Shown in pieces: positions 1 to 64,000 of a stretch of DNA of 64,000 bases. The position numbers were made by a program, and so were the translations under genes. How positions within the stretch are numbered: the stretch's first letter is position 1; each line of letters begins with the position of its first letter. The notes beneath the pieces are model-generated. The model was not told the origin of the DNA, did no database searches, and saw only the letters and a list, made by a program, of their open reading frames with translations. The DNA is from Denitrobaculum tricleocarpae (lineage in GTDB: Bacteria; Pseudomonadota; Alphaproteobacteria; Kiloniellales; Kiloniellaceae): the NCBI RefSeq assembly GCF_007004665.1, contig NZ_ML660058.1, positions 186,001-250,000 on the forward strand. The letters are read 5' to 3'.

Positions 1-25
1 GAGAAGATTATAGGGCACTTCAGAT

Positions 26-478
26 ATGATTTTAGGCAGGTTGCGAGACCTATTTCTATTTGGCAGTTGTTTACTGGTCGTCGTGTTTGGTGCCAGCACG
101 GCTGAAGCTCTGAGCTGCCGTAAGCCTGGTGTACAAGAACACATTCGCAATTCGGACTTGGTGTTCTATGGCTCGCTGCAAGGACGCCCGCGCGTTGATC
201 GGGATAAACGGGAATGGATGGGCAAGTTCAAAGTGCTCTGGGCCTATAAAGGCGTAGAGGACAAGTCTGTCATTGTAACGCTCACCAATACCCGTATCGG
301 TGATTTATCTGGACGACGTTTTAGTGGTGGTATGCCGATCTTGGTTTTTGCCGAACGCGAGGGGGTCAACGAGGACGGTCTGGTAATAGCCAGTGTCCAT
401 TACTGTTCCATGATGGCTTATCACGGTCGGTCTCACCTTCACCCGAAGTACTGGTATCTCTTGAACCAACTGCAGTAG
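26..478 (+). CDS. Small secreted protein of unknown function
   Basis: The 150-residue product starts with a clear signal peptide: a basic start, a hydrophobic core around residues 9-22 and an AEA-type cleavage site near residue 28. The mature part opens with Cys-Arg-Lys-Pro and carries a second Cys near residue 127, so one disulfide is possible. The order Cys near the new N-terminus, a 'DLVFYGSL' strand, then beta-rich segments resembles small bacterial proteins with a TIMP/netrin-like (NTR) fold; this is an inference from pattern only. The gene stands alone, and the window begins only 25 bases upstream, so its promoter cannot be judged. I do not assign a function. It is convergent with the SDR gene. 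Confidence 0.7.
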   Translation: MILGRLRDLFLFGSCLLVVVFGASTAEALSCRKPGVQEHIRNSDLVFYGSLQGRPRVDRDKREWMGKFKVLWAYKGVEDKSVIVTLTNTRIGDLSGRRFSGGMPILVFAEREGVNEDGLVIASVHYCSMMAYHGRSHLHPKYWYLLNQLQ

Positions 479-627
479 CGGCTGCCGCTCATTCCCAACG
501 GCCTGAGCTTGGTTAAACATGGCTCCTGCCCGAGTTGGTCCATCGCGAGAAGCATTCTCCGCGGCCGAACTCATGAGGCACGGTGGTTGCCATGCTGGAG
601 AAGTAACCACTATTCGCCCAATGCAAA

Positions 628-665
628 GCACGCACTGACGACGTACCGTCAATGCGCGCTTTTTT
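628..665 (+). terminator. Rho-independent terminator
   Basis: An imperfect 13-bp stem (two mismatches) with a six-base loop is followed directly by six T residues on the plus strand. It lies between the secreted-protein gene and the convergent SDR gene, about 150 bases after the former's stop, and would end plus-strand transcription. Confidence 0.65.
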
Positions 666-692
666 AGTGGTGCAGAGAAGACTTCCTGAGGC

Positions 693-1442
693 TTAGGAGA
701 ACAGCATACCGCCGTTGATGTCGACACAGGCGCCGGTCATGAAGGCGGACTGGTCGGAGGCCAGGAAGACGGCGAGGTTGGCGGTGTCTTCGGAGGTGCC
801 CTCGCGCTTCACCGGGCTGACGTTGGCCACGTGGGTGCGGACTTCCGGCTTGGTGAAGATGTTGTGGAAGTCGGTGTCGATCATGCCGGGGCAGAGGGCG
901 TTGACGCGGATGCGCGGGCCGAACTCCTTGGCCAGGCCCCGGGTCATGGTCATGACCGCGCCTTTCGAGGTGGCATAGGCCACGGCCCCCGGCCCGCCGC
1001 CGTCACGGCCCGCCTGGGATGCCATGGGGACGATCGCACTGCCTTCCGGCATATAGGGTTCGACCGCCTTGACGATCAGGAAGAGGGAGGTGGTGTTCAG
1101 GTCCATGACCCGCTGGTAATGCTCCAGGTCCATTTCCTCGATGCGCTTGCGGGCGATCAGACCGCCGGTGACATGCATCAGGACGTGGATCTCCTCGCCG
1201 AACTTGGCGCGGGTAACGCTCACGAGCTTTTCGACATCGGCCGGGTTCGTCATGTCGCCCTGCAGGGCGAAGGCTTCGCCGCCGGCAGCTTCGATTTCCT
1301 TCACCGCCGAGGCCGCGCCTTCGCTGCTGGAGTGGTAGTTGATGGCGACCTTCACGCCTTCTTCCGCCAGGCGCATCACGCAGGCGCGGCCGATGTCACG
1401 GCCACCGCCGGTCACGATCGCTACTTTTCCCTTCAGGTTCAT
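693..1442 (-). CDS. SDR family NAD(P)-dependent oxidoreductase (FabG-like)
   Basis: This 249-residue protein is a classical short-chain dehydrogenase/reductase. It has the N-terminal nucleotide-binding glycine motif TGGGRDIG at residues 11-18 and the catalytic set Ser142, Tyr156 and Lys160 (YATSK), with Asn116 completing the tetrad. Its length is typical of the family. The C-terminal '[11 protein letters not shown]' region matches FabG-type 3-oxoacyl reductases and related sugar or alcohol dehydrogenases. The substrate cannot be read from sequence. The usual NNAG motif is replaced by His-Val-Thr-Gly-Gly, a deviation seen in divergent members. It is cytoplasmic and transcribed alone, divergent from the nitrite reductase region. 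Confidence 0.93.
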
Positions 1443-1740
1443 CGAGACTTCCTCCCACTGTCGCCCAAGTCAATTTGGACAGAGTTACTGTTACAGGTGT
1501 TGCTGTTTGCCAAGAGATGCAATTCAGGTCCAACTGGTATGGTAGTGCCCCAGACCTGTCAAGTTATTCGAGAGCCTGACCTGATCCGCACAGCCTCGAT
1601 GACCCGCAGCGTCGCGAGATTTTCCGGAGTCGGGTTGACCGCTTGCCGGCGATTTTAAGATGCAGCCTTTTCAGAGTCGTTTTGAGGTTTTCTCACTGCC
1701 GCGTTTCAGGGGTGCTCACTATCCGAAGGACGTCACCCTC

Positions 1741-1787
1741 AACAAAGCCCCGGCTCAAACCAACCAGGAGATTTACGGCACAGACAG
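1741..1787 (+). repeat. Direct repeat copy 1 flanking the nir cassette
   Basis: This 47-base segment matches 6115-6161 at about 38 of 47 positions, starting with the shared block AACAAAGCCCCG and continuing through CTCAAACCAACC. The two copies have the same orientation and bracket the nirS, NirT-like and cupredoxin genes, as expected of a cassette flanked by recombination or insertion scars. Confidence 0.6.
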
Positions 1788-1788
1788 G

Positions 1789-1802
1789 TTGACGAAAGTC
1801 AA
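1789..1802 (+). promoter_or_regulatory. FNR/NNR-type operator upstream of nirS
   Basis: TTGAC-GAAA-GTCAA is a perfect inverted repeat matching the CRP/FNR superfamily consensus TTGAY-N4-RTCAA used by FNR, NNR/NnrR and DNR to activate denitrification genes. Its centre is 67 bases before the chosen nirS start. A CATATG sequence about 30 bases downstream could be the -10 element, which would place the dyad close to -41.5, the class II activation position. Confidence 0.72.
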
Positions 1803-1862
1803 GGACTTGCACTGATAAAGCGGCCCATATGCCACCCACCCAATGAGCAAATGGAGGGAACC

Positions 1863-3539
1863 GTGTTACCTGGAACCGCATTCGGTAAATCAAATCGCGC
1901 AATGGGAGTCGGCTTGACCATGCTGATGAGCAGCGTAGCCGCCCCAGCCCTCGCAGAAGGGCCCACGCTATCCGAGGAGGCCTTTGAGAGCTCGAAGCAG
2001 CTCTACTTTGAACAATGCGCTGGCTGTCACGGCGTTCTGCGCCTTGGTGCCACCGGCAAGAACCTGGAACCCTTCTCCAAAGTCACCGCAGCAGACGGCA
2101 CAGTGACCGAAACGGGCACGGTGAAGCTGGGTCAGGAACGCCTTGAAAGAATCATCGCGTTGGGGACCGAAGGTGGGATGAACAACTTTGACGGCATCCT
2201 GACGGAGCAAGAAATCAAGGACATGGCGACCTACATCATGATGGAGCCGCCGCAACCGCCGGAAATGTCGCTGGCTCAAATGAAAAAAACCCGCAAGGTC
2301 TATGTCGAAGAAGCCGACTACCCGACCGAGCCATTGCATGGCCGCAACTGGGAAAACTTCTTTGTCGTGATCGAGCGTGACGTGGGCAAGGTTGCCATCA
2401 TCGATGGCGACACCAAGGAGGTTCTGGTTCACATCCCGACCGGCTATGCCGTGCACGTGATCAAGGCATCCGAGCACCACAAGCTGAACGAGCCGGAGAA
2501 TCCGGGCCGCTTCTGGTACACGATGGGCCGCGACGGCAAGATGACCAAGATCGACCTCTGGCAGACGCCCGACAAGATGTTGGTTTCCGAAGTCACAGTC
2601 GCCTATGACGCACGTGACGTAGCGGTCTCCGGTGATGGAAAATACATCATCGGTGGGGCTTACTGGCCACCGCACTTTGTGATCTCCGACGCGGTAACCA
2701 TGGAACCGCTGAAGGTCGTCTCGACCCGCGGCGTGAACACCGAAGGGGACTATGTGGAAGAGGCCCGCGTGGCCGCCATCTACACCACTCCGAACGAACC
2801 CACATGGCTGGTTGCTGTTAAGGAACTGGGGCAGATGTGGCAGGTGGATTATTCGGACATCGACAACCTGCGGATCGACAAGATCGACACTGCACGGTTC
2901 CTGCACGATGGCTTCTTTGATCCCACAGGCCGCTACTTCCAGATCGCCGCAAACGCATCGAATCAGATGGTCGTTGTCGACAGCGAAGAGCGCAAGCTCG
3001 AAGCGATTATCGACACGCCTGCTCTGCCGCATCCCGGCCCGGGCGCCAACTGGAACGACCCGAACTGCGGGCCTGTTGCAGGCACGACTCACCTCGGCAT
3101 AGGCACTGTGACGGTCTGGGGTAACGACCCCGAAGGTCATCCGGACAATGCGTGGAAGGTCTGCTACGAGACTGAAACCGACGGTCCTGGCCTCTTCATC
3201 CGGACCCATCCGAACTCCAAATATGTCTGGGCTGACCAGACGCTGCACCCGGAGCCGGAAATCCAGCAGTCGGTTCAGGTGATCTCGAAGGAAACCAATG
3301 AAATCGCCAAGACGATCCAGGTGACCGAAGACGAGGGCAGCGTTGCCGTTCACTTCGAATTCAATGCCGATGGCAGCGAAGTCTGGGTGTCGAAATGGAA
3401 CCGGAGCGATTCGAAGGAAGCCAACGGTGAAATCGTGATCTACGACGCGGAAACGCTTGAAGAAAAAGCCCGCATCAAAGGCCTGTTCGCACCGACCGGC
3501 AAGTTCAACGTCTACAATCGTTCGAACCATGTCACCTAA
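1863..3539 (+). CDS. nirS: Cytochrome cd1 nitrite reductase NirS
   Basis: NirS reduces nitrite to nitric oxide in the periplasm. The protein has a signal peptide ending near ALA-EG, an N-terminal cytochrome c domain with Cys52-Ala-Gly-Cys55-His56, and the eight-bladed d1-heme propeller. The heme d1 proximal ligand lies in GYAVH (His198), and the two active-site histidines are in FLHDG (His348) and PHPG (His390). Their 42-residue spacing equals that of Pseudomonas aeruginosa His327/His369, and the C-terminal PTGKFNVYN motif is retained. I prefer the GTG at 1863, which has GGAGGG just upstream; an ATG at 1851 is in frame. The gene leads a three-gene cassette with two likely electron donors. No d1-heme synthesis genes are nearby. 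Confidence 0.93.
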   Translation: MLPGTAFGKSNRAMGVGLTMLMSSVAAPALAEGPTLSEEAFESSKQLYFEQCAGCHGVLRLGATGKNLEPFSKVTAADGTVTETGTVKLGQERLERIIALGTEGGMNNFDGILTEQEIKDMATYIMMEPPQPPEMSLAQMKKTRKVYVEEADYPTEPLHGRNWENFFVVIERDVGKVAIIDGDTKEVLVHIPTGYAVHVIKASEHHKLNEPENPGRFWYTMGRDGKMTKIDLWQTPDKMLVSEVTVAYDARDVAVSGDGKYIIGGAYWPPHFVISDAVTMEPLKVVSTRGVNTEGDYVEEARVAAIYTTPNEPTWLVAVKELGQMWQVDYSDIDNLRIDKIDTARFLHDGFFDPTGRYFQIAANASNQMVVVDSEERKLEAIIDTPALPHPGPGANWNDPNCGPVAGTTHLGIGTVTVWGNDPEGHPDNAWKVCYETETDGPGLFIRTHPNSKYVWADQTLHPEPEIQQSVQVISKETNEIAKTIQVTEDEGSVAVHFEFNADGSEVWVSKWNRSDSKEANGEIVIYDAETLEEKARIKGLFAPTGKFNVYNRSNHVT

Positions 3540-3556
3540 TGTGACTTAAACCTTCA

Positions 3557-3594
3557 ACGGAAGAGCGGTTCAAGCAGCCGCCCTTCCGTCTTTT
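3557..3594 (+). terminator. Terminator or attenuator after nirS
   Basis: A stem of ACGGAAG and GCGG pairing with CCGC and CTTCCGT, with one internal mismatch, is followed by CTTTT. It lies 17 bases after the nirS stop and probably makes nirS more abundant than the two downstream genes. Confidence 0.65.
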
Positions 3595-3731
3595 GGTGGT
3601 GTCGGAATTGATTTGACCGAGAGGTATCAAGATCACGAGGACTCCCCTGATCTGCATCTCCTAACCAGCAATCCTCTGAAAAAGACCCTGCAAACAGGAT
3701 CGCCCGATCAGAATCGATACGGAGTCTGAAC

Positions 3732-5534
3732 ATGACCCAGAGCAGTGAAAATAAAACAAAAAAACCAATCTGGCAGCGCTATTTCTTTTGGGGGATGCCG
3801 CTTGCAGGGATCGTTGGGGCCTTTGCTGCCGGCATCATCTTCTGGGGCGGGTTCAACACCGCCATGGAAGCGACCAATACCCAGAAATTCTGCGTCTCGT
3901 GCCATGAGATGAACGACTTCGTGTATCAGGAATACAAAGGCACCATCCATGACGTGAACCGCTCGGGCGTGGGGGCGACCTGCTCGGATTGCCACGTCCC
4001 CAAGGACTGGACCCACAAGATGATCCGCAAGGTCAAAGCCTCCCGGGAGCTCTGGGGCAAGTTTACCGGATCGATCTCTACAAAGGAAAAATTCGAAGCC
4101 AAGCGCCTGCATCTCGCAATGAACGAATGGGAGCGCATGAAAGCCACCGATTCCATCGAGTGCCGCAACTGTCACGGCTTTGATTCGATGATGCCCGAGT
4201 TTCAAAAACCACGCGCACGCCAGCAGCATTTGAACGCAATGAAGGTCGGTCAGACCTGTATCGATTGCCACAAAGGCGTCGCCCATACCGATTTGCGTGA
4301 TCGCGCCGACGGCGATTATCTGGAAGAACTGGAAGCGCCGAATCCCGAATTCGTGCGCGAGATCCCGCAGGAGTTCCTCGATAGCCTGGCCTACATCACC
4401 GAAAAAGAGGCCGAAGAGGCCGCCGCCGCAAAGCTTGCAGAGCAACAGGCACAAGAGGCTGTCCGGGCACGTATCGCCGCCGCCGTGGCGGCTGCGCGTG
4501 CAGAGGATCAGGCCAAAGCCGCGGGTTCCGGGGCAGAAGCATCGCCCGCCGCGTCCGCCGCTCAAGCCGGCAGTATAGCTGCTGATGTCGATTGGGACGC
4601 GGTGGCGAGCACTGACATTACCTTGTTCTATCCCGGCCAGGCGTCTTTCGAATGGGTGCTGAATGGTAGAACCCACGGCGGTGCCCGTCCGCTGAGCAAG
4701 GCCGGTGATGCCTGTTCGACCTGTCACGCGGCTGAGTTGGACACTATCGGCAACAAGATCGTCGCCGGCGGCGAGATAGAGCCCACGCCAATCCCTGGCA
4801 AACGCGGCACAATCAGCACCAGGCTTCAAGCCACGCATGATGGTGAAAACCTCTATATGCGCCTGCAATGGCAAGATGCCGGCCACCATCCCGCGCCATT
4901 TGTTGAGGGGGGCAAGATGGACCCGGACAACCAAATCAAGGTGGCGATGATGATCACCGGCGTCGGCATAGAAATGGGTCCTGCGGTGGGCTGCTGGGCT
5001 GCCTGCCATGCCGACAGCGGCTACATGCCCTTCGAGCCGGATGCAGATGGATTGGCCGCGAATGCCGCAGTGTTTGAGCGGCTGGGAACACCGGACGTCA
5101 TCACCAAGTATCTGGCGGAAAGCCGCACCGATATCGAAATCAGAGGCCGGCGCGGCAAAGCGCAAGGCGGTTGGGATAAACTGAAACCTGCTGAAGAGAT
5201 AGACCAGCTTCTGGCGGATGGCACATTCCTTGATCTGCTGCGGGTCTATGCGGATGGTCGCGCCAGCAATGGCCACATCCTGGAGCGGCGTGTCGATGAC
5301 GGCGATGAAATGGCCGCTGAGGCAAGCTTGTCGGACGGCACCTGGACGGTCGTATTCTCGCGCCCGCTGAACTCAGGTGCGGCCGGGGATGTGCCGCTGG
5401 AGGCCGGCCGGATTTACACCGTCGGCTTTGCGATCCACGATGACTACGCCGACGCGCGGTTCCACCATGTGACGTTGGATCTCAGTCTTGCACTGGATGA
5501 CGCAGCGGCGACCATCAACGTGACCAAACAGTAG
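3732..5534 (+). CDS. NapC/NirT-type multiheme cytochrome fused to an EB_dh heme-binding domain
   Basis: Residues 1-200 form a NapC/NirT quinol dehydrogenase: one membrane anchor near 17-38, then CxxCH motifs at 54-58, 84-88, 144-148 and 176-180. An Ala/Glu-rich linker (about 215-275) joins it to a C-terminal domain resembling the ethylbenzene-dehydrogenase/DMSO-reductase heme-binding family. That domain adds CSTCH at 328-332 and an unusual CX3CH (Cys421, Cys425, His426). It probably passes electrons from membrane quinol to NirS or the cupredoxin next door. Normal NirT proteins are about 200 residues, so this 600-residue form is a true domain fusion in one uninterrupted frame. The heme count of up to six is inferred from motifs. 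Confidence 0.88.
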   Translation: MTQSSENKTKKPIWQRYFFWGMPLAGIVGAFAAGIIFWGGFNTAMEATNTQKFCVSCHEMNDFVYQEYKGTIHDVNRSGVGATCSDCHVPKDWTHKMIRKVKASRELWGKFTGSISTKEKFEAKRLHLAMNEWERMKATDSIECRNCHGFDSMMPEFQKPRARQQHLNAMKVGQTCIDCHKGVAHTDLRDRADGDYLEELEAPNPEFVREIPQEFLDSLAYITEKEAEEAAAAKLAEQQAQEAVRARIAAAVAAARAEDQAKAAGSGAEASPAASAAQAGSIAADVDWDAVASTDITLFYPGQASFEWVLNGRTHGGARPLSKAGDACSTCHAAELDTIGNKIVAGGEIEPTPIPGKRGTISTRLQATHDGENLYMRLQWQDAGHHPAPFVEGGKMDPDNQIKVAMMITGVGIEMGPAVGCWAACHADSGYMPFEPDADGLAANAAVFERLGTPDVITKYLAESRTDIEIRGRRGKAQGGWDKLKPAEEIDQLLADGTFLDLLRVYADGRASNGHILERRVDDGDEMAAEASLSDGTWTVVFSRPLNSGAAGDVPLEAGRIYTVGFAIHDDYADARFHHVTLDLSLALDDAAATINVTKQ

Positions 5535-5542
5535 TCTGTGGC

Positions 5543-5566
5543 GGCGACCGCTTCGCAGCGGTCGCC
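5543..5566 (+). other. Intercistronic hairpin
   Basis: A perfect 9-bp stem (GGCGACCGC with GCGGTCGCC) closes a six-base loop just after the multiheme cytochrome stop and before the cupredoxin ribosome binding site. No T-run follows, so it looks like an mRNA-stability or processing hairpin and not a terminator. Confidence 0.5.
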
Positions 5567-5591
5567 GTGCGCCCCATGCAAGGAGACACTC

Positions 5592-6011
5592 ATGACTTTG
5601 TTTACGCGCCTTTTTGCTGCAGCTTTTCTGACGGTCTTTGCTGCGGTTTCCGCTTCAGCAGAGGCTGATACAGTCTCGGATATCTGTTCCGAGGCTGAGG
5701 CGCGATATGTTGAATTGATGGGGCATCCGTCAGCGGAAGCAGCCGGGGTCACGGTCGTCACCATGTATAAGTACAATTTTTGCCCAGCCCGGATCACCGT
5801 GCCGGTGGGCACGACAGTGCGCTGGGTCAATGTCGACAAACGCACCAGCCACAGCGTTCTGGTCAAAAACTCGGGGGAGCCGGAATCCGACCGTGTCTTC
5901 GCTGGGGAAAACATCGAGTTCACCTTTATGCTGCCCGGACCGCAGGACTACCTCTGCGGGCCGCATTGGGAAGTGCAGAACATGATCGGCAGGGTGACTG
6001 TGGTACCCTGA
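5592..6011 (+). CDS. Secreted cupredoxin (plastocyanin/pseudoazurin-like)
   Basis: The 139-residue protein has a signal peptide ending near ASA-EA and a single cupredoxin domain. The type 1 copper ligands are visible as His87 (TSHSV), Cys122 and His125 (CGPH) and Met131. The His-to-Met spacing is one residue longer than in plastocyanin and pseudoazurin. An AGGAGA ribosome binding site precedes the ATG, which decides this start over an in-frame upstream alternative. As third gene of the nirS cassette it probably shuttles electrons in the periplasm to NirS, the role of pseudoazurin or azurin in denitrifiers. Two further Cys residues (in DIC and NFC) could form a disulfide. Confidence 0.88.
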   Translation: MTLFTRLFAAAFLTVFAAVSASAEADTVSDICSEAEARYVELMGHPSAEAAGVTVVTMYKYNFCPARITVPVGTTVRWVNVDKRTSHSVLVKNSGEPESDRVFAGENIEFTFMLPGPQDYLCGPHWEVQNMIGRVTVVP

Positions 6012-6114
6012 CAGGAGTCACACAGTCTGGATGGCCGGCGGTATCGTAAAACCTTGGTCGTTGGATTTACTGCCTGCAGACACTTCATGGCACTTGCAGG
6101 ATAACTGCTTCCGG

Positions 6115-6161
6115 AACAAAGCCCCGACTCAAACCAACCGGAAAATCTGCGACATAGCCAG
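6115..6161 (+). repeat. Direct repeat copy 2 flanking the nir cassette
   Basis: This is the downstream partner of 1741-1787, with about 81 percent identity over 47 bases. It ends three bases before the 3' end of the convergent gntR gene, so it marks the cassette boundary. Confidence 0.6.
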
Positions 6162-6163
6162 CG

Positions 6164-6853
6164 TCAGTCGTCAAAAAAATCGGGATGGTTCCTGCGCGCG
6201 TCCGCAAGTGTCTCGTCCAGACGGGTGAGGTGTAACCGCGTCGCCGCGACAATGGCGTCTTCATCCCGTTGTTTGAGCGCTTCGAAGATCCCGGAGTGAT
6301 CGCGGTAAAGTTCCAGCATGCCGTCTTTGTTTGCGAGACTCAGCATGCAAAGCCGGTCTACGTGGGACTTATTCTGTTCGATGGCCGCGAAGGCGAATTC
6401 GACTTTGGCCGCGATGCAAATCAAGTGGTGGAATTCGTAATCGAGCCGGTGGAACAGGTCCGTGTCGCGCTTATTCGCGGCCCGCTTCTGTGCCTTGAGG
6501 TTACCTTCGATCCGTGCAAGATCCTCCTGCTGCGCAGCTTCGCAGGCCTTGCGGACAACTTCGACCTCAATCGCCGTGCGGATGAAGCGGGTGTTGAGGA
6601 TGTCCTTGACCGAAATCTTCCGTACCAGCGTCGCTTTCTGGGGGCGGACCTGCAGCAGCTTCATGTTGTTCAGGCGGATGAAGGCCTCGCGGACCGGCTG
6701 ACGGGACACGTCGCTGTGCTTGGCCACTTCCACTTCGGAGAGCTTCGTGCCCGGCGCCAGACGCAGGTTCACGATGTCCGAGCGCAGGCGCTCGAAAACA
6801 TCGTCCGCGGAAGTTCGCCGCTCCGCCGTGCGGGCCGGGTATTGGACGTTCAT
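6164..6853 (-). CDS. GntR family regulator, FadR/FCD subfamily
   Basis: The N-terminal winged helix-turn-helix is recognisable by 'LRSDIVNLRLAPGTKLSE' and 'VSRQPVREAFIRL'. The C-terminal FCD ligand-binding domain keeps its Asp/His metal-site pattern (DYEFHHL, RDHSGIFEAL, ATRLHLTRL). I start at the ATG at 6853, which has a G-rich stretch just upstream; an upstream ATG at 6898 in the same frame lacks a ribosome binding site. It is divergent from the TRAP operon and probably represses it, lifting repression when the transported acid or amide, or a breakdown product, binds the FCD domain. The effector is unknown. Confidence 0.9.
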   Translation of the reverse strand: MNVQYPARTAERRTSADDVFERLRSDIVNLRLAPGTKLSEVEVAKHSDVSRQPVREAFIRLNNMKLLQVRPQKATLVRKISVKDILNTRFIRTAIEVEVVRKACEAAQQEDLARIEGNLKAQKRAANKRDTDLFHRLDYEFHHLICIAAKVEFAFAAIEQNKSHVDRLCMLSLANKDGMLELYRDHSGIFEALKQRDEDAIVAATRLHLTRLDETLADARRNHPDFFDD

Positions 6854-7168
6854 GTGGCACCCCAAACTGCCTTTAAGCCTTCGAAGCCTTGTAAACATCA
6901 GGCAACGGATTGCGACATTATCACACCTCTGACGAACAGAAAATGCTCCCGCCCGCGGGCAAAAGGGCCGGCATCGTCACAGGAAAACGGTATGCAAAAC
7001 ATCAAGGCCGTTGAAAGATACCGGATATCCGCAAAAGTTACCATACTAGTCGGCATATTTGTTGACGAACGCTGATTGACGTGTTTGTCTCGAGGTTCAA
7101 TCGACAGAAAAATAGACCGCTCCACAGTCGTGTAGGCGCGGCCGTCACAGGTATTTGGGAGGATACAG
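6854..7168. promoter_or_regulatory. Divergent promoter region of gntR and the TRAP operon
   Basis: A 315-base gap between two divergent genes. A perfect 10-bp palindrome CGGATATCCG at 7022-7031 is the clearest candidate operator for the GntR protein. GGGAGG at 7157-7162 is the dctP ribosome binding site. Confidence 0.4.
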
Positions 7169-8170
7169 ATGACCCTATTCAACAGCGGGAAGAAACTGCT
7201 TCAGGGCACCGCAGTCGCTGGAGCCCTGGCCATTTCGGCAACGGCAGTCCAGGCCGCCGATATGACGTTCCGGGGCGCCAGCCTGTTCGATAACGAGCAC
7301 GCCTACAGCAAAACCCTGATCCGCTTTGGCGAGCTGGTGAATGAATACTCGGGCAAGGACATCGAGTTTGATCTGCGTGGCAACAGCGAGTTGGGCATCG
7401 AGCCGGACTACATCAATTTCCTGAACCAGGGTGTCGCCATCGACTACGCCATCGCGGCGCCGTCCAATCTGGCACGCTTCGCGCCCTCGGTTCCCTTGAT
7501 GGACATGCCCTTTGTCTTCCGCGACCTCGATCACTGGAACGCGGTGCTCTCGAGTGGCGTGTTGAAGCCTCTGGAAGATGTGATTCTCGAGCGCGCCGAC
7601 ATCAAGGTGATCGGCTATGCAGGCGGCGGTACCCGCAACCTGATTTCGAACAAGCAGATCTCCAACATGGAGGAGCTGGCGGGTCACAAGATGCGCGTCA
7701 TGGGCGCGCCGATCCAGGCCCGTGTCTTTGAGGCCCTGACCGCGGCGCCTTCCGCCATTGCCTATTCCGAAGTTTACAACGCCATTCAGACCGGTGTCGT
7801 CGATGGGCTGGAGAATGAATCCGCGAGCCTGCTGCAGTACAAGTTCTTCGAGGTCGCGCCGCATGTGACCCTGACACAGCATTCGATCACCGTGCGCCCG
7901 ATCCTCTTCAGCGGCAAGTCCTTCGCGAAGCTCTCCCCTGAAATGCAGGAGGTGGTTCTGCGTGCCGGCAAGGAAGCGGGTGAGTATGGCCGCGAACTGG
8001 AGTCCCGTCAGGATGGCGAGAAACTGAAGCAGATGGAAGCTGCCAAGCAGATCCAGGTGCATCCCTTCGCAGAGCGCGCGAAGCTGCTCGATCTTGTGAT
8101 CCCGGTTCAGGACAGCTACGCCAAGGAGCTGGGCGCGGAAGATCTGCTTCAAGCGATCCGCGAAAAGTAA
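7169..8170 (+). CDS. dctP: TRAP transporter substrate-binding protein DctP
   Basis: This 333-residue periplasmic binding protein has a signal peptide ending near VQA-AD and the DctP signature: a conserved Arg in 'MRVMGAPIQARVFEALTA' and the 'AYSEVYNAIQTGVVDGLENE' segment that lines the ligand pocket. It captures an organic acid or related solute and hands it to the DctQM membrane unit encoded next. GGGAGG precedes the ATG at good spacing. A strong terminator follows directly, so DctP can be made in excess over the membrane subunits. The adjacent amidohydrolase hints at a ureide or pyrimidine-derived substrate, but the pocket does not reveal the ligand. Confidence 0.93.
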   Translation: MTLFNSGKKLLQGTAVAGALAISATAVQAADMTFRGASLFDNEHAYSKTLIRFGELVNEYSGKDIEFDLRGNSELGIEPDYINFLNQGVAIDYAIAAPSNLARFAPSVPLMDMPFVFRDLDHWNAVLSSGVLKPLEDVILERADIKVIGYAGGGTRNLISNKQISNMEELAGHKMRVMGAPIQARVFEALTAAPSAIAYSEVYNAIQTGVVDGLENESASLLQYKFFEVAPHVTLTQHSITVRPILFSGKSFAKLSPEMQEVVLRAGKEAGEYGRELESRQDGEKLKQMEAAKQIQVHPFAERAKLLDLVIPVQDSYAKELGAEDLLQAIREK

Positions 8171-8186
8171 TTGCTTGACCGCACTG

Positions 8187-8221
8187 GTCTCCGCGGCCCT
8201 CCGGCTGCGGAGACTTTTTTT
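8187..8221 (+). terminator. Rho-independent terminator between dctP and dctQ
   Basis: A perfect 8-bp GC-rich stem (GTCTCCGC with GCGGAGAC) closes a 12-base loop and is followed by seven T residues. It is internal to the TRAP operon and should end most dctP transcripts. Confidence 0.88.
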
Positions 8222-8383
8222 GCGGATGGTTCCGGGTTGAGAACCCATAAGCTATGGTAGCCTTGATCGTCTTTTGCAGGTTCTCAACCTTGTCGGCTTG
8301 AGCGCCAGGCCGTGTTTCTCTTTCCGCATGAAACACAGACTCTGGACTTTTCTTCCTTCAGCTAACCAGCGTTGGATGTCGTC

Positions 8384-8878
8384 ATGATTAAACGGGCTCT
8401 GGAAGCCTTTTGCCAGGTCCTGCGGGTCGCCGTTGGCGTTCTCATCGCGGCGCTGATCGTGCCGGTGGCGATGCAGGTGATCGCCCGCTACACCGGTCTG
8501 ATCCCGGTCTATCTCTGGACCGAGGAACTGGCGAAATTCATTTTCATCTGGATCGTGATGCTGGGCTCCATGATCGCGGTCTGGGAGGGCACGCACTTTG
8601 ATGTGCATGTGGTACCCGACGCGAGAACCCGCCTCGGCAAGCTGATCCAGCGTGGTTTTGTTCTCGCGATGGTCAGCCTCTTTGCGGTCCTCTTTGCCTA
8701 CTATGGCATCGGCTACGCGAAGTTCGGGTCGATCCAGCAGTCGGTGATGATGCAGGTTAACCTGCTGGTGATTTATATCACCGTGCCCCTTGCCGGGATC
8801 GGCTGGGCGCTCTTTGCGCTTTACCGCCTCTGGGAAGCGGTCTGTGACTTCCGTCAAACGCGCGGGGTGGCGGAATGA
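8384..8878 (+). CDS. dctQ: TRAP transporter small permease DctQ
   Basis: The 164-residue product has four predicted transmembrane segments and the typical DctQ pattern 'VIARYTGLIPVYLWTEELAKFIFIWIVMLG', with a Trp-Thr-Glu-Glu motif after helix 1. DctQ is the small subunit that joins DctM and couples the binding protein to sodium-driven uptake. An in-frame TTG lies four codons upstream; I chose the ATG at 8384, though neither has a strong ribosome binding site. The stop overlaps the dctM start as ATGA, so the two are translationally coupled. Confidence 0.9.
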   Translation: MIKRALEAFCQVLRVAVGVLIAALIVPVAMQVIARYTGLIPVYLWTEELAKFIFIWIVMLGSMIAVWEGTHFDVHVVPDARTRLGKLIQRGFVLAMVSLFAVLFAYYGIGYAKFGSIQQSVMMQVNLLVIYITVPLAGIGWALFALYRLWEAVCDFRQTRGVAE

Positions 8879-10185
8879 TTATCCCAACCGGCACGGCCTG
8901 CCTGATTCTGGTCGGCGGATTTGTGTTGCTGGTGGCTGCGCGCGTGCCGGTCGCCTTCGCCCTGGGCATCGCGACCATTCCGGTCGTGGCCCTCGACTTG
9001 CGTCTCACGCCGTTCCTGATCATGGACCGGATGTTTCAGTCCTATAACTCCTTCATTCTGCTGGCGGTGCCCTTCTTCCTGTTGGCCGCCAACCTGATGA
9101 ATTCCGGCAAGATCACCGACCGGCTGATCGAGCTGGCGCGGGTTTTGACCGGCTGGCTGCCCGGTGGCCTCGGGCAGGTGAATGTCGCGGTCTCCATGCT
9201 CTTCGCTGGGATCTCCGGCTCCTCCACCGCCGACGCCGCGGGCTGCGGCAAGATCCTGATCCCGGCCATGACCAAGCAGGGCTACGATCCGCGCTTCGCC
9301 GTGGCGATCACGGCCTGTTCCTCGGTCATGGGGGTGATCATTCCGCCCAGCATTCTCATGGTGGTCTGGGGCGGCGTCATGTCCATTTCGGTCGGTGCGC
9401 TGTTTCTGGCGGGCGCGATCCCCGGATTGATGATCGCGGCGGCGCTCATGGCGACCGTCTATACCTATGCCAGGATCTACGACTATCCGACCGCCGGACG
9501 GCCCACCTTGGGCGCATTCTGGCTCGCCTTCAAAGGCGCGGGCCTCGCGTTGCTGACCCCGGTCTTTGTGATCGGCGGCATTGTCGGCGGTATCGTGACC
9601 CCGACGGAAAGTGCCATCGTCGCGGCGTTCTATTCCTTCGTTCTGGGCTTTTTCGTCTACCGGACCATCTCGCCCCGCGAACTGGTCGGCGTGCTCTATG
9701 ACACCGGGCGTTTTGCCTCGATCTCGCTCTTTGCGATCGGAACGGCCTCGGCTTTCGGGTGGATGCTGTCTTTCTACAACGTACCCAGACTGATCGTCGG
9801 CCTGATGACGAGCCTCGAGTTCGGCCAGTTCGGCACCGCACTGGTGATCGCCGCACTCTTTCTGCTCTTCGGTCTCTTTATCGATGCGATCCCCACCATC
9901 ATCATCCTGGGCACGGTTCTCTTTCCGGTCGCGACCGCGGCGGAGATTCATCCGGTGGCCTTCGCGATCATCGGCATTGTGTCGCTGGCCTTCGGACTGG
10001 TGACGCCGCCCTACGGCCTCTGTCTCTTGATCTCCTCGTCGATCGCAGGTCTCAATGTCGTGCAGGTGTTGCGCGACGTGGTGATCATTCTGCTGCCTAT
10101 GCTGGCGATCCTGCTCACGATTATTCTGCTGCCCGAAATCGTGCTCTGGCTGCCGAAGCTCCTGCTGCCCGGTTCCGTAAAGTAG
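8875..10185 (+). CDS. dctM: TRAP transporter large permease DctM
   Basis: This 436-residue hydrophobic protein is the TRAP large subunit, with about 12 membrane segments. Recognisable family segments are 'FLLAANLMNSGKITDRL', 'AGISGSSTADAAG' near residues 113-125, and 'VIIPPSILMVVWG'. It forms the sodium-coupled channel that moves solute released by DctP. It overlaps dctQ by four bases and ends the operon; a bidirectional hairpin separates it from the convergent hydantoinase gene. Length and content are normal for the family. Confidence 0.94.
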   Translation: MIIPTGTACLILVGGFVLLVAARVPVAFALGIATIPVVALDLRLTPFLIMDRMFQSYNSFILLAVPFFLLAANLMNSGKITDRLIELARVLTGWLPGGLGQVNVAVSMLFAGISGSSTADAAGCGKILIPAMTKQGYDPRFAVAITACSSVMGVIIPPSILMVVWGGVMSISVGALFLAGAIPGLMIAAALMATVYTYARIYDYPTAGRPTLGAFWLAFKGAGLALLTPVFVIGGIVGGIVTPTESAIVAAFYSFVLGFFVYRTISPRELVGVLYDTGRFASISLFAIGTASAFGWMLSFYNVPRLIVGLMTSLEFGQFGTALVIAALFLLFGLFIDAIPTIIILGTVLFPVATAAEIHPVAFAIIGIVSLAFGLVTPPYGLCLLISSSIAGLNVVQVLRDVVIILLPMLAILLTIILLPEIVLWLPKLLLPGSVK

Positions 10186-10223
10186 AGTTGGCGTGATCCT
10201 TTTAACGAGACCGCTTTTGGCAC

Positions 10224-10254
10224 AATAAAACAAACCCCGCCACAATTGGCGGGG
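10224..10254 (-). terminator. Terminator of the hydantoinase gene (possibly bidirectional)
   Basis: A perfect 7-bp stem (CCCCGCC with GGCGGGG) around a six-base loop. On the minus strand it is followed by TTTGTTTTATT, a good intrinsic terminator for the gene ending at 10295. On the plus strand the T-run is weak, but it may also slow dctM transcription. Confidence 0.8.
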
Positions 10255-10294
10255 CTTGTCGTTCTGGAGTTCGGTCCGAGTTTTTTGAAGCCAA

Positions 10295-12429
<2,135 letters not shown>

Positions 12430-14874
12430 GTGTCTTGGGGAGGGGATTACCTCATCACCGATCCAAATAATCATGACTTGGCTGAAAGCATCCTTCGAAA
12501 TCGCGAAGACGTGTTGCAGCAGGTTATCGACAACGTTCCGGCGATGATTGCCTACATCGACACGGACCTCCGCTATCGCTTCGTCAATCAGCAGTATGTC
12601 GATCTGGTCGGCATCGATGCCGACGCTATCATCGGCAAAAGACCCGAAGAGTTCCTGGACTCCGAGGTTTTTGGGTTTGCGAGACCGATGATGGAGCAAG
12701 TCCTGACCGGCGTTGCCGTGCAGTTTGAAAACAAGATCATCCTGAAAGATGGCCGGCGATCTTGGGTTTCGGTGAAGTTCGCGCCTGACTTCGAGGCTGT
12801 GCCCTCTGCCCAAGCGGGCAAAGCCGAGCCTGAAAACCGGGTTGTCAGGGGATTCTACGCCCTGATGGTCGATATCGACGAGCGCAAGCGTGCCGAGGAG
12901 GCGCAGGAGGAGAGCGAGCAAAGATTTCGCGATATCGTCTCGGCTTCATCGGACTGGTTCTGGGAGTTGGACGCGGACTTCAAGATGTCCTACCTCTCCG
13001 ATCGGGCTGAGGTCGTCGGCGGTATCCAAATCGAGCAAATGATCGGCAAGACCCCCTGGAGTGTAAACGATCCCGATGGCCAGGATCGTTTCTGGCGGGA
13101 GTGCCGGGGGTTGATCGAGGCGCACGCGGCTTTCCGGGACCTGCGCTGCCAGTATAAAGGCAGTGCGGACGGCAAGGTCCATCATGCTGCGCTCAGCGGA
13201 CTTCCCTTGTTCGACGTTGCGGGCACCTTCATCGGCTACCGCGGCAGCGCGAACGATATTACCAAAGAACTCGACGCCATAAAGGAGCGGGAGCGGGTTC
13301 AGGATTTCTTCGTCAAGGCCCTGGAAATGCTGAACGTAAACTTCGCGCTCTACGACCCTGACGAAGTGATGATCTACCGGAACGATACCTTCAAGAAGTT
13401 TGCGAAGGGTGCCGGCTGGAACATCGGACTGGGCGATCGCTACGAAGATTTGCTGAAGGAAATCATGGCATCCGGCGCGGTCGAGGAGATGGTCGGACGC
13501 GAGCAGGAATGGATCGAGGAGCGTTTGCAGAGTTTCCGGGCGCTCGGGACCGATGAGCAGGGGGCGCATTTCCGGGTCAGGTACCGCTGGCTCGACGGCT
13601 CCATTCATTGGACCGACAGTAGCCGGATCCGCACGGCTGAGGGCTATACCCTGGCGGGCAACATCGACGTCACCGATCTGGTTGCCCGCGAGGAACAGCT
13701 CCGCCAGGCGCAGAAGATGGAAGCAGTCGGCCAACTGACCGGCGGCATTGCCCACGACTTCAACAACATCCTGGCGGTCGTGCTCGGAAATCTGGACCTC
13801 TTGACCGACCATCTCGACGAACTTCCCGAGTGCAGCAAACTTACCTTCAAGGCGATCAGGGCGGCGGAACGCGGGGCCCTGCTGACGCAGCGCCTCCTGG
13901 CTTTTTCGCGCCAACAGCCGCTCATGCCGACGCCCACCAACATCAATGCCCTGGTCAATGGCATCGAGGAACTGCTGCGCGGCGCACTGGGCGAGCAGCA
14001 CGAACTCGAATTCGTGCGCGCCGCCGGGTTGTGGCGCTGCGAGGTGGATCCTTCCCAGGTCGAAAACGCCGTCTTGAATCTGGCCATCAACGCGCGGGAT
14101 TCCATGCAAAGCGGTGGCAGGCTCACGATCGAGACGGCCAATGCCCATCTGGATGATGAGTATGCGGCAGCACAGGTCGAATTAAGTCCGGGTCAGTACG
14201 TGATGCTGGCGGTCACAGATACCGGTTGCGGAATGCCGCCCGATGTCAAAGCGCGTATTTTCGAGCCGTTCTTTACAACCAAGGAGATCGGTCAGGGCAG
14301 CGGGCTTGGTCTCAGTATGGTGTACGGGTTTGTCAAACAGTCCGGGGGACATATATCCGTTTATAGCGAGGAAGGCGAAGGCACGACCATCAAGATCTAC
14401 CTTCCGCGGGCGATCGGGCAGGATGAGCCGAATGTCGTTCAATCCCATCGGCCGGGCGACAGCGCAGGCCGTGGTCAACGGGTCCTTGTGGTGGAGGATG
14501 AGCAGTTGGTGCGCGAACTGACCCGCGACCTGCTGGAAGACCTGGGTTACGCGGTGGTGACGGCGGATACGGGCCGCGCGGCTCTGGAGATTTTGGAGGG
14601 CGGCGAAGCCTTTGAGGTTTTGTTGAGCGATGCGGTCTTACCGGGTGGCATGAACGGACGGCAGCTGGCGGAGGCGGTGAAGGAGAGGTGGCCGGCCATG
14701 CGCGTGCTTTATATGTCCGGCTATACCGAGAACGCCATTATCCATCATGGCCGCCTGGACCGTGATGCGGTTCTTTTGCAGAAGCCTTTCCGCAAAAAGG
14801 ACCTGGCGCTGAAGATGCGCGAAGTCCTCACGCAGGAGATGCCCGAAGACAAGGCGAGGGATTGGGGAGATTAG
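12430..14874 (+). CDS. PAS-domain hybrid sensor histidine kinase with C-terminal receiver
   Basis: The 814-residue protein has no membrane segment, so it senses cytoplasmic signals. Domains in order: three PAS or PAS-like modules (about 16-155, 160-285, 290-415), a HisKA dimerisation helix with the phosphoacceptor His442 in '[10 protein letters not shown]', an HATPase_c domain with '[10 protein letters not shown]' (N box), 'DTGCGMPP' and '[12 protein letters not shown]', and a receiver domain from about residue 680 with acceptor Asp in '[10 protein letters not shown]'. The GTG start is the only candidate after an in-frame stop, but no clear Shine-Dalgarno precedes it; a TTG at 12478 is an alternative. 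The next gene, three bases downstream, encodes a stand-alone receiver and probably completes a phosphorelay. Confidence 0.92.
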
Positions 14875-14877
14875 GTA

Positions 14878-15282
14878 ATGCAACAGCGATTACTCGTCCT
14901 CGACGACGAACCGGAGTTTTGCGAATACGTGCGCAAGGTTGCCGAGCAGGAAGACTACATCGTTGAAACCATTCAAGACTCGCGGGACTTCCAGGAGCGC
15001 TACGATGCCTTCAATCCGACCCTGATCGTTCTGGATCTGGTGATGCCCAACATGGATGGCATCGAGATTATCCGCTGGCTGTCGTCCAAGGAACGCCCCG
15101 TGCATGTTGTTCTGGCCACGGGCTACAACCCGCGTTACGCCATGATGGCGGACAAGCTTGCGATGGGCCACTCCAAGCATTTGAAGATCAGCCCGATCGC
15201 AAAGCCGGTGCGCATAGATACTCTGCGGCAAATCCTGCGTCAGGATTGTCAGCGTGATCTTTCCGTCGAGTCAGAAACCTGA
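14878..15282 (+). CDS. Single-domain response regulator
   Basis: This 134-residue protein is a receiver domain alone: the acidic pocket in 'VLDDEPEF', phosphoacceptor Asp53 in 'VLDLVMPNMDG', the Thr in 'LATGYN' and the Lys in 'PIAKPV'. It has no output domain. It begins three bases after the hybrid kinase stop, so the two are co-transcribed and the kinase is the likely partner. It may carry phosphate to a distant phosphotransfer protein or act by protein contact. Confidence 0.92.
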   Translation: MQQRLLVLDDEPEFCEYVRKVAEQEDYIVETIQDSRDFQERYDAFNPTLIVLDLVMPNMDGIEIIRWLSSKERPVHVVLATGYNPRYAMMADKLAMGHSKHLKISPIAKPVRIDTLRQILRQDCQRDLSVESET

Positions 15283-15345
15283 TCTCATTCGAACGTCAAA
15301 CCCTCCTGGTCGCTACGATCTGAGGCAGGAGAGCAAGTCCACGGC

Positions 15346-16356
15346 CTAAAAGCCCTCGACGACAATCTTGCCTTTGGCCGTGCCTGCTTCGATCAGGGCG
15401 TGGGCCTTGCGCAGGTTCTCGGCGTTGATCGGTTTCAGAACTTCAGCGACCGTCGTGCGGATATGCCCGGCGTCGATTTCCGCAGCCACATGATTGAGCA
15501 GATGATGCTGCTCGATCATGTCGGGGGTCTGGTGCATGGCCCGGGCGAACATGAATTCCCAATGCAGGCTCGCCGCCTTCATCTTCATGCCGGCCATGGG
15601 CATGGGCAAGTCCGTGTCGTCGATGGAGACAATGCCGCCCTGGGGCCGGATCAACTCGACCGCTTCCTCCCAGTGCCGCATATCGTTGAAGATCGCAATG
15701 TGATCGACGTGCTGAAAACCCAGAGCATGGACCTGTTCGACCATGGGCTCGCGATGATTGACCACATGGTCCGCGCCCAGCTCCTTGACCCAGGCAATGG
15801 TCTCGGGACGGGAGGCGGTGGCAATCACGGCCAATCCGGCGCGCTTCGCCAATTGAATTCCGATCGAGCCCACACCGCCTGCGCCGCCGACCAGAAGGAT
15901 AGACTGGCCTTTGTCCGCGCCGTCACGGTCAATGCCAAGGCGGTCGAAAAAGGCCTCATAGGCAGTAATCGCGGTGAGCGGAAGGGCGGCGGCTTCCGCA
16001 TGGCTGAGCGACTGCGGTTTCTTTCCGACGATGCGCTCATCGACCAACTGGAACTCCGCGTTGCTGCCGGGGCGGGTGATGTCGCCCGCGTAGTAGACTT
16101 CGTCGCCGGCCTTGAAGAGCGTGACACTGGGGCCGACCGCCTCAACCACGCCGCTGGCATCCCAACCCAGGACACGCGGGCCGTCCAACGGCTGGTCCTT
16201 TGGCGCCCGCACCTTGGTGTCAACCGGGTTCACCGCGATCGCCTTGACCGCGACCAGGATATCGTGGTCTTCGGCGACAGGCTTGGGAAGCTCCGTATCG
16301 ATGAAGGACTCCGGATCGTCAATCGGCAGGTAACGGGTCAGGGCAACGGCTTTCAT
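15346..16356 (-). CDS. Zinc-type alcohol dehydrogenase-like / quinone oxidoreductase (MDR family)
   Basis: This medium-chain dehydrogenase/reductase of 336 residues starts at MKAVALTRYL, preceded by GGAGATC at good spacing; an upstream in-frame ATG would add 22 residues unlike the family. The NADPH-binding motif is 'LVGGAGGVGSIGIQLAK'. Structural zinc cysteines are missing, as in the ZADH/YogA-type quinone oxidoreductase group. It probably reduces quinones or reactive carbonyls with NADPH in the cytoplasm. It is divergent from a LysR gene that would normally regulate it, but that gene is interrupted, so control of this enzyme may be altered. Confidence 0.9.
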   Translation of the reverse strand: MKAVALTRYLPIDDPESFIDTELPKPVAEDHDILVAVKAIAVNPVDTKVRAPKDQPLDGPRVLGWDASGVVEAVGPSVTLFKAGDEVYYAGDITRPGSNAEFQLVDERIVGKKPQSLSHAEAAALPLTAITAYEAFFDRLGIDRDGADKGQSILLVGGAGGVGSIGIQLAKRAGLAVIATASRPETIAWVKELGADHVVNHREPMVEQVHALGFQHVDHIAIFNDMRHWEEAVELIRPQGGIVSIDDTDLPMPMAGMKMKAASLHWEFMFARAMHQTPDMIEQHHLLNHVAAEIDAGHIRTTVAEVLKPINAENLRKAHALIEAGTAKGKIVVEGF

Positions 16357-16489
16357 GATGATCTCCATCCAATTTACGCGGGTTTGCAGGACAACAGCCG
16401 ACGGGCCTGAGGTCTTCTCCAATCTAGTTCTTGTCGAGAGCAGAATTAATTGCGAGAAAACAGGAATGATAATTCGGAAATTCTGAATA

Positions 16490-17377
16490 ATGGACCGGCT
16501 TGATACACTCGCTTTGTTCCTGCGGATCGTTGAAAAGGGCGGCCTGGCCGCCGCAGGCCGCGATTTCAGCCTGTCACCGGCGGCGGTGACAGAGCGCTTG
16601 GCCGGGTTGGAGGCGCACTACGGCGCGCGGCTGCTGAACCGTACGACGCGCTCAATCAGCCTGACCGACGAGGGACGTGTGCTCTTGGAAGGTGCCCGTG
16701 ATCTGGTCAGTGAGGCCAAGGATCTGGAAGCCCGTGTGCGCCTCGGTGTCGAGCGGCTTTCAGGACCGATCCGGATCAGCGCACCCTTTGACCTCGGGCG
16801 TCACCGGGTCGCCCGGACGCTGGACCGTTTCATGGCGGCGCATCCGGATGTCACTGTGGATCTTTCCCTCACCGACGGCTATGTCGATCTGGTCGCCCAG
16901 GGCCACGACCTGGGGATTCGGTTCGGGGATTTGAAAGATTCATCGCTCCATGCCCGAAAGCTGGGCGACAATCGCCGCCTGGTCTGCGCCTCGCCAGACT
17001 ATTTGAAACGCCACGGCACGCCCGAACATCCCGGCGACCTCGCGGATCACAACTGCCTGCTCATGCGTTTCGGCGAAAACATCGATTAGGAATGGCCCTT
17101 CATGCTGGAGGGAAAGCGCAGGATCTTTGTCGTCCGGGGCACCCGGCTCGCTAACGATGGCGAGCTGGTGCGGCGCTGGTGCTGCGAAGGACACGGGATC
17201 GCGCTGAAGTCGAACTGGGACATCGGCGAGGATCTGGCGGCGGGCAGGGTGGTCGAACTGCTCCCGGCGTTCGAGCCGCCGCCCTCGTCGCTGCAGGTCA
17301 TCTATCCCGGCGGACGCAAGCTGCCGAAGCGGGTGCGCGCCCTGATCGACGCCCTCTGTGAAGATTTCGCGGCCTAG
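16490..17377 (+). pseudogene. LysR family regulator interrupted by an in-frame amber codon
   Basis: The first 199 codons encode a LysR N-terminal helix-turn-helix (from 'MDRLDTLALFLRIVEKGGL' to about residue 60) and the first lobe of the effector domain. A TAG at 17087-17089 interrupts the frame after GENID. The same frame then continues, without a shift, as EWPFMLEGKRR through the rest of the effector domain to the stop at 17377. Together the pieces make a normal 295-codon LysR protein. A single C-to-T change (CAG to TAG) would explain it. The truncated product would keep DNA binding but lack a complete ligand domain. The gene is divergent from the alcohol-dehydrogenase-like gene. Confidence 0.85.
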
Positions 17378-17388
17378 AAGCCTTCAAC

Positions 17389-19482
17389 CTAACCCGCCAG
17401 GTCCAGCTTCTCGATCTGGCCTCTGGTTTCGGAAATCAGGTTGCCGATCTCGGTCGCCGATCCGGACGAGCGGCCGGCCAGCTCCCGGACTTCCTCTGCG
17501 ACCACGGCGAAGCCGCGGCCGTGCTCGCCGGCGCGGGCGGCTTCGATCGTCGCGTTGAGCGACAGCAGGTTGGTCTGGGACGAGAGCTGGTTGATCTGCG
17601 AAGCGACGCCGTCGATCCGGTCGAGAACGCCCGACATCAGGTCGGTCGACTGTGCGATGGCGACGCGCCGTGAGGTCGCGTCCGAGGCATTCATGACGAT
17701 CCGGTCCAGTGCGCCCGATACGTCCATGATCGGCTGGAAGGTGGCCGACAGCCAGATGGTCTCACGGGCGCTGTTCTCCAGCGAAAACTCCTTGGCCACG
17801 GGCGCGCCGCGTTTCAGGTTCTGCTGCTCGTCGTTGGTGACGTATTTTGAAAGGCTGAGCATAGCGGAATCGCTGCTGTCGGTTTTCAGGAGCTCCTGTG
17901 CGAAGGAATTAACGTCTGCGACCTGGCCGTTCGCATTCCACTCGATAACCGCGTTGGAGCGCCGGATGGCTTCGATGCGGGCATTGGACGCCAGGGCATC
18001 CAGCTTGGTTTCGGTGATATTGGCCTGAACCGAAATGAACTTGTTGAGCTTTCCGCTTTTGTCGAAGACCGGATTGATCGAGAGTGAAATCCAATAGGGT
18101 TCTCCACTCGCGGAATAGTTCAGGATTTCCTCATAGAAGGGTTGCTGGGCCTGAATCTTCTCGCGGATACGCGCGACCGTCTCCTGGGACGTGTGTGCAC
18201 CCTGCAGAACGTCGCCGGGCTTCTTGCCCTGAACCTGTTCGAGATCGTAACCGGTCAACCTGGTAAAGCCGGGATTGACGTACTCGATCAGGCCTTCGGG
18301 GCCTGTGATGACCACCGAGTTGTCGGTTTCGTTGGCGACCAGTGAGAGCAGCTTGAACTGTTCCCGGCGCCGGACGTCCTCGTCCACGTCCTTCACAAAG
18401 GCGGTGTAGACGATCTCTGTGTCCAGCTTGACCTTCGACAGCGAAAGCGCGCCCCAGACCCGCGTGCCGTCCTTGCGTTGAACCTCGACTTCGCGGCTGG
18501 TCCCGACAATTTTGTCCTGGCCCGTGGTCCGGTTGGCATTCACTTTCTCGTCGTGGCTTGCCTGGATTTCGTCGGGCACCAGCATCTTGACGTTCTGGCC
18601 CAGGACCTCGTTGCGGCTATAGCCCCAGAGCTGTTCGGCGGCGGCATTGAAGAAGGTCACGATGTTGTTTTCATCGATGGTGACCACCGCATCCAATGCC
18701 TGCTCGAGGGTCTGGTTGATCATCTCGCGCGCTTTGCGCTCTTCGGTGATGTCTTTCACGAAGGCGGTGTAGCTGATCTGTCCGCCTACATCGACTTTGG
18801 AGAGCGAGAGGTTGGCCCAAATCCGGTTGTTGTCCTTGCGTTGGATCTCGACGTCCCGGGAGGTGCCGACAATCTTGTCCTGGCCCGTCGTCCGGTTGGC
18901 GTCGACCAGTTCGTCATGTCCGGCGCGGATTTCGTCGGGCACCAGCATCTTGACGTTCTGCCCCAGGACCTCGTCACGACCGTAGCCCCAGAGCGTCTCT
19001 GCGGCGGCGTTGAAGAAGGTCACGATGTTGTTGTGGTCGATCGAGACGACCGCGTCGAGGGCCTGCTCCAGGGTCTGGGTAATCCTCTCGCGCGATTCGC
19101 GTTCCTTTGTGATGTCTTTGACAAAGGCGGTATAGGTGATGCTCTTGCCGTGCTTGACTTTTGACAGGGACAGGTTGGCCCAGATACGGCTGTCGTCCTT
19201 GCGTTGGATTTCCACGTCCCGCGATGTGCCGACGATCTTGTCCTGGCCCGTCGTCCGGTTGGCGTCGACCAGTTCGTCATGCCCGGCACGGATTTCTTCC
19301 GGCACCAGCATTCTGACATTCTTGCCGATGACTTCCCCGCGCGCGTAGCCCCAGAGCTGCTCCGCCGCCTTGTTGAAGAAGGTAACCCGGTTCTTCGCGT
19401 CGATCGATACGACCGCATCGAGCGCCTGCTCCAGCGTCTGGTCCACAGCGCTTTTCCGTAAAGAAAAAATTCGTCCAAGCAT
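17389..19482 (-). CDS. Soluble multi-PAS methyl-accepting chemotaxis protein
   Basis: The 697-residue protein lacks membrane segments. It begins with three almost identical PAS modules of 121 residues each (15-135, 136-256, 257-377). A fourth, different PAS follows ('[23 protein letters not shown]', about 385-500) and then a fifth degenerate one. It ends in a short chemoreceptor signalling tip containing '[29 protein letters not shown]' (in segments), the region that binds CheA and CheW. Such receptors usually sense redox or energy through heme or flavin in PAS domains. The Cys of LOV domains is absent at the equivalent [10 protein letters not shown] site. The signalling domain is much shorter than in membrane receptors. 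Confidence 0.9.
18352..19440 (-). repeat. Three tandem 363-bp PAS-coding repeats
   Basis: Copies run approximately 19078-19440, 18715-19077 and 18352-18714. They encode 121-residue PAS modules that share long identical stretches, including the [14 protein letters not shown] block in all three. The DNA is also highly similar, which points to recent internal duplication or gene conversion. Confidence 0.9.
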
Positions 19483-20043
19483 GATCCGACAGTCCCTGGT
19501 GTAGTACGATGGTATGTTTCGTTGTTTAAGTAATTACAAGATTTTCTATAAATATAAGATTAATGATCAGACGCTTCATCCGCTGGTTTTAGCAGTCTTA
19601 ATGCAATTAATCGTAATCGTGGAATTTTGATTTCTGTTTCTATTTTAAGTAAATACAATGACGTGGTGAGTTCTAATTATTGGTGTGCTTGTCCGTTCGT
19701 TTGATTTTCGGCTGAATAGCGTTGAAGGTTATTTGTTTCAAGCATGGCGGTACTGGAAAGACACGAGGCAGGCCGAAAAACAACCGGGAGAAACGGAAGC
19801 AGCATTAATGAGATCATTGCAAATCAGGGCCGCTGAGATTTGACGGCATCTGACGAGAAACGACCGAGACAGCAGGGCGGTCGCCCCGGGGTGTTCAGCC
19901 GATGAACGACGGGATAGCAGGAATAACCCCGCCACCTTGTCGCTTTGGGCGATGGCGTGCGATACAATCGGAAACTGGGGCAGGGGTCTGGGGCGGCGTC
20001 GGGTGGCCCGGACCCAAAAATACTATGGGGGAGATCAGGAAAG
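19483..20043. other. Intergenic region, AT-rich in its first half
   Basis: About 560 bases separate two divergent genes. The first 260 bases are notably AT-rich and should contain the chemoreceptor promoter. I see no gene with a ribosome binding site, no RNA gene and no strong repeat. Confidence 0.5.
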
Positions 20044-20481
20044 ATGCTTTTTTCCGGTATCAATTACATTGCCGTGGTCGTGGCGGGGATCGCGTCCTTC
20101 GCCTTCGGCGCGGTCTATTACATGACGCTTGCCAGGCCCTGGATGGCGGCGATCGGCAAGACCGAGGAGCAGGTCAAGAGCGAGTCCTCGCCGGTGGTTT
20201 ACATCGTTGCGATCGTCTCCCAACTGGTGATGGCCTTCATGTTGGCGGCTGTGCTGGGACATATGATCCCACTTGGAAGCGGCGAGTCCTCCGCGCCGTC
20301 CGTCACTCTGGCCAACGGATTGGTCACCGGCTTTTGCATCTGGTTGGGCTTTGTTCTGACCACCATGCTGATCAATCACGGCTTTCAAGGCCAGAAACGC
20401 GCTCTGAGCGTCATCGACGGCGGCCACTGGCTTGGCGTGCTGCTGCTTCAGGGTGCGGTCATCGGCGCCTTCGGCCTCTGA
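20044..20481 (+). CDS. DUF1761 family membrane protein
   Basis: The 145-residue product has four predicted membrane helices and the DUF1761 pattern: an N-terminal helix with 'FAFGAVYY' followed by 'RPWMAAIGKTEEQV', a central 'LVTGFCIWLGFVLTTMLINHGFQ' and a final 'GGHWLGVLLLQGAVIGAF'. The family is common in bacteria and has no established function. AGGAAAG lies directly before the ATG. It is monocistronic and followed by an intergenic repeat array. Confidence 0.85.
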   Translation: MLFSGINYIAVVVAGIASFAFGAVYYMTLARPWMAAIGKTEEQVKSESSPVVYIVAIVSQLVMAFMLAAVLGHMIPLGSGESSAPSVTLANGLVTGFCIWLGFVLTTMLINHGFQGQKRALSVIDGGHWLGVLLLQGAVIGAFGL

Positions 20482-20565
20482 TCGTCCTTCCTTGCAATCA
20501 GCTTTCTTGACCACCTGGTCAGTTTCCGTCCAAGATTACCGCTCGATTTGTTCGCGGGTCGCACC

Positions 20566-20982
20566 GGACGAGGCAAAGCCGAGGACTAGCGCCGTTGAGG
20601 CGCGCAGCCCGAGCGGGGCTTGAGCGAAAAAGGGGATCGCTTTGCGAGACCCGAGAACCAGATGGCGCGCAGCCCGAGCGGCGCTTGAGCGAACACAAGG
20701 AGTTCGGCAAGGAACACCGGACGAGGCATCGCCGAGGACTAGCGCCGTTGAGGCGCGCAGCCCCAGCGGCGCTTGAGCGAACACAAGGAGTTCGGCAAGG
20801 AACACCGGACGAGGCATCGCCGAGGACTAGCGCCGTTGAGGCGCGCAGCCCGAGCGGCGCTTGAGCGAACACAAGGAGTTCGGCAAGGAACTCCGGACGA
20901 GGCATCGCCGAGAACTAGCGCCATTGAGGCGCGCAGCCCGAGCGGCGCTTGAGCGAAAACAAGGAGTTCGAAAACGAACTCC
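20566..20982 (+). repeat. 88-bp tandem repeat array with hairpin units
   Basis: A unit beginning GGACGAGGCATCGCCGAGGA recurs at 20719, 20807 and 20895, exactly 88 bases apart. A diverged, longer copy begins at 20566. Each unit holds an AGCGCCG/CGGCGCT inverted repeat. Its end pairs GGAGTTC with a degenerate GAACACC in early copies, with GAACTCC in the third, and as a perfect GGAGTTCG-AAAA-CGAACTCC hairpin at 20963-20982. The array fills the gap before the amidase gene. Continuous open frames through it come from its base composition and period and are not genes. Confidence 0.85.
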
Positions 20983-21008
20983 GAAAAAAAACTTACAGGA
21001 GTTTCACC

Positions 21009-21872
21009 ATGGCGACGGTAAAGGCAGGTTTGATTCAGGTTGGTCTGAAGGGGGATACCTCAGGCACACCCGAGAGCATTCGCGAAAAGATGCTGGAGGC
21101 GCACATCCCCTTCATCGATCAGGCCGGGGCGGCGGGCGTGAACGTGCTCTGCTTCCAGGAGGTCTTTACCCAGCCTTACTTCTGCCCGAGCCAGGACGCC
21201 AAGTGGTATGCCGCCGCCGAGAAGATTCCCGACGGGCCGACGGTCAAGCTGATGCAGGAGTACGCCAAGAAGCACTCCATGGTGATCGTGGTGCCGATCT
21301 ATGAGGAAGAGATCACCGGCATCTACTACAACACCGCCGCCGTGATCGACGCCGACGGCAAGTATCTGGGCAAGTACCGCAAGACCCACATTCCCCAGGT
21401 CGCCGGCTTTTACGAGAAGTTCTTCTTCAAACCCGGCAGCTCCAACTGGCCGGTCTTCGAAACCGCCTTCTGCAAGCTCGGCGTCTACATCTGCTACGAC
21501 CGCCATTTCCCCGAGGGCTGGCGCGCGCTGGCCCTGAACGGTGCCGAGTACATCGTCAACCCCTCGGCCACCGTCGCGGGCCTGAGCCAGTATCTCTGGA
21601 AGCTGGAGCAGCCGGCCTCCGCCGTGGCCAATGGCGTCTACATCGGCGCCATCAACCGCCCCGGCACGGAAGACCCCTGGAACATCGGCCGCTTCTACGG
21701 CAGTTCCTATGTGGTCAATCCGCGCGGCGAGTTCCTGGTCGAAGCCAGTGAAGACAAGGACGAACTGGTCACTGCCGACATGGACATGGAGCTGGTCCGC
21801 GAGGTGCGCAACACCTGGCAGTTCTTCCGCGACCGCCGTCCCGAGACCTATGGCCGCCTGACGGATCTCTAG
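21009..21872 (+). CDS. Nitrilase-superfamily amidase, beta-ureidopropionase-like
   Basis: This 287-residue carbon-nitrogen hydrolase carries the full catalytic triad: Glu51 in 'CFQEVF', Lys125 in 'YRKTHIP' and Cys162 in 'YICYDRHFPEGWR'. The sequence 'KTHIPQVAGFYEKFFFKPG' and overall length resemble beta-ureidopropionase and N-carbamoylputrescine amidase, which cleave N-carbamoyl compounds to amine, CO2 and ammonia. Given the dihydropyrimidinase at 10295, beta-ureidopropionase is the better guess. The ATG at 21009 has CAGGAG upstream. The gene lies just after the 88-bp repeat array, whose last hairpin may influence its mRNA. Confidence 0.9.
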   Translation: MATVKAGLIQVGLKGDTSGTPESIREKMLEAHIPFIDQAGAAGVNVLCFQEVFTQPYFCPSQDAKWYAAAEKIPDGPTVKLMQEYAKKHSMVIVVPIYEEEITGIYYNTAAVIDADGKYLGKYRKTHIPQVAGFYEKFFFKPGSSNWPVFETAFCKLGVYICYDRHFPEGWRALALNGAEYIVNPSATVAGLSQYLWKLEQPASAVANGVYIGAINRPGTEDPWNIGRFYGSSYVVNPRGEFLVEASEDKDELVTADMDMELVREVRNTWQFFRDRRPETYGRLTDL

Positions 21873-22059
21873 AGCAGCCCCGGCCATTAGAACAGCCCGG
21901 CGCAGGGTCTCGAGTGCTATCGAAAGTTGGTTTGGTGTTAACGTAAGCCGGCACAGACTTTACTAATGAATTGGTGTTTACTATGACCTGACGTTCGCGC
22001 GAGAGAACTCGGGAATCTCGTCTTTGACCATTAAAAGAGAAAAATGTGATCAGAAGGCG

Positions 22060-23844
22060 ATGATCAGGTTTTACCGGCACTGTCTGTCATTTCTACTGGG
22101 GCTCTTGATCGTCGGCGCGCTGACGGGCGGTTACCCTGCGGTCTCGCCGGTGTTGGCGGACGAAAAGGCTGCCGCCGCCATCGGCTGTGAGAGCGAAGCA
22201 GGCGCGGCTTTGCCCGCCAATACGCTCTCCGAAAGTCCGCCGGGCGAAGCCCGGCCTTTGTCCGTCGCCACTTTCTCCGATGCCGCCGGCACGGTCGATC
22301 CCGCAGGAATCCTGGCCGAAAACTTTCTGGCCGATCCCTGTCTCTCGAGTTATCCCGTTCCGCCGCCGGGCGGGGCTCTCTGGTTCCGCTTCGACGTTAC
22401 CAACCCCTCCGACCTGGAGAAGCGCTGGTTCGTGACAACGATGGAAGCCATTGTCGATGACATCCGGCTTTACGAGCAAACGGCGGCTGGCCTTACATTG
22501 GTGTCGCGGACCGGACGCACCACGGCTTATCTGGAGCGGCCCGCGAAAAGCGGCCGGCTTGCCGTGCCATTGTCTCTCGAAGCCGGCAGCAGCACGACCT
22601 TCTATCTTCGGATCTCGGGTACCTTCGCACCCAAGACAACGCCGATCCTGATTTCGCCAGGCCTTCTGGCGGACCTCTCAAAGGTCACCAACAATCTCTT
22701 CCTGTCGATTGTCGGGTTTCTGGCGATCATGGCCGTTGTCAGCCTGATCCTCTATCGGCACATCGCGCCACGCTTTTCTGTCTACTATAGCTCTTACCTG
22801 GCCAGTCAGTTCGCTTTGGCGCTGATCTACCATGACTGGCTGGCGCAGATCCCCTTCATGAACCTGCCGGTAACTTTCGTGGCCCGCTGGTCGGTCTTCT
22901 GCGGCGGCGTCGGCACGCTTATCCTGATCCTGTTCTGCCGCGCGTTGTTAACGACCGGGGAAAGCTCGAAGCGCGAGGAACTGCTGTACCGGGCCTTGCT
23001 GGTTGTCGGCGCCGTCGTCGTTCTGGTGGCGGTCGCGGACCCCTGGCGATATTCAGGGCTGTTGTTTCTCCTGAGAACCCTGGTGCCGCTGATACTTCTG
23101 GCTCTGTCGCTGCGCAAGCATCGCGCCGGGCTGGTCCAGGCCCGTTGGGTGGCGGCAGGCCTGGCGGCACTGGTGTTCGGTATCGGCGTCGGGGCCTATG
23201 GATTCCTGTCGCCCGCCGCCATCGAACCGACCTCCTCCGCATTCGATCTGGTCTTCATGCGGCCATTGAACATGACCTACTTCGTGGCGGTGTTCTGTGA
23301 GCCGGTCTTCATGATGATCGCGATATCGGCAATGGCTGCCGTCATGCAAAAGCAGCGTCAGGCCGCGGTCGTCGAGGTTCAAGCGCTAAAGCAAAACTTG
23401 ACCTCCATCGAAAATGAATTCTCTGAAGTACAAAAAGCCACGAACGCCCGGCTCGAGGCCCTCGAAACCGCGCTGGCGAACGATCCTGAAAAGAAGGAGC
23501 ATCTCTCCGCCGAGCAGCAGTTCCTCGAGCGCGCGACGGAGTGTGTCCTGGATCACATCGGTGAGCCGGGCTTCGATGTGAATGAGCTGGCGGTCACGCT
23601 CGGTATCAGCCAGAAGACACTGGGCCGCCGCCTGAAAGACCTGCATGGCCTGACCCCGGCGGCCTTCATCCGGTCGGTGCGTTTGAACGTGGCCCGCGAT
23701 CTTATTTTACTGCGCCGCTACAACACGGTCGGCGAGGTCGCCTTCGCCGCGGGTTTCTCGAGCGTCGGGCATTTTGCCAAGCTCTACCGCCAGCAGTTCG
23801 AGGAAACGCCGAGCGAGACGCTTAAAGGTCTCTCCGGCGGTTAG
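22060..23844 (+). CDS. Membrane-bound AraC-type regulator with 7TMR-DISM sensor
   Basis: The 594-residue protein combines a signal sequence, a periplasmic 7TMR-DISM extracellular domain (about 85-205, 'ALWFRFDVTNPSDLEKRWFV'), seven transmembrane helices (about 215-430), a short coiled coil (about 435-480) and a C-terminal AraC helix-turn-helix (about 490-590, 'LAVTLGISQKTLGRRLKDLHG', 'VGEVAFAAGFSSVGHFAKLYRQQF'). 7TMR-DISM modules normally feed kinases or cyclases; here the output is direct DNA binding from the membrane. The periplasmic domain family usually binds carbohydrates or related ligands. I start at the ATG at 22060 with AAGG upstream; a TTG 12 codons earlier is possible. Confidence 0.88.
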   Translation: MIRFYRHCLSFLLGLLIVGALTGGYPAVSPVLADEKAAAAIGCESEAGAALPANTLSESPPGEARPLSVATFSDAAGTVDPAGILAENFLADPCLSSYPVPPPGGALWFRFDVTNPSDLEKRWFVTTMEAIVDDIRLYEQTAAGLTLVSRTGRTTAYLERPAKSGRLAVPLSLEAGSSTTFYLRISGTFAPKTTPILISPGLLADLSKVTNNLFLSIVGFLAIMAVVSLILYRHIAPRFSVYYSSYLASQFALALIYHDWLAQIPFMNLPVTFVARWSVFCGGVGTLILILFCRALLTTGESSKREELLYRALLVVGAVVVLVAVADPWRYSGLLFLLRTLVPLILLALSLRKHRAGLVQARWVAAGLAALVFGIGVGAYGFLSPAAIEPTSSAFDLVFMRPLNMTYFVAVFCEPVFMMIAISAMAAVMQKQRQAAVVEVQALKQNLTSIENEFSEVQKATNARLEALETALANDPEKKEHLSAEQQFLERATECVLDHIGEPGFDVNELAVTLGISQKTLGRRLKDLHGLTPAAFIRSVRLNVARDLILLRRYNTVGEVAFAAGFSSVGHFAKLYRQQFEETPSETLKGLSGG

Positions 23845-23946
23845 AGCGTGATGGCTGGGTGGGAGAGAGCCGAATCGCGATTGATTTTAGCTCTTCATCG
23901 CCAACATTATGATTGAGCGCTTTCAAAACCTTAGGACCCAGCTGTG

Positions 23947-24210
23947 ATGACCGGCACTTCCTCCGGCACAAATCTCTTCATTCTCTTTGTCTATACGGCG
24001 GCCTTCGGCTACCTCTTCAAGCTCTATGCCTTTCGGAGCGTGCGCATTGCGCTGGAGGCCTCGGGCAATCACTTCCGGTTCGAAGAGCTTTATGCGCCTG
24101 GAAACCGGGGCAACTCCCTGCTGGCGGTGGTGAGCTTTGTTGCCTTTTGGCTGCCTGTCGTGCTGCTGGTCGCGGATCCGGCTTATCTGCGGCTCTTCGT
24201 CGGGAAATGA
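23947..24210 (+). CDS. Small two-helix membrane protein
   Basis: An 87-residue product with hydrophobic segments near residues 9-25 and 58-78 and a charged middle. I do not recognise its family. Its stop overlaps the next start as ATGA, so it is translationally coupled to the lipoprotein hydrolase, and the two probably work together at the membrane. A TTAGGA sequence lies upstream of the ATG. Confidence 0.7.
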   Translation: MTGTSSGTNLFILFVYTAAFGYLFKLYAFRSVRIALEASGNHFRFEELYAPGNRGNSLLAVVSFVAFWLPVVLLVADPAYLRLFVGK

Positions 24211-25442
24211 AGCCACGCTTTATGCCGGTCAGGCTGCAACGATCACACCTTTTCACGCTGAGCGGTAAAGCCTTCCTGGTCCTCCTGTTTCCGCTCTTGC
24301 TCGCCGCCTGCGTCTCGCCGGAAAGCTGGGAGGCGGTGCGGGTGCTCAAGGATATCGATGCGGGCGAGGCCCCCAGCGCGCTGAAGGAGACGACGCCCAC
24401 CCCGACCCGGCGGGAGATCAGCTACAGTGTCGTCCAGCCGGAGAACGGCCGGCCGGGTCCCTTACAGACTGCCGATCTCTACCACCCAAACCGCGCCGAT
24501 CCCGACGATCTGGACGGCGCCCTGGTGCTGGTCCCGGGCTTCACCCCGAGCGGCAAGAACGACCGGCGGCTGGTGGCGCTCGCCAGATCTTTTGCCCGGA
24601 CCGGTTTTCTGGTGCTGGTGCCGGATCTGCTGGGGTCCCGCGAAACCCGGGTGCGCCTGGGCGATGCGCGGCGGATCGCCGATGCCATGGTGCATCTTTC
24701 AAGCCGACCCGAGATCGAGGCTTTAAACGGCGAAGGGACAGTTCCCCAGGTCGGTGTCGTCGCCATCTCCTATGCGGTCGGCCTTGCGGTCCTGGCCACC
24801 ACGGAAGCGGACGCGAAAGACCGCACCGGCTTTTTGGTCGGGCTGGGCGGCTATTACGACACCACCGAGATCGTGCGCTTTACCACCACCGGCGCCTACC
24901 GTGTGCCGGGCGAGCGACGCTGGCGCAGCGCTCAGCCTTTGCGGCCCGCCAAGTGGTATTTCCTCTCGGGCAATATCGAGGCCCTGACGGATCCGGATGA
25001 CCGCGCCACCCTGACCGCCATCGCCGATATCCGGCAGCGCAGCGGCCGCGCGGCTCTGCTTGATGGGCAGGGCAGGGATCTCGTCGCGCAACTCGGTCCC
25101 GAGGGCCGCGATCTCTACAGCCTCATGACCAACGAAGACCCCGCGCAGGTCGCGCCTCTGCTCGCAGGCTTGCCGGAAAGCCTGCGAAGACAGCTCGACG
25201 CCCTGAGCTTGAAAAACCGAGAACTCTCGCACCTGACCGGCCGCCTGATCCTGATCCACGGCCGTGAGGACCCCCTGGTGCCCTTCAGCGAGAGCATCGC
25301 GCTCAGCGATGCCGTGCCCGAGACCGAGCTCTTCCTGATCGACGGCTTCTCCCACATCAACCCGCGCTCGGTCGGCGTAATCGGGCAGCTTCAGCTGGCG
25401 GACGCCATCCAGGCGATCCTGGCCCGGCGGAAAAGCAAATAG
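24207..25442 (+). CDS. Alpha/beta-hydrolase-like lipoprotein
   Basis: The 411-residue protein begins with a lipoprotein signal peptide whose lipobox is LLAAC, so it is anchored to a membrane outside the cytoplasm. The rest shows an alpha/beta-hydrolase fold: an oxyanion-region 'LVLVPGFTPSGKNDRR', a nucleophile position in 'VVAISYAVGLAVL', an acid region 'LILIHGREDPLVP' and a catalytic His in 'IDGFSHINP'. The nucleophile elbow reads Ala-Ile-Ser-Tyr-Ala and not Gly-x-Ser-x-Gly, so activity may be altered. The frame is open about 290 bases further upstream, but the ATG coupled to the preceding gene and the lipobox fix the start. The substrate is unknown. Confidence 0.82.
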   Translation: MKPRFMPVRLQRSHLFTLSGKAFLVLLFPLLLAACVSPESWEAVRVLKDIDAGEAPSALKETTPTPTRREISYSVVQPENGRPGPLQTADLYHPNRADPDDLDGALVLVPGFTPSGKNDRRLVALARSFARTGFLVLVPDLLGSRETRVRLGDARRIADAMVHLSSRPEIEALNGEGTVPQVGVVAISYAVGLAVLATTEADAKDRTGFLVGLGGYYDTTEIVRFTTTGAYRVPGERRWRSAQPLRPAKWYFLSGNIEALTDPDDRATLTAIADIRQRSGRAALLDGQGRDLVAQLGPEGRDLYSLMTNEDPAQVAPLLAGLPESLRRQLDALSLKNRELSHLTGRLILIHGREDPLVPFSESIALSDAVPETELFLIDGFSHINPRSVGVIGQLQLADAIQAILARRKSK

Positions 25443-25478
25443 AAGCTCTCAAACCGGTCTATAGTGAGAATCGGAACT

Positions 25479-26165
25479 CTACCTCACGACCTCCACTTTG
25501 TAGGCGTCGTGGCAGGCACGGCAGGCCATGGTGATCTCCTGCAGGCCCTCGAGAAGGGCACGGTAGTCTTCGGGCGTCGCGGGGCTCGCCGCGTTCCGAG
25601 CGGTGGCTGCGAAGGACTCGGCGGCTTCATGGAAGACGTCGCCCATGGCGCGGAAATCCTCGGGCATGTAACGCCCGAAGCCCGGACCCATGGCCATGCC
25701 GCCACCCATGCCTTTCCCCTGACCCTGGCCGCCTCCTGCGCCCATCTGTCCGTCGCCCATCTGTCCGTCTCGAGCCGCGCGCCTGGCTTTAAAGCGCTCC
25801 TTCGCGGCGGCGATCTCCTCCTCGCTCGCGCCCTGTTTCGCCATGGACGCCCAGCGGTGATGGCCCTGGGTCATCTGAAGTTCCGCGATGCTGGCCGCCG
25901 CCTCGAAATCCTCTTCGGCCAGCGCCGCCATCACATCGTCCAGGTTCGCCATATGCGTGCGCATCTCGGCGAGGAAAGCCGCGGCCACATCAGCGGGTAG
26001 CTGGACCGCCGCGCGCGGATCCTCCTCCGCCGAGACCGGCGCGAGGGGAAGAGCTAATGAGGCCGCGAGCAGGGCAGCGCAGAGCTTTTTCTTCAGGCTT
26101 CGGTGTCTGTTGTGAAATGTCGGGTGAAGGGCGGGATACTTGGTCCCGGTTTCCAGGGCGCGCAT
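25479..26165 (-). CDS. Periplasmic c-type cytochrome with C-terminal heme motif
   Basis: A signal peptide (residues about 25-46 after a basic stretch) precedes a mostly helical protein of 228 residues with a single heme motif, CRACH, nine residues before the C-terminus. A heme site at the end of a helical bundle is the layout of cytochrome c' and related class II cytochromes, which bind NO. Unusually, a Gly/Gln/Met-rich stretch of about 35 residues with six Met interrupts the helical region in the middle. AGGAAAG precedes the ATG at 26165. Electron transfer or NO binding is plausible; neither is proven. Confidence 0.8.
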   Translation of the reverse strand: MRALETGTKYPALHPTFHNRHRSLKKKLCAALLAASLALPLAPVSAEEDPRAAVQLPADVAAAFLAEMRTHMANLDDVMAALAEEDFEAAASIAELQMTQGHHRWASMAKQGASEEEIAAAKERFKARRAARDGQMGDGQMGAGGGQGQGKGMGGGMAMGPGFGRYMPEDFRAMGDVFHEAAESFAATARNAASPATPEDYRALLEGLQEITMACRACHDAYKVEVVR

Positions 26166-26537
26166 CTCAAATTCTTTCCTGTCATTGGTGGTCGAACCGG
26201 CCTGGAACAACAATAGCGCCCACTCGCAAGAGCGCCTTGACTTCGGTCAGTTCTGCTTGCGGTGAGAGGCCTGGAACTGACCCCCTTTGCTTTCATGCAT
26301 CCTCCGTCCACGAAGCTCCGGCACTCCGTCGCGCGGTCCGGCCAGCCGAAGCGGGTGAATCTCCTGCCGTCTCTTCAGCCTAAAGAGGTGGAGGCAGGGC
26401 GTTGCAGATCCGATCTCGGCGGACATTGTTCCAAAACGGACAAACTTGCGCGCATATTGGACAAAATGGCTGGCAGCCCTTGTTCTCATACATACAAACG
26501 GGTTTCTTGGCGGCAGAGATTTTGGGGAGATCAGAAC
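26166..26537. other. Gap between cytochrome and first PEP-CTERM gene
   Basis: About 370 bases. The first part holds the cytochrome promoter. The last 110 bases are the start of a long direct repeat shared with the second PEP-CTERM gene. No gene is seen. Confidence 0.5.
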
Positions 26538-26614
26538 ATGATGAAATCATTCCAGGGACTGGCCTTGGCCGTGGCCCTAGCCCTTTTCGCAACACTTCCG
26601 GGGACTGCAAAAGC
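26427..26614 (+). repeat. Long direct repeat, copy 1 (upstream region plus signal peptide)
   Basis: This segment aligns without gaps, 725 bases apart, to 27152-27339 and covers 111 bases of upstream DNA plus the signal-peptide codons. Upstream, two GGACAAA motifs lie 21 bases (two helical turns) apart, at about 26437 and 26458, and both are kept in the second copy, as expected of a bound regulator site. Identity is very high through the promoter, ribosome binding site and first 20 codons. Confidence 0.85.
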
Positions 26615-27086
26615 AACGCTCATCGGTGATGAGGTGAGTCTGGAAATTTTCTCAAATGGTCAAAGCGTTCTCGGCCCCTTGACAGAGACAGTGAGAGGTG
26701 GCGTTGAGTTCAACCCGCGAAATAGACTCACTTTCGATGTCGGTGCCTCCAGTATTGAGATCACGAGCTTAATCGGCCCCGCTGGGTTTGCAACCAATAT
26801 CGACTTTGTCTTTACCGATCTGGACTGGGTCGGTGAGGCGGGTGTGATCGTGGACGTCTTATTGAACTCGGTTCAGGGTATCGGCAGTGTGAGTTTCACC
26901 GAGGACAGCGTGACCTTCTCTGTGCTTGAGGATGATCTCGTTGTCCCTGGAGTGCTGGCCTCGATCGAACTTGTCACGCGGCACGCCAGCGTCGCCGTCC
27001 CCGAGCCCGCCACGCTGGCGCTGTTCGGCTTTGGTCTCGCAGGCCTCGGCTTTGCTCGGCGTAGGCGGATGTGGGGCAGGGAGTAA
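26538..27086 (+). CDS. PEP-CTERM sorting-signal protein 1
   Basis: The 182-residue exported protein has a signal peptide (MMKSFQGLALAVALALFATL, cleaved near AKA) and a C-terminal PEP-CTERM tripartite signal: VPEPATLAL, a hydrophobic helix and the basic tail ARRRR. Such proteins are cut by exosortase in the inner membrane and often become part of biofilm matrix or the cell surface. The middle is beta-rich, and I do not recognise a domain. GGGGAGA precedes the start. The next gene is a paralogue at both ends only; the central regions differ. No exosortase or PEP-CTERM regulator gene is in the window. Confidence 0.88.
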   Translation: MMKSFQGLALAVALALFATLPGTAKATLIGDEVSLEIFSNGQSVLGPLTETVRGGVEFNPRNRLTFDVGASSIEITSLIGPAGFATNIDFVFTDLDWVGEAGVIVDVLLNSVQGIGSVSFTEDSVTFSVLEDDLVVPGVLASIELVTRHASVAVPEPATLALFGFGLAGLGFARRRRMWGRE

Positions 27087-27151
27087 GTTCGGCCAACCAG
27101 GTAAATGAAGCCCGTGGTTTTCCGGTCCAGTTATGTGAATCCGATCCACAC

Positions 27152-27339
27152 TGTTCCAAAACGGACAAACTTGCGCGCGTATTGGACAAAATGGCTGCCA
27201 GCCCTTGTTCTTCTGCATGCAAACGGGTTTCTTCCCCGCATAGAGTTTGGGGAGCGCAGAACATGATGAAATCATTCCAGGGACTGGCCTTTGCCGTGGC
27301 CCTAGCCCTTTTTGCAACACATTCCGGCACTGCGAAGGC
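27152..27339 (+). repeat. Long direct repeat, copy 2
   Basis: Copy of 26427-26614, including both GGACAAA boxes, the ribosome binding region and signal-peptide codons. Its placement exactly before the second PEP-CTERM gene shows that promoter and export signal moved or were duplicated as a unit. Confidence 0.85.
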
Positions 27340-27886
27340 CGTACCCATGCTGATCGTCGAGAATGGAGAGTTGCTCGGCGCGGACAACGTCGACGTCAAC
27401 GGAACGCTCTTCGACGTCAGGTTCCGGGACGGCACCTGCAGCGCGATTTTCTCTGGCTGCGATAACCCGTCGGAAGACTTCGCCTTCGCCGACGCGAATT
27501 CCGCCAAGGCGGCGGCCCAGGCCCTGTTGGATCAGGTGTTCCTTGACGGTCCGGCGGGCCTGTTCGACTCAAACCCTGAGCTCACGCTCGGATGTTCGGC
27601 TTCGGAACTATGCCTCGCGAATATTCCCTACGCGCAGTCGGTTCCCGGCAAGTTTGAGTTCGTCTCCGCGCGAAACCTGCCGGATCTCGTAGAACCGCCC
27701 TTCGAGTTCGAGAACACAGGAGACTCCGATTTCGACTTCTCGGACAACGGATTTGCGGTCTTCGCGGTTTTCACCTCCGCTGGCCCGTCAGTGGCTGTTC
27801 CGGAGCCTGCTTCTCTTGCCCTCTTCAGTTTCGGCCTTGCCGGTTTCATCTTTGCCCGGCGCGGTCGAAGCCAGCGAGCGACCTGA
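27263..27886 (+). CDS. PEP-CTERM sorting-signal protein 2
   Basis: The 207-residue protein shares its first 25 residues with the upstream PEP-CTERM protein (MMKSFQGLAFAVALALFAT) and ends in VPEPASLAL, a membrane helix and ARRGRSQR, the exosortase signal. The middle is unrelated to its neighbour: Asp/Phe-rich and carrying four Cys (in GTCSAIFSGCD and LGCSASELC) that could form two disulfides. This suggests a modular surface protein family with variable centres. A strong terminator follows. Confidence 0.88.
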   Translation: MMKSFQGLAFAVALALFATHSGTAKAVPMLIVENGELLGADNVDVNGTLFDVRFRDGTCSAIFSGCDNPSEDFAFADANSAKAAAQALLDQVFLDGPAGLFDSNPELTLGCSASELCLANIPYAQSVPGKFEFVSARNLPDLVEPPFEFENTGDSDFDFSDNGFAVFAVFTSAGPSVAVPEPASLALFSFGLAGFIFARRGRSQRAT

Positions 27887-27905
27887 GAGGAACTCGCTGA
27901 CACCT

Positions 27906-27942
27906 GCAGCGGCTCCTGCACCGGGGCCGCTGCTCTTTTTTT
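27906..27942 (+). terminator. Rho-independent terminator after PEP-CTERM gene 2
   Basis: A perfect 8-bp stem (GCAGCGGC with GCCGCTGC) closes a 12-base loop and is followed by TCTTTTTTT, 20 bases after the stop codon. Confidence 0.88.
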
Positions 27943-27955
27943 GCGGGATGCGGCC

Positions 27956-28618
27956 CTACCGTCTCTCGAGCTTCCGGCAGTCCGCCGTGCGGTCCTGCCA
28001 GCCGTGGCGCACCAGTTCCGGGTCTTCGTGCTCTTCCTCGGGCCAGCCGATGCAGAGGTAGGCGACCAGGGACCAGTTCTCGGGCACGCCCAGATCATTC
28101 GTGGCTTGTTCCGGATCCAGGATCGAGACCCAGCCGACTCCGATACCCCGCGTGCGGGCCGTCAGCCAGAGGGTGTGGACCGCGAGGATGGCGGAGTAAC
28201 GCAGGGTCTCGGGCATGGTCCGGCTGCCCAGGCCGTGGCCCTGCAGGGTCTGCTCGTCGCAGAAGACCGCGAGCTGTACGGGCGCCATGTCCAGGCCGGA
28301 GAGCTTGAGCCCGGCGTAGCGTTCCGCCTGTTCCCCCTGGTAACCCTCTAGCGCTTCGGCGTTGGCCGCTTCGAAATTTTCTCTGATTGCCGTTCGGGCT
28401 TCGGCGCTCTCCACCGCCACGAAGCGCCAGGGCTGGCTGTTACCCACCGAAGGAGCGAGACAGGCCAGGTCCAAAAGCTCGCCGATCACCTCGGCCGGAA
28501 CCGGATCGGGCTTGAAGCGCCGCACGTCGCGCCGCCAGCGCAGCAGCTGTGTGAGCTCATCACGGAACGGCTCGGTAAAGCGCGGCGGGGTTTCCTGGGT
28601 GTCTCGGGCGGGCATCAC
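27956..28618 (-). CDS. bluB: 5,6-dimethylbenzimidazole synthase BluB
   Basis: BluB breaks up reduced FMN with oxygen to make dimethylbenzimidazole, the lower ligand of vitamin B12. The 220-residue protein has the nitroreductase-like fold with BluB hallmarks: 'RRDVRRFKPDPVP', 'LACLAPSVGNSQPWRFV', 'RYAGLKLSGLDMAPVQLAVFCD' and 'GVGWVSILDP'. Length matches the family. It fits the aerobic cobalamin genes at 53-59 kb although it is not linked to them. Two adjacent ATGs start the gene; the first is used here. Confidence 0.93.
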   Translation of the reverse strand: MMPARDTQETPPRFTEPFRDELTQLLRWRRDVRRFKPDPVPAEVIGELLDLACLAPSVGNSQPWRFVAVESAEARTAIRENFEAANAEALEGYQGEQAERYAGLKLSGLDMAPVQLAVFCDEQTLQGHGLGSRTMPETLRYSAILAVHTLWLTARTRGIGVGWVSILDPEQATNDLGVPENWSLVAYLCIGWPEEEHEDPELVRHGWQDRTADCRKLERR

Positions 28619-28735
28619 GGTGGATCAGGGCTTCCGGAGAATGACGACATCCTCTCCGGCTTAAGCCGATGCGGGGAGGCCGTCAATCAGAAGATGCCGC
28701 CGGTCAAACAGCTTGTTGCCGGAGCAGGGGCCCGA

Positions 28736-29143
28736 TCAACGCGCAGCGGCCTGCCGGGCGCGCACGATCTTGCAGGTAAGGTCCCGCTTTTCGGCGATGA
28801 GCTGCAGTACCTCTGCCTTGCCCTGAGCCTGGACCGCGAAAAAATCGAGATATACGGTTTTGCCGTCCGCGGTCTCAAAGCTGGAACAGATCACATAGTG
28901 GTCGCCGACTTTCAGAACCACCGCGGAAACGTCGGCGGGCTCGTAGGTCTCGAGCGTGCCGCTCGCTTGGTTCAGATGATAGAACTTTCCGTCAATCGAG
29001 TTGGCATTGATGTAGTCCACCATGGCTGCCCGCAGCTCGGATCTCAGCTCGGTCGAGGCGGTTTCCGCACGCGCCGGCGTATGGGCGAAGCCCGCTGCGA
29101 CGCAGGCCGATAAAGCAAGTCTGGGTAACAGTTTGTGAAGCAT
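28736..29143 (-). CDS. Small secreted protein, three-member family (paralogue 1)
   Basis: A 135-residue protein with a signal peptide cleaved near ARA-ET. The mature part starts with the family block 'STELRSELRAAMVDYINANSIDGKFYHLN' (in segments), then two hydrophobic strands, 'YVICSSFETADGK' with one conserved Cys, and an amphipathic C-terminal helix. I recognise no described domain. The start at 29143 has GGAGGG upstream. Two paralogues lie at 29366 and 33987. All three share an operator-like palindrome exactly 57 bp upstream, so they are probably induced together. Export and conserved Cys suggest an envelope role. Confidence 0.82.
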   Translation of the reverse strand: MLHKLLPRLALSACVAAGFAHTPARAETASTELRSELRAAMVDYINANSIDGKFYHLNQASGTLETYEPADVSAVVLKVGDHYVICSSFETADGKTVYLDFFAVQAQGKAEVLQLIAEKRDLTCKIVRARQAAAR

Positions 29144-29200
29144 GACGGCCCTCCGTATCAATCTGGAAGGAGCATGCCGAAGATGCCACGGAAACTGCAT

Positions 29201-29233
29201 CCCCATTTGAGGGGTCTTTTAGATAAAAGTAGC
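29201..29233 (-). promoter_or_regulatory. Conserved palindromic upstream element, paralogue 1
   Basis: CCCCATTTGAGGGG is followed by the perfect inverted repeat CTTTTAGATAAAAG on the plus strand. Its near edge is 57 bases before the ATG of the gene at 29143. The same pair appears before the paralogue at 34394, and the CCCC-GGGG part before the one at 29791. Confidence 0.75.
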
Positions 29234-29285
29234 CGAATGAATTAAGGCATTGAAAAATATATAATAGTCTTCACGCGCAAGCGAC

Positions 29286-29326
29286 GCAAAAAGCCGCAGG
29301 GCCGCCACTGTACAGCGGCGGCCCTG
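29286..29326 (-). terminator. Terminator of paralogue 2
   Basis: A perfect 10-bp stem (CAGGGCCGCC with GGCGGCCCTG) with a 10-base loop is followed on the minus strand by CGGCTTTTT. It lies 40 bases after the stop of the gene at 29366. Confidence 0.85.
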
Positions 29327-29365
29327 GCGGCCATGAAATGGCTTCTGCCTGTTCAGGCGGCGCGG

Positions 29366-29791
29366 TCATTGCATTGCGGCGGACCTGCTTTCCGTCAGCT
29401 TGTGCGCTTCCACCATCTCGCGTGTGATGCTGCGCCGGCCCGCGAATACCTCAACCACCCGGGCTTCGCCGTGACTGCGGTCGATCAGGAAGTCCATGTA
29501 GGTGGTCTTTCCCTCGGGGGTCTGAAAGCTGGAGCAGAGGACGAATTTTTCCCCGGCCTTTACCACCAGCGTAAAGGCTTCGGAAAGATCGTAGATCAGG
29601 ACCTGATCGTTGACAGGATTCTGGAAGAGGAACGCCCCATCGCTCGAATGCGAGTCGATATAGGCCGTCACGGCTTGCCGGAGCTCGACGCGCAGGTCGG
29701 TCGAAACGGTCTCTGCCTTCGCCGAAGACAGCGTCAGGAGCGCCATGACGCCCGCGGCTGCGGCAAGTTTTGCGATCTTTCTGTGAAACAT
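29366..29791 (-). CDS. Small secreted protein, three-member family (paralogue 2)
   Basis: This 141-residue protein has a signal peptide ending AKA-ET and the same architecture as its neighbours: 'VSTDLRVELRQAVTAYIDSHSSDGAFLF', 'FVLCSSFQTPEGKTTYMDFL' with the conserved Cys, and a C-terminal basic helix. Between the three proteins the Asp-Gly pair after the helix and the Cys-Ser pair are the best conserved positions. GGAGGCTTGTC precedes the ATG at 29791. It has its own promoter element and terminator, so the family is a set of single-gene units and not an operon. Confidence 0.82.
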   Translation of the reverse strand: MFHRKIAKLAAAAGVMALLTLSSAKAETVSTDLRVELRQAVTAYIDSHSSDGAFLFQNPVNDQVLIYDLSEAFTLVVKAGEKFVLCSSFQTPEGKTTYMDFLIDRSHGEARVVEVFAGRRSITREMVEAHKLTESRSAAMQ

Positions 29792-29847
29792 GACAAGCCT
29801 CCAATTCGGTGTGGGCAGACTTTGCCGCCGATCGCGACCGCCGGGCA

Positions 29848-29862
29848 CCCCTATTTGAGGGG
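29848..29862 (-). promoter_or_regulatory. Conserved palindromic upstream element, paralogue 2
   Basis: CCCC-TATTTGA-GGGG lies 57 bases before the ATG at 29791, the same distance as in the other two paralogues. The adjacent TTTTAGA palindrome is degraded here. Confidence 0.65.
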
Positions 29863-30121
29863 CATTTGAGATTTAGTTTTTTCAAATTTTTTATGGTGGA
29901 ATCACAATGGCTTGGAAGAACTTACAGAAAGCTGGAGCAGCGCAGTCCCTCGCAGTCTCCTGTTTGCCGGTCGATAGCGGAACCCCCGTCAATCGAGGAA
30001 TCCCGTCAATCAGGGAACCCCGTTAATCAGGAGACCCCACTAATCAGGGAACTGGGCGCGGGGCTCTCTCAAAAGCGGCATTGACCTTGAGACCCGATGG
30101 GAGCGAGAATTGTCTGCATAC

Positions 30122-30802
30122 ATGCGGTTGGGGCAATTCGGAAGAGCCGGGCAAACGGCTTTCGGGGGAAAAGGCATGGCAATGTTCGCGGCGGCTTGTT
30201 CGTTGGGTCTTCTGACGGGCCTGCTCATCGGCCTCTCGACGTCCGGGGTCACCGGCTCCGTGGTCTCCGCCGTTCTGGCCATGGCGGCTGGAGTGGTGGC
30301 CCTGACCGGCGTCAAGAATCCCTTCCTGCCGAAAGGCGAGAACGCGGCGGAGCGCAGCGCCGGTCACAACTGGGCGGTCTCGGCCTTCGCCCTCCTGACC
30401 ATCGTCGGACTGGGCAGCGGTCTCTGGGCGCGGACCCATGATCTGCTGTCGCCGGCCCCGGGCGAGATCGCCGCGCGCTGGACCGGGATCGGCCTGGCGC
30501 CGGAGGTTGCCCAGCGCATCGCCGTGCTCCAGCTCAGCGGTCTGAGCCTCAACGCGGAGGGGGAGGTGAAAGCCGAATCCCCCGAAGCCCTGAAAAAGAC
30601 CGCGAGCATTCTTTTCTCCGGCGTTTCGGACGCGGACTGCCAGCGTACGGATCCCTCCCGCGCGCCCGATGCCGCCGAGGCGCGCAACACCTGGTCCCTC
30701 GCGCCGGAACCCTGGCCTGATCTGGCCGCGGGCCTGGCGGATCTGCCCATAGACAGCCTGCAGACCGTGTGGGCCAGCCACTGCGAAGGAGCGTCAAGAT
30801 GA
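30122..30802 (+). CDS. Membrane protein coupled to a secreted protease
   Basis: The protein of 226 residues has three predicted membrane helices in its N-terminal half (around 22-42, 46-62 and 82-100) and a polar C-terminal half with two Cys (in DADCQ and SHCEG). I do not recognise the family. Its stop overlaps the protease start as ATGA, so the two are translationally coupled and may form a membrane complex or a protease-inhibitor or anchor pair. A TTG at 30110 and an ATG at 30176 with a purine-rich leader are alternative starts. Confidence 0.72.
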   Translation: MRLGQFGRAGQTAFGGKGMAMFAAACSLGLLTGLLIGLSTSGVTGSVVSAVLAMAAGVVALTGVKNPFLPKGENAAERSAGHNWAVSAFALLTIVGLGSGLWARTHDLLSPAPGEIAARWTGIGLAPEVAQRIAVLQLSGLSLNAEGEVKAESPEALKKTASILFSGVSDADCQRTDPSRAPDAAEARNTWSLAPEPWPDLAAGLADLPIDSLQTVWASHCEGASR

Positions 30803-32256
30803 GACCGACCCGAGGCCTGTTCCTGACCTCCGCCCTGCTTGCCGGGATGACGCTGCTGGCCGGCGAAACCGCCCTGGCCAAACCGCCCGCCGACATCGTC
30901 CGGGCCGCGGCCAACTCCGTTGTCCGGGTCATGGCCGAGGGCTGTCCCGGCACGAAGGGCTCGCGCGCCGGATCCGGTTTTGTCTGGCCGGAGCCCACAT
31001 CCATCGTCACCGCCCTGCATGTGGTCGCCGATTGCCAGACCCTGACCGTCGAATATGTCGAGGCGGGCGTGCAGCGCCGCGCGCAGGCGAGCCGTTCCCT
31101 GCGCCGGGCCGATCTGGCTCTGCTGACGGTCGAAAACCCGCCATCGGTCCAAGCGCTGTCCAAGACCGCGACCGCGCAGACCCAGGAAGTGCTGGCGGCC
31201 ATCGGTCTGCCGCTCAATGTGCGGAACTGGCAGGAGACCTATGGGTCCCGCGCCCTGAATGTGAAAAAGCTGAGCGACATCCTGAATGATTCCGCCCGGC
31301 GCGAGATCGAGACCCTCGGCGCCCCGGCCATCGAATTGGATGTCTTCCGCCTCACCGCTGTGGTGAAACCGGGTTCCTCCGGCGGTCCGATCATCAATGC
31401 CGAAGGCGCGGTGGTGGGCGTGGTCGACGGCGGATTGGACGGCGGCGCGTCTTCTCTCAATTGGGCCGTGCCCGCGCACCTGCTTCAGGAATTGATGGAG
31501 CGCGGCCAGAGCGGCGCAAACGTGGGCCTGGGCGCGGCGGCGGAGTCGGTTTTCGCCTTTTCGGTGCCCGAAACAACACAAGCTGAAGAGGCCGTGAACC
31601 GGGATTTCTTCTGTGGCGGACGCAGCTATTTTCATCTCGCGACGCGGAGCCTGAGCGAAATCGTGGATTCCATGGAGACGCCCGGGACACTGGATGATCC
31701 CCAGGGCTTCGCCTATGTCGTGACGACCCTTGCCCAAAATGTTCCGGAAAACGATCTGGCTGCTCTGCGCTTCGATCTCTTTGTCGATTCCGAAACCGGG
31801 GCGACTATTGCGGTTCCGGAGAGCATGACGCTCTCCGAGGATAGCGGCTTCTGCATTGCGAGTTCTAACCACGGCGATATCGCGCTGATCTTTCAAGGCC
31901 AGGTTTTCGATCCGAATTACACGAATGTCGAGTTCGTCTCGAACCAGTTCGTCAATACCCTCAGCCAGGGGCTTGGCTTCACCAACTGTCAGGCCGATCT
32001 TGCCTTCTCGCAGGCCGTGCCTCATTCACGGGTGGATGGTTTACTCGCACGGCGTTTTGCGGCGCTTTGCTATCATGCCCAAAGTGGCGAGCAGGCTTAT
32101 AACTTCGTCGCCCACCTGGGGCGCATGAACACTTACCTCGGGGTTGTCGCGGTCAATGGCGAATTCTACGACACAGGCGCTTACGCCAATCCGGCCAAGA
32201 CCAAAGACTGGGCCGCGGCCGCTCTGGCGGTGATCATCTCCACCTATCAGATCTGA
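30799..32256 (+). CDS. Secreted trypsin-like serine protease
   Basis: A signal peptide (to about residue 28) precedes a trypsin-2-type protease domain with the catalytic triad His74 ('TALHVV'), Asp105 ('RRADLALL') and Ser194 ('KPGSSGGPI'). No PDZ domain follows. Instead there is a C-terminal region of about 250 residues with conserved Cys residues ('RDFFCGG', 'SGFCIAS', 'GFTNCQA', 'FAALCYH') that I cannot assign. The total length is 485 residues. The start at 30799 has AAGGAG upstream and overlaps the membrane-protein gene. Periplasmic quality control or processing is likely. Confidence 0.85.
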   Translation: MRPTRGLFLTSALLAGMTLLAGETALAKPPADIVRAAANSVVRVMAEGCPGTKGSRAGSGFVWPEPTSIVTALHVVADCQTLTVEYVEAGVQRRAQASRSLRRADLALLTVENPPSVQALSKTATAQTQEVLAAIGLPLNVRNWQETYGSRALNVKKLSDILNDSARREIETLGAPAIELDVFRLTAVVKPGSSGGPIINAEGAVVGVVDGGLDGGASSLNWAVPAHLLQELMERGQSGANVGLGAAAESVFAFSVPETTQAEEAVNRDFFCGGRSYFHLATRSLSEIVDSMETPGTLDDPQGFAYVVTTLAQNVPENDLAALRFDLFVDSETGATIAVPESMTLSEDSGFCIASSNHGDIALIFQGQVFDPNYTNVEFVSNQFVNTLSQGLGFTNCQADLAFSQAVPHSRVDGLLARRFAALCYHAQSGEQAYNFVAHLGRMNTYLGVVAVNGEFYDTGAYANPAKTKDWAAAALAVIISTYQI

Positions 32257-32259
32257 GGC

Positions 32260-33924
32260 TTACGCGGCCCGGGTGGTGGCGTGATTGCCATCTCCAGTGC
32301 CGGCGCCGCCGGGCAGTTCGACGATGAAGCGCGTGCCGGCACCGGACTCGGTCTCGGAGTAGATCTTTCCGCCGTGTTTGTTAAAGATGATGTCGTGGCA
32401 GATGGCCAGGCCCTGTCCGCTGCCCTTGCCGACCTCTTTGGTGGTGAAGAAGGGATCGAAGATCCGCGCCTGCACCTCGTCGGGGATGCCGTTGCCGTTG
32501 TCGCGGACTTCCAGGCGGATACCGTTGTCCGTCGCGCGGCTGATAACGTCGATCCGGCCGTCTGTGCGTCCCGTATCGGCGATAGCGTGCGAGGCGTTTA
32601 CCACCAGGTTGAGGATCACCTGGTTGAGTTCGCTCTCGAGACCTTGAATGTCGGACAGCGATTCCTCCAGGTCCAGCTCCAGCGTCGCGGCCTGCCGCCA
32701 TTCGCCCCGGCAGATGGCCGTGGCGCGCTCGATAATGGCGTTGAGCGCGACCGGGCCGGTTTCCTTGGCGCGCGGGTGGGAAAATTCCTTCATCGCGGTC
32801 ACGATCTGCGAAACCTGTCCCACACCGTCGAGGGATTGCTGCGCGGCCACCGCGGCTTCCTCGAAGAGGTAGTCCGCGTCCGAGATCTCCTTCTGTTTTT
32901 CCAGCTCGGCCAGGACTGCCGCGACGCTATCGGTCTGTTCGACCTTCGCGATCACAGTCTCGTAACTGCCGATCAGATCGCGCAGATCGCCGAAGCCTTC
33001 GGAGAGAAACCGCAGGTTATCGCCGATGTACTGGATCGGCGTGTTGATTTCGTGGGCAATACCGCCGGCCAGGGTGCCGAGCGCTTCCATCTTCGAGGCC
33101 TGGATCAGCTGGGCCTGGGTTTCCTTCAGGCTTTTCTCCGCCTGCAGCCGTTCCGCGATCTCGACCTTCAGCTCGTCGTTCGCCGCGCGCAGTTGCGCCT
33201 TGCGCCGGGCCTCGGTCTCGCTCATGCGGTTGTACGCCTTTATCACGATGCCGAGCTGATCCCGGCTGCGCCACTTCACGGACCCACGCGCGCCCGCCTG
33301 CGCGGTTTTGTTCAGAGCGCTCAGCAGGCGGCCCAGGGGGCGGCCGATGGTGAACCAGTGGACGATGGAGGTAAAGACAACGGCGATCATGCCGGAGAAC
33401 GCGAGCGCGGCCACGATGTAGAGAAGGTCCGCGAAGAGCTTTTCTTCGAGCAGGCTCTGCCGGTACTCGATGGTCAGCGAGCCGATGTTCTGCCTGCGGT
33501 CTTTGATCGGGCGTTCGAAGGCGGTGCCGCGTTCCTGAATCTGACCGCATCCGAGGCCGGGCCAGGCGAAGAGCTTTTGACCGCCCGCGTCGAAGACCTC
33601 GCCGCAGATGACGTCCGGGTGCCCGGCCAATCCGCCGAGGAGCGAGCGGCCCAGCTCGGCGTCGCCACTGCGCAGCGGCGCTTTCAAGGATTGCGACGTC
33701 CGGACCGCGAGCGCCGCCATCTCGACCGCAAGTTCGTCCTGCATCGCTTCGCGGCGGAAGTCCGCATAGAGGTAGAGGAAAAAAGCGTTGCAGAGGAGGA
33801 TGACCGGCGCGGAGAAGAGAATGAATTTGGCCATCAATGAGCGGCCGACATCCAGTTTCCCGAGCCATCCCTGACTCTTCTGGCACTCGTTCCCCGGTTC
33901 CGCCGCTACATTGATAAACGTCAT
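32260..33924 (-). CDS. Membrane sensor histidine kinase
   Basis: The 554-residue kinase has two membrane helices (about 34-53 and 167-189) flanking a periplasmic sensor region of about 110 residues with two Cys, then a HAMP-like linker (about 190-245), a coiled coil, HisKA with His291 in 'AGGIAHEINTPIQYI' and HATPase_c with 'NLVVNASHAI', 'DNGNGIPD' and 'GSGQGLAICHDII'. The HisKA/ATPase type resembles kinases of PEP-CTERM and C4-dicarboxylate (NtrB/DctB-like) sigma-54 systems. No response regulator is adjacent. AGGAGA precedes the ATG. It is convergent with the protease, with only three bases between their stops. Confidence 0.9.
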   Translation of the reverse strand: MTFINVAAEPGNECQKSQGWLGKLDVGRSLMAKFILFSAPVILLCNAFFLYLYADFRREAMQDELAVEMAALAVRTSQSLKAPLRSGDAELGRSLLGGLAGHPDVICGEVFDAGGQKLFAWPGLGCGQIQERGTAFERPIKDRRQNIGSLTIEYRQSLLEEKLFADLLYIVAALAFSGMIAVVFTSIVHWFTIGRPLGRLLSALNKTAQAGARGSVKWRSRDQLGIVIKAYNRMSETEARRKAQLRAANDELKVEIAERLQAEKSLKETQAQLIQASKMEALGTLAGGIAHEINTPIQYIGDNLRFLSEGFGDLRDLIGSYETVIAKVEQTDSVAAVLAELEKQKEISDADYLFEEAAVAAQQSLDGVGQVSQIVTAMKEFSHPRAKETGPVALNAIIERATAICRGEWRQAATLELDLEESLSDIQGLESELNQVILNLVVNASHAIADTGRTDGRIDVISRATDNGIRLEVRDNGNGIPDEVQARIFDPFFTTKEVGKGSGQGLAICHDIIFNKHGGKIYSETESGAGTRFIVELPGGAGTGDGNHATTRAA

Positions 33925-33986
33925 CTTAGGTCTCCTGCTGCGCGTTGCTTCCTTCTGCCTTTAAGTCTCCTGCTCCTGGTGTTCGC

Positions 33987-34394
33987 TCAGTTCGCCGAGG
34001 CCATCTGCGCCTTCATCATGCGGCGGATGACATCGCGCTGGCCGACGAGGGCCTGAATGACACGAAGTTCTCCCTCGGACTCTACGGCCAGGAAATCGAC
34101 ATCCACATTGGCGCCCTCGGCGGTTTTGAAGTCGGAACAGAGAACGAAATACTCACCGATCTTCAGGATCCGTGGGTGCAGGTTTGCGGGGAAGTAGTTG
34201 ATCACACGATCCTGCGCGGCGTTGAGATAAACGAACTTCCCGTCGACGCTGTTGTAGTCGATGTAATCCATCATCGCCCCCTGAAGTTCGGACTTCAGGC
34301 CCGCGGAAATCTTTTCCGCCTGCGCGGGCGAGAACGCGAAAACGGCGGCAACAGAGGCTGCCAAAGCGAGTTTTGAGAAAGACTGATAAAGCAT
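33987..34394 (-). CDS. Small secreted protein, three-member family (paralogue 3)
   Basis: A 135-residue protein with a signal peptide ending AQA-EK and the family pattern 'LKSELQGAMMDYIDYNSVDGKFVYLN' (in segments), 'YFVLCSDFKTAEG' with the conserved Cys, and a C-terminal helix. It is closest to paralogue 1 (29143) in the first block. GAGGGC precedes the ATG at 34394. Its upstream palindrome lies 57 bp from the start, as in the other two. The histidine kinase gene lies downstream on the same strand, after the stop. Confidence 0.82.
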   Translation of the reverse strand: MLYQSFSKLALAASVAAVFAFSPAQAEKISAGLKSELQGAMMDYIDYNSVDGKFVYLNAAQDRVINYFPANLHPRILKIGEYFVLCSDFKTAEGANVDVDFLAVESEGELRVIQALVGQRDVIRRMMKAQMASAN

Positions 34395-34451
34395 GGGTGC
34401 CCTCCAATTGAATGTCGGCAGACTGTGACACCGTGCGCCGCGGACCGGCAT

Positions 34452-34480
34452 CCCCATTTGAGGAGGCTTTTAGATAAAAG
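34452..34480 (-). promoter_or_regulatory. Conserved palindromic upstream element, paralogue 3
   Basis: CCCCATTTGAGGAG followed by the perfect palindrome CTTTTAGATAAAAG, 57 bases before the ATG at 34394. This copy and the one at 29201 are nearly identical over about 30 bases. Confidence 0.75.
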
Positions 34481-34547
34481 AGATGGAAGTTCCTTAAGGT
34501 ATTAAAAAGGCTTATTTTTTTTGTGTTGGGGAAATGCACGTAAAGAC

Positions 34548-34688
34548 TCAGGCGGCGACGCTCTTCCGGCGACGGCGCAGTCGTCCGGCGCCGCCCAGGG
34601 CCAGCAGGCCGGTGGCGAGCGTCAGCAGGGTGGCCGGCTCAGGCACCGCCGCTGCGGCGTGACGGGTCACCAGATCGAGCCGGACGCG
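34548..34688 (-). pseudogene. C-terminal remnant of a PEP-CTERM protein
   Basis: The frame encodes 'LDLVTRHAAAAVPEPATLL', a hydrophobic helix and the basic tail RLRRRRK, ending in a proper stop. This matches the end of PEP-CTERM protein 1 (26538), where the corresponding text is IELVTRHASVAVPEPATL. No signal peptide or body precedes it; the sequence upstream is the 3' end of the lysozyme gene in another frame. It is therefore a truncated paralogue, most likely cut when the lysozyme gene region was joined to it. Confidence 0.75.
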
Positions 34689-34692
34689 GGAC

Positions 34693-35478
34693 TCACCAGC
34701 TTTTGGCGAAATCCTCCAGAGATCCGGCAAAGACGTTGTAATCGACCGGCCCCTTGATGCCCGCGATCCGGCCCCGGTTGTGATACTGCCAGAACGTCCA
34801 GGGCTGCCGGTTATAGCTCGGCTCGAAGAGGATGGAGCGGAGCCAGAGCGGATTGTCGAGCGTCCTGTTGCTCAGATAAGCAACGTAGAACTCCGGCGTC
34901 GCATAGAGCAGGGCCTTCATGCCGGTGTGAGGTTCGACGATGTCCAGAAAGGCCGCGAGTTCTCTCATCACATCCAGGCGTTTGCTGCCTGTGCCGCAGT
35001 TGCCGCCGAACTCCAGATCGACGGCGGGCGGCAGCATCTCCGGGTCGGCGGGGACCGTGGCGATGAAGTGGGCCGCCTGTTCTCTGCCGGGACGGCAGAA
35101 GGTGAAGAAGTGATAGGCGCCGCGCTTCAGCCCGGCGGTTTTCGACTCCCGCCAGTTTTCCGGGAAGCGCCGGTCGCTGAAGTCGCCGCCCTCGGTCGCC
35201 TTGATGTAGGCGAAGGCAATGCCCGTCGCCGCGGCCTTCGGCCAGTCGATCGGACCCTGGTGATGGGAAACGTCGATGCCGCGTACCGGGTACTTTTCGC
35301 TGTCGGGATGGAAGTTCAGGAAATAGAGGGTGGCGCCGCCCACGGCGATGGCGAAGCTGACTGTCGCCAGTCCCGCGATCAGAAGCAGCCGCCGGACGAG
35401 GTTTTGGTGTGGCAGGCCGGGACGTCGCTGTCTCGCGGCGGTTTGGTCAGAAAGTTTCAATCTTTGTCTCGAATTCAA
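34693..35478 (-). CDS. Glycoside hydrolase family 25 lysozyme-like protein
   Basis: After an N-terminal membrane helix (about residues 29-52) the protein shows the GH25 muramidase barrel: 'RGIDVSHHQGPIDW', 'FAYIKATEGGDF', 'GAYHFFTFCRPGREQA', the catalytic Asp/Glu pair in 'PAVDLEFGG', and 'PWTFWQYHNRGRIAGI'. GH25 enzymes cleave peptidoglycan between MurNAc and GlcNAc. The membrane anchor suggests action in the periplasm, for wall remodelling. The start is uncertain: no ATG is available early in the frame and a TTG is used here. The gene overlaps nothing but abuts the PEP-CTERM remnant. Confidence 0.88.
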   Translation of the reverse strand: MNSRQRLKLSDQTAARQRRPGLPHQNLVRRLLLIAGLATVSFAIAVGGATLYFLNFHPDSEKYPVRGIDVSHHQGPIDWPKAAATGIAFAYIKATEGGDFSDRRFPENWRESKTAGLKRGAYHFFTFCRPGREQAAHFIATVPADPEMLPPAVDLEFGGNCGTGSKRLDVMRELAAFLDIVEPHTGMKALLYATPEFYVAYLSNRTLDNPLWLRSILFEPSYNRQPWTFWQYHNRGRIAGIKGPVDYNVFAGSLEDFAKSW

Positions 35479-35969
35479 ATCGCGGGTTGCGGGTCGCCCG
35501 CCGCCACGCTGGCCGGTCCCTTTAGCGTCCGCAGTAAGCAGGGGAAATGTGACCCGGCCGCGCCGGTTCCATGGCGGAACCCGGCAAATTCGATGGCAGG
35601 CTTTCGATAGCCGCCCAGGGATATCGCGTACCCGGCGAAATCACGTGATTGGGAAAATCGCTGCCCGGTTTCGAGCGCTGGGAACGCGATGCGCCATTTC
35701 GTATTTGGGTAAAACTATTTGGAGTAGAAAAAATAATAAAACATAATCAACAAAACAGAAAAGTTAATAAACGCTAAATAACCATTCTCGATTGCTAAGA
35801 GTGTTCATTTGATCGCAAAAAATATATGAATAAAAACTGCATATTACGTGTTTCAAAGGCTGGTTTAATATTTTATTCTGTTGTTCATCCGAGAGAAACA
35901 CCAGAACGCAAAAGAAAAATACATTACGATTCTGTGAATTTCTCGATCCCCTTCGAAGGTTGATAGGTC
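35479..35969. other. AT-rich intergenic region before a phosphorelay operon
   Basis: About 490 bases between divergent genes. The part from 35700 to 35950 is very AT-rich compared with its surroundings and probably contains the promoter of the kinase operon. I see no gene or repeat. Confidence 0.5.
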
Positions 35970-37238
35970 ATGACCTATTCCAAGTCTCGAGCGATACCGG
36001 ACGAACTTACGTCGAAGGCGCGCAGCCCTTGTTCCTGCGAACCTCATGCGGAACCTGTCCGCCCGGACAAAACGCCGCGTGAGACCTATCGGGTCCTTCA
36101 TGTCGACGACGACTCGGTTGATCATGTCCTGATCAGGAAACTTCTCTCGAAAATCGCGAAACCCAAGTTCGATGTGGTTTCGCTGACGCGGTTCAAGGAG
36201 GCACAGGCGCGTCTCAGCAACGAGACATTCCACGTTGGGCTGATCGACTACCGCCTTGGGGAGCGCTCCGGTTTGGAACTGGTGGAGAAGCTGGGAGGGC
36301 GTTCCGGCATGACGCCCTTGATCATTTTGACGGGGCGCGGCGATTACGCCGTCGACGTGGAGGCGACCGAAGCGGGAGCTTATGACTATCTGGATAAGGA
36401 GGGCCTCTGCGAGATCCTGCTCGAGCGAACCATCCGGCATGTTCGGGTTCAGTTCGAGACGGAGCAGCAGCTGCGAGAGAGCGAAGCCCTTTTGCGGCGG
36501 GCCACACATGAGGCCGAGACGGCGAACTCGGCCAAGTCCGATTTTCTGGCCCGGATGAGTCATGATTTCAGAACACCTCTAAACGCAATCATTGGATTTT
36601 CGGAAGCCATTCAGCAAGAGATCGCGGGGCCGATCGGGGCGTCGAAGTATCTCGATTATGCCAGCGATATAAATCAAAGCGGTCAGGTTTTGCTGTCGAT
36701 GATCAGCGACATTCTCGATCTGTCGAAGATCGAGTCGGGAAACATTGAGTTGAATGAGACCGACATTCTGATCGAGGATGCCGTATCGATGGTTCTCAAA
36801 ATGGTTTTGCCGGGCGCAAAGGCCGCGAAGATTTCGATTGAGACCGATCTGCCGGAAAATCTGCCGATCCTGCGCGCCGACCGGCAGTTGTTGGAACGCA
36901 TGCTGATCAATTCCCTGACCAATGCGATAAAGTTTACCTCTGAGGCAGGCCGTATCCTGCTGGGCGCGGAGGTTACGAAAGACGGGCTTCAGTTGACTGT
37001 GGAAGACAACGGCATCGGGATTCCGCCGCAGCAGATTCCGCGCGTTATAGAGCCCTTTGCCCAAATCCGCCGGTCTGAAAACGCATCGGCCGGCGCAGGT
37101 CTGGGTCTGTCCATTATCAATTCCTTTATCAAGCTCCATGGCGGCGCACTGGCCATCGAGAGCGAAGTCGGCGCGGGCACCAGGATTATCCTCAAATTCC
37201 CGTCGCACCGGCTGCGGCAAAGGCCTTCCATCTCCTAA
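35970..37238 (+). CDS. Receiver-histidine kinase protein
   Basis: The 422-residue cytoplasmic protein has a receiver domain first (about 41-155, phosphoacceptor Asp93 in 'LIDYRLGERSG') and a kinase after it: HisKA with His198 in 'MSHDFRTPLNAIIGFSE', and HATPase_c with 'NSLTNAIKF', 'DNGIGIPP' and 'GAGLGLSIINSFI'. Such receiver-kinase proteins take phosphate from an upstream kinase and control their own activity, serving as relay nodes. It starts a three-gene operon with an ethylene-receptor-like kinase and a single receiver, 19 bases from the next gene. Confidence 0.92.
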   Translation: MTYSKSRAIPDELTSKARSPCSCEPHAEPVRPDKTPRETYRVLHVDDDSVDHVLIRKLLSKIAKPKFDVVSLTRFKEAQARLSNETFHVGLIDYRLGERSGLELVEKLGGRSGMTPLIILTGRGDYAVDVEATEAGAYDYLDKEGLCEILLERTIRHVRVQFETEQQLRESEALLRRATHEAETANSAKSDFLARMSHDFRTPLNAIIGFSEAIQQEIAGPIGASKYLDYASDINQSGQVLLSMISDILDLSKIESGNIELNETDILIEDAVSMVLKMVLPGAKAAKISIETDLPENLPILRADRQLLERMLINSLTNAIKFTSEAGRILLGAEVTKDGLQLTVEDNGIGIPPQQIPRVIEPFAQIRRSENASAGAGLGLSIINSFIKLHGGALAIESEVGAGTRIILKFPSHRLRQRPSIS

Positions 37239-37257
37239 GACCCCGAGGGGGTTCTCA

Positions 37258-38592
37258 ATGTTAGCGATCTACGAGTATCTGTTTGGCGCTGCATCCTTCG
37301 TTCCCCATGGTTACTGTCTTGCCTGGCGTCCCGACCTGATCGCAATTCATGCCCTGTCCGACGGCGTGATTGCCCTGTCCTATTTCTCGATTCCCATTGC
37401 GCTGATCCTGCTGTTGAACAAGCGGGAAGATCTGGCCTTCAAACGAACCTTCGGTCTATTCGCGCTCTTTATCTTTTCCTGCGGCGTGACGCACCTGACG
37501 GCCATGATCATGCTGTGGGAGCCTTACTACGGTGCCCAGGGGATGGTAAAGGCGGTGACCGCGATGATTTCGGTGGTGACGGCAATCTCGCTCTGGCCGT
37601 TGCTGCCCAAAGTGCTGGCGCTGCCGGGGCCGGGACAGCTCCGCAAGATGAACACGCAACTGGCGGCGGAGATTGCCGAGAAGAATGCAGCTCAGGTCAA
37701 CCTTCACCAGGCCTATCAGCAGGTAGAGGCCCAGGTCGTCGAACGCACCCGCGAATTACAGGCGTTAAACCAGCGTCTGCAGGACGACGTTCGGCGGCGC
37801 AGTCTGCTGGAGGAAGAGCTGCGCGAGAAGGCGGCACAGTTGATCGCGACAAATGCCGAGCTGGAGCGCTTCGCTTACATTGCATCCCACGATCTGCAGG
37901 AGCCCCTGCGCAAGATCCAGGCTTTCGGCGATTTGCTGAAGAGCGAATACGAAACTGTATTGCCGGACGAAGCGGTTGAGTATGTGAGAATCATGCAGAA
38001 CGCAGCCTATAGAATGAACAAGCAGACGAAGGACATTTTGACCCTTTCCCGTCTCTCCTGGGACTCGATCCAGTTTGACAGCCTGGATCTTGCGGAAGTG
38101 GTTGAGGAGGTTGCTTTCGATTTGAAAGAGCGCATTGAAGAGGCCGGCGGCAAGCTCGAGGTCGGGCCTTTGCCCGGTATTCCGGGGGACCGGACACAGA
38201 TCCGCCTTTTGATGCAGAACCTCCTGGTCAACGCCTTCAAATACCGCGAGCCGGATTCAATCCCGGAGGTCCATGTGGAGGCAACGCTGCATGATACCGG
38301 CGCACCGGGAACCGGCGGCGCTTGTGTCGAGATAAGCGTGCGGGACAATGGCATAGGCTTCGCTCAGGAGGATGCCGAGAGAATATTCTCGATTTTTCAG
38401 CGGCTGCACGGGCGCAGTGAATTTGACGGAACAGGAATAGGTCTGGCTATCTGTAAGAAAATCGTCGAAAATCATAACGGAGCAATCGAGGCGGTTTCGT
38501 CACTCGGCAAAGGTGCCGTCTTTAATATTCGGTTGCCGACCTCGCAACCAGAACGGCGAGAGATACATGCAGGCACAGACACAGCGGTATAG
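37258..38592 (+). CDS. Histidine kinase with ethylene-receptor-like (ETR1) membrane domain
   Basis: The 444-residue protein has three N-terminal membrane helices matching the copper/ethylene-binding domain of plant ETR1 and cyanobacterial Etr1. Residues Asp35, Tyr42, Ile45, Pro46, Ile72, Cys75 and His79 ('SDGVIALSYFSIP', 'LFIFSCGVTHL') align with ETR1 Asp25, Tyr32, Ile35, Pro36, Ile62, Cys65 and His69 at a constant offset of ten. A coiled coil (about 130-200) leads to HisKA with His211 ('IASHDLQEPLRK') and HATPase_c. There is no GAF domain, unlike plant receptors. It probably binds Cu(I) and senses ethylene or another small unsaturated gas. It overlaps the following receiver gene. Confidence 0.9.
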   Translation: MLAIYEYLFGAASFVPHGYCLAWRPDLIAIHALSDGVIALSYFSIPIALILLLNKREDLAFKRTFGLFALFIFSCGVTHLTAMIMLWEPYYGAQGMVKAVTAMISVVTAISLWPLLPKVLALPGPGQLRKMNTQLAAEIAEKNAAQVNLHQAYQQVEAQVVERTRELQALNQRLQDDVRRRSLLEEELREKAAQLIATNAELERFAYIASHDLQEPLRKIQAFGDLLKSEYETVLPDEAVEYVRIMQNAAYRMNKQTKDILTLSRLSWDSIQFDSLDLAEVVEEVAFDLKERIEEAGGKLEVGPLPGIPGDRTQIRLLMQNLLVNAFKYREPDSIPEVHVEATLHDTGAPGTGGACVEISVRDNGIGFAQEDAERIFSIFQRLHGRSEFDGTGIGLAICKKIVENHNGAIEAVSSLGKGAVFNIRLPTSQPERREIHAGTDTAV

Positions 38593-39016
38593 CGTTCTGA
38601 TGGTCGACGACGATCCGGAAGATGGAGTCCTCGTGCAAAAAGCGATTGCTTCGTCAGGTCCCAAAGTCGATTTCCAGTTTGTTGCCAGCGGTGCCGAGGT
38701 TCTGGATTACCTCTTCACGGAAGGGCGATTTACCGACCGGTCCAGCGCGCCGCGCCCCAATCTTATTCTGCTTGATCTCAACATGCCGGGCGTCGACGGT
38801 TTCAGCGTGCTGAAACAGATCAAAAGCGACATGGACTTGCGCCGGATCCCGGTGGTCGTGCTGACCACGTCCGAGGCGGAGACCGATATCGTCAAGAGTT
38901 ATGATTTCGGTGCAAACACCTTCATCACCAAACCCTCAAGCTTTTCGGACATGATCGAGGTCATGACATCGCTGAAGAGCTATTGGTTCGACGCCGCCCG
39001 GCTGCCCACCGCCTGA
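38567..39016 (+). CDS. Single-domain response regulator (Rcp1-like)
   Basis: The 149-residue receiver has the acidic pair in 'LMVDDDPED', phosphoacceptor Asp70 in 'LLDLNMPGVDG', the Thr-Thr-Ser switch in 'VLTTSEAETD' and the Lys in 'FITKPSS'. The extended first half ('YLFTEGRFTDRSSAPRPN') is typical of Rcp1-type receivers that pair with phytochrome-like kinases. The start lies 26 bases inside the previous gene, a strong sign of coupling. It is the likely phosphate acceptor of the ethylene-receptor-like kinase. Confidence 0.92.
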   Translation: MQAQTQRYSVLMVDDDPEDGVLVQKAIASSGPKVDFQFVASGAEVLDYLFTEGRFTDRSSAPRPNLILLDLNMPGVDGFSVLKQIKSDMDLRRIPVVVLTTSEAETDIVKSYDFGANTFITKPSSFSDMIEVMTSLKSYWFDAARLPTA

Positions 39017-39379
39017 AGCAACGGTGGGAGGAAGAGAACCCCGCTACCCGCGCAGGTGGCCGGATCCGGCAAGAACCCGCTGCCGATCTGCGCAAGCTGT
39101 GTGAAGCGGCCCCATACGATGCCGGTCCCCTGGCACGGTTCGTTGAAGCCGTGCGTCACTTCTGCTCTTACGGATCTTTGCGCTTCCGGCCTTCCAGCGC
39201 GCGGTAAGATCACAGATAGCCCGTGCGCGTGTGACTGGCGTGAAGCCACTCGGCCCTTTCCGACGAAGCTCTGCCATTTAGATTCGGCACGTCACCCGCC
39301 GCGCTCGAATTTCCATTGACTCGAACGCTCTTCACCCGTCTTGATTGCATCTCGTCCAGCGCCAAAGAAGAATCGCCCC

Positions 39380-39748
39380 ATGCGTCGCTTTATTGCCGTC
39401 CTGATGAGCCTTCTATGGCTCCTCAACGCAGTTGCTGCGTCGGCATTCATGTCTGCTGTGGAGCGGGATGACGGCGGATTCCTGATTCCGATCTGCAGCG
39501 GTGGCCAGATCATACTGGTTGATCTGAGCGCGGGAGCCCCTTCGGAGGACAGCCAGGAACAGGATCAGGGCGCGGCCATCGACTGTCCGCTCCTGACGGC
39601 GGTTGCCCCTCTGCCCGAGCTCCTGGGCAACGCGCTCGACGTCGAGCACACCCCATCGAACGATGGCCTGGAGCCGCGGTCCCAACGGATACCGGGTGAC
39701 CGGGCGGCTGACCGCCCAGGCGCGCGAGGCCCGCCGACTTTATCCTGA
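39380..39748 (+). CDS. Small exported protein, DUF2946-like
   Basis: The 122-residue product has a signal peptide (RRFIAVLMSLLWLLNAVA) followed by 'LIPICSGGQ' and 'IDCPLL', a spacing of single Cys residues that recalls DUF2946-type proteins found beside metal-related outer-membrane receptors. The match is by pattern only. Its C-terminal third is Pro/Arg-rich and looks disordered. The stop falls in the first arm of a hairpin that precedes the TonB-receptor gene, so the two are likely co-transcribed. Confidence 0.65.
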   Translation: MRRFIAVLMSLLWLLNAVAASAFMSAVERDDGGFLIPICSGGQIILVDLSAGAPSEDSQEQDQGAAIDCPLLTAVAPLPELLGNALDVEHTPSNDGLEPRSQRIPGDRAADRPGARGPPTLS

Positions 39749-39809
39749 ACCGCAGTGTTGGTGAGCCTGAGTGTTGGTGAGCCTGACCTGAGGCAGGCTC
39801 CAGGATAAA
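39739..39809 (+). promoter_or_regulatory. Structured leader before the TonB-receptor gene
   Basis: A 9-bp perfect inverted repeat (TTTATCCTG with CAGGATAAA) encloses a tandem 16-base repeat (TGTTGGTGAGCCTGAG, then TGTTGGTGAGCCTGAC) and an inner perfect stem, GAGCCTG with CAGGCTC. The structure ends 15 bases before the receptor ATG. It could sequester the ribosome binding site or act as a processing or attenuation element. No known riboswitch class is recognised. Confidence 0.5.
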
Positions 39810-39823
39810 GGACGATTGATTAC

Positions 39824-41986
39824 ATGGTGACAACTTATCATGCGATGGCGCGCGGCGCTGTCGCAAGCGCTGCCCTTGCGGCTTTTTCGGCTGCGCCGGC
39901 GCTCGCTCAAAACGAAAATACGCCCGTCGAACTGGACCCCGTTGTTGTGGAGGAGGTCGGGCCCGGAGAGACTCCGGCTGGTCCGGTCGAAGGCTGGCGT
40001 GCGCCGACCGCGGACGGACCGACCCGCACCCGCACGCCGCTCTGGCAGATCCCGCAGTCGGTCCAGGTTCTGCCCCGGCAGCTAATAGAGGAGCAGGACG
40101 CCCAGAGCGTCGCGGATGTGCTGCGCAATGTGCCCGGCGTCGTCGTGAGCCGGGACGATGAGATCTTTCTGAGCCCTCCGATCCTGCGCGGCTTCGAAGC
40201 GCGCAATTTCTACGACGGACAGCCGGCCTTCGGCTTCACCAACAGCGCCGACCCCCTCAGCACCATACAGGTGGAGCGGGTCGAAGTGATAAAAGGGCCC
40301 TCGGGCGCGCTCTTCGGCGGCGGCGTGGGCGCGCCGCTGGGCGGGATTATCAACGTCATCCGTAAGCGCCCCGACCCCGACGGGTTTTTCGGCTCGGTCG
40401 AAGCCGATGGCGGCAGCTTCGGCAATCGCGGGATCGGCGCGGACGTCAATGCGCCGCTCGTCGAGGGCGGACGGGTCCGCTTCCGGATGCAGGCGGAATA
40501 CCGTCGGGAAGACGGCTTCATCGACGACCTGGAATCGGAACAGGTCAATCTCTTTCCCGCGGTCGAAGCCGACATCACGGAAGACACCACGGCCAGTCTG
40601 CTGGGCTTTTACGGCGAGCGCGATTTTATCGAGTATCCCGGTCTGCCGGCGGCCGCCGTCACCTACAGCGGTTTCGACGAGGAGCAATTCCCCGGCGCGC
40701 TCAATCCGCCGGAAAGTCACGCTGAAACCTATAGCCTTCAGGCCTTCATCGAGCATGAGATGAACCAGAGTTGGCGCATTCACGGATCGTTCCAATACGT
40801 ATCGGACTCTTTCGAGGAGAATGACAGTTTCGCGGACAGCGCTTTTTTCGACCTTGATACCAGCGACACGCTCTTTCCCGTCATCACCGGTCAATTGACC
40901 AACGACGTGGAGCAATTCAACGGCAATCTCTGGACGACGGCGGACTTTACGACCGGCATTGCGAAACACCGGCTTCTGATCGGCGTCGAGGCCGACCGCA
41001 CCGACTATGAAGCGACCACCACCTTTCTGCCCACCTTCGGCGTGATCGATCTTCTCAACCCGGTCCGCCCGGCCTTCACGCCCCTGCCGGCCACACTGGC
41101 CCCAGGGACCACCGCCGATATCCTCAGTAGATCGGCCAGTATCTACGCCCAGGACCAGATCACGCTCTGGGAGGACCTGCATCTGACCGCGTCGCTCCGT
41201 TACACCCGCTTGAAGACGGAGGACCGCAGCGATTCCGGGGCTGGCACGGTCAAAAATGTGCACAAGGAGGCAACTCCGCGCGTAGGCATTGCTTACGATG
41301 TGACGCAGGAAGTGACGATTTTCGCCGGTTACGGCGAGGGATTCGAGCAGCCGCTCTTCGTGACGCCGGTCGCAGGCGAGTCGCCCGTTCCCGAAACCTC
41401 GAAACAAATCGAGGCCGGCGTGAAGTTCGACCTCGACGCCGGTCTCTCAGGCTCGCTGGCCGTTTTCCAGATCGAGCGGCAGAACGTGCCCGTGAACGTC
41501 TCCATCTCCGGGCAACCCCGCGCGCAGCGGCAAAGCGGCGAACAGCGCGCCCGCGGCGTTGAGGCAGAGGTCTTGTGGCAGCCCATGCCTGAAGTCTCCT
41601 TGCTCGCCAACTTCACTTACCAGCAGGCGGAGGTGACCGAAGACACCGAACTGCCGGTCGGTGACAGGCTGGTGCGCGTGCCCCAATCCTTTGGCCGCCT
41701 GGCCGCGCAGTACCGGTTTCTGGAAGGGGAGGCGAAGGGGCTCTCGCTTGGTGCCGGTCTGACGGCCTCTTCCGGTGCCGAAGCGACCCTGCCCAACAGT
41801 TTCGAGACCGACGGCTTCAGCCTGGTCGATGCCCGGGTCGGCTACGAACTCGGCCCGGCAAAGCTCTCGGTCTCGGTCGAGAACCTTTTCGACGAGGAAT
41901 ACTTCGTGCCCTACGGCTTTTTTAACAACACCGTCGCGCCCGGCCAGCCCCGGACCTTTCTCGCCACCCTGCGCGTGAAATTCTGA
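39824..41986 (+). CDS. TonB-dependent siderophore-type outer-membrane receptor
   Basis: The 720-residue protein has a signal peptide ending ALA-QN, a TonB-box-like 'ELDPVVVEE', a plug domain ('QIPQSVQVLPRQLIEEQDAQSVADVLRNVPGV', in segments, and 'VERVEVIKGPSGALFGGG') and a 22-stranded barrel ending in 'TFLATLRVKF' with the terminal Phe. The 'P-Q-S-V-x-V' plug start is typical of siderophore receptors such as FhuA and FpvA, so ferric siderophore uptake is the best guess. No siderophore synthesis or ABC uptake genes are adjacent. A structured leader precedes it. Confidence 0.92.
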   Translation: MVTTYHAMARGAVASAALAAFSAAPALAQNENTPVELDPVVVEEVGPGETPAGPVEGWRAPTADGPTRTRTPLWQIPQSVQVLPRQLIEEQDAQSVADVLRNVPGVVVSRDDEIFLSPPILRGFEARNFYDGQPAFGFTNSADPLSTIQVERVEVIKGPSGALFGGGVGAPLGGIINVIRKRPDPDGFFGSVEADGGSFGNRGIGADVNAPLVEGGRVRFRMQAEYRREDGFIDDLESEQVNLFPAVEADITEDTTASLLGFYGERDFIEYPGLPAAAVTYSGFDEEQFPGALNPPESHAETYSLQAFIEHEMNQSWRIHGSFQYVSDSFEENDSFADSAFFDLDTSDTLFPVITGQLTNDVEQFNGNLWTTADFTTGIAKHRLLIGVEADRTDYEATTTFLPTFGVIDLLNPVRPAFTPLPATLAPGTTADILSRSASIYAQDQITLWEDLHLTASLRYTRLKTEDRSDSGAGTVKNVHKEATPRVGIAYDVTQEVTIFAGYGEGFEQPLFVTPVAGESPVPETSKQIEAGVKFDLDAGLSGSLAVFQIERQNVPVNVSISGQPRAQRQSGEQRARGVEAEVLWQPMPEVSLLANFTYQQAEVTEDTELPVGDRLVRVPQSFGRLAAQYRFLEGEAKGLSLGAGLTASSGAEATLPNSFETDGFSLVDARVGYELGPAKLSVSVENLFDEEYFVPYGFFNNTVAPGQPRTFLATLRVKF

Positions 41987-42043
41987 CCTCGAGGCTACGC
42001 GCGATCATTCAATGAATCTTCATCGCACAAAGGAACCATCGCC

Positions 42044-42862
42044 ATGATCAACAGACGCACTTTCAGCCTTGCGGCCTTGACGGGCCTGCTCGCCGCCCCG
42101 CACGTTCGTGCCGCCGAGACCCAGGATAAGGCCACGGCCGCGCAGCCCGACGATGACGTTCACACCATGACCGAGTTTCCCGCCGAGTGGCAGGGGGCGG
42201 AGGAGATCGTCCTGCTCGGCTATCCCGGCATGACCGCTCTGGACCTTGTCGGGCCGCAGTACATGTTTGCCAGTCTTTGGGGCGCGAAAGTCAAGGTGGT
42301 CGCGAAGACTCTCGATCCGCTTCCGACCGACACCGGCCTGACCATCCTGCCGGACGTCACCTTCGATCAGGCCGTCGCCGCGCCGGATGTGATCTGCGCG
42401 CCGGGCGCGGTCAGCGGTACGCTGGCCGCCATGCAGGATTCGGAAACCATCGACTTCCTCGCCGACCGGGGGGCTAAAGCACGCTATGTCACCTCGGTCT
42501 GCACCGGCAGCTTACTGTTGGGCAAGGCCGGACTGGTCGAGGGTTACCGCGTCACCTCTCATTGGTTCACCCGGCCCCTGATGACCGAGTTCGGCGCGAT
42601 CCCGGTCGATGCCCGCGTGGTACGGGACCGGAACCGCATCACCGGCGCCGGGGTCACGGCGGGGATCGACTTCGGTCTGGCACTCGTCGGCGAAATGCGG
42701 GACGAGACATACGCACAATCGGTCCAACTTATCGCCGAGTATGCGCCGGAGCCGCCCTTCAACGCCGGAACACCGGAGACCGCTCCGCCCATGGTGACCA
42801 AGATGATGCGCGACATGTTCGCCGGATTGCCCGACCGTATCCGCGCTCTTGCCAGACAATAG
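42044..42862 (+). CDS. Exported DJ-1/PfpI family protein
   Basis: The 272-residue protein opens with a Tat-like signal (INRRTFSLAALTGLLA) and carries a DJ-1/PfpI domain with the nucleophile elbow 'VTSVCTGSLLLGKAGLV' and 'RVTSHWFT', as in isonitrile hydratase and AraC-associated PfpI proteins. The conserved Cys is followed by Thr-Gly-Ser. Export of this fold is less common than cytoplasmic location. It follows the TonB-receptor gene by 57 bases and may be in the same transcript. Substrate unknown. Confidence 0.85.
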   Translation: MINRRTFSLAALTGLLAAPHVRAAETQDKATAAQPDDDVHTMTEFPAEWQGAEEIVLLGYPGMTALDLVGPQYMFASLWGAKVKVVAKTLDPLPTDTGLTILPDVTFDQAVAAPDVICAPGAVSGTLAAMQDSETIDFLADRGAKARYVTSVCTGSLLLGKAGLVEGYRVTSHWFTRPLMTEFGAIPVDARVVRDRNRITGAGVTAGIDFGLALVGEMRDETYAQSVQLIAEYAPEPPFNAGTPETAPPMVTKMMRDMFAGLPDRIRALARQ

Positions 42863-42998
42863 ATCGCCAAGAAGAGGGGAGGGGCGCCCGTTCCAGGCCG
42901 TGCCCCTCGGAGCCATTGTCCGCCGGCCATGGATCTGTTTGCTTGGCGGCTTTGCTGCTACTCTCTTGTGAATCAAGGTGACGGAGTGGGAGCAGGAA

Positions 42999-43949
42999 AT
43001 GTCCGAGACGGAACCGCCCAGAATGGGCACCATGTTCGGCGGTCGGGCCGGCGGCGGTTTGTTCGACATCCCCACTGCCCCGTTGGGCCAGGTTGACGCT
43101 GCCGACATCGTGGTCATAGGGGCGCCGAGCGCGACACCCTACCCGTCGGTCGGTCCCTACTGCGCCGATGCCCCGGATGCCATTCGTTCCGCCTTTGGAT
43201 GGCCCGGCGTATTGGACCACCATGATTTCGATTTGGGCGGTAAGATCTTCGCCGAGGGTACGAAAGCGGTCGACTGGGGCAACCTCGCGCACAGTGACCG
43301 CGATTTTGCCGCCAATCGCGAGCGGATCTCGCAGGCGGTCGTAAGCGTGCTGGATCAGGGCGCGGTGCCCGTGGTCATGGGCGGTGACGATTCCATCCCG
43401 ATCCCGGTGCTCCAGGCCTATGAAGCCCATGGCCCCCTCACCATTGTCCAGCTCGACGCACATATCGACTGGCGGGACGAGGTCGGCGGCGAACGTCTGG
43501 GCCTGTCGAGCAACATGCGGCGGGCTTCGGAAATGCCCTGGGTCGAAAACATCATTCAACTGGGCGCGCGCGGCCTGGGCAGTGCCCGGCCCCGGGACTT
43601 TCAGGATGCCACCGACTGGGGCGTCAGGTTTTTCCCGATGCAGGACATCGTGACCGGCGGGTTCGACGCGGCGGTCGAAGCCGTCCCGGCGGACAGCAAG
43701 GTCTTCGTGACCCTCGATATCGATGCCATGGACCCGGCGGTCGTGCCCTCGGTGATCGGTCCCGCGCCGGGCGGCTTCGACTACTGGCAGGTCGTCAGGC
43801 TGCTCAAGGCCATTGCGGTGCGCTCCAAGATCGTCGGCTTCGACCTGGTCGAACTCATGCCCGCGAACGATATCGGCGGACGCGGCGCGCTGGTCGCCGC
43901 CCGCCTGATCGCCGTCGTTATGGGGCTCATCAGCCGGCAGCGCGGCTGA
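42999..43949 (+). CDS. Ureohydrolase (agmatinase / guanidino-acid hydrolase family)
   Basis: The 316-residue enzyme belongs to the arginase/agmatinase family, which hydrolyses guanidino compounds to urea with a two-manganese site. Metal ligands are visible in 'DAHIDWRDE' and 'DIDAMDP'. The first metal motif reads GGDDS, whereas most members have GGDHS, so a His ligand is replaced by Asp. The ATG at 42999 follows GGAGCAGGAA; an upstream in-frame GTG is less likely. The gene is followed by homocysteine methyltransferase on the same strand, 147 bases away. The true substrate is undetermined. Confidence 0.9.
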   Translation: MSETEPPRMGTMFGGRAGGGLFDIPTAPLGQVDAADIVVIGAPSATPYPSVGPYCADAPDAIRSAFGWPGVLDHHDFDLGGKIFAEGTKAVDWGNLAHSDRDFAANRERISQAVVSVLDQGAVPVVMGGDDSIPIPVLQAYEAHGPLTIVQLDAHIDWRDEVGGERLGLSSNMRRASEMPWVENIIQLGARGLGSARPRDFQDATDWGVRFFPMQDIVTGGFDAAVEAVPADSKVFVTLDIDAMDPAVVPSVIGPAPGGFDYWQVVRLLKAIAVRSKIVGFDLVELMPANDIGGRGALVAARLIAVVMGLISRQRG

Positions 43950-44096
43950 CGGTGACGGGAAGCAACAAAACTGCCTGAAAGCTCACTTGTGATTCCCTTC
44001 ATTTCCTGCGCGACAGCGGGCGGTCTTTTCGCTTAGTCTGCGCCGCGATTTTGAGAATGGTTACGGATGGCAAAGTCCGGTAAAGGCAGGGCATAA

Positions 44097-45023
44097 ATGG
44101 CTAGGATTACACTTCTCGACGGGGGACTCAGCCGGGAGCTGGAAAACTGCGGCGCCGAGCTGCGGCAGCCGGAATGGTCGGCGCTGGCCCTGATGGAAAA
44201 GCCCGAGGCCGTCTTGCAGGCCCACCGGAATTTCCTGAAAGCGGGTGCGCAGGTGCTCACCACCAACAGCTATGCCCTGGTGCCTTTTCATATCGGGGCC
44301 GAGCGTTTCGGGCGGGACGCGCTTGGCCTTGCCGCGCGCGCGGGCAAACTGGCCCGCGAGGCCGCCGATGAAGCTGCCGATGGAGCCGCCGATGAAGCCA
44401 GTGCAGACGAAAGCAGGACTGTCCGCGTGGCCGGCTCGATCCCGCCGCTCTTCGGGTCCTACCGTCCTGACCTCTTCGATGCCGCACGGGCTCCGGACCT
44501 GTTGGCACCGCTTATAGAGGGCCTTGCGCCTTACGCCGACTTCTGGCTGGTCGAAACCATCAGTTCCCTAATCGAAGCCCGGACCGTCTTTGCCGGGTTG
44601 AAGCCGACGGAAAAGCCCGTCTGGCTCTCCTTCACGCTCGAGGACGCGATCCGGGATGTTCCCCGGCTGCGCTCGGGCGAGAGCGTCGAAGAGTCGGTTC
44701 AACTGGCCGCCGGGCTTGGCGCCGATGCGCTGCTCTTTAACTGCTCCGCGCCCGAAGTGATGGAGGCGGCGGTGCGCCTGGCCGCAGACCTATTGGCCGG
44801 GCAAGGCAAGGGGATTCCCGTCGGGGTCTATGCCAACGCCTTCGTGGAAAAGAGCGATGACGATCCAATGGTGGCGAACGAAACCATCACGCCGGTCCGC
44901 AAAGAGCTCACGCCGGAACGCTACCGCGACTTCGCCAGGTCCTGGGTCGACGCGGGCGCGCGGATCATCGGCGGCTGCTGCGGCATCGGCCCGGACCACA
45001 TCGCGGCCCTGCGTGATCTTTGA
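44097..45023 (+). CDS. Homocysteine S-methyltransferase family protein
   Basis: The 308-residue protein has the Pfam S-methyl_trans pattern: an N-terminal 'LLDGGLSRELE', a 'VLTTNSYALVPFHIG' segment, and the zinc ligands Cys in 'LFNCSAPEVM' and Cys-Cys in 'IIGGCCGIGPDHI'. Such enzymes pass a methyl group to homocysteine from S-methylmethionine, betaine or related donors to make methionine. An Ala/Asp/Glu-rich stretch at about 90-105 is an insertion compared with typical members. Cytoplasmic and apparently monocistronic. Confidence 0.9.
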   Translation: MARITLLDGGLSRELENCGAELRQPEWSALALMEKPEAVLQAHRNFLKAGAQVLTTNSYALVPFHIGAERFGRDALGLAARAGKLAREAADEAADGAADEASADESRTVRVAGSIPPLFGSYRPDLFDAARAPDLLAPLIEGLAPYADFWLVETISSLIEARTVFAGLKPTEKPVWLSFTLEDAIRDVPRLRSGESVEESVQLAAGLGADALLFNCSAPEVMEAAVRLAADLLAGQGKGIPVGVYANAFVEKSDDDPMVANETITPVRKELTPERYRDFARSWVDAGARIIGGCCGIGPDHIAALRDL

Positions 45024-45427
45024 CGTCAGGCGGTCCAGGCATCTGACACAGGCATCTGATCCGGGCTTCGGGCCCTGGAGATGCTCGGTAAATCGGATCC
45101 GGGGAGGTGCGTCTTTCCGGCGGGCCGATGGCCGGTAGCGCTGACCCGGCAGAATTGGATCGCGGGTGGCAAGTCAAGGAAACAACAATCTTAAATTGTA
45201 GTGCCCATGAGATCAGTTGTCGCGGTGATCATTATTTCCCTTTTTCTGTGTAGAGACAAAAATACTGTACAATTGGCGATAAACCTCCAGCGGGTAACTG
45301 CACGTTAACAAGCGATCTCTATTTTGCGCCTCACAGACCCTCTGGGTCCGCCCGAATCCGAAACACTCGGTCTGTCCGCTGTGTTTCCTTTTTTGCCGAC
45401 AGGTCTAACGTGGTGGGGGCCACATCG
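45024..45427. other. Intergenic region before chemoreceptor
   Basis: About 400 bases. The second half is AT-richer and likely holds the chemoreceptor promoter. No gene or repeat is seen. Confidence 0.45.
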
Positions 45428-47374
45428 ATGAAAGCCAGAACCAAGATTATCCTGAGCGTCTTCACATTTTTCTTTGCGGTCATCGTGGCCATCACAGCGC
45501 TGTCATACAAGAATTTCAGTGCCTCCTCGCAGAACATGAAACACAACGAGCTGGACGTGACCGCGCGGGCGGTGGCGCAGGCCGTTTCCGTGAAGATGGC
45601 GGGATACTTCGGATCTCTGGAACTGGCCTCCAGGCAGTTCAACAACGCCGCAAGTCTGGAGGGGGATGAGCGCTTCGCCTATCGCGAAACGATCCTCAAG
45701 GATCTTCTGGAGAACACCGGCGCGCTGGAGAGCTATTACGGCTTCAAGGACGGCTCCACCTACACGACCAAGGGGCTGATCCCGGACTTCAACGAGAAGG
45801 CGCTTCAGCGGGAGTGGTACCAACGGATTCACGGCGGTGAGGAACGGATCGTCACCACGCCTTATGTTTCCTCCGCGGGCTTTCTGATCATGGCCGTGGG
45901 CGTGCCTCTGCTCGAGGGGCAGGCGATCACCGGCACCCTCTGCATTAACTTGAAGCTGACGGAAATCACCGATTTCACCCGCGACCTGCTCGACTTCGAG
46001 AACATCATTCTGACCCGCGCCGACGGCTATATCATGGCGCACCAGAACCCGGACCTCATCGGCCAGAAGCTCTGGGACGTGATTCCCGGTCTCGAGAAGC
46101 ACAGCGCGGAGACCGAGAGCACGCGGCTGCAGTTCGAGATCGAGGATGAAGGCTATGACGGATCGCTCAGCGTCATCGAAGATCTGGGCTGGAAAGTCTG
46201 GGTCTTTGAAAAGCAGAGCACGATCCAGGCCGATTCGACGGCAAACTTCTACGCCTCCAGTGCACAGTCCGGCGTGGCGCTGATTCTCTCGGCGGTGATG
46301 ATCGGTTTGCTGGTATCTTATCTCGTCTTCAAGCCGATGGCCGGGATGACCGGCGCCATGCAGCGCCTTGCCGACGGCGACCTGGAGGTCGAAGTGCCCG
46401 CCCAGGGCCGCACGGACGAGCTCGGCGAAATGGCCACGGCCGTGCAGGTCTTCAAGGACAACGCCATCAAGATCAAGCAGCTCGATGCAGAGCAGGCGCA
46501 GGCCGAAGTGCGCGCGAAGGAGCAGAAGGCCCGGGAAATGAATGCCCTGGCCGATGGCTTCGAACAAAGCGTCGGGACCGTTGTCGAGACCGTGTCGACC
46601 TCTTCGAAATCGATGCAGTCCTCGGCGCAGACCATGTCTTCAACCGCGGACCAGGCCCTGTCCCAGTCCCAGTCGGTTGCGAACACTTCCGAGCAGGCCT
46701 CCGCGAACGTTCAGACTGTCGCGGCGGCCACCGAGGAACTGACCGCCTCGATCAATGAGATCGGACGCCAGGTCACGGATGCGGCTTCGACCGCGAACCG
46801 GGCGGTGGATAACGCCGGCGAGACCAGCCGGACCATTCAGGGCCTGGTGGACTCGGCCCAGAAAATCGGAGATGTCGTCAACCTGATCACGGATATCGCC
46901 GAGCAGACCAATCTGCTGGCGCTCAACGCCACGATCGAGGCCGCGCGCGCCGGAGATGCCGGCAAGGGCTTTGCGGTTGTGGCTTCCGAAGTCAAAAGCC
47001 TGGCCAATCAGACCGCCAAGGCGACTGAAGAAATCAGCCAGCAGATTTCCGGTATTCAGGATTCGACCAAGGACGCCGCGACCTCCGTTGAAGGGATCGG
47101 CAAGATCATCAGCAACATCAACGAAGTGACCACCAACATCGCGGCCGCGGTCGAGGAACAGTCGGCGGCCACCGAGGAAATCGCCCGCAACGTTCAGGAA
47201 GCCGCTACCCGCACCCAGCAGGTCAGCAGCAACATCACCAGCGTCAGCCAGGCCGCTTCCGACACCGGCACCGCCGCCAACGAAATCCTCGGCGGCGCGG
47301 AAGAAATGTCGCAGCAGTCCGTCGCCCTGAAACAGGAAGTCGACGCTTTCCTGAAGCAGGTCCGCTCGGCTTAG
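45428..47374 (+). CDS. Membrane methyl-accepting chemotaxis protein with Cache sensor
   Basis: The 648-residue receptor has membrane helices near residues 8-28 and 277-300 around a periplasmic double-Cache-type domain ('[15 protein letters not shown]', '[20 protein letters not shown]', '[20 protein letters not shown]'), then a HAMP domain (about 300-355, '[33 protein letters not shown]', in segments) and a full signalling domain with '[26 protein letters not shown]'. Cache domains bind amino acids, organic acids or similar solutes. An in-frame GTG six codons upstream is an alternative start. It is cytoplasmic-membrane bound and should control swimming direction. Confidence 0.92.
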
Positions 47375-47565
47375 GCAAAGCGAATTCGGGAGGATGCTCT
47401 TCCCGAACGAAAAGACACTGCCGCTTTGTATATGGCCAGTTCTATACAGCCGCGTATGACCGGGAAGGGCCATCCTGCAAAGCCTAAGCGCCCAGATTTC
47501 ATTTGCGGGCAGCAGTCGCTAAAACTATCGTCGGACGAGAGGACACAAAAGGGGAATGCTGGGGA

Positions 47566-48231
47566 ATGTCTTGTAACGGTTGGTGCCAACCAACATGCGT
47601 TAAATTTGGATTGATAGCTGTGTGTCTACTCCTCGCGTCGGGGTGCAAGGCTCGCGACGAAATGTTGAAGATCACGAGCGGCGGGATCGGGACCTATGGA
47701 ATTGCGGCACCAAGTTTCGAACTGGATGAAGAAAAGGCTGTTGCTCGACCGGCTCGTGTGAAGCTCTCCGCGTTGGAGGTCCTCGCGCCGCGCAAAGGTG
47801 ATGAAGTTGCCGTGGTTCGTGGAGTGGTCAAGTATATCGGGAAGACCGAAGTTGAAGAGTCAAATTATCTGCTGGAGGAAGACCTCGAACCTGCGGCCAG
47901 AGAAGGATTGAGCCATCTGTTCGAGATCGACCCGACGTCGGATCGAACTGTAAAAGCGACTCTCTCCGTAAGCTCAGATAGTCGTCTCATTCCCGACAGC
48001 CTCTGTAGCTATTGGGAGACGACAATGACTGTCAGACTAGATCTCGTTTTCGCGGATAAATCAGGTGACGAGGCGACGAAATCCTACAGCTCCAATGCCG
48101 TGGATGAGTCCTGCACCGCGTTTTGGTGGTTTCCGCAAGGCGGTGCGATTGATAGCATTCTCGATGAGGCCTTCCAAAAGGCGATGGAGAAGGCAATCAA
48201 CGACCGCGCTGAACTTACCGGGTTTATGTAA
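47566..48231 (+). CDS. Putative lipoprotein of unknown function
   Basis: The product contains a lipobox (LLLASGC) after a hydrophobic stretch, followed by a polar domain of about 195 residues with two Cys near the C-terminus (in SLCSYWE and ESCTAFW). I do not recognise a family. Codon use and base composition are less GC-biased than in neighbours, suggesting acquisition. The start is uncertain: the ATG at 47566 gives a short leader with two extra Cys (MSCNGWCQPTC), and a TTG at 47503 is possible. Confidence 0.62.
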   Translation: MSCNGWCQPTCVKFGLIAVCLLLASGCKARDEMLKITSGGIGTYGIAAPSFELDEEKAVARPARVKLSALEVLAPRKGDEVAVVRGVVKYIGKTEVEESNYLLEEDLEPAAREGLSHLFEIDPTSDRTVKATLSVSSDSRLIPDSLCSYWETTMTVRLDLVFADKSGDEATKSYSSNAVDESCTAFWWFPQGGAIDSILDEAFQKAMEKAINDRAELTGFM

Positions 48232-48375
48232 CGCCCGACCTCGCGTAACCACAGACAAACAGACCCGCCGCGAGACCGCCCGAACCGTCAATGCAGCTTA
48301 AGGGCAGGTCGAGGCGCTCGCTTCTCATCGCCTATCCCTCGCAGATGGACCATGCTACTTTTTGGTGTTTCACAA

Positions 48376-48642
48376 CAGGGTCTGTTGAGTATCATGACAC
48401 CGTCGGGGTTGCTCAGAGGTGAAGCGAGATTAGGAGCGAGGAGGCAGAACATGCTGGGCATATTCAACAACGAGCGACGCGAGCTCGCTTTATCTCTGAG
48501 TAATCCTTCCAGGACGGGTCGTATTTTGACAGCTGCCGCGTGGCGCGTGCCTTGTGTGGATCCACCACACCGCGCTGCGCGCTCCTAATAGCTGACAAAA
48601 TATGATCCGCCACGACGATATCATGGTACTCAACAGACCCTG
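48376..48642. mobile_element. 267-bp MITE-like palindromic element upstream of ridA-like gene
   Basis: The ends form a 30-bp inverted repeat with 27 matches, starting CAGGGTCTGTTGAGTA. A second, inner inverted repeat (48515-48534 with 48590-48609, about 16 of 20) is nested inside. There is no transposase frame, so movement would need enzymes in trans. No clear target duplication is seen. The right end stops immediately before the GGGGAG ribosome binding site of the gene at 48657. Confidence 0.75.
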
Positions 48643-48656
48643 GGGAGACTGAACAG

Positions 48657-49112
48657 ATGGCGCGTCTTTTGAATCTCATGACTCTGGCATCCGCTTTGAC
48701 CGTCACCGCGAGTGTCGCACTGGCCGACGGTCATATGAGCTTCAAGAACTCGGGCAAGGTCCTGCCCACGAACCTGCCTTTCTCGGAGCTGGTCGAGGTC
48801 GGCGATACCCTCTATCTCTCCGGCCAGATCGGCAATAAGCCAGGCACGCTGGAACTGGCGGACGGCGGCATCGCCGGCGAGACTAAACAGGTGATGGAAA
48901 ACATCAAGACTTCGCTGGAGGCCCACGGTTACGGCCTGGAAAACCTGGTCAAGTGCACGGTTATGCTTGCCGACATCGGCGAGTGGGGCGCTTTCAACAA
49001 GGTTTATAAAGACTACTTCGCCGAGGGCCGCTTCCCCGCCCGCGCGGCCTTCGGCGCCAACGGCCTGGCCATCGGCGCCGCCGTCGAGGTGGACTGCATC
49101 GGCGCAAAGTAG
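48657..49112 (+). CDS. Exported RidA/YjgF family protein
   Basis: RidA proteins deaminate reactive enamine/imine intermediates. This one has the core: 'LYLSGQIGNKPGT', 'VMENIKTSLEAHGYGLENLVKCTVML' (in segments), the conserved Arg in 'FPARAAFG' and the Glu in 'AAVEVDCIGA'. Unusually, a signal peptide (LLNLMTLASALTVTASVALA-DG) precedes it, placing it in the periplasm. The 151-residue length is family size plus leader. A palindromic element lies directly upstream, so its promoter may be element-derived. Confidence 0.9.
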   Translation: MARLLNLMTLASALTVTASVALADGHMSFKNSGKVLPTNLPFSELVEVGDTLYLSGQIGNKPGTLELADGGIAGETKQVMENIKTSLEAHGYGLENLVKCTVMLADIGEWGAFNKVYKDYFAEGRFPARAAFGANGLAIGAAVEVDCIGAK

Positions 49113-49157
49113 GGGGCGGGCAGGGCATAGCTGTTTCGCGAAGCTCGCCTTCACCTA

Positions 49158-49496
49158 CAGCGGATTGCGTTTCCATAGAACCAGAGTGTCTCAGAATTTG
49201 CGTTCGAGATCAGCGAGCCGCTGATTGAGAGGCAGTGAATTCCGAGTCAACTTGAACGCAATCTGCTCTACAGCGGATTGCGTTTCCATAGAACCAGAGT
49301 GTCTCAGAATTTGCGTTCGAGATCAGCGAGCTGCTGATTGAGAGGCAGTGAATTCTGAGTCAACTTGAATGCAATCTGCTCTACAGCGGATTGCGTTTCC
49401 ATAGAGCCACAGTGTCTCAGAATTTGCGTTCGAGATCAGCGAGCCGCTGATTGAGAGGCAGTGAATTCTGAGTCAATTTGAATGCAATCTGCTCTA
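49158..49496. repeat. Three tandem copies of a 113-bp palindromic (MITE-like) unit
   Basis: Copies begin at 49158, 49271 and 49384 with exact 113-base spacing. Each unit has inverted ends (AGCGGATTGCGTT and AACGCAATCTGCT, 12 of 13), an inner pair CTCAGAATT/AATTCTGAG in copies 2 and 3, and a central hairpin ATCAGCG-AGC-CGCTGAT in copies 1 and 3. The tetranucleotide CTAC stands at all four boundaries, as a duplicated target site would. The last copy reaches into the stop codon of the convergent DUF1636 gene. Confidence 0.85.
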
Positions 49497-49916
49497 CAGA
49501 TTACAGCCTTCATCGTTCCAATCGACATCCATTGCGGTGGGCGGCGGTATGCGGCCCAGGAAATTGGCACGGATTTTCGGGGGCCAGTTATGGTTCTCGG
49601 TGACGCCGGTGTCCGCGCGGGCATGCAGCACGGCAAAATCGAGAAGCTGCTCCGCGACCGCCTCTTCGGCGGGCAGGCGCCCCAGCAGATACTGCATCTT
49701 CCCCTCTGCCGCGACTGTGACCACGCAGCCTTCGGTGCAGGCCATCAGGCAGCGCAGCGCCACCAGCTCGACCGCGTCCCTATCAGGATGCTCACGGTGC
49801 ATCGCCTCGATCATCGCATACAGCTTCCCCCCGCCGCCGATCCCGGCTTCGCCGCCGCAGCTGGTATCCAAACAGGTTGAACAGATTGTGAGTTTGGTAG
49901 GGAGGGCACCTGACAT
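49494..49916 (-). CDS. DUF1636 family metal-binding-like protein
   Basis: The 140-residue product has the DUF1636 Cys pattern: 'ICSTCLDTSCGG' near the N-terminus and 'LRCLMACTEGCVVTVAAEGKMQYLLG' in the middle, resembling thioredoxin-like ferredoxins. The family often travels with cobalamin biosynthesis genes, and here cobU-cobW-cobN-cobO lie 3.5 kb away. It may bind a metal or an Fe-S cluster. Its last two codons and stop lie at the border of the tandem palindromic repeats, so the C-terminus may have been altered by them. Confidence 0.8.
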   Translation of the reverse strand: MSGALPTKLTICSTCLDTSCGGEAGIGGGGKLYAMIEAMHREHPDRDAVELVALRCLMACTEGCVVTVAAEGKMQYLLGRLPAEEAVAEQLLDFAVLHARADTGVTENHNWPPKIRANFLGRIPPPTAMDVDWNDEGCNL

Positions 49917-50025
49917 GTCCTACCATTGATAGCAAATGCCTACCAGGATGGGTATGAATTATTTGCGACTTAAGAATGCGCACCACGCTTCGGCGTTCGC
50001 CGGCCGTGTATGTGGGCGCCCAAGT

Positions 50026-50478
50026 CTAACGCGTCACTTTTGGGGACGGTCCTGTAAACCCATCAAACTCCAACTCCAACATTTCCTGAATCTGCTCCGG
50101 CGAAACCCGCATAACATCTGCGAATTCAAACATGGGTTCGGTCAGGTAGAAAAAGTCATTTTCTCCCCTATCAAGCAATGCACAAAATACCAGTCTGTTT
50201 AACATTGCGGCTCTTGTCATACTGGTATTGTTCGCCGATGTTCGATCCATTTCTTTGCGGCTTAACTCGCTCATTTCATCAAAATTTTGATTGTTGAATT
50301 TTTCTCCCAGCAATTGCTTTCTTCGCTCCAGTATCACGTTTACTTCCATCTGAGATAACTCGTCTTTAAACAATAGGAGTAGCCGGATGTAGACAAGCGT
50401 AAATGGTGATACATCATCGAGTTTCCAAAATTTATCCAAATATAGACCAAAGATTTCTCTTAAATCACCAGTATTCAC
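50026..50478 (-). CDS. AT-rich orphan gene, unknown function
   Basis: A 150-residue, mostly helical, acidic protein without signal peptide or membrane segment. I recognise no family. It uses many AT-ending codons, unlike the flanking GC-rich genes, which suggests recent arrival. The GTG start has GGAG nine bases upstream. It sits between two repeat-rich segments and a tRNA-like gene. Confidence 0.55.
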   Translation of the reverse strand: MNTGDLREIFGLYLDKFWKLDDVSPFTLVYIRLLLLFKDELSQMEVNVILERRKQLLGEKFNNQNFDEMSELSRKEMDRTSANNTSMTRAAMLNRLVFCALLDRGENDFFYLTEPMFEFADVMRVSPEQIQEMLELEFDGFTGPSPKVTR

Positions 50479-50626
50479 TTAAATACACTCCATACCTACG
50501 ACTCTCTTGAGTTCGCGAAGAATTTTGAACGCCATCCAATGCCCGTTTGGTTTTGACTGTATCGACGCTGTTGGGGCACCTTGAGCTAACCCGTTATTTT
50601 CGGACAGTTCAATCGAGCAGGATTGC

Positions 50627-50836
50627 TCATTTCTTAGTAAGCGACCGGATTTCTGATTCTATCTTGTCATCTTCTGGGCCTGACTCAGAGTCCCGCCTAC
50701 GTTTCAATCTATTCCAAATCTTGACTGCACAGGCGCTCAACAAAGCAACGGCGATAAAAAAGGCTATGGAGTCTCCGGTGCCGCCGACAAGCTGCAATAT
50801 CGGATCTGCTGTGTGCACCATCATTTTGTTTATCAC
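50627..50836 (-). CDS. Small single-pass membrane protein
   Basis: A 69-residue product with one membrane helix ('SIAFFIAVALLSACAVKIW') followed by a positive cluster (RLKRRR) and an acidic tail. The positive-inside arrangement favours a real protein with its C-terminus in the cytoplasm. It starts with a GTG or an ATG four codons later, with AAGG upstream. Low GC content matches the orphan gene beside it. Confidence 0.45.
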   Translation of the reverse strand: MINKMMVHTADPILQLVGGTGDSIAFFIAVALLSACAVKIWNRLKRRRDSESGPEDDKIESEIRSLTKK

Positions 50837-51460
50837 ACCTTACAATTGAGGGTTTTCTGGGCTTTTCAAAGGTCCTCGATTTGCCCGCTTGCAGTTATCT
50901 AACTTGTGAACAAGAGCTGGTTTCCAAGAATGTGACGTGCGGCGTCAGATTCAAGTTTATGCGTTGCACGTAAATCCCGGACGGCACGCGCGTGAAAGTC
51001 GATCGCAATCTCTGAGGCGCGAACCGCGATCCATCCATCAGGACCGGACATTTGAAAATCTGGTAGGGGAGGTGGGACTCGAACCCACGACCTGCCGCTT
51101 ATCGGGCGCTACGGAGTATAAACCCGCTGCTCTACCGCTGAGCTACTCCCCCCCCCTCGAATGCCAATCGGGAGGCTTCCGGAGCCGGAAGCCTGGGGCA
51201 TATTCGAAAGGGGCTATGGGCAAGTCGTTGCATGCTTTGGATATACGGAATGCGACGCCTGATTGCAAGCGCGGGTCGTCCGTCAGGCACGGAACATGCG
51301 GCAAAACTGACAGGCCGCGCAAATACAACAGGCCCGGCGGTGAGGGGGGGCACCGCCGGGCCTGTCAGCGCCGGATGTCTTTCACTGGGTGGCGCTTTTA
51401 ATTCTAACCTGCGAAGCGACCTTTAGTTCCGGAAGTCGGGGCTAGTTTTAGGTGTCTGGA
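50837..51460. other. Gap containing the tRNA-like gene
   Basis: Apart from the tRNA-like gene at 51061-51152 this 620-base stretch holds no convincing gene. Its longest open frame reads GEVGLEPTT across the tRNA, a well-known artefact. A GC-rich inverted sequence at 51324-51363 (CAGGCCCGGCGG with CCGCCGGGCCTG, 12-bp stem) may be a terminator-like hairpin. Confidence 0.5.
51061..51152 (-). tRNA. Unusual tRNA-like gene with long variable arm, anticodon loop TTTATAC (TAT)
   Basis: The minus strand folds as a cloverleaf: acceptor GGGGGAG with CTCCCCT, D arm GCTC-AGCGGTA-GAGC, anticodon stem GCGGG with TCCGT (two G-U pairs), T arm GTGGG-TTCGAGT-CCCAC, discriminator A and encoded CCA. Between the anticodon and T arms lies a 22-base variable region, as in class II (Leu, Ser, Tyr) tRNAs. 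The anticodon reads TAT by position, which would decode AUA, but bacterial Ile tRNAs are class I. It could be a degenerate or acquired tRNA. No other tRNA is near. Confidence 0.75.
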
Positions 51461-52474
51461 CTAATTCCGGAAATCATGCCCATGATTTTTCGGTGCGCTG
51501 GGTTTGTGCCTGCTGCTGCCGTAATCGAACTTCTGGGTCGCGGGCCGGGGGCGGGTGATGCCCTTGGGCACGTCCTTCAGGCGCGTGTTCTTGTTGCGGA
51601 AGTTGTGCCCGTGGTTCCTGGGGGCCGTGTCCTTGAAGCTGCTGGCGCCGTAGTCGGTGTTTGCCGTCTCGGGTGTTTTTGCGGCGGCCGCGTTCTCGGC
51701 GATCAGATGGTGCCGCTTCAGGATGTGGCTGCTGTTTTCAGCGGGCTGCGCCGTCGTATGCCGGAAGCGGCTGGCGCCGGCATAGAACTTGCTGGTGCTG
51801 AGCTTCCGCGCGCCGATCCCGCTATAGCCCGAGTGTCTGGTGCTCTTTTGTTTGTAGAGCTGGTGTTTGTAGATGTTGTTCTGGTGGCCATAACGCCCGT
51901 GGCCATAACGCCCGTGGCCATAACGCCCGTGGCCATAACGCCCGTGGCCAGTGCGCTTGTGGCTGTAGCGTCCATGATCATACCTCCCGTGACCCGTATA
52001 TCTGTGACCCGAGTACTTGCGGTCCGAATAGAGTTGACCGGACGAGCGGTGTCCGTAGCGGTGGTACCGGTGCTTGCCATGCCCGAACTTGCGGTGCCCA
52101 AAGCTGCGGTGGCCGAACTTCCGCTGTCCGAACTTCCGCTGCCCGAACTTTCTCGTATGGCCGAACTTTCTCGTATGGCCGAACTTTCTGTGGCCGAAGT
52201 GCCGCTTGTGCCCGAATTTCTTATGTCCGAATTTCTTGTGGCCAAAGCCGCGTTTCTTGAAGCCGTGATGGCCGTGGCCCTTCTTGAAATTCCCGGTCTT
52301 CAGGAAGTCTGCCTTCAGGAAATCTGCCTCCTGCGCTGTGGCGTTGCCGCCTGACGTCAGGGCTCTCAGATCCGGCTGCGGTACGGCGGCGCGCGCGGCC
52401 GAGGTCAGCATGAAGGTGATCACGGCGAGGATCGTGATGATCTGCAGTCCGGTCAGCGCGGTTCGTTTCAACAT
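51461..52474 (-). CDS. Secreted His/Lys/Gly-rich repeat protein
   Basis: The 337-residue protein has a clear signal peptide (ITILAVITFMLTSAARA-AV) with GGAGAG before the ATG. The mature part is extremely basic and repetitive: about ten KFGH-type repeats (GHKKFGHKKFGHK, GHRKFGH, GQRKFGQRKFG), then five HGRYG repeats encoded by a 15-base DNA repeat, then a Ser/Ala-rich tail ending in NHGHDFRN, which resembles an internal NHGHNFRNK. No domain is known to me. Histidine density suggests binding of Zn, Cu, Ni or of anionic polymers. The opposite strand is also open, but has no signal peptide or ribosome binding site. Confidence 0.82.
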   Translation of the reverse strand: MLKRTALTGLQIITILAVITFMLTSAARAAVPQPDLRALTSGGNATAQEADFLKADFLKTGNFKKGHGHHGFKKRGFGHKKFGHKKFGHKRHFGHRKFGHTRKFGHTRKFGQRKFGQRKFGHRSFGHRKFGHGKHRYHRYGHRSSGQLYSDRKYSGHRYTGHGRYDHGRYSHKRTGHGRYGHGRYGHGRYGHGRYGHQNNIYKHQLYKQKSTRHSGYSGIGARKLSTSKFYAGASRFRHTTAQPAENSSHILKRHHLIAENAAAAKTPETANTDYGASSFKDTAPRNHGHNFRNKNTRLKDVPKGITRPRPATQKFDYGSSRHKPSAPKNHGHDFRN

Positions 52475-52531
52475 GCGTCACTCTCCAATCTATCTCGTCC
52501 GCTATCAGGGGGCGGTCGGAGTTGCAGCTCA

Positions 52532-52798
52532 GGTTGAGGACTCATAAATTACGGTGGTCTTGATCGCTTTCTGTCCTGTTTTCGGCAGGAGAGAGTGCGA
52601 AAGCGGGCGGGTCGCCCGGTGAGCGCTCCTGACGCACTGAAAACAGGATAGAAAGTGACCCGTCCGGGCGTCAATCTTACAGCTTTTGATCATTGTTGTG
52701 TCGTCAGTCACGATGCTTCAGCATCGCTCCGTTCCTAACGCCTTGCCAAAAACCGTAAGCTCAACGTCTAGACCGTCGTAATTTATGAGTCCTCAACC
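52532..52798. mobile_element. 267-bp MITE with 28-bp-class terminal inverted repeats and TCA duplication
   Basis: The ends match as inverted repeats over 26 of 28 bases (GGTTGAGGACTCATAAATTA...) and are flanked by TCA on both sides (52529-52531 and 52799-52801), a TNA-type target duplication typical of some IS5-group elements. A nested inner inverted repeat pairs 52567-52583 with 52639-52655 (16 of 17). No transposase frame is present. It lies 57 bases upstream of the start of the His-rich gene and may carry its promoter. Confidence 0.85.
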
Positions 52799-52801
52799 TC
52801 A

Positions 52802-53127
52802 TGAATAATGACTTGGGTTCGGAAGCCCGGAAGTGCCAGACACGCAGTGATCACGTTTTAGCGGGTGTCGCGTTCAATCGAATAAATCTGGCAATCGGCT
52901 ATATCTGATCGGGGGTCGATCCGAGGCAGCGTTTGCGGAGCATAACGCGTTTGGACCGACCAGAGATCGCAGTTAAACGCGACATGCGCGAGCGGGAGGT
53001 CTGAGAGCAGCGGATTAAAGCCCCTGATTCGCATGTGTTTTTGCCGTTGCGACGATTGTTCTTGCCTGAAGCCTGTGGGCTAAGGAAACTCGCGCCACTT
53101 CACGTCTCAAAGCACCGCAGGAATCCA
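52802..53127. other. Gap upstream of cobU
   Basis: About 325 bases between the mobile element and the cobalamin operon. I looked for a cobalamin riboswitch and found neither the conserved core nor a convincing B12 box. The operon promoter is presumably here. Confidence 0.45.
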
Positions 53128-53694
53128 GTGTCCACCAGCCCTTTAACCCCGCTTCCGGCGCTCTCTCTGATCCTGGGCGGTGCCCGTTCAGGCAAGAGCC
53201 GCCATGCGGAGCAGCTTGTCGAATCAGCAGGCGGCGATTGCCTCTATATCGCCACGGCGGTGGGGCAGGCGGAGCGCGACGCGGAGATGGCCGCGCGCAT
53301 CGCAGATCATAAAGCCCGCCGGGGCGAACGCTGGCAGACCATCGAGGAACCGCTGGATCTCGCCGGGGTGCTGATCCGCGAGGCGCGGGCGGAGCGCCCA
53401 ATCCTCGTGGACTGCCTGACCCTCTGGCTCTCCAACCTCATGGCCGGGGAGCGGGACATCGAGGCCGAGATCGACACCCTGGTTTCGGCTCTCTATGAAG
53501 CGGGCACAGGGCCAAAGCTCGCGGGCCCGGTCGTCTTTGTTTCAAATGAAGTCGGTCATGGGATTGTGCCCATGCACCCTTTGGCGCGAGACTTTCGTGA
53601 TCATGCCGGGCGCCTGCATCAGGCCGTCGCGGCGGTTGCGGATTCGGTGGTTTTCATGGTCGCGGGGATACCCATGACCGTGAAGGCGCCTTAA
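53128..53694 (+). CDS. cobU: Adenosylcobinamide kinase / guanylyltransferase (CobU/CobP)
   Basis: This 188-residue enzyme phosphorylates adenosylcobinamide and transfers GMP to it, before the lower ligand is attached. The P-loop is GGARSGKS near residues 14-21; 'LYIATAVGQAERDAEMAARIADHKARRGERW' and 'LVDCLTLWLSNLM' are family segments, and 'VSNEVGHGIVPMHPLARDFRD' closes the active site. I start at the GTG at 53128, which has AGGAAT upstream. It opens the cobalamin operon, 42 bases before cobW. Confidence 0.93.
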   Translation: MSTSPLTPLPALSLILGGARSGKSRHAEQLVESAGGDCLYIATAVGQAERDAEMAARIADHKARRGERWQTIEEPLDLAGVLIREARAERPILVDCLTLWLSNLMAGERDIEAEIDTLVSALYEAGTGPKLAGPVVFVSNEVGHGIVPMHPLARDFRDHAGRLHQAVAAVADSVVFMVAGIPMTVKAP

Positions 53695-53736
53695 GAGAAA
53701 TAAACCAATAAAACAATGCACTGGTGAGAAGAGTTC

Positions 53737-54846
53737 ATGTCGCAAGCCAACAAAATATCCTCAGGTAAGATACCGGCAACGGTCATCACCGGCTTTCTGG
53801 GTGCCGGCAAGACCAGCACCATCCGCCACCTGCTGGAAACCGCCAATGGCAAGCGCATCGCCCTGGTGATCAACGAGTTCGGCGACCTGGGCGTGGACGG
53901 CGAAATCGTCAAGGGCTGCGGCATCGAGAACTGCGAGGAAGACGCGGTTCTGGAGCTGCCCAACGGCTGCATCTGCTGCACCGTGGCCGACGACTTCATC
54001 CCCACCATCGAGACTCTGCTGAATCGCGCCGAGCCGCCCGATCACATTGTGATCGAGACCTCCGGCCTCGCGCTGCCCAAGCCCCTGGTCAAGGCCTTTA
54101 ACTGGCCGGAGATCCGCACCAGGGTGACGGTCGACGGCGTGATCACCGTGATCGACGGCCCGGCGGTCGCCGAAGGTCTCTTTGCCAGCGATCCTGCGGC
54201 GGTCGACGCCCAGCGCAAGGCGGACGAGTCCCTGGACCACGAAAGCCCGCTGGAAGAGCTCTTCGAGGAGCAGATCAACTGCGCCGACATGGTGGTGGTC
54301 AACAAGACCGACCTGCTCGCCGAGGCCGAGCTGGAGCGGGTGTTGCGCGACGTGAAGGGCGAGCTGCGGCCCGAGGTCAAGATTGTCCGCAGTTCCTACG
54401 GCAAGGTCGATGCCAAGGTCCTGCTGGGCCTGGAGGCCGCCGCCGAAGACGATCTGGACTCCCGCCCCAGCCATCACGACGACGGCCATGAGCATGACCA
54501 CGACGACTTCATGTCCTTCGCCGTCGACCTGGGCGAGGTGGAGAACCCGAAAGCCCTGGTCGCGCGCCTGCTGCCGGTGATCGCCGAGCATGGCATCCTG
54601 CGTATCAAAGGCTTCGCCAAGGTCGCGGGCAAGGATATGCGCCTGGTCCTGCAAGGGGTCGGTGGCCGCCTGCAGCACTACTACGACCGCGACTGGCAGC
54701 CGGAGGAAACCCAATCCACCCGGCTGGTGGTGATCGGTGAGGCGGATATGGACAGTGCTGCGATCCGGGCCGCGCTGGAGTCTGGCCCGGCGTCCGATCG
54801 TTCGGCTTCGGAAGAAGCCGGACGTGAATCGGCCGCCGCCTTTTAA
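53737..54846 (+). CDS. cobW: CobW GTP-binding metallochaperone
   Basis: CobW is a G3E GTPase thought to deliver cobalt to the CobNST chelatase. The 369-residue protein has the P-loop GFLGAGKT near residue 20, the metal site 'CICC' in 'NGCICCTVADDF', 'VIETSGLA', the guanine motif 'NKTD' and a His-rich linker (SHHDDGHEHDHDD, about 246-258). A C-terminal CobW_C domain follows. Its position between cobU and cobN supports a cobalt role over zinc or nitrile hydratase roles seen in relatives. Confidence 0.95.
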   Translation: MSQANKISSGKIPATVITGFLGAGKTSTIRHLLETANGKRIALVINEFGDLGVDGEIVKGCGIENCEEDAVLELPNGCICCTVADDFIPTIETLLNRAEPPDHIVIETSGLALPKPLVKAFNWPEIRTRVTVDGVITVIDGPAVAEGLFASDPAAVDAQRKADESLDHESPLEELFEEQINCADMVVVNKTDLLAEAELERVLRDVKGELRPEVKIVRSSYGKVDAKVLLGLEAAAEDDLDSRPSHHDDGHEHDHDDFMSFAVDLGEVENPKALVARLLPVIAEHGILRIKGFAKVAGKDMRLVLQGVGGRLQHYYDRDWQPEETQSTRLVVIGEADMDSAAIRAALESGPASDRSASEEAGRESAAAF

Positions 54847-55002
54847 AGGGGTGGGGAGTCCGGCCCGGCGTTCCACGGCATCCCGCAGGAGGCCGCCGCC
54901 GCGATTGCGGGCTAACGGGGGCATCTTGGTTTTTTGCCTGGTTTTCAAGGACCAGGTTGATAGAGCCGTGCTCATCAAGCGGCGTTAAGGGCGAGATCTG
55001 AC

Positions 55003-58000
55003 ATGCATCTTTTGCAGGCGCAGGCGGGCGGCATTTCCGATGGATCGGAAGCCGTCGATCTCGGCCAGACCCCGGGCGACATTATCGTGCTCTCGGCGGC
55101 GGACACCGAGCTGGCCAGCCTCTCGCTGGCCTGCGGGCATCTCCGCGCAGGGGCTGACCCTGGGGCGGCCGATGGGACGGGCAACGCTGACCTGCCGAGC
55201 CTGCGCCTCGCCAACCTCATGCAGCTCGGCCACAACCTCTCGGTCGATCTCTACGCCGAGGAGATGATCGCCAACGCGAAGCTGGTGATCGTGCGGCTGT
55301 TGGGCGGGGTGGGCTATTGGCCTTACGGGGTCGAGCAGCTGCGCGCGACCTGCGCGGAACAGGGCATCCCCCTGGTGCTGCTGCCGGGCGACGATCAGCC
55401 GGACGCGGAGCTGGCCGACCACTCGACCCTGGGCGCGGAGGCCTGTCACCGGCTCTGGCAGTACTGCATTCACGGCGGGCCGGAGAACGCCCGCAACTTC
55501 CTGCTCTATGCGGCGACGCTCCTGAGGGGGGAGGGCCGTTCGCTTCCGGCCTGGAACGAGCCGCGCCCTTTGCTGCGCGCCGGGATCTACTGGCCGGGAT
55601 ACGATCAGCCATCTCTTGACGACATTAAGAGCGAATGGACAAAGGGTGCGCCGGTCGCCGCCATCGTCTTTTACCGGGCGCTGGTTCAGGCCGCGAACCT
55701 GGCGCCGGTCGACGCCCTCATCGCAAGCCTCAAGGCACAGGGCGTCAATCCGCTCCCGGTCTACTGTGCCAGCCTCAAGGAAGCGGTTTCCGCCGAGACC
55801 CTGCGCCAGCTGCTCGAAGATGCGGGCAGCGGGATCGTGCTGAACGCGACCGGCTTCGCCATCTCCAGTCCCGGGGCCGAACGGAAGGAAACACCCTTCG
55901 ACGGCCTGGACTGTCCGGTCCTGCAGGTGGTCTTCTCCGGCGGCAACGAGGCCGCCTGGCGCGAGTCCGCCAACGGCCTCTCGGCCCGTGACATCGCCAT
56001 GAACGTGGCCCTGCCGGAGGTCGACGGGCGCATTCTTTCCCGCGCCGTCTCCTTCAAGTCCGAGGCGCGCTTCGATCCGGCGACCCAGTCCTCGATCGTC
56101 ACCTACGCGCCGGTCCCTGACCGCATCGATTTCGTCGCGGCGCTGGCGGCGAAGTGGCTGGCGCTGAAACGCGCGCCGCTTTCCGAACGCAAGGTCGCGC
56201 TGATCCTCGCCAACTATCCGAACCGCGATGGGCGCATGGGCAACGGCGTCGGCCTCGATACGCCCGCGGGCTCCGTCGTGTTGCTCCGGGCATTGGAGGC
56301 GGCGGGATATGACGTCGAAGATATCCCACATGACGGCAATGCCCTGGTCGAACGTCTGGCCGAGGGGCCGACCAATGCCGCCGTCGACGGACGTGTCATT
56401 CGTGTGCGTCTCGACTGTGACATTTACATGGCTTTTTACAAAGATCTGCCCCTCGAGGTGCAGGCCGCCGTCACCGCGCGCTGGGGCGCGCCGGAGACCG
56501 ATCCCTTCTTCGTTTCAGATGAAACCAGTTCAGGTAAGTCCGGTTCGGGCAGTTTCGCGCTTTCTTTCTTCCGCTGCGGCAAGATCACCGTCGGCCTTCA
56601 GCCTGCGCGGGGCTACAACATCGATCCCACCGCGACCTACCACGATCCTGACCTGGTGCCGCCGCACGGCTATCTGGCCTTCTATGCCTGGCTGCGGAAA
56701 GTCGAGCAGGTTCATGCGGTTATCCACATGGGTAAACACGGCAACTTAGAATGGCTGCCCGGCAAGTCCCTGGCGCTTTCCGAGAGCTGTTTCCCCGAGG
56801 CGGTCCTCGGTCCCCTACCGCATCTCTATCCCTTCATCGTCAACGATCCGGGCGAGGGCACCCAGGCCAAGCGCCGCGCTCAGGCGGTGATCGTCGATCA
56901 CCTGACCCCGCCGCTGACCCGCGCGGAATCCTACGGTCCGCTGGCGGATCTGGAGCTGCTGGTCGACGAGTACTACGAAGCCGCCGGTGTCGACCCGCGC
57001 CGCCTGAAGGTTTTGCGCGAGCAGATCCTGGAGCTCAGCGCCTCCATCGGCCTCGACAAGGATTGCGGAATCGTCGCTGCGGACGATGCGGATGCGGCTT
57101 TAAGCAAGCTGGATAACTACCTCTGCGAATTGAAGGAACTGCAGATTCGGGACGGCCTGCACATCTTCGGGGAAGCGCCGGAAGGGCCACAGCTCACCGA
57201 CCTGCTGGTCGCGCTGACCCGCCTGCCGCGCGGCGAGGGCAAGGCGGGCGATGCCTCGCTGATCCGGGCGCTCGCGTCGGATCTGGGCTTCGAGAATTTC
57301 GATCCGCTCGATTGCGAAATGGGCGCCGACTGGGCCGGATCCCGGCCCGAGATCCTGACCGGCGACGGCAAGTGGCGGAGCCAGGGCGACACGCTCGAGC
57401 GCCTGGAGCTTCTGGCCCAGCGTTTGGTCTCCGGCGCGCAAACGCCGTCAGCCGAATGGACGCGGACCCTGCAGGTGCTGGAGAGCATCCAGAGCTCTGT
57501 GCGGCCTTCCGTCAGCGAGTCAGGTGGGGCTGAAATTGGCGGTGTTCTCAAAGGCTTGAACGGATCTTTTGTGCCGCCGGGTCCGTCCGGCGCGCCGACC
57601 CGTGGCCGCCTCGACGCCCTGCCGACGGGCCGCAACTTCTACTCTCTCGACAGCCGCACGGTCCCGACACCGGCGGCCTGGCATCTGGGCTGGAAATCCG
57701 CCTGCCTGCTGATCGAACGGCACCGGCAGGAGCAGGGCGCCTGGCCGCGTCGCATCGCCCTCTCGGCCTGGGGCACCGCCAATATGCGCACCGGCGGCGA
57801 CGACATCGCCCAGGGCCTTGCGCTGCTGGGCGTGCGCCCGACCTGGGAGGTGACCTCCCGCCGGGTCACCGGCTTCGAGATTTTGCCGCTCTCCGTCTTG
57901 GACCGCCCGCGCGTGGACGTGACCTTACGGGTCTCCGGGTTTTTCCGCGATGCCTTCCCGGCACAGATCGACCTGTTTGATTCTGCTGTGCGCGCTGTTG

Positions 58001-58845
58001 CGGCTTTGGATGAACCGGCGGAGAAGAACCCGCTTGCTGCTTCCTTCCGCCAGGAACGCGATGAACTGTTGTCCAAAGGTGCAGTCGTGGAAGACGCGGA
58101 GAAGCGCGCGGGCTTCCGGGTTTTCGGTTCCAAACCAGGCGCTTACGGCGCGGGCTTACAGGCTTTGATTGACGAGCGCGGCTGGGAGGACGAGGGTGAC
58201 CTGGCCCGGGCCTATCTGGCCTGGGGCGGCTATGCCTACGGCGCGGGCAGCGGCGGGACGGCAGCGCACGGGCTCTTCGAAACCCGCCTGCGCGCGGTCG
58301 ACACGGTCGTACATAACCAGGACAACCGCGAGCACGACCTGCTGGACAGCGACGACTACTACCAGTTCGAGGGCGGGTTGACGGCGGCGGTGCGGCACCT
58401 CTCCGGTCAGCAGCCGCAGGTCTACCACAACGACCACTCACGCCCCGAGAGTCCGAAGATCCGCACCCTGGAGGAAGAGGTCGCCCGGGTCGTGCGTGCC
58501 CGTGTGGTCAATCCCAAATGGATCGCCGGGGTGATGCGCCACGGCTACAAGGGGGCCTTCGAGATGGCGGCGACGGTGGACTATCTCTTTGCCTTCGCGG
58601 CGACGGCGCGGGTGGTGGCCGACCACCACTTCGATGCGGTATACGATGCCTACCTGGGCGACGCCGAGGTGCTGGAATTTCTGGAGCAGAACAACCCGGC
58701 GGCGGCGCGCGAGATGGCCGAGCGCCTGCTCGAAGCGCAGGAGCGGGGGCTCTGGCGGGCGAAGTCCAATTCGGCGCAGGCCAGACTGCGGGAGCTGGCC
58801 GGACAGGAAGACGAACAACGACAAGAACATGAGGTGACGGGATGA
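55003..58845 (+). CDS. cobN: Aerobic cobaltochelatase subunit CobN
   Basis: CobN is the large subunit of the ATP-dependent chelatase that inserts cobalt into hydrogenobyrinic acid a,c-diamide with CobS and CobT. The 1280-residue length is typical. Conserved landmarks include 'VHAVIHMGKHGNLEWLPGKSLALS' in the middle, 'YPFIVNDPGEGTQAKRRAQAVIVDHLTPPLTRAE' and, later, 'ALSAWGTANMRTGGDDIAQ', shared with magnesium chelatase BchH/ChlH. It overlaps cobO by four bases (ATGA), so the genes are coupled. CobS and CobT are not in the window. Confidence 0.96.
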   Translation: MHLLQAQAGGISDGSEAVDLGQTPGDIIVLSAADTELASLSLACGHLRAGADPGAADGTGNADLPSLRLANLMQLGHNLSVDLYAEEMIANAKLVIVRLLGGVGYWPYGVEQLRATCAEQGIPLVLLPGDDQPDAELADHSTLGAEACHRLWQYCIHGGPENARNFLLYAATLLRGEGRSLPAWNEPRPLLRAGIYWPGYDQPSLDDIKSEWTKGAPVAAIVFYRALVQAANLAPVDALIASLKAQGVNPLPVYCASLKEAVSAETLRQLLEDAGSGIVLNATGFAISSPGAERKETPFDGLDCPVLQVVFSGGNEAAWRESANGLSARDIAMNVALPEVDGRILSRAVSFKSEARFDPATQSSIVTYAPVPDRIDFVAALAAKWLALKRAPLSERKVALILANYPNRDGRMGNGVGLDTPAGSVVLLRALEAAGYDVEDIPHDGNALVERLAEGPTNAAVDGRVIRVRLDCDIYMAFYKDLPLEVQAAVTARWGAPETDPFFVSDETSSGKSGSGSFALSFFRCGKITVGLQPARGYNIDPTATYHDPDLVPPHGYLAFYAWLRKVEQVHAVIHMGKHGNLEWLPGKSLALSESCFPEAVLGPLPHLYPFIVNDPGEGTQAKRRAQAVIVDHLTPPLTRAESYGPLADLELLVDEYYEAAGVDPRRLKVLREQILELSASIGLDKDCGIVAADDADAALSKLDNYLCELKELQIRDGLHIFGEAPEGPQLTDLLVALTRLPRGEGKAGDASLIRALASDLGFENFDPLDCEMGADWAGSRPEILTGDGKWRSQGDTLERLELLAQRLVSGAQTPSAEWTRTLQVLESIQSSVRPSVSESGGAEIGGVLKGLNGSFVPPGPSGAPTRGRLDALPTGRNFYSLDSRTVPTPAAWHLGWKSACLLIERHRQEQGAWPRRIALSAWGTANMRTGGDDIAQGLALLGVRPTWEVTSRRVTGFEILPLSVLDRPRVDVTLRVSGFFRDAFPAQIDLFDSAVRAVAALDEPAEKNPLAASFRQERDELLSKGAVVEDAEKRAGFRVFGSKPGAYGAGLQALIDERGWEDEGDLARAYLAWGGYAYGAGSGGTAAHGLFETRLRAVDTVVHNQDNREHDLLDSDDYYQFEGGLTAAVRHLSGQQPQVYHNDHSRPESPKIRTLEEEVARVVRARVVNPKWIAGVMRHGYKGAFEMAATVDYLFAFAATARVVADHHFDAVYDAYLGDAEVLEFLEQNNPAAAREMAERLLEAQERGLWRAKSNSAQARLRELAGQEDEQRQEHEVTG

Positions 58846-59525
58846 GCGCAAAAGACCAGGCCGGCGAAAAGGCAAAGGGCGAGATGACCGAAGCGGAGCT
58901 GAACGAGCGCGCCAACGAAAAGGCCCGCAAGCGCAAAGCCGCCCGCGACCGCATGCTCGCCACCAAGACCGAAGAAAAGGGCCTGCTGATCGTTCACACC
59001 GGCAAGGGCAAGGGCAAGTCGACGGCGGCCTTCGGTCTGATCGCCCGGGCCATCGGCAACGGCATGCGCACCGGCGTTGTGCAGTACGTGAAGGGCAAGT
59101 GGGAGACCGGCGAGCGCGTCGTGCTGGAACGCTTCCCCGACCTCGCCGAGATCCGCACCATGGGCGAGGGCTTCACCTGGGACACCCAGGACCGCGCCCG
59201 CGACATCGCCGCCGCCAAGCGCGCCTGGGAAGTCTCGAAGGAAATGATCGAAGCCTGCCGGGTCGACAGGTCCAAGGGCGAAAAACCAAAGTATGACATG
59301 GTCTTATTGGACGAACTTAATATCGTCCTGCGCTACGATTACCTGCCGCTTGAGGAAGTGGTGGAGTTCCTCGACAACCGCCCCGAAGACCTTCATGTCA
59401 TCGTCACGGGCCGCAACGCCAAACCCGAACTGATCGAAGCCGCCGACCTGGTCACCGAGATGACCCAGATCAAGCACCCCTTCCGTGAGCAGGGCGTCAA
59501 GGCCCAGAAGGGTGTCGAGTTCTAG
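58842..59525 (+). CDS. cobO: Cob(I)yrinic acid a,c-diamide adenosyltransferase CobO
   Basis: CobO transfers the adenosyl group of ATP to reduced cobalt corrinoid. This 227-residue protein has the P-loop 'HTGKGKGKSTAAFG' near residues 51-64, and the family segments 'VVQYVKGKWETGE', 'TMGEGFTWDTQDRARDI' and 'YDMVLLDELNIVLRYDYL'. The N-terminal 45 residues are Lys/Glu-rich and mobile, as in relatives. It is the last gene of the operon and begins inside the cobN stop. Confidence 0.95.
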   Translation: MSAKDQAGEKAKGEMTEAELNERANEKARKRKAARDRMLATKTEEKGLLIVHTGKGKGKSTAAFGLIARAIGNGMRTGVVQYVKGKWETGERVVLERFPDLAEIRTMGEGFTWDTQDRARDIAAAKRAWEVSKEMIEACRVDRSKGEKPKYDMVLLDELNIVLRYDYLPLEEVVEFLDNRPEDLHVIVTGRNAKPELIEAADLVTEMTQIKHPFREQGVKAQKGVEF

Positions 59526-59636
59526 GGTAGCGGTACTGATCTTACAGCGGTTCAATGTCGTCCTTGCGGACGAAGCTGACATGGAACAGTGCGCCTGTTA
59601 TCGTTTGATAGATGGTGTGGTCTTGCGGAGGCTGCT

Positions 59637-60050
59637 TTGGAGATCAGAACGGCGTCCTCGCACGACGAGATCGTCGGCGCGATCGCGTTAGACGAGGTTC
59701 AAATCGACTCGAAGGATAGGGCTGGCTACATCATGTCGGTGGCCGAATCTGGCGGACTGAGCGTGGCTGTCTCCGAGATGGGGGTTCTCGCATTTTGTTG
59801 CCTGGATCATCGGTACTTCCTTGGAAAGCCGTTCATTTCACTGCTAATCGTTTCTCCTGGCGCAAGGAGACAAGGCCTTGGGACGGCCTTGCTCTCGCTC
59901 CATGTAAGCGCGCTGTCCGAGGTCTGGACCTCCACCAACCGTTCAAATCTTGAGATGCGTGCATTGCTCCAAAAGGCGGACTTTCGCTATTGTGGCGAAC
60001 TTGACGGCCTTGACCAAGGCGATCCCGAGCAGTTCTTCAAGTACGGCTGA
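59637..60050 (+). CDS. GNAT family N-acetyltransferase
   Basis: The 137-residue protein shows an acetyl-CoA binding motif, 'PFISLLIVSPGARRQGLGTALLSL', with the R/Q-x-x-G-x-G/A core, and a final 'NRSNLEMRALLQKADFRYCGEL' region of GNAT enzymes. A TTG start at 59637 has GCGGAGG six bases upstream; an in-frame ATG 16 codons earlier has no such site. The substrate is unknown. It lies after the cobalamin operon with a separate promoter. Confidence 0.85.
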   Translation: MEIRTASSHDEIVGAIALDEVQIDSKDRAGYIMSVAESGGLSVAVSEMGVLAFCCLDHRYFLGKPFISLLIVSPGARRQGLGTALLSLHVSALSEVWTSTNRSNLEMRALLQKADFRYCGELDGLDQGDPEQFFKYG

Positions 60051-60227
60051 CGTCAGCTTCGGGCTCGGTGCGGACGTTGCTCGGGTTGCCCATGAACGGC
60101 ACTCGGCTTAACCTCCCGCTACCACATTTGCCGCGAATTGCTCTCGAGCAAGCTACGGGCCCGACCGGAACCACCGCGATGGCACTGATAGGCCATGCGA
60201 ATTGGGTCATGAGCGCCGTTGTCCGAG

Positions 60228-60527
60228 TCACGTTGTAGTCTTTCCTTCGAGTGGCGCGCTGTAGAATTCGACATGGAAAGCGACAGAGCCTTCAGGCGTG
60301 ACGCGATGCGGCACCTCGGGTTCGACGACTCCCGGGACCCCAGGCCTTAGGGGGATCTCTTCGCCTCTTGACGGGATGGAGTAGCGCAATCTGCCCGCGG
60401 TTACCTGGATGAGGCCCCACACGCCCGCCTTGGTTTGATGATCCTTTAACAGGCCGAGAGGGATCGTCGTTTCGGTAAAGTCCGCCGTACGTTTGTGGGA
60501 AACCAGCCCTTCGGGGAGCTCTTTCAT
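60228..60527 (-). CDS. DUF1971 (YeaR/TehB-like) small cupin-like protein
   Basis: The 99-residue protein matches the DUF1971 family: 'LPEGLVSHKRTADFTETTIPLGLLKDHQTKAGVWGLIQV' (in segments), 'GVVEPEVPHRVTPEGSVAFHVEFY'. The E. coli relative YeaR belongs to an operon induced by nitrate, nitrite and NO and repressed by NsrR. The fold is a small cupin; the reaction is not established. It starts three bases after the alternative oxidase stop, so it is the second gene of that operon and shares its NsrR-like operators. Confidence 0.88.
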   Translation of the reverse strand: MKELPEGLVSHKRTADFTETTIPLGLLKDHQTKAGVWGLIQVTAGRLRYSIPSRGEEIPLRPGVPGVVEPEVPHRVTPEGSVAFHVEFYSAPLEGKTTT

Positions 60528-60530
60528 GGA

Positions 60531-61202
60531 TCAACCTCCCGCACCATCGCTGGCGATTTTGCCGGCGGGCTGCTGCCGGCGCTTCAGATCGTCCGCGAAG
60601 CTGTGGTTACGGTCGCGGTGCCCGGCCTCGTCCTCCCGCACGGCCAAGACCACATCGCGCAGTGTGGCATTGGCGGAGAGATTCCAATAGTCGATCGCGA
60701 TGGGCGGGGCAGGGACATCGGCCTGGATGCCGCTGTCGATCTGCGCAAGGAAATGCGTGTAGCTCGCGACGGCTTCCTCTTCGAAATAGCCGACCACGCG
60801 ATGCGCCGTCTTGGGCGCGAAGAGATAAAGCCAGAAGTAGACGTTATAGAATACCGCCTGGGTCAACAGGATCACCCAGCGCTCGGCGAGGGTCGGCTTG
60901 GCAATCTGGACGAAGGTCATGAGATGCATGCGCTCGTTGTCCGCTTCCTCCAGCAGCTCCCGGATCCAGCCCTGGTCATCGCGGATATGCCGCAGCGCCT
61001 TGAGGTGCTGCAATAGCCCGCCCACCATACCGGGCACCGCTGCCACCGTCTCCAGCACCACCGCGCGATGCCCGTAACGCTGGGCAAAGAAGCGGTCCGC
61101 GACGAAGCGCAAAGCCTTGACGAAGCCATAGGCGACCCGGTCGCTGAGGTCTTCCGGCACCCAGTGCAGAGCGCTTGCATCCTTGTTCGGTTCCGCGGTC
61201 AT
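60531..61202 (-). CDS. aox: Alternative (cyanide-insensitive) quinol oxidase AOX
   Basis: This 223-residue di-iron enzyme oxidises ubiquinol and reduces oxygen to water without pumping protons, and it keeps working when NO blocks heme-copper oxidases. Iron ligands are visible as Glu51 ('[13 protein letters not shown]'), Glu90 and His93 ('[11 protein letters not shown]'), Glu142 ('[12 protein letters not shown]') and Glu192 and His195 ('REDEAGHRD'). The length is shorter than plant enzymes, as in bacteria. GGGAGAGAG precedes the ATG. It is co-transcribed with a DUF1971 gene behind two NsrR-like operators, which makes a nitrosative-stress role likely. Confidence 0.95.
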
Positions 61203-61219
61203 CGTCTCTCTCCCGATTA

Positions 61220-61285
61220 AAGAAGTATATTAAATGCATTTTATATGGGGACGATTTTCAAAAAGCAATATTGAAAATGCATGTT
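61220..61285 (-). promoter_or_regulatory. Two NsrR-like operators upstream of aox
   Basis: The first site (61220-61242) reads AAGAAGTATAT-T-AAATGCATTTT, agreeing with the NsrR consensus AAGATGYATTT-N-AAATRCATCTT at 19 of 22 positions. A second weaker site (61263-61285, about 17 of 22) shares AAATGCATGTT; the two are 43 bases apart, four helical turns. The nearer site lies 18 bases before the aox ATG, an ideal place to block transcription until NO damages the NsrR Fe-S cluster. Confidence 0.72.
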
Positions 61286-61375
61286 TTAAAGACTTCAGTG
61301 CTCACGAATCGGTCAGAGGGGCAATCCAGGTTAAACAGCCTTAGATGCTATGCGCGTCCTCTTATGCGCTTCCTC

Positions 61376-61987
61376 TTATCCGGGACTGCCAATCATCTTG
61401 AGGAAGGCTTCATGAGTCTCCCGGTAAGCCGGACGTCCCCGGATACGCTCCACATAGGCGGCTACCTTGGGTGACGCTTCGAACAAATTGAAGGTCATTG
61501 AGAAGTCCAGCAAGCCGCCGTAGACGACATCGGCGGCAGTGAACTGCGTGCCCAGCGCCCAGCCGGCATCGGGTGTCATTGCTTCAACAGTCGCCAAGAC
61601 ACGCGGCATGTCTCCCCATCCGGCGGAGCTGGGCCGGGGGTGTTCGAGTCCGGAAGCCGCAAGCGAGAATGCCGGCTCGATCGTGTTGCCCGCAATGAAG
61701 AGATAGCGATAGTAACTGCCGCGATCGCTAGACCCTGCTTCAGGTGCAAGTCCCTTTTCCGGAAATCTGTCGGCCAGGTAGGCGCAGATGGCTGCGACCT
61801 CTGTGACCACCGTTTCGCCGTCCACAAGTGCCGGCAGCTTACCCATCGGGTTGATCTTCCGATATTCCGGGGAATTGTTCTCGCCGCTTGAAAAATCGAT
61901 GACAATTTGTTCGTGGGGAACATCCAGTTCTTTGAGCATCCAGTCGGTGGTGACCCCTCTGCTCATTGGGTTGAAATAGTGCTTCAC
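61376..61987 (-). CDS. Glutathione S-transferase family protein
   Basis: The 203-residue protein has an N-terminal thioredoxin-like GST domain ('KHYFNPMSRGVTTDWMLKELD', 'KINPMGKLPALVDGETVVTEVAAICAYLADRFP', in segments) with Ser in the catalytic region, and a helical C-terminal domain. The usual role is conjugation of glutathione to electrophiles. I start at the GTG at 61987, preceded by GAGGAGC; a longer frame upstream adds an Arg/Pro-rich tail with no support. It is divergent from a WYL regulator that probably controls it. Confidence 0.88.
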   Translation of the reverse strand: MKHYFNPMSRGVTTDWMLKELDVPHEQIVIDFSSGENNSPEYRKINPMGKLPALVDGETVVTEVAAICAYLADRFPEKGLAPEAGSSDRGSYYRYLFIAGNTIEPAFSLAASGLEHPRPSSAGWGDMPRVLATVEAMTPDAGWALGTQFTAADVVYGGLLDFSMTFNLFEASPKVAAYVERIRGRPAYRETHEAFLKMIGSPG

Positions 61988-62120
61988 GATCGGAGCTCCT
62001 CTGTGCGGTATGGTGTTGATGGTTTCTGGCGTGGCGCGCGTGCGAGGCCGCGGTCGCCCCCCCCGCCGGGTCATTTCCAACTCATAGCGGAATAATCCTT
62101 TCGCTTCATAAGAAATCCAA

Positions 62121-62149
62121 CTAAATATGCCGTTTTATGGCATGTTAGA
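62121..62149. promoter_or_regulatory. Palindromic operator between GST and WYL regulator genes
   Basis: CTAAATATGCC-GTTTTAT-GGCATGTTAG is an inverted repeat with a five-base core (ATGCC with GGCAT) and near-symmetric AT-rich arms. It ends three bases before the WYL gene ATG, so binding there would repress both genes or allow autoregulation. Confidence 0.55.
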
Positions 62150-62152
62150 TTG

Positions 62153-62887
62153 ATGGCAAAAATCAGCTTTGAACAACGTGTTGAACGGCGCAATCGTCTG
62201 ATTGGTCTGCTGCGGTCTGAGGAGCACTGGAAGACCTCGGAATTGCGGGAACATCTGGGCATTAGCCAGCGCACCTTAATGCGTGAACTTGCGGAACTCA
62301 GGACAGCCGGTTATCCGATCGAGTCAGACAGAGGGCGGGGCGGTGGCATTCGTCTGAATGGCAGGTGGGGCATTGACCGCCTGCATTTAAATCATCAGGA
62401 GGTGATTGAGCTGATACTCGCCCTGGCGATCATGGAAAGCCTGCAATCGCCGATATTGACCGGCAATCTGAAAGCGATCCGGCAGAAACTCTTTCAAGCC
62501 TTTCCTCAAGAGCAGCGTCGGACAGTCAGCAACATTCGTAAGCGCATACTGATAGGTGACAATGCCTCGGCAAATGTAGTTTCTCTTTACGCGACACCGG
62601 TGCCGCGAATCTCGAAGGAGATCGCGGAATCTTTCTTGCGGCAGCATTGTCTGGAAATCGAATATCAATCCGAGGCTGGCGATCAAACTCTTCGCGTGAT
62701 CGAACCGCAGTATATTCTTCTGAACTGGCCGGTCTGGTACATCATCGCCTGGGATCACCTTCGGATGTCATCAAGAGTGTTCCGTATTGATCGAATCAAG
62801 AAGACGCGCGCCGTTGGTGGCGCGTTCCGACTTCGCCCTCAACATCTGTTCAAAGATATATTTGCACCCTATTTCCAAGCGATTTAG
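62153..62887 (+). CDS. YafY-type HTH regulator with WYL domain
   Basis: The 244-residue protein starts with a helix-turn-helix of the HTH_11 type ('RRNRLIGLLRSEEHWKTSELREHLGISQRTLMRELAELR', in segments) and ends with a WYL domain ('IEYQSEAGDQTLRVIEPQYILLNWPVWYIIAWDHLR', in segments), where Trp-Tyr-Ile replaces Trp-Tyr-Leu. WYL domains bind nucleic acid or nucleotide-like ligands and control stress or defence genes. It is divergent from the GST gene and overlaps a likely operator at its start. Confidence 0.9.
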   Translation: MAKISFEQRVERRNRLIGLLRSEEHWKTSELREHLGISQRTLMRELAELRTAGYPIESDRGRGGGIRLNGRWGIDRLHLNHQEVIELILALAIMESLQSPILTGNLKAIRQKLFQAFPQEQRRTVSNIRKRILIGDNASANVVSLYATPVPRISKEIAESFLRQHCLEIEYQSEAGDQTLRVIEPQYILLNWPVWYIIAWDHLRMSSRVFRIDRIKKTRAVGGAFRLRPQHLFKDIFAPYFQAI

Positions 62888-63139
62888 TCGATGTTCTCTT
62901 ATGGGGCTTTTTTTACAAGTCAGGAGCGCCTGGGAAATTTGATGCCTTGGGAAAGTGGATATAAGAGAGGTTCATCTGGTTCGGCCATGACTTAAGACGC
63001 CACAGCCGACATTCGCGCGCGTTGAAGCCTCCAACAGCTTGGGCTCAGTGCGGCCATTGCTGACGCTCGCGCTGGAACAACTTATCTTGGCTCGCCGAAT
63101 ATCCGAGGTTGGAATTGTTCAAGAACAATAGGTTTCGAA

Positions 63140-63586
63140 ATGGCAGCGACAATCCGCTGGGCCGCAGACAGTGATCGTGATGAATGGGACGCCCTGTTTA
63201 ACGCTTACTGTGAATTTGGCGGCGCTGAACAGACATCGGAAATGAGAGACCGCGTATGAGGTTGGATACATGACCCGTACGCTCAAACTCAATGCTTTGT
63301 TGTTGAGGGAGATCGGGGAGAACTCGCTGGTTTTGTTCACTTTCGGTCCTACGAACGTCCTATGCCCGCGACCAAGGGCGCTTATATTGACGATATGTTT
63401 GTCGCGCCTACTGCTCGGGGAAATGGGATCGTTGATCTAATGATTGAGAGCGTTGGTGCTTATGCCAAAGAACAAGGTTGGGATGTCGTGCGTTGGATGA
63501 CTTCTGAGACCAACTATAGGGCGCGGTCGGTTTATGATCGCCATGCGACCAAAAGCAACTGGATCACATACCAGTTGAAGGGTTAG
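63140..63586 (+). pseudogene. GNAT acetyltransferase interrupted by an in-frame opal codon
   Basis: The frame opens with MAATIRWAADSDRDEWDALF and stops at TGA (63257-63259) after MRDRV. It then resumes in the same frame as GWIHDPYAQTQCFVVEGD and runs through the acetyl-CoA motif 'FVAPTARGNGIVDLM' to 63586. Together they form a 148-residue GNAT protein. Relatives often have 'VWGWI' here, so a Trp codon (TGG) to TGA change is the simplest cause. The upstream ORF alone cannot fold as a GNAT domain. Confidence 0.82.
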
Positions 63587-63647
63587 GACTTGTAGCCTTG
63601 GGCTCAAAGCCGACGCTGTCAAATTTGCGGGGTTAAGCGAGCCGCAC

Positions 63648-64000
63648 CTAACTCCCCGCCAAGGCCTCCGCCAACGATGTTTTCTTCCTGACCGGCGGTT
63701 TCAGGTTTAATCCCGAATGCAGGTCGATCAGGTGGCTGCGCATGAGGTCGTGGGCGGCGTCGCCGTCTTTGTTCGCGAAGGCGTCCAGCAGGGCGTGGTG
63801 CGCGTGGCTTTCGCAGGCGGTGTCGGGGCGGACCCAGTAGAGGGCGATGATCAGGGAGGATTTGGTGATCAGGGACTGGATCATGGCCGCGTAGACGCTG
63901 TGTTCGGCGATCTCGGCGATGTCGATGTGAAAGAGGCCGGAGAGGGCGAGGGCCCGGCCCATGTCGTTATCAGCGAGGGCCTGGTGTTCAGCCTCGATGT
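63648..64000 (-). CDS. GntR/FCD regulator, C-terminal part (runs off the window)
   Basis: The visible 117 residues are the C-terminal half of an FCD domain: 'EHQALADND', 'FHIDIAEIAEHS', 'ESHAHHALLDAFANKDGDAAHDLMRSHLIDL', which hold the conserved His residues of the metal site. The open frame continues upstream past base 64000, so the start and DNA-binding domain are outside. This is a second FadR-type regulator, distinct from the one at 6164. Target genes are not visible. Confidence 0.85.
   Translation of the reverse strand, partial: IEAEHQALADNDMGRALALSGLFHIDIAEIAEHSVYAAMIQSLITKSSLIIALYWVRPDTACESHAHHALLDAFANKDGDAAHDLMRSHLIDLHSGLNLKPPVRKKTSLAEALAGS

Follow-up and report, generated by a model that had tools for sequence, protein, structure and literature searches.

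We found that a three-gene operon of Denitrobaculum tricleocarpae probably encodes a bacterial ethylene receptor system, in which a histidine kinase switched by Cu(I) and ethylene would signal to an Rcp-type receiver, with a Rec-controlled receiver-kinase as a putative second, branched step. The operon lies in the window, the 64,000-nucleotide stretch of DNA analysed here (contig NZ_ML660058.1, positions 186,001 to 250,000), and its features are listed in Table 1. Bacterial ethylene receptors are already known, and the trio arrangement is rarely seen; what is particular here is a minimal receptor, consisting of three helices and a long coiled coil, on a bacteriophytochrome-type kinase with an Rcp receiver. 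The system would add an ethylene receptor for the Kiloniellaceae, a family for which the literature searched gave no ethylene response, and the combination of compact receptor, single receiver and Rec-controlled kinase would offer a tractable model for the control of a kinase by Cu(I) and ethylene.

Table 1. Features of the putative ethylene receptor operon (window positions).
Feature	Position	Strand	Remarks
REC-HisKA-HATPase receiver-kinase gene	35970..37238	+	422 aa; Pfam
Ethylene-receptor-type histidine kinase gene	37258..38592	+	444 aa; Pfam ETR1_N + HisKA + HATPase
Single-domain response regulator gene, Rcp1/RcpA type	38567..39016	+	149 aa; Pfam and PDB matches
ETR1_N ethylene-binding domain, residues 27-122 of receptor	37336..37623	+	Pfam
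C75 codon TGC and H79 codon CAC	37480-37482 and 37492-37494	+	predicted Cu(I) ligands
A+T-rich operon leader, partly kept in genus	35700..35950	+	GC content and alignment with G002 and G003

The 444-aa protein is very probably a true ethylene receptor, judging by its ETR1_N domain, its seven ETR1 residues, the lysine K98, and its numbering and identity shared with AzoEtr1 of Azospirillum brasilense. Pfam assigned ETR1_N with an E value of 2e-35 and 121.4 bits, against a curated cut-off of 27, and the domain scored 125 bits for the receptor in the genome search. The first-pass annotation had placed all seven key ETR1 residues at a uniform +10 offset, and we found every one of them there (D35, Y42, I45, P46, I72, C75 and H79), a match far beyond chance (a composition-only estimate gives about 1e-8 for seven fixed residues whatever the offset). 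The helix-3 lysine K98 is present as in AzoEtr1, and alignment with the A. brasilense domain, taken from plasmid record NZ_CP032340 (locus L133), gave 59 identities in 126 residues (47%), ungapped and with the same residue numbering. C75 and H79 of AzoEtr1 are the equivalents of ETR1 C65 and H69; residues 1-130 of AzoEtr1 show saturable, high-affinity ethylene binding, and D35A and C75A are predicted non-binders (PMC11819568). This residue set and numbering, identical to those of a high-affinity ethylene binder, make it improbable that the membrane domain binds copper and senses another small olefin, CO or copper itself, even though the binding residues indicate just a Cu(I) olefin-type site and no ethylene-related genes adjoin the operon. 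Consistent with such another signal, the ACC deaminase model gave only below-cut-off matches in the genome, and ACC deaminase was rejected on that ground as an ethylene link.

The receptor has a simple architecture. Three membrane helices lead into a histidine kinase whose H, N, G1 and G2 motifs are intact, and Pfam detected only ETR1_N, HisKA and HATPase, with neither PAS nor GAF domains. In the AlphaFold model, which was built from a 19-sequence alignment (mean pLDDT 81), the membrane helices span residues 25-55, 62-84 and 91-112, and a single long signalling helix (125-231), with a coiled coil at about residues 125-200, runs into the kinase. Pfam also agrees with the earlier placement of the seven residues in the transmembrane part of a histidine kinase flanked by a receiver-kinase and a single receiver. 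N-terminal to the Pfam domain, nearly all related loci carry a PHGxCxxW motif (residues 16-23; window 37303-37326), whose H17, C20 and W23, kept in 125, 125 and 128 of 133 bacterial domains, respectively, equal the seven canonical positions in conservation. The Cys and His of this motif could have a role in metal, disulfide or folding.

The receptor and the single receiver amount to a phytochrome-type two-component pair that carries an ethylene-type sensor, a reading based on the structural matches of kinase and receiver, their recurrence in ETR loci and a parallel elsewhere in the same genome. The best solved-structure matches of the receptor kinase were bacteriophytochrome kinases and the histidine kinase 8f71, and its HisKA domain is of the bacteriophytochrome type, with H211 as predicted phospho-acceptor. 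The single receiver, a lone REC domain by Pfam with no output domain, best matched the phytochrome response regulators RphyB (4zyl), RcpA (1k68) and Rcp1 (1i3c), and its D70, T100 and K122 are intact. This kinase type occurs in 14 of the 137 ETR open reading frames gathered, and the receiver gene that follows such kinases is usually Rcp-like (L043, L054, L055, L087, L149 and the genus members). Elsewhere in the same genome (L207, G000:C19, 10256-17516), the gene for a same-type kinase (44%), which carries a TorS-like sensor, HAMP and PAS, precedes genes for an Rcp-type receiver (47%), a REC protein, a KaiB-like protein, KaiC and a REC-PAS-kinase; the KaiB-like call was made by sequence inspection. 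The bacteriophytochrome and Rcp1/RcpA cassette thus shares its kinase core and receiver families with the window pair, whereas its sensor is a bilin-binding phytochrome module instead of an ethylene-binding membrane domain.

Comparison with characterized ethylene receptors supported the earlier call of an ethylene-receptor-like kinase with a receiver partner, which also accords with the domain score and residues described above. The closest parallel is AzoEtr1/AzoRR-etr1, which shares the D35, C75, H79 and K98 numbering and has an overlapping single receiver after the kinase (PMC11819568). By contrast, AzoEtr1 contains a PAS domain (PMC11819568), its kinase is FixL/NtrB-like by sequence, and the upstream receiver-kinase is absent; the window receptor lacks a PAS domain, and its kinase is phytochrome-type and paired with an Rcp-type receiver. 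SynEtr1 (slr1212) of Synechocystis likewise couples an ETR1-type membrane domain to a histidine kinase and has a receiver partner, slr1213, but it also contains a light-sensing GAF domain, and its partner switches on transcription of the small RNA csiR1 (PMC11819568, PMC7700396); the window system shows neither feature. Plant ETR1 and ERS1 share the ethylene-binding domain and its full set of seven required residues; compared with them, the window receptor has neither a GAF domain nor a C-terminal receiver, and there is no sign of CTR1-type signalling.

The first-pass annotation had confined ethylene-type sensing to plants and some cyanobacteria, which proved too narrow, since AzoEtr1 binds ethylene (PMC11819568) and ETR1_N was found in 33 of 397 Pseudomonadota genomes (about 8%). 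The domain also occurred in 19 of 289 Alphaproteobacteria genomes and at over 550 loci of a species-level genome collection, which was scanned with a narrower alignment (A2); all seven residues are kept in 107 of 133 bacterial ETR1_N domains. The arrangement was counted at 81 loci whose flanks reach 1.5 kb or more on each side, the window excluded. A separate receiver lies directly downstream at 27 of these and a fused receiver is found at 22; among unfused arrangements, a single receiver downstream is the most frequent. A receiver-kinase is present in the same gene run at only four loci, comprising two of the genus together with L043 and L046, both of which have the order receptor, receiver, receiver-kinase, and whose gene order and kinase types are unlike those of the window. 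The survey of relatives that had been proposed therefore showed the trio to be rare (two other loci among the 81) and ETR1_N itself to be widespread. The operon context, which had been described as unusual, is so only for the extra receiver-kinase; a receptor with a single receiver is ordinary, given the overlapping downstream receiver of AzoEtr1 and the occurrence of the domain across Pseudomonadota.

The receiver-kinase itself is assigned by sequence to the LvrB type of Rec-controlled histidine kinases. It comprises REC (42-144), HisKA (188-257) and HATPase (304-412) domains by Pfam, with intact phospho-acceptors D93 and H198. Residues 40-411 align end to end with the REC-DHp-CA protein LvrB (8vc9), the D93-H198 spacing of 105 equals that of LvrB D56-H161, and the length of the signalling helix is in heptad register, as compared with LvrB alone. 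LvrB is the prototype Rec-controlled kinase, whose catalytic domain is freed once an upstream kinase has phosphorylated REC; it takes its input from the kinase LvrA and targets LvrC (PMC13269768).

We observed the trio in three of the four genus genomes sampled (the window, G002 and G003). In G002 and G003 its site is flanked by a GH25-type gene and an agmatinase-like gene, whereas in G001 the trio is missing from that site, which holds other genes, including a transposase-like open reading frame. Identity to G002 and G003 is 97.5% and 82% for the receptor and 97% and 85% for the receiver, and the receiver-kinase diverges faster than both (81% and 72.5%). For all three genes dN is far below dS against both genomes, with a receptor dN/dS of about 0.04 against G002 and 0.07 against G003. 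This purifying selection, together with the intact catalytic and binding residues, makes it highly improbable that the ethylene system is decaying or non-functional, a possibility raised by its patchy distribution and by G001 with its trio-less site. The domain tree parts the window clade from Pelagibius, a member of the same family (GTDB and NCBI family limits differ), but the AU test did not reject the two together (p 0.48), and we therefore make no claim on horizontal transfer versus vertical descent of ETR1_N within the family.

The faster divergence of the receiver-kinase and its rarity beside ETR kinases elsewhere weaken its link to ethylene. On balance it is unlikely that this protein is not downstream of the receptor, such that a separate REC signal converges on the same small receiver or the genes are merely co-transcribed. 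Its first position in the operon, its divergence and its being missing beside nearly all other ETR kinases would fit such independence, as would the placement of its kinase in a very large generic family, which renders ancestry uninformative on its partner. Nevertheless, the three sampled genus members that carry the receptor all keep the receiver-kinase next to it, similar trios exist at L043 and L046, and the C19 neighbourhood also combines a BphP-type kinase, an Rcp receiver and a REC-PAS-kinase.

In the proposed ethylene-sensing mechanism, C75 and H79 in the three-helix membrane domain of a receptor dimer would coordinate Cu(I), and binding of ethylene would shift the long signalling helix, which, by analogy with ETR1 and SynEtr1, may lower kinase activity. 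The receptor kinase would autophosphorylate on H211, and the family pairing suggests D70 in the Rcp-type receiver as the acceptor of this phosphate. Either the receptor kinase or a different kinase may phosphorylate D93 of the receiver-kinase; this would free the kinase activity of the latter (H198), whose target would be an unlinked regulator or, again, the Rcp-type receiver, so that the receiver-kinase would serve as a branch or an integrator. From the gene order, it is plausible that the three proteins form a single phosphorelay. More tentatively, the relay could be branched and ethylene-gated, with the receptor kinase phosphorylating both the Rcp-type receiver and the REC domain of the receiver-kinase. 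If true, a two-kinase ethylene relay, none of which was found in the literature searched, would have been built by placing an ethylene sensor on a phytochrome-type cassette.

The gene arrangement is compact. The receptor starts at an ATG conserved in the genus, 19 bp past the receiver-kinase gene, and the upstream TTG at 37057 given in the open reading frame list was rejected as its start; the response regulator start overlaps the end of the receptor kinase gene by 26 nt. The leader is probably the promoter region of the operon: its GC content falls to 0.36 in the 250 nt that begin at 35751, compared with 0.60 over the whole window, and it contains GGTTTAATATTTTATT, common to the window and G002. 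A sigma-70 promoter scan called no plus-strand site for the leader, with nothing above shuffles. A TonB receptor gene and a PfpI-like gene downstream were rejected as operon members; they adjoin the operon in G003, but are absent between the operon and the agmatinase-like gene in G002, which places them outside the unit.

Among the other bacterial loci, ETR1_N was also found with HWE kinases and GGDEF-EAL outputs. Broad bacterial occurrence and varied outputs of ethylene-binding domains have already been reviewed (PMC7700396), and our survey shows the domain to be a portable input module on phytochrome-type, HWE and FixL-like kinases and on GGDEF-EAL. GGDEF-EAL is fused to the ethylene-binding domain at L102:5980-9840 and L108:5947-8406, and in Saccharospirillum (L087:7957-9792) an ETR kinase operon is followed by a REC-GGDEF-EAL gene; these predicted outputs suggest that ethylene is linked to cyclic-di-GMP.

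We also observed a split form of the receptor, in which a stand-alone ETR1_N protein (~130-150 aa) is encoded just ahead of a separate membrane histidine kinase, the stop codon of the first gene overlapping the ATG of the second (L044:9693-12150, L046:9688-11822 and L151:1423-3284). The kinase has a periplasmic region of its own, which in L046 matches dCache weakly. The ETR1_N domains of these three loci group in one clade. A frameshift error is unlikely, since the split occurs in three genomes of different families and the overlaps differ (TAATG, ATGGCTAA and ATGA). The ETR gene at L041:8468-10297 (G105) contains two in-frame stops, one past the membrane domain and one in the ATPase domain, and is either a pseudogene or the product of sequence errors. 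Finally, the Methylococcales domains L102, L105, L125, L071 and L079 carry Asn or His at the position of ETR1 D25, with the Cys and His kept.
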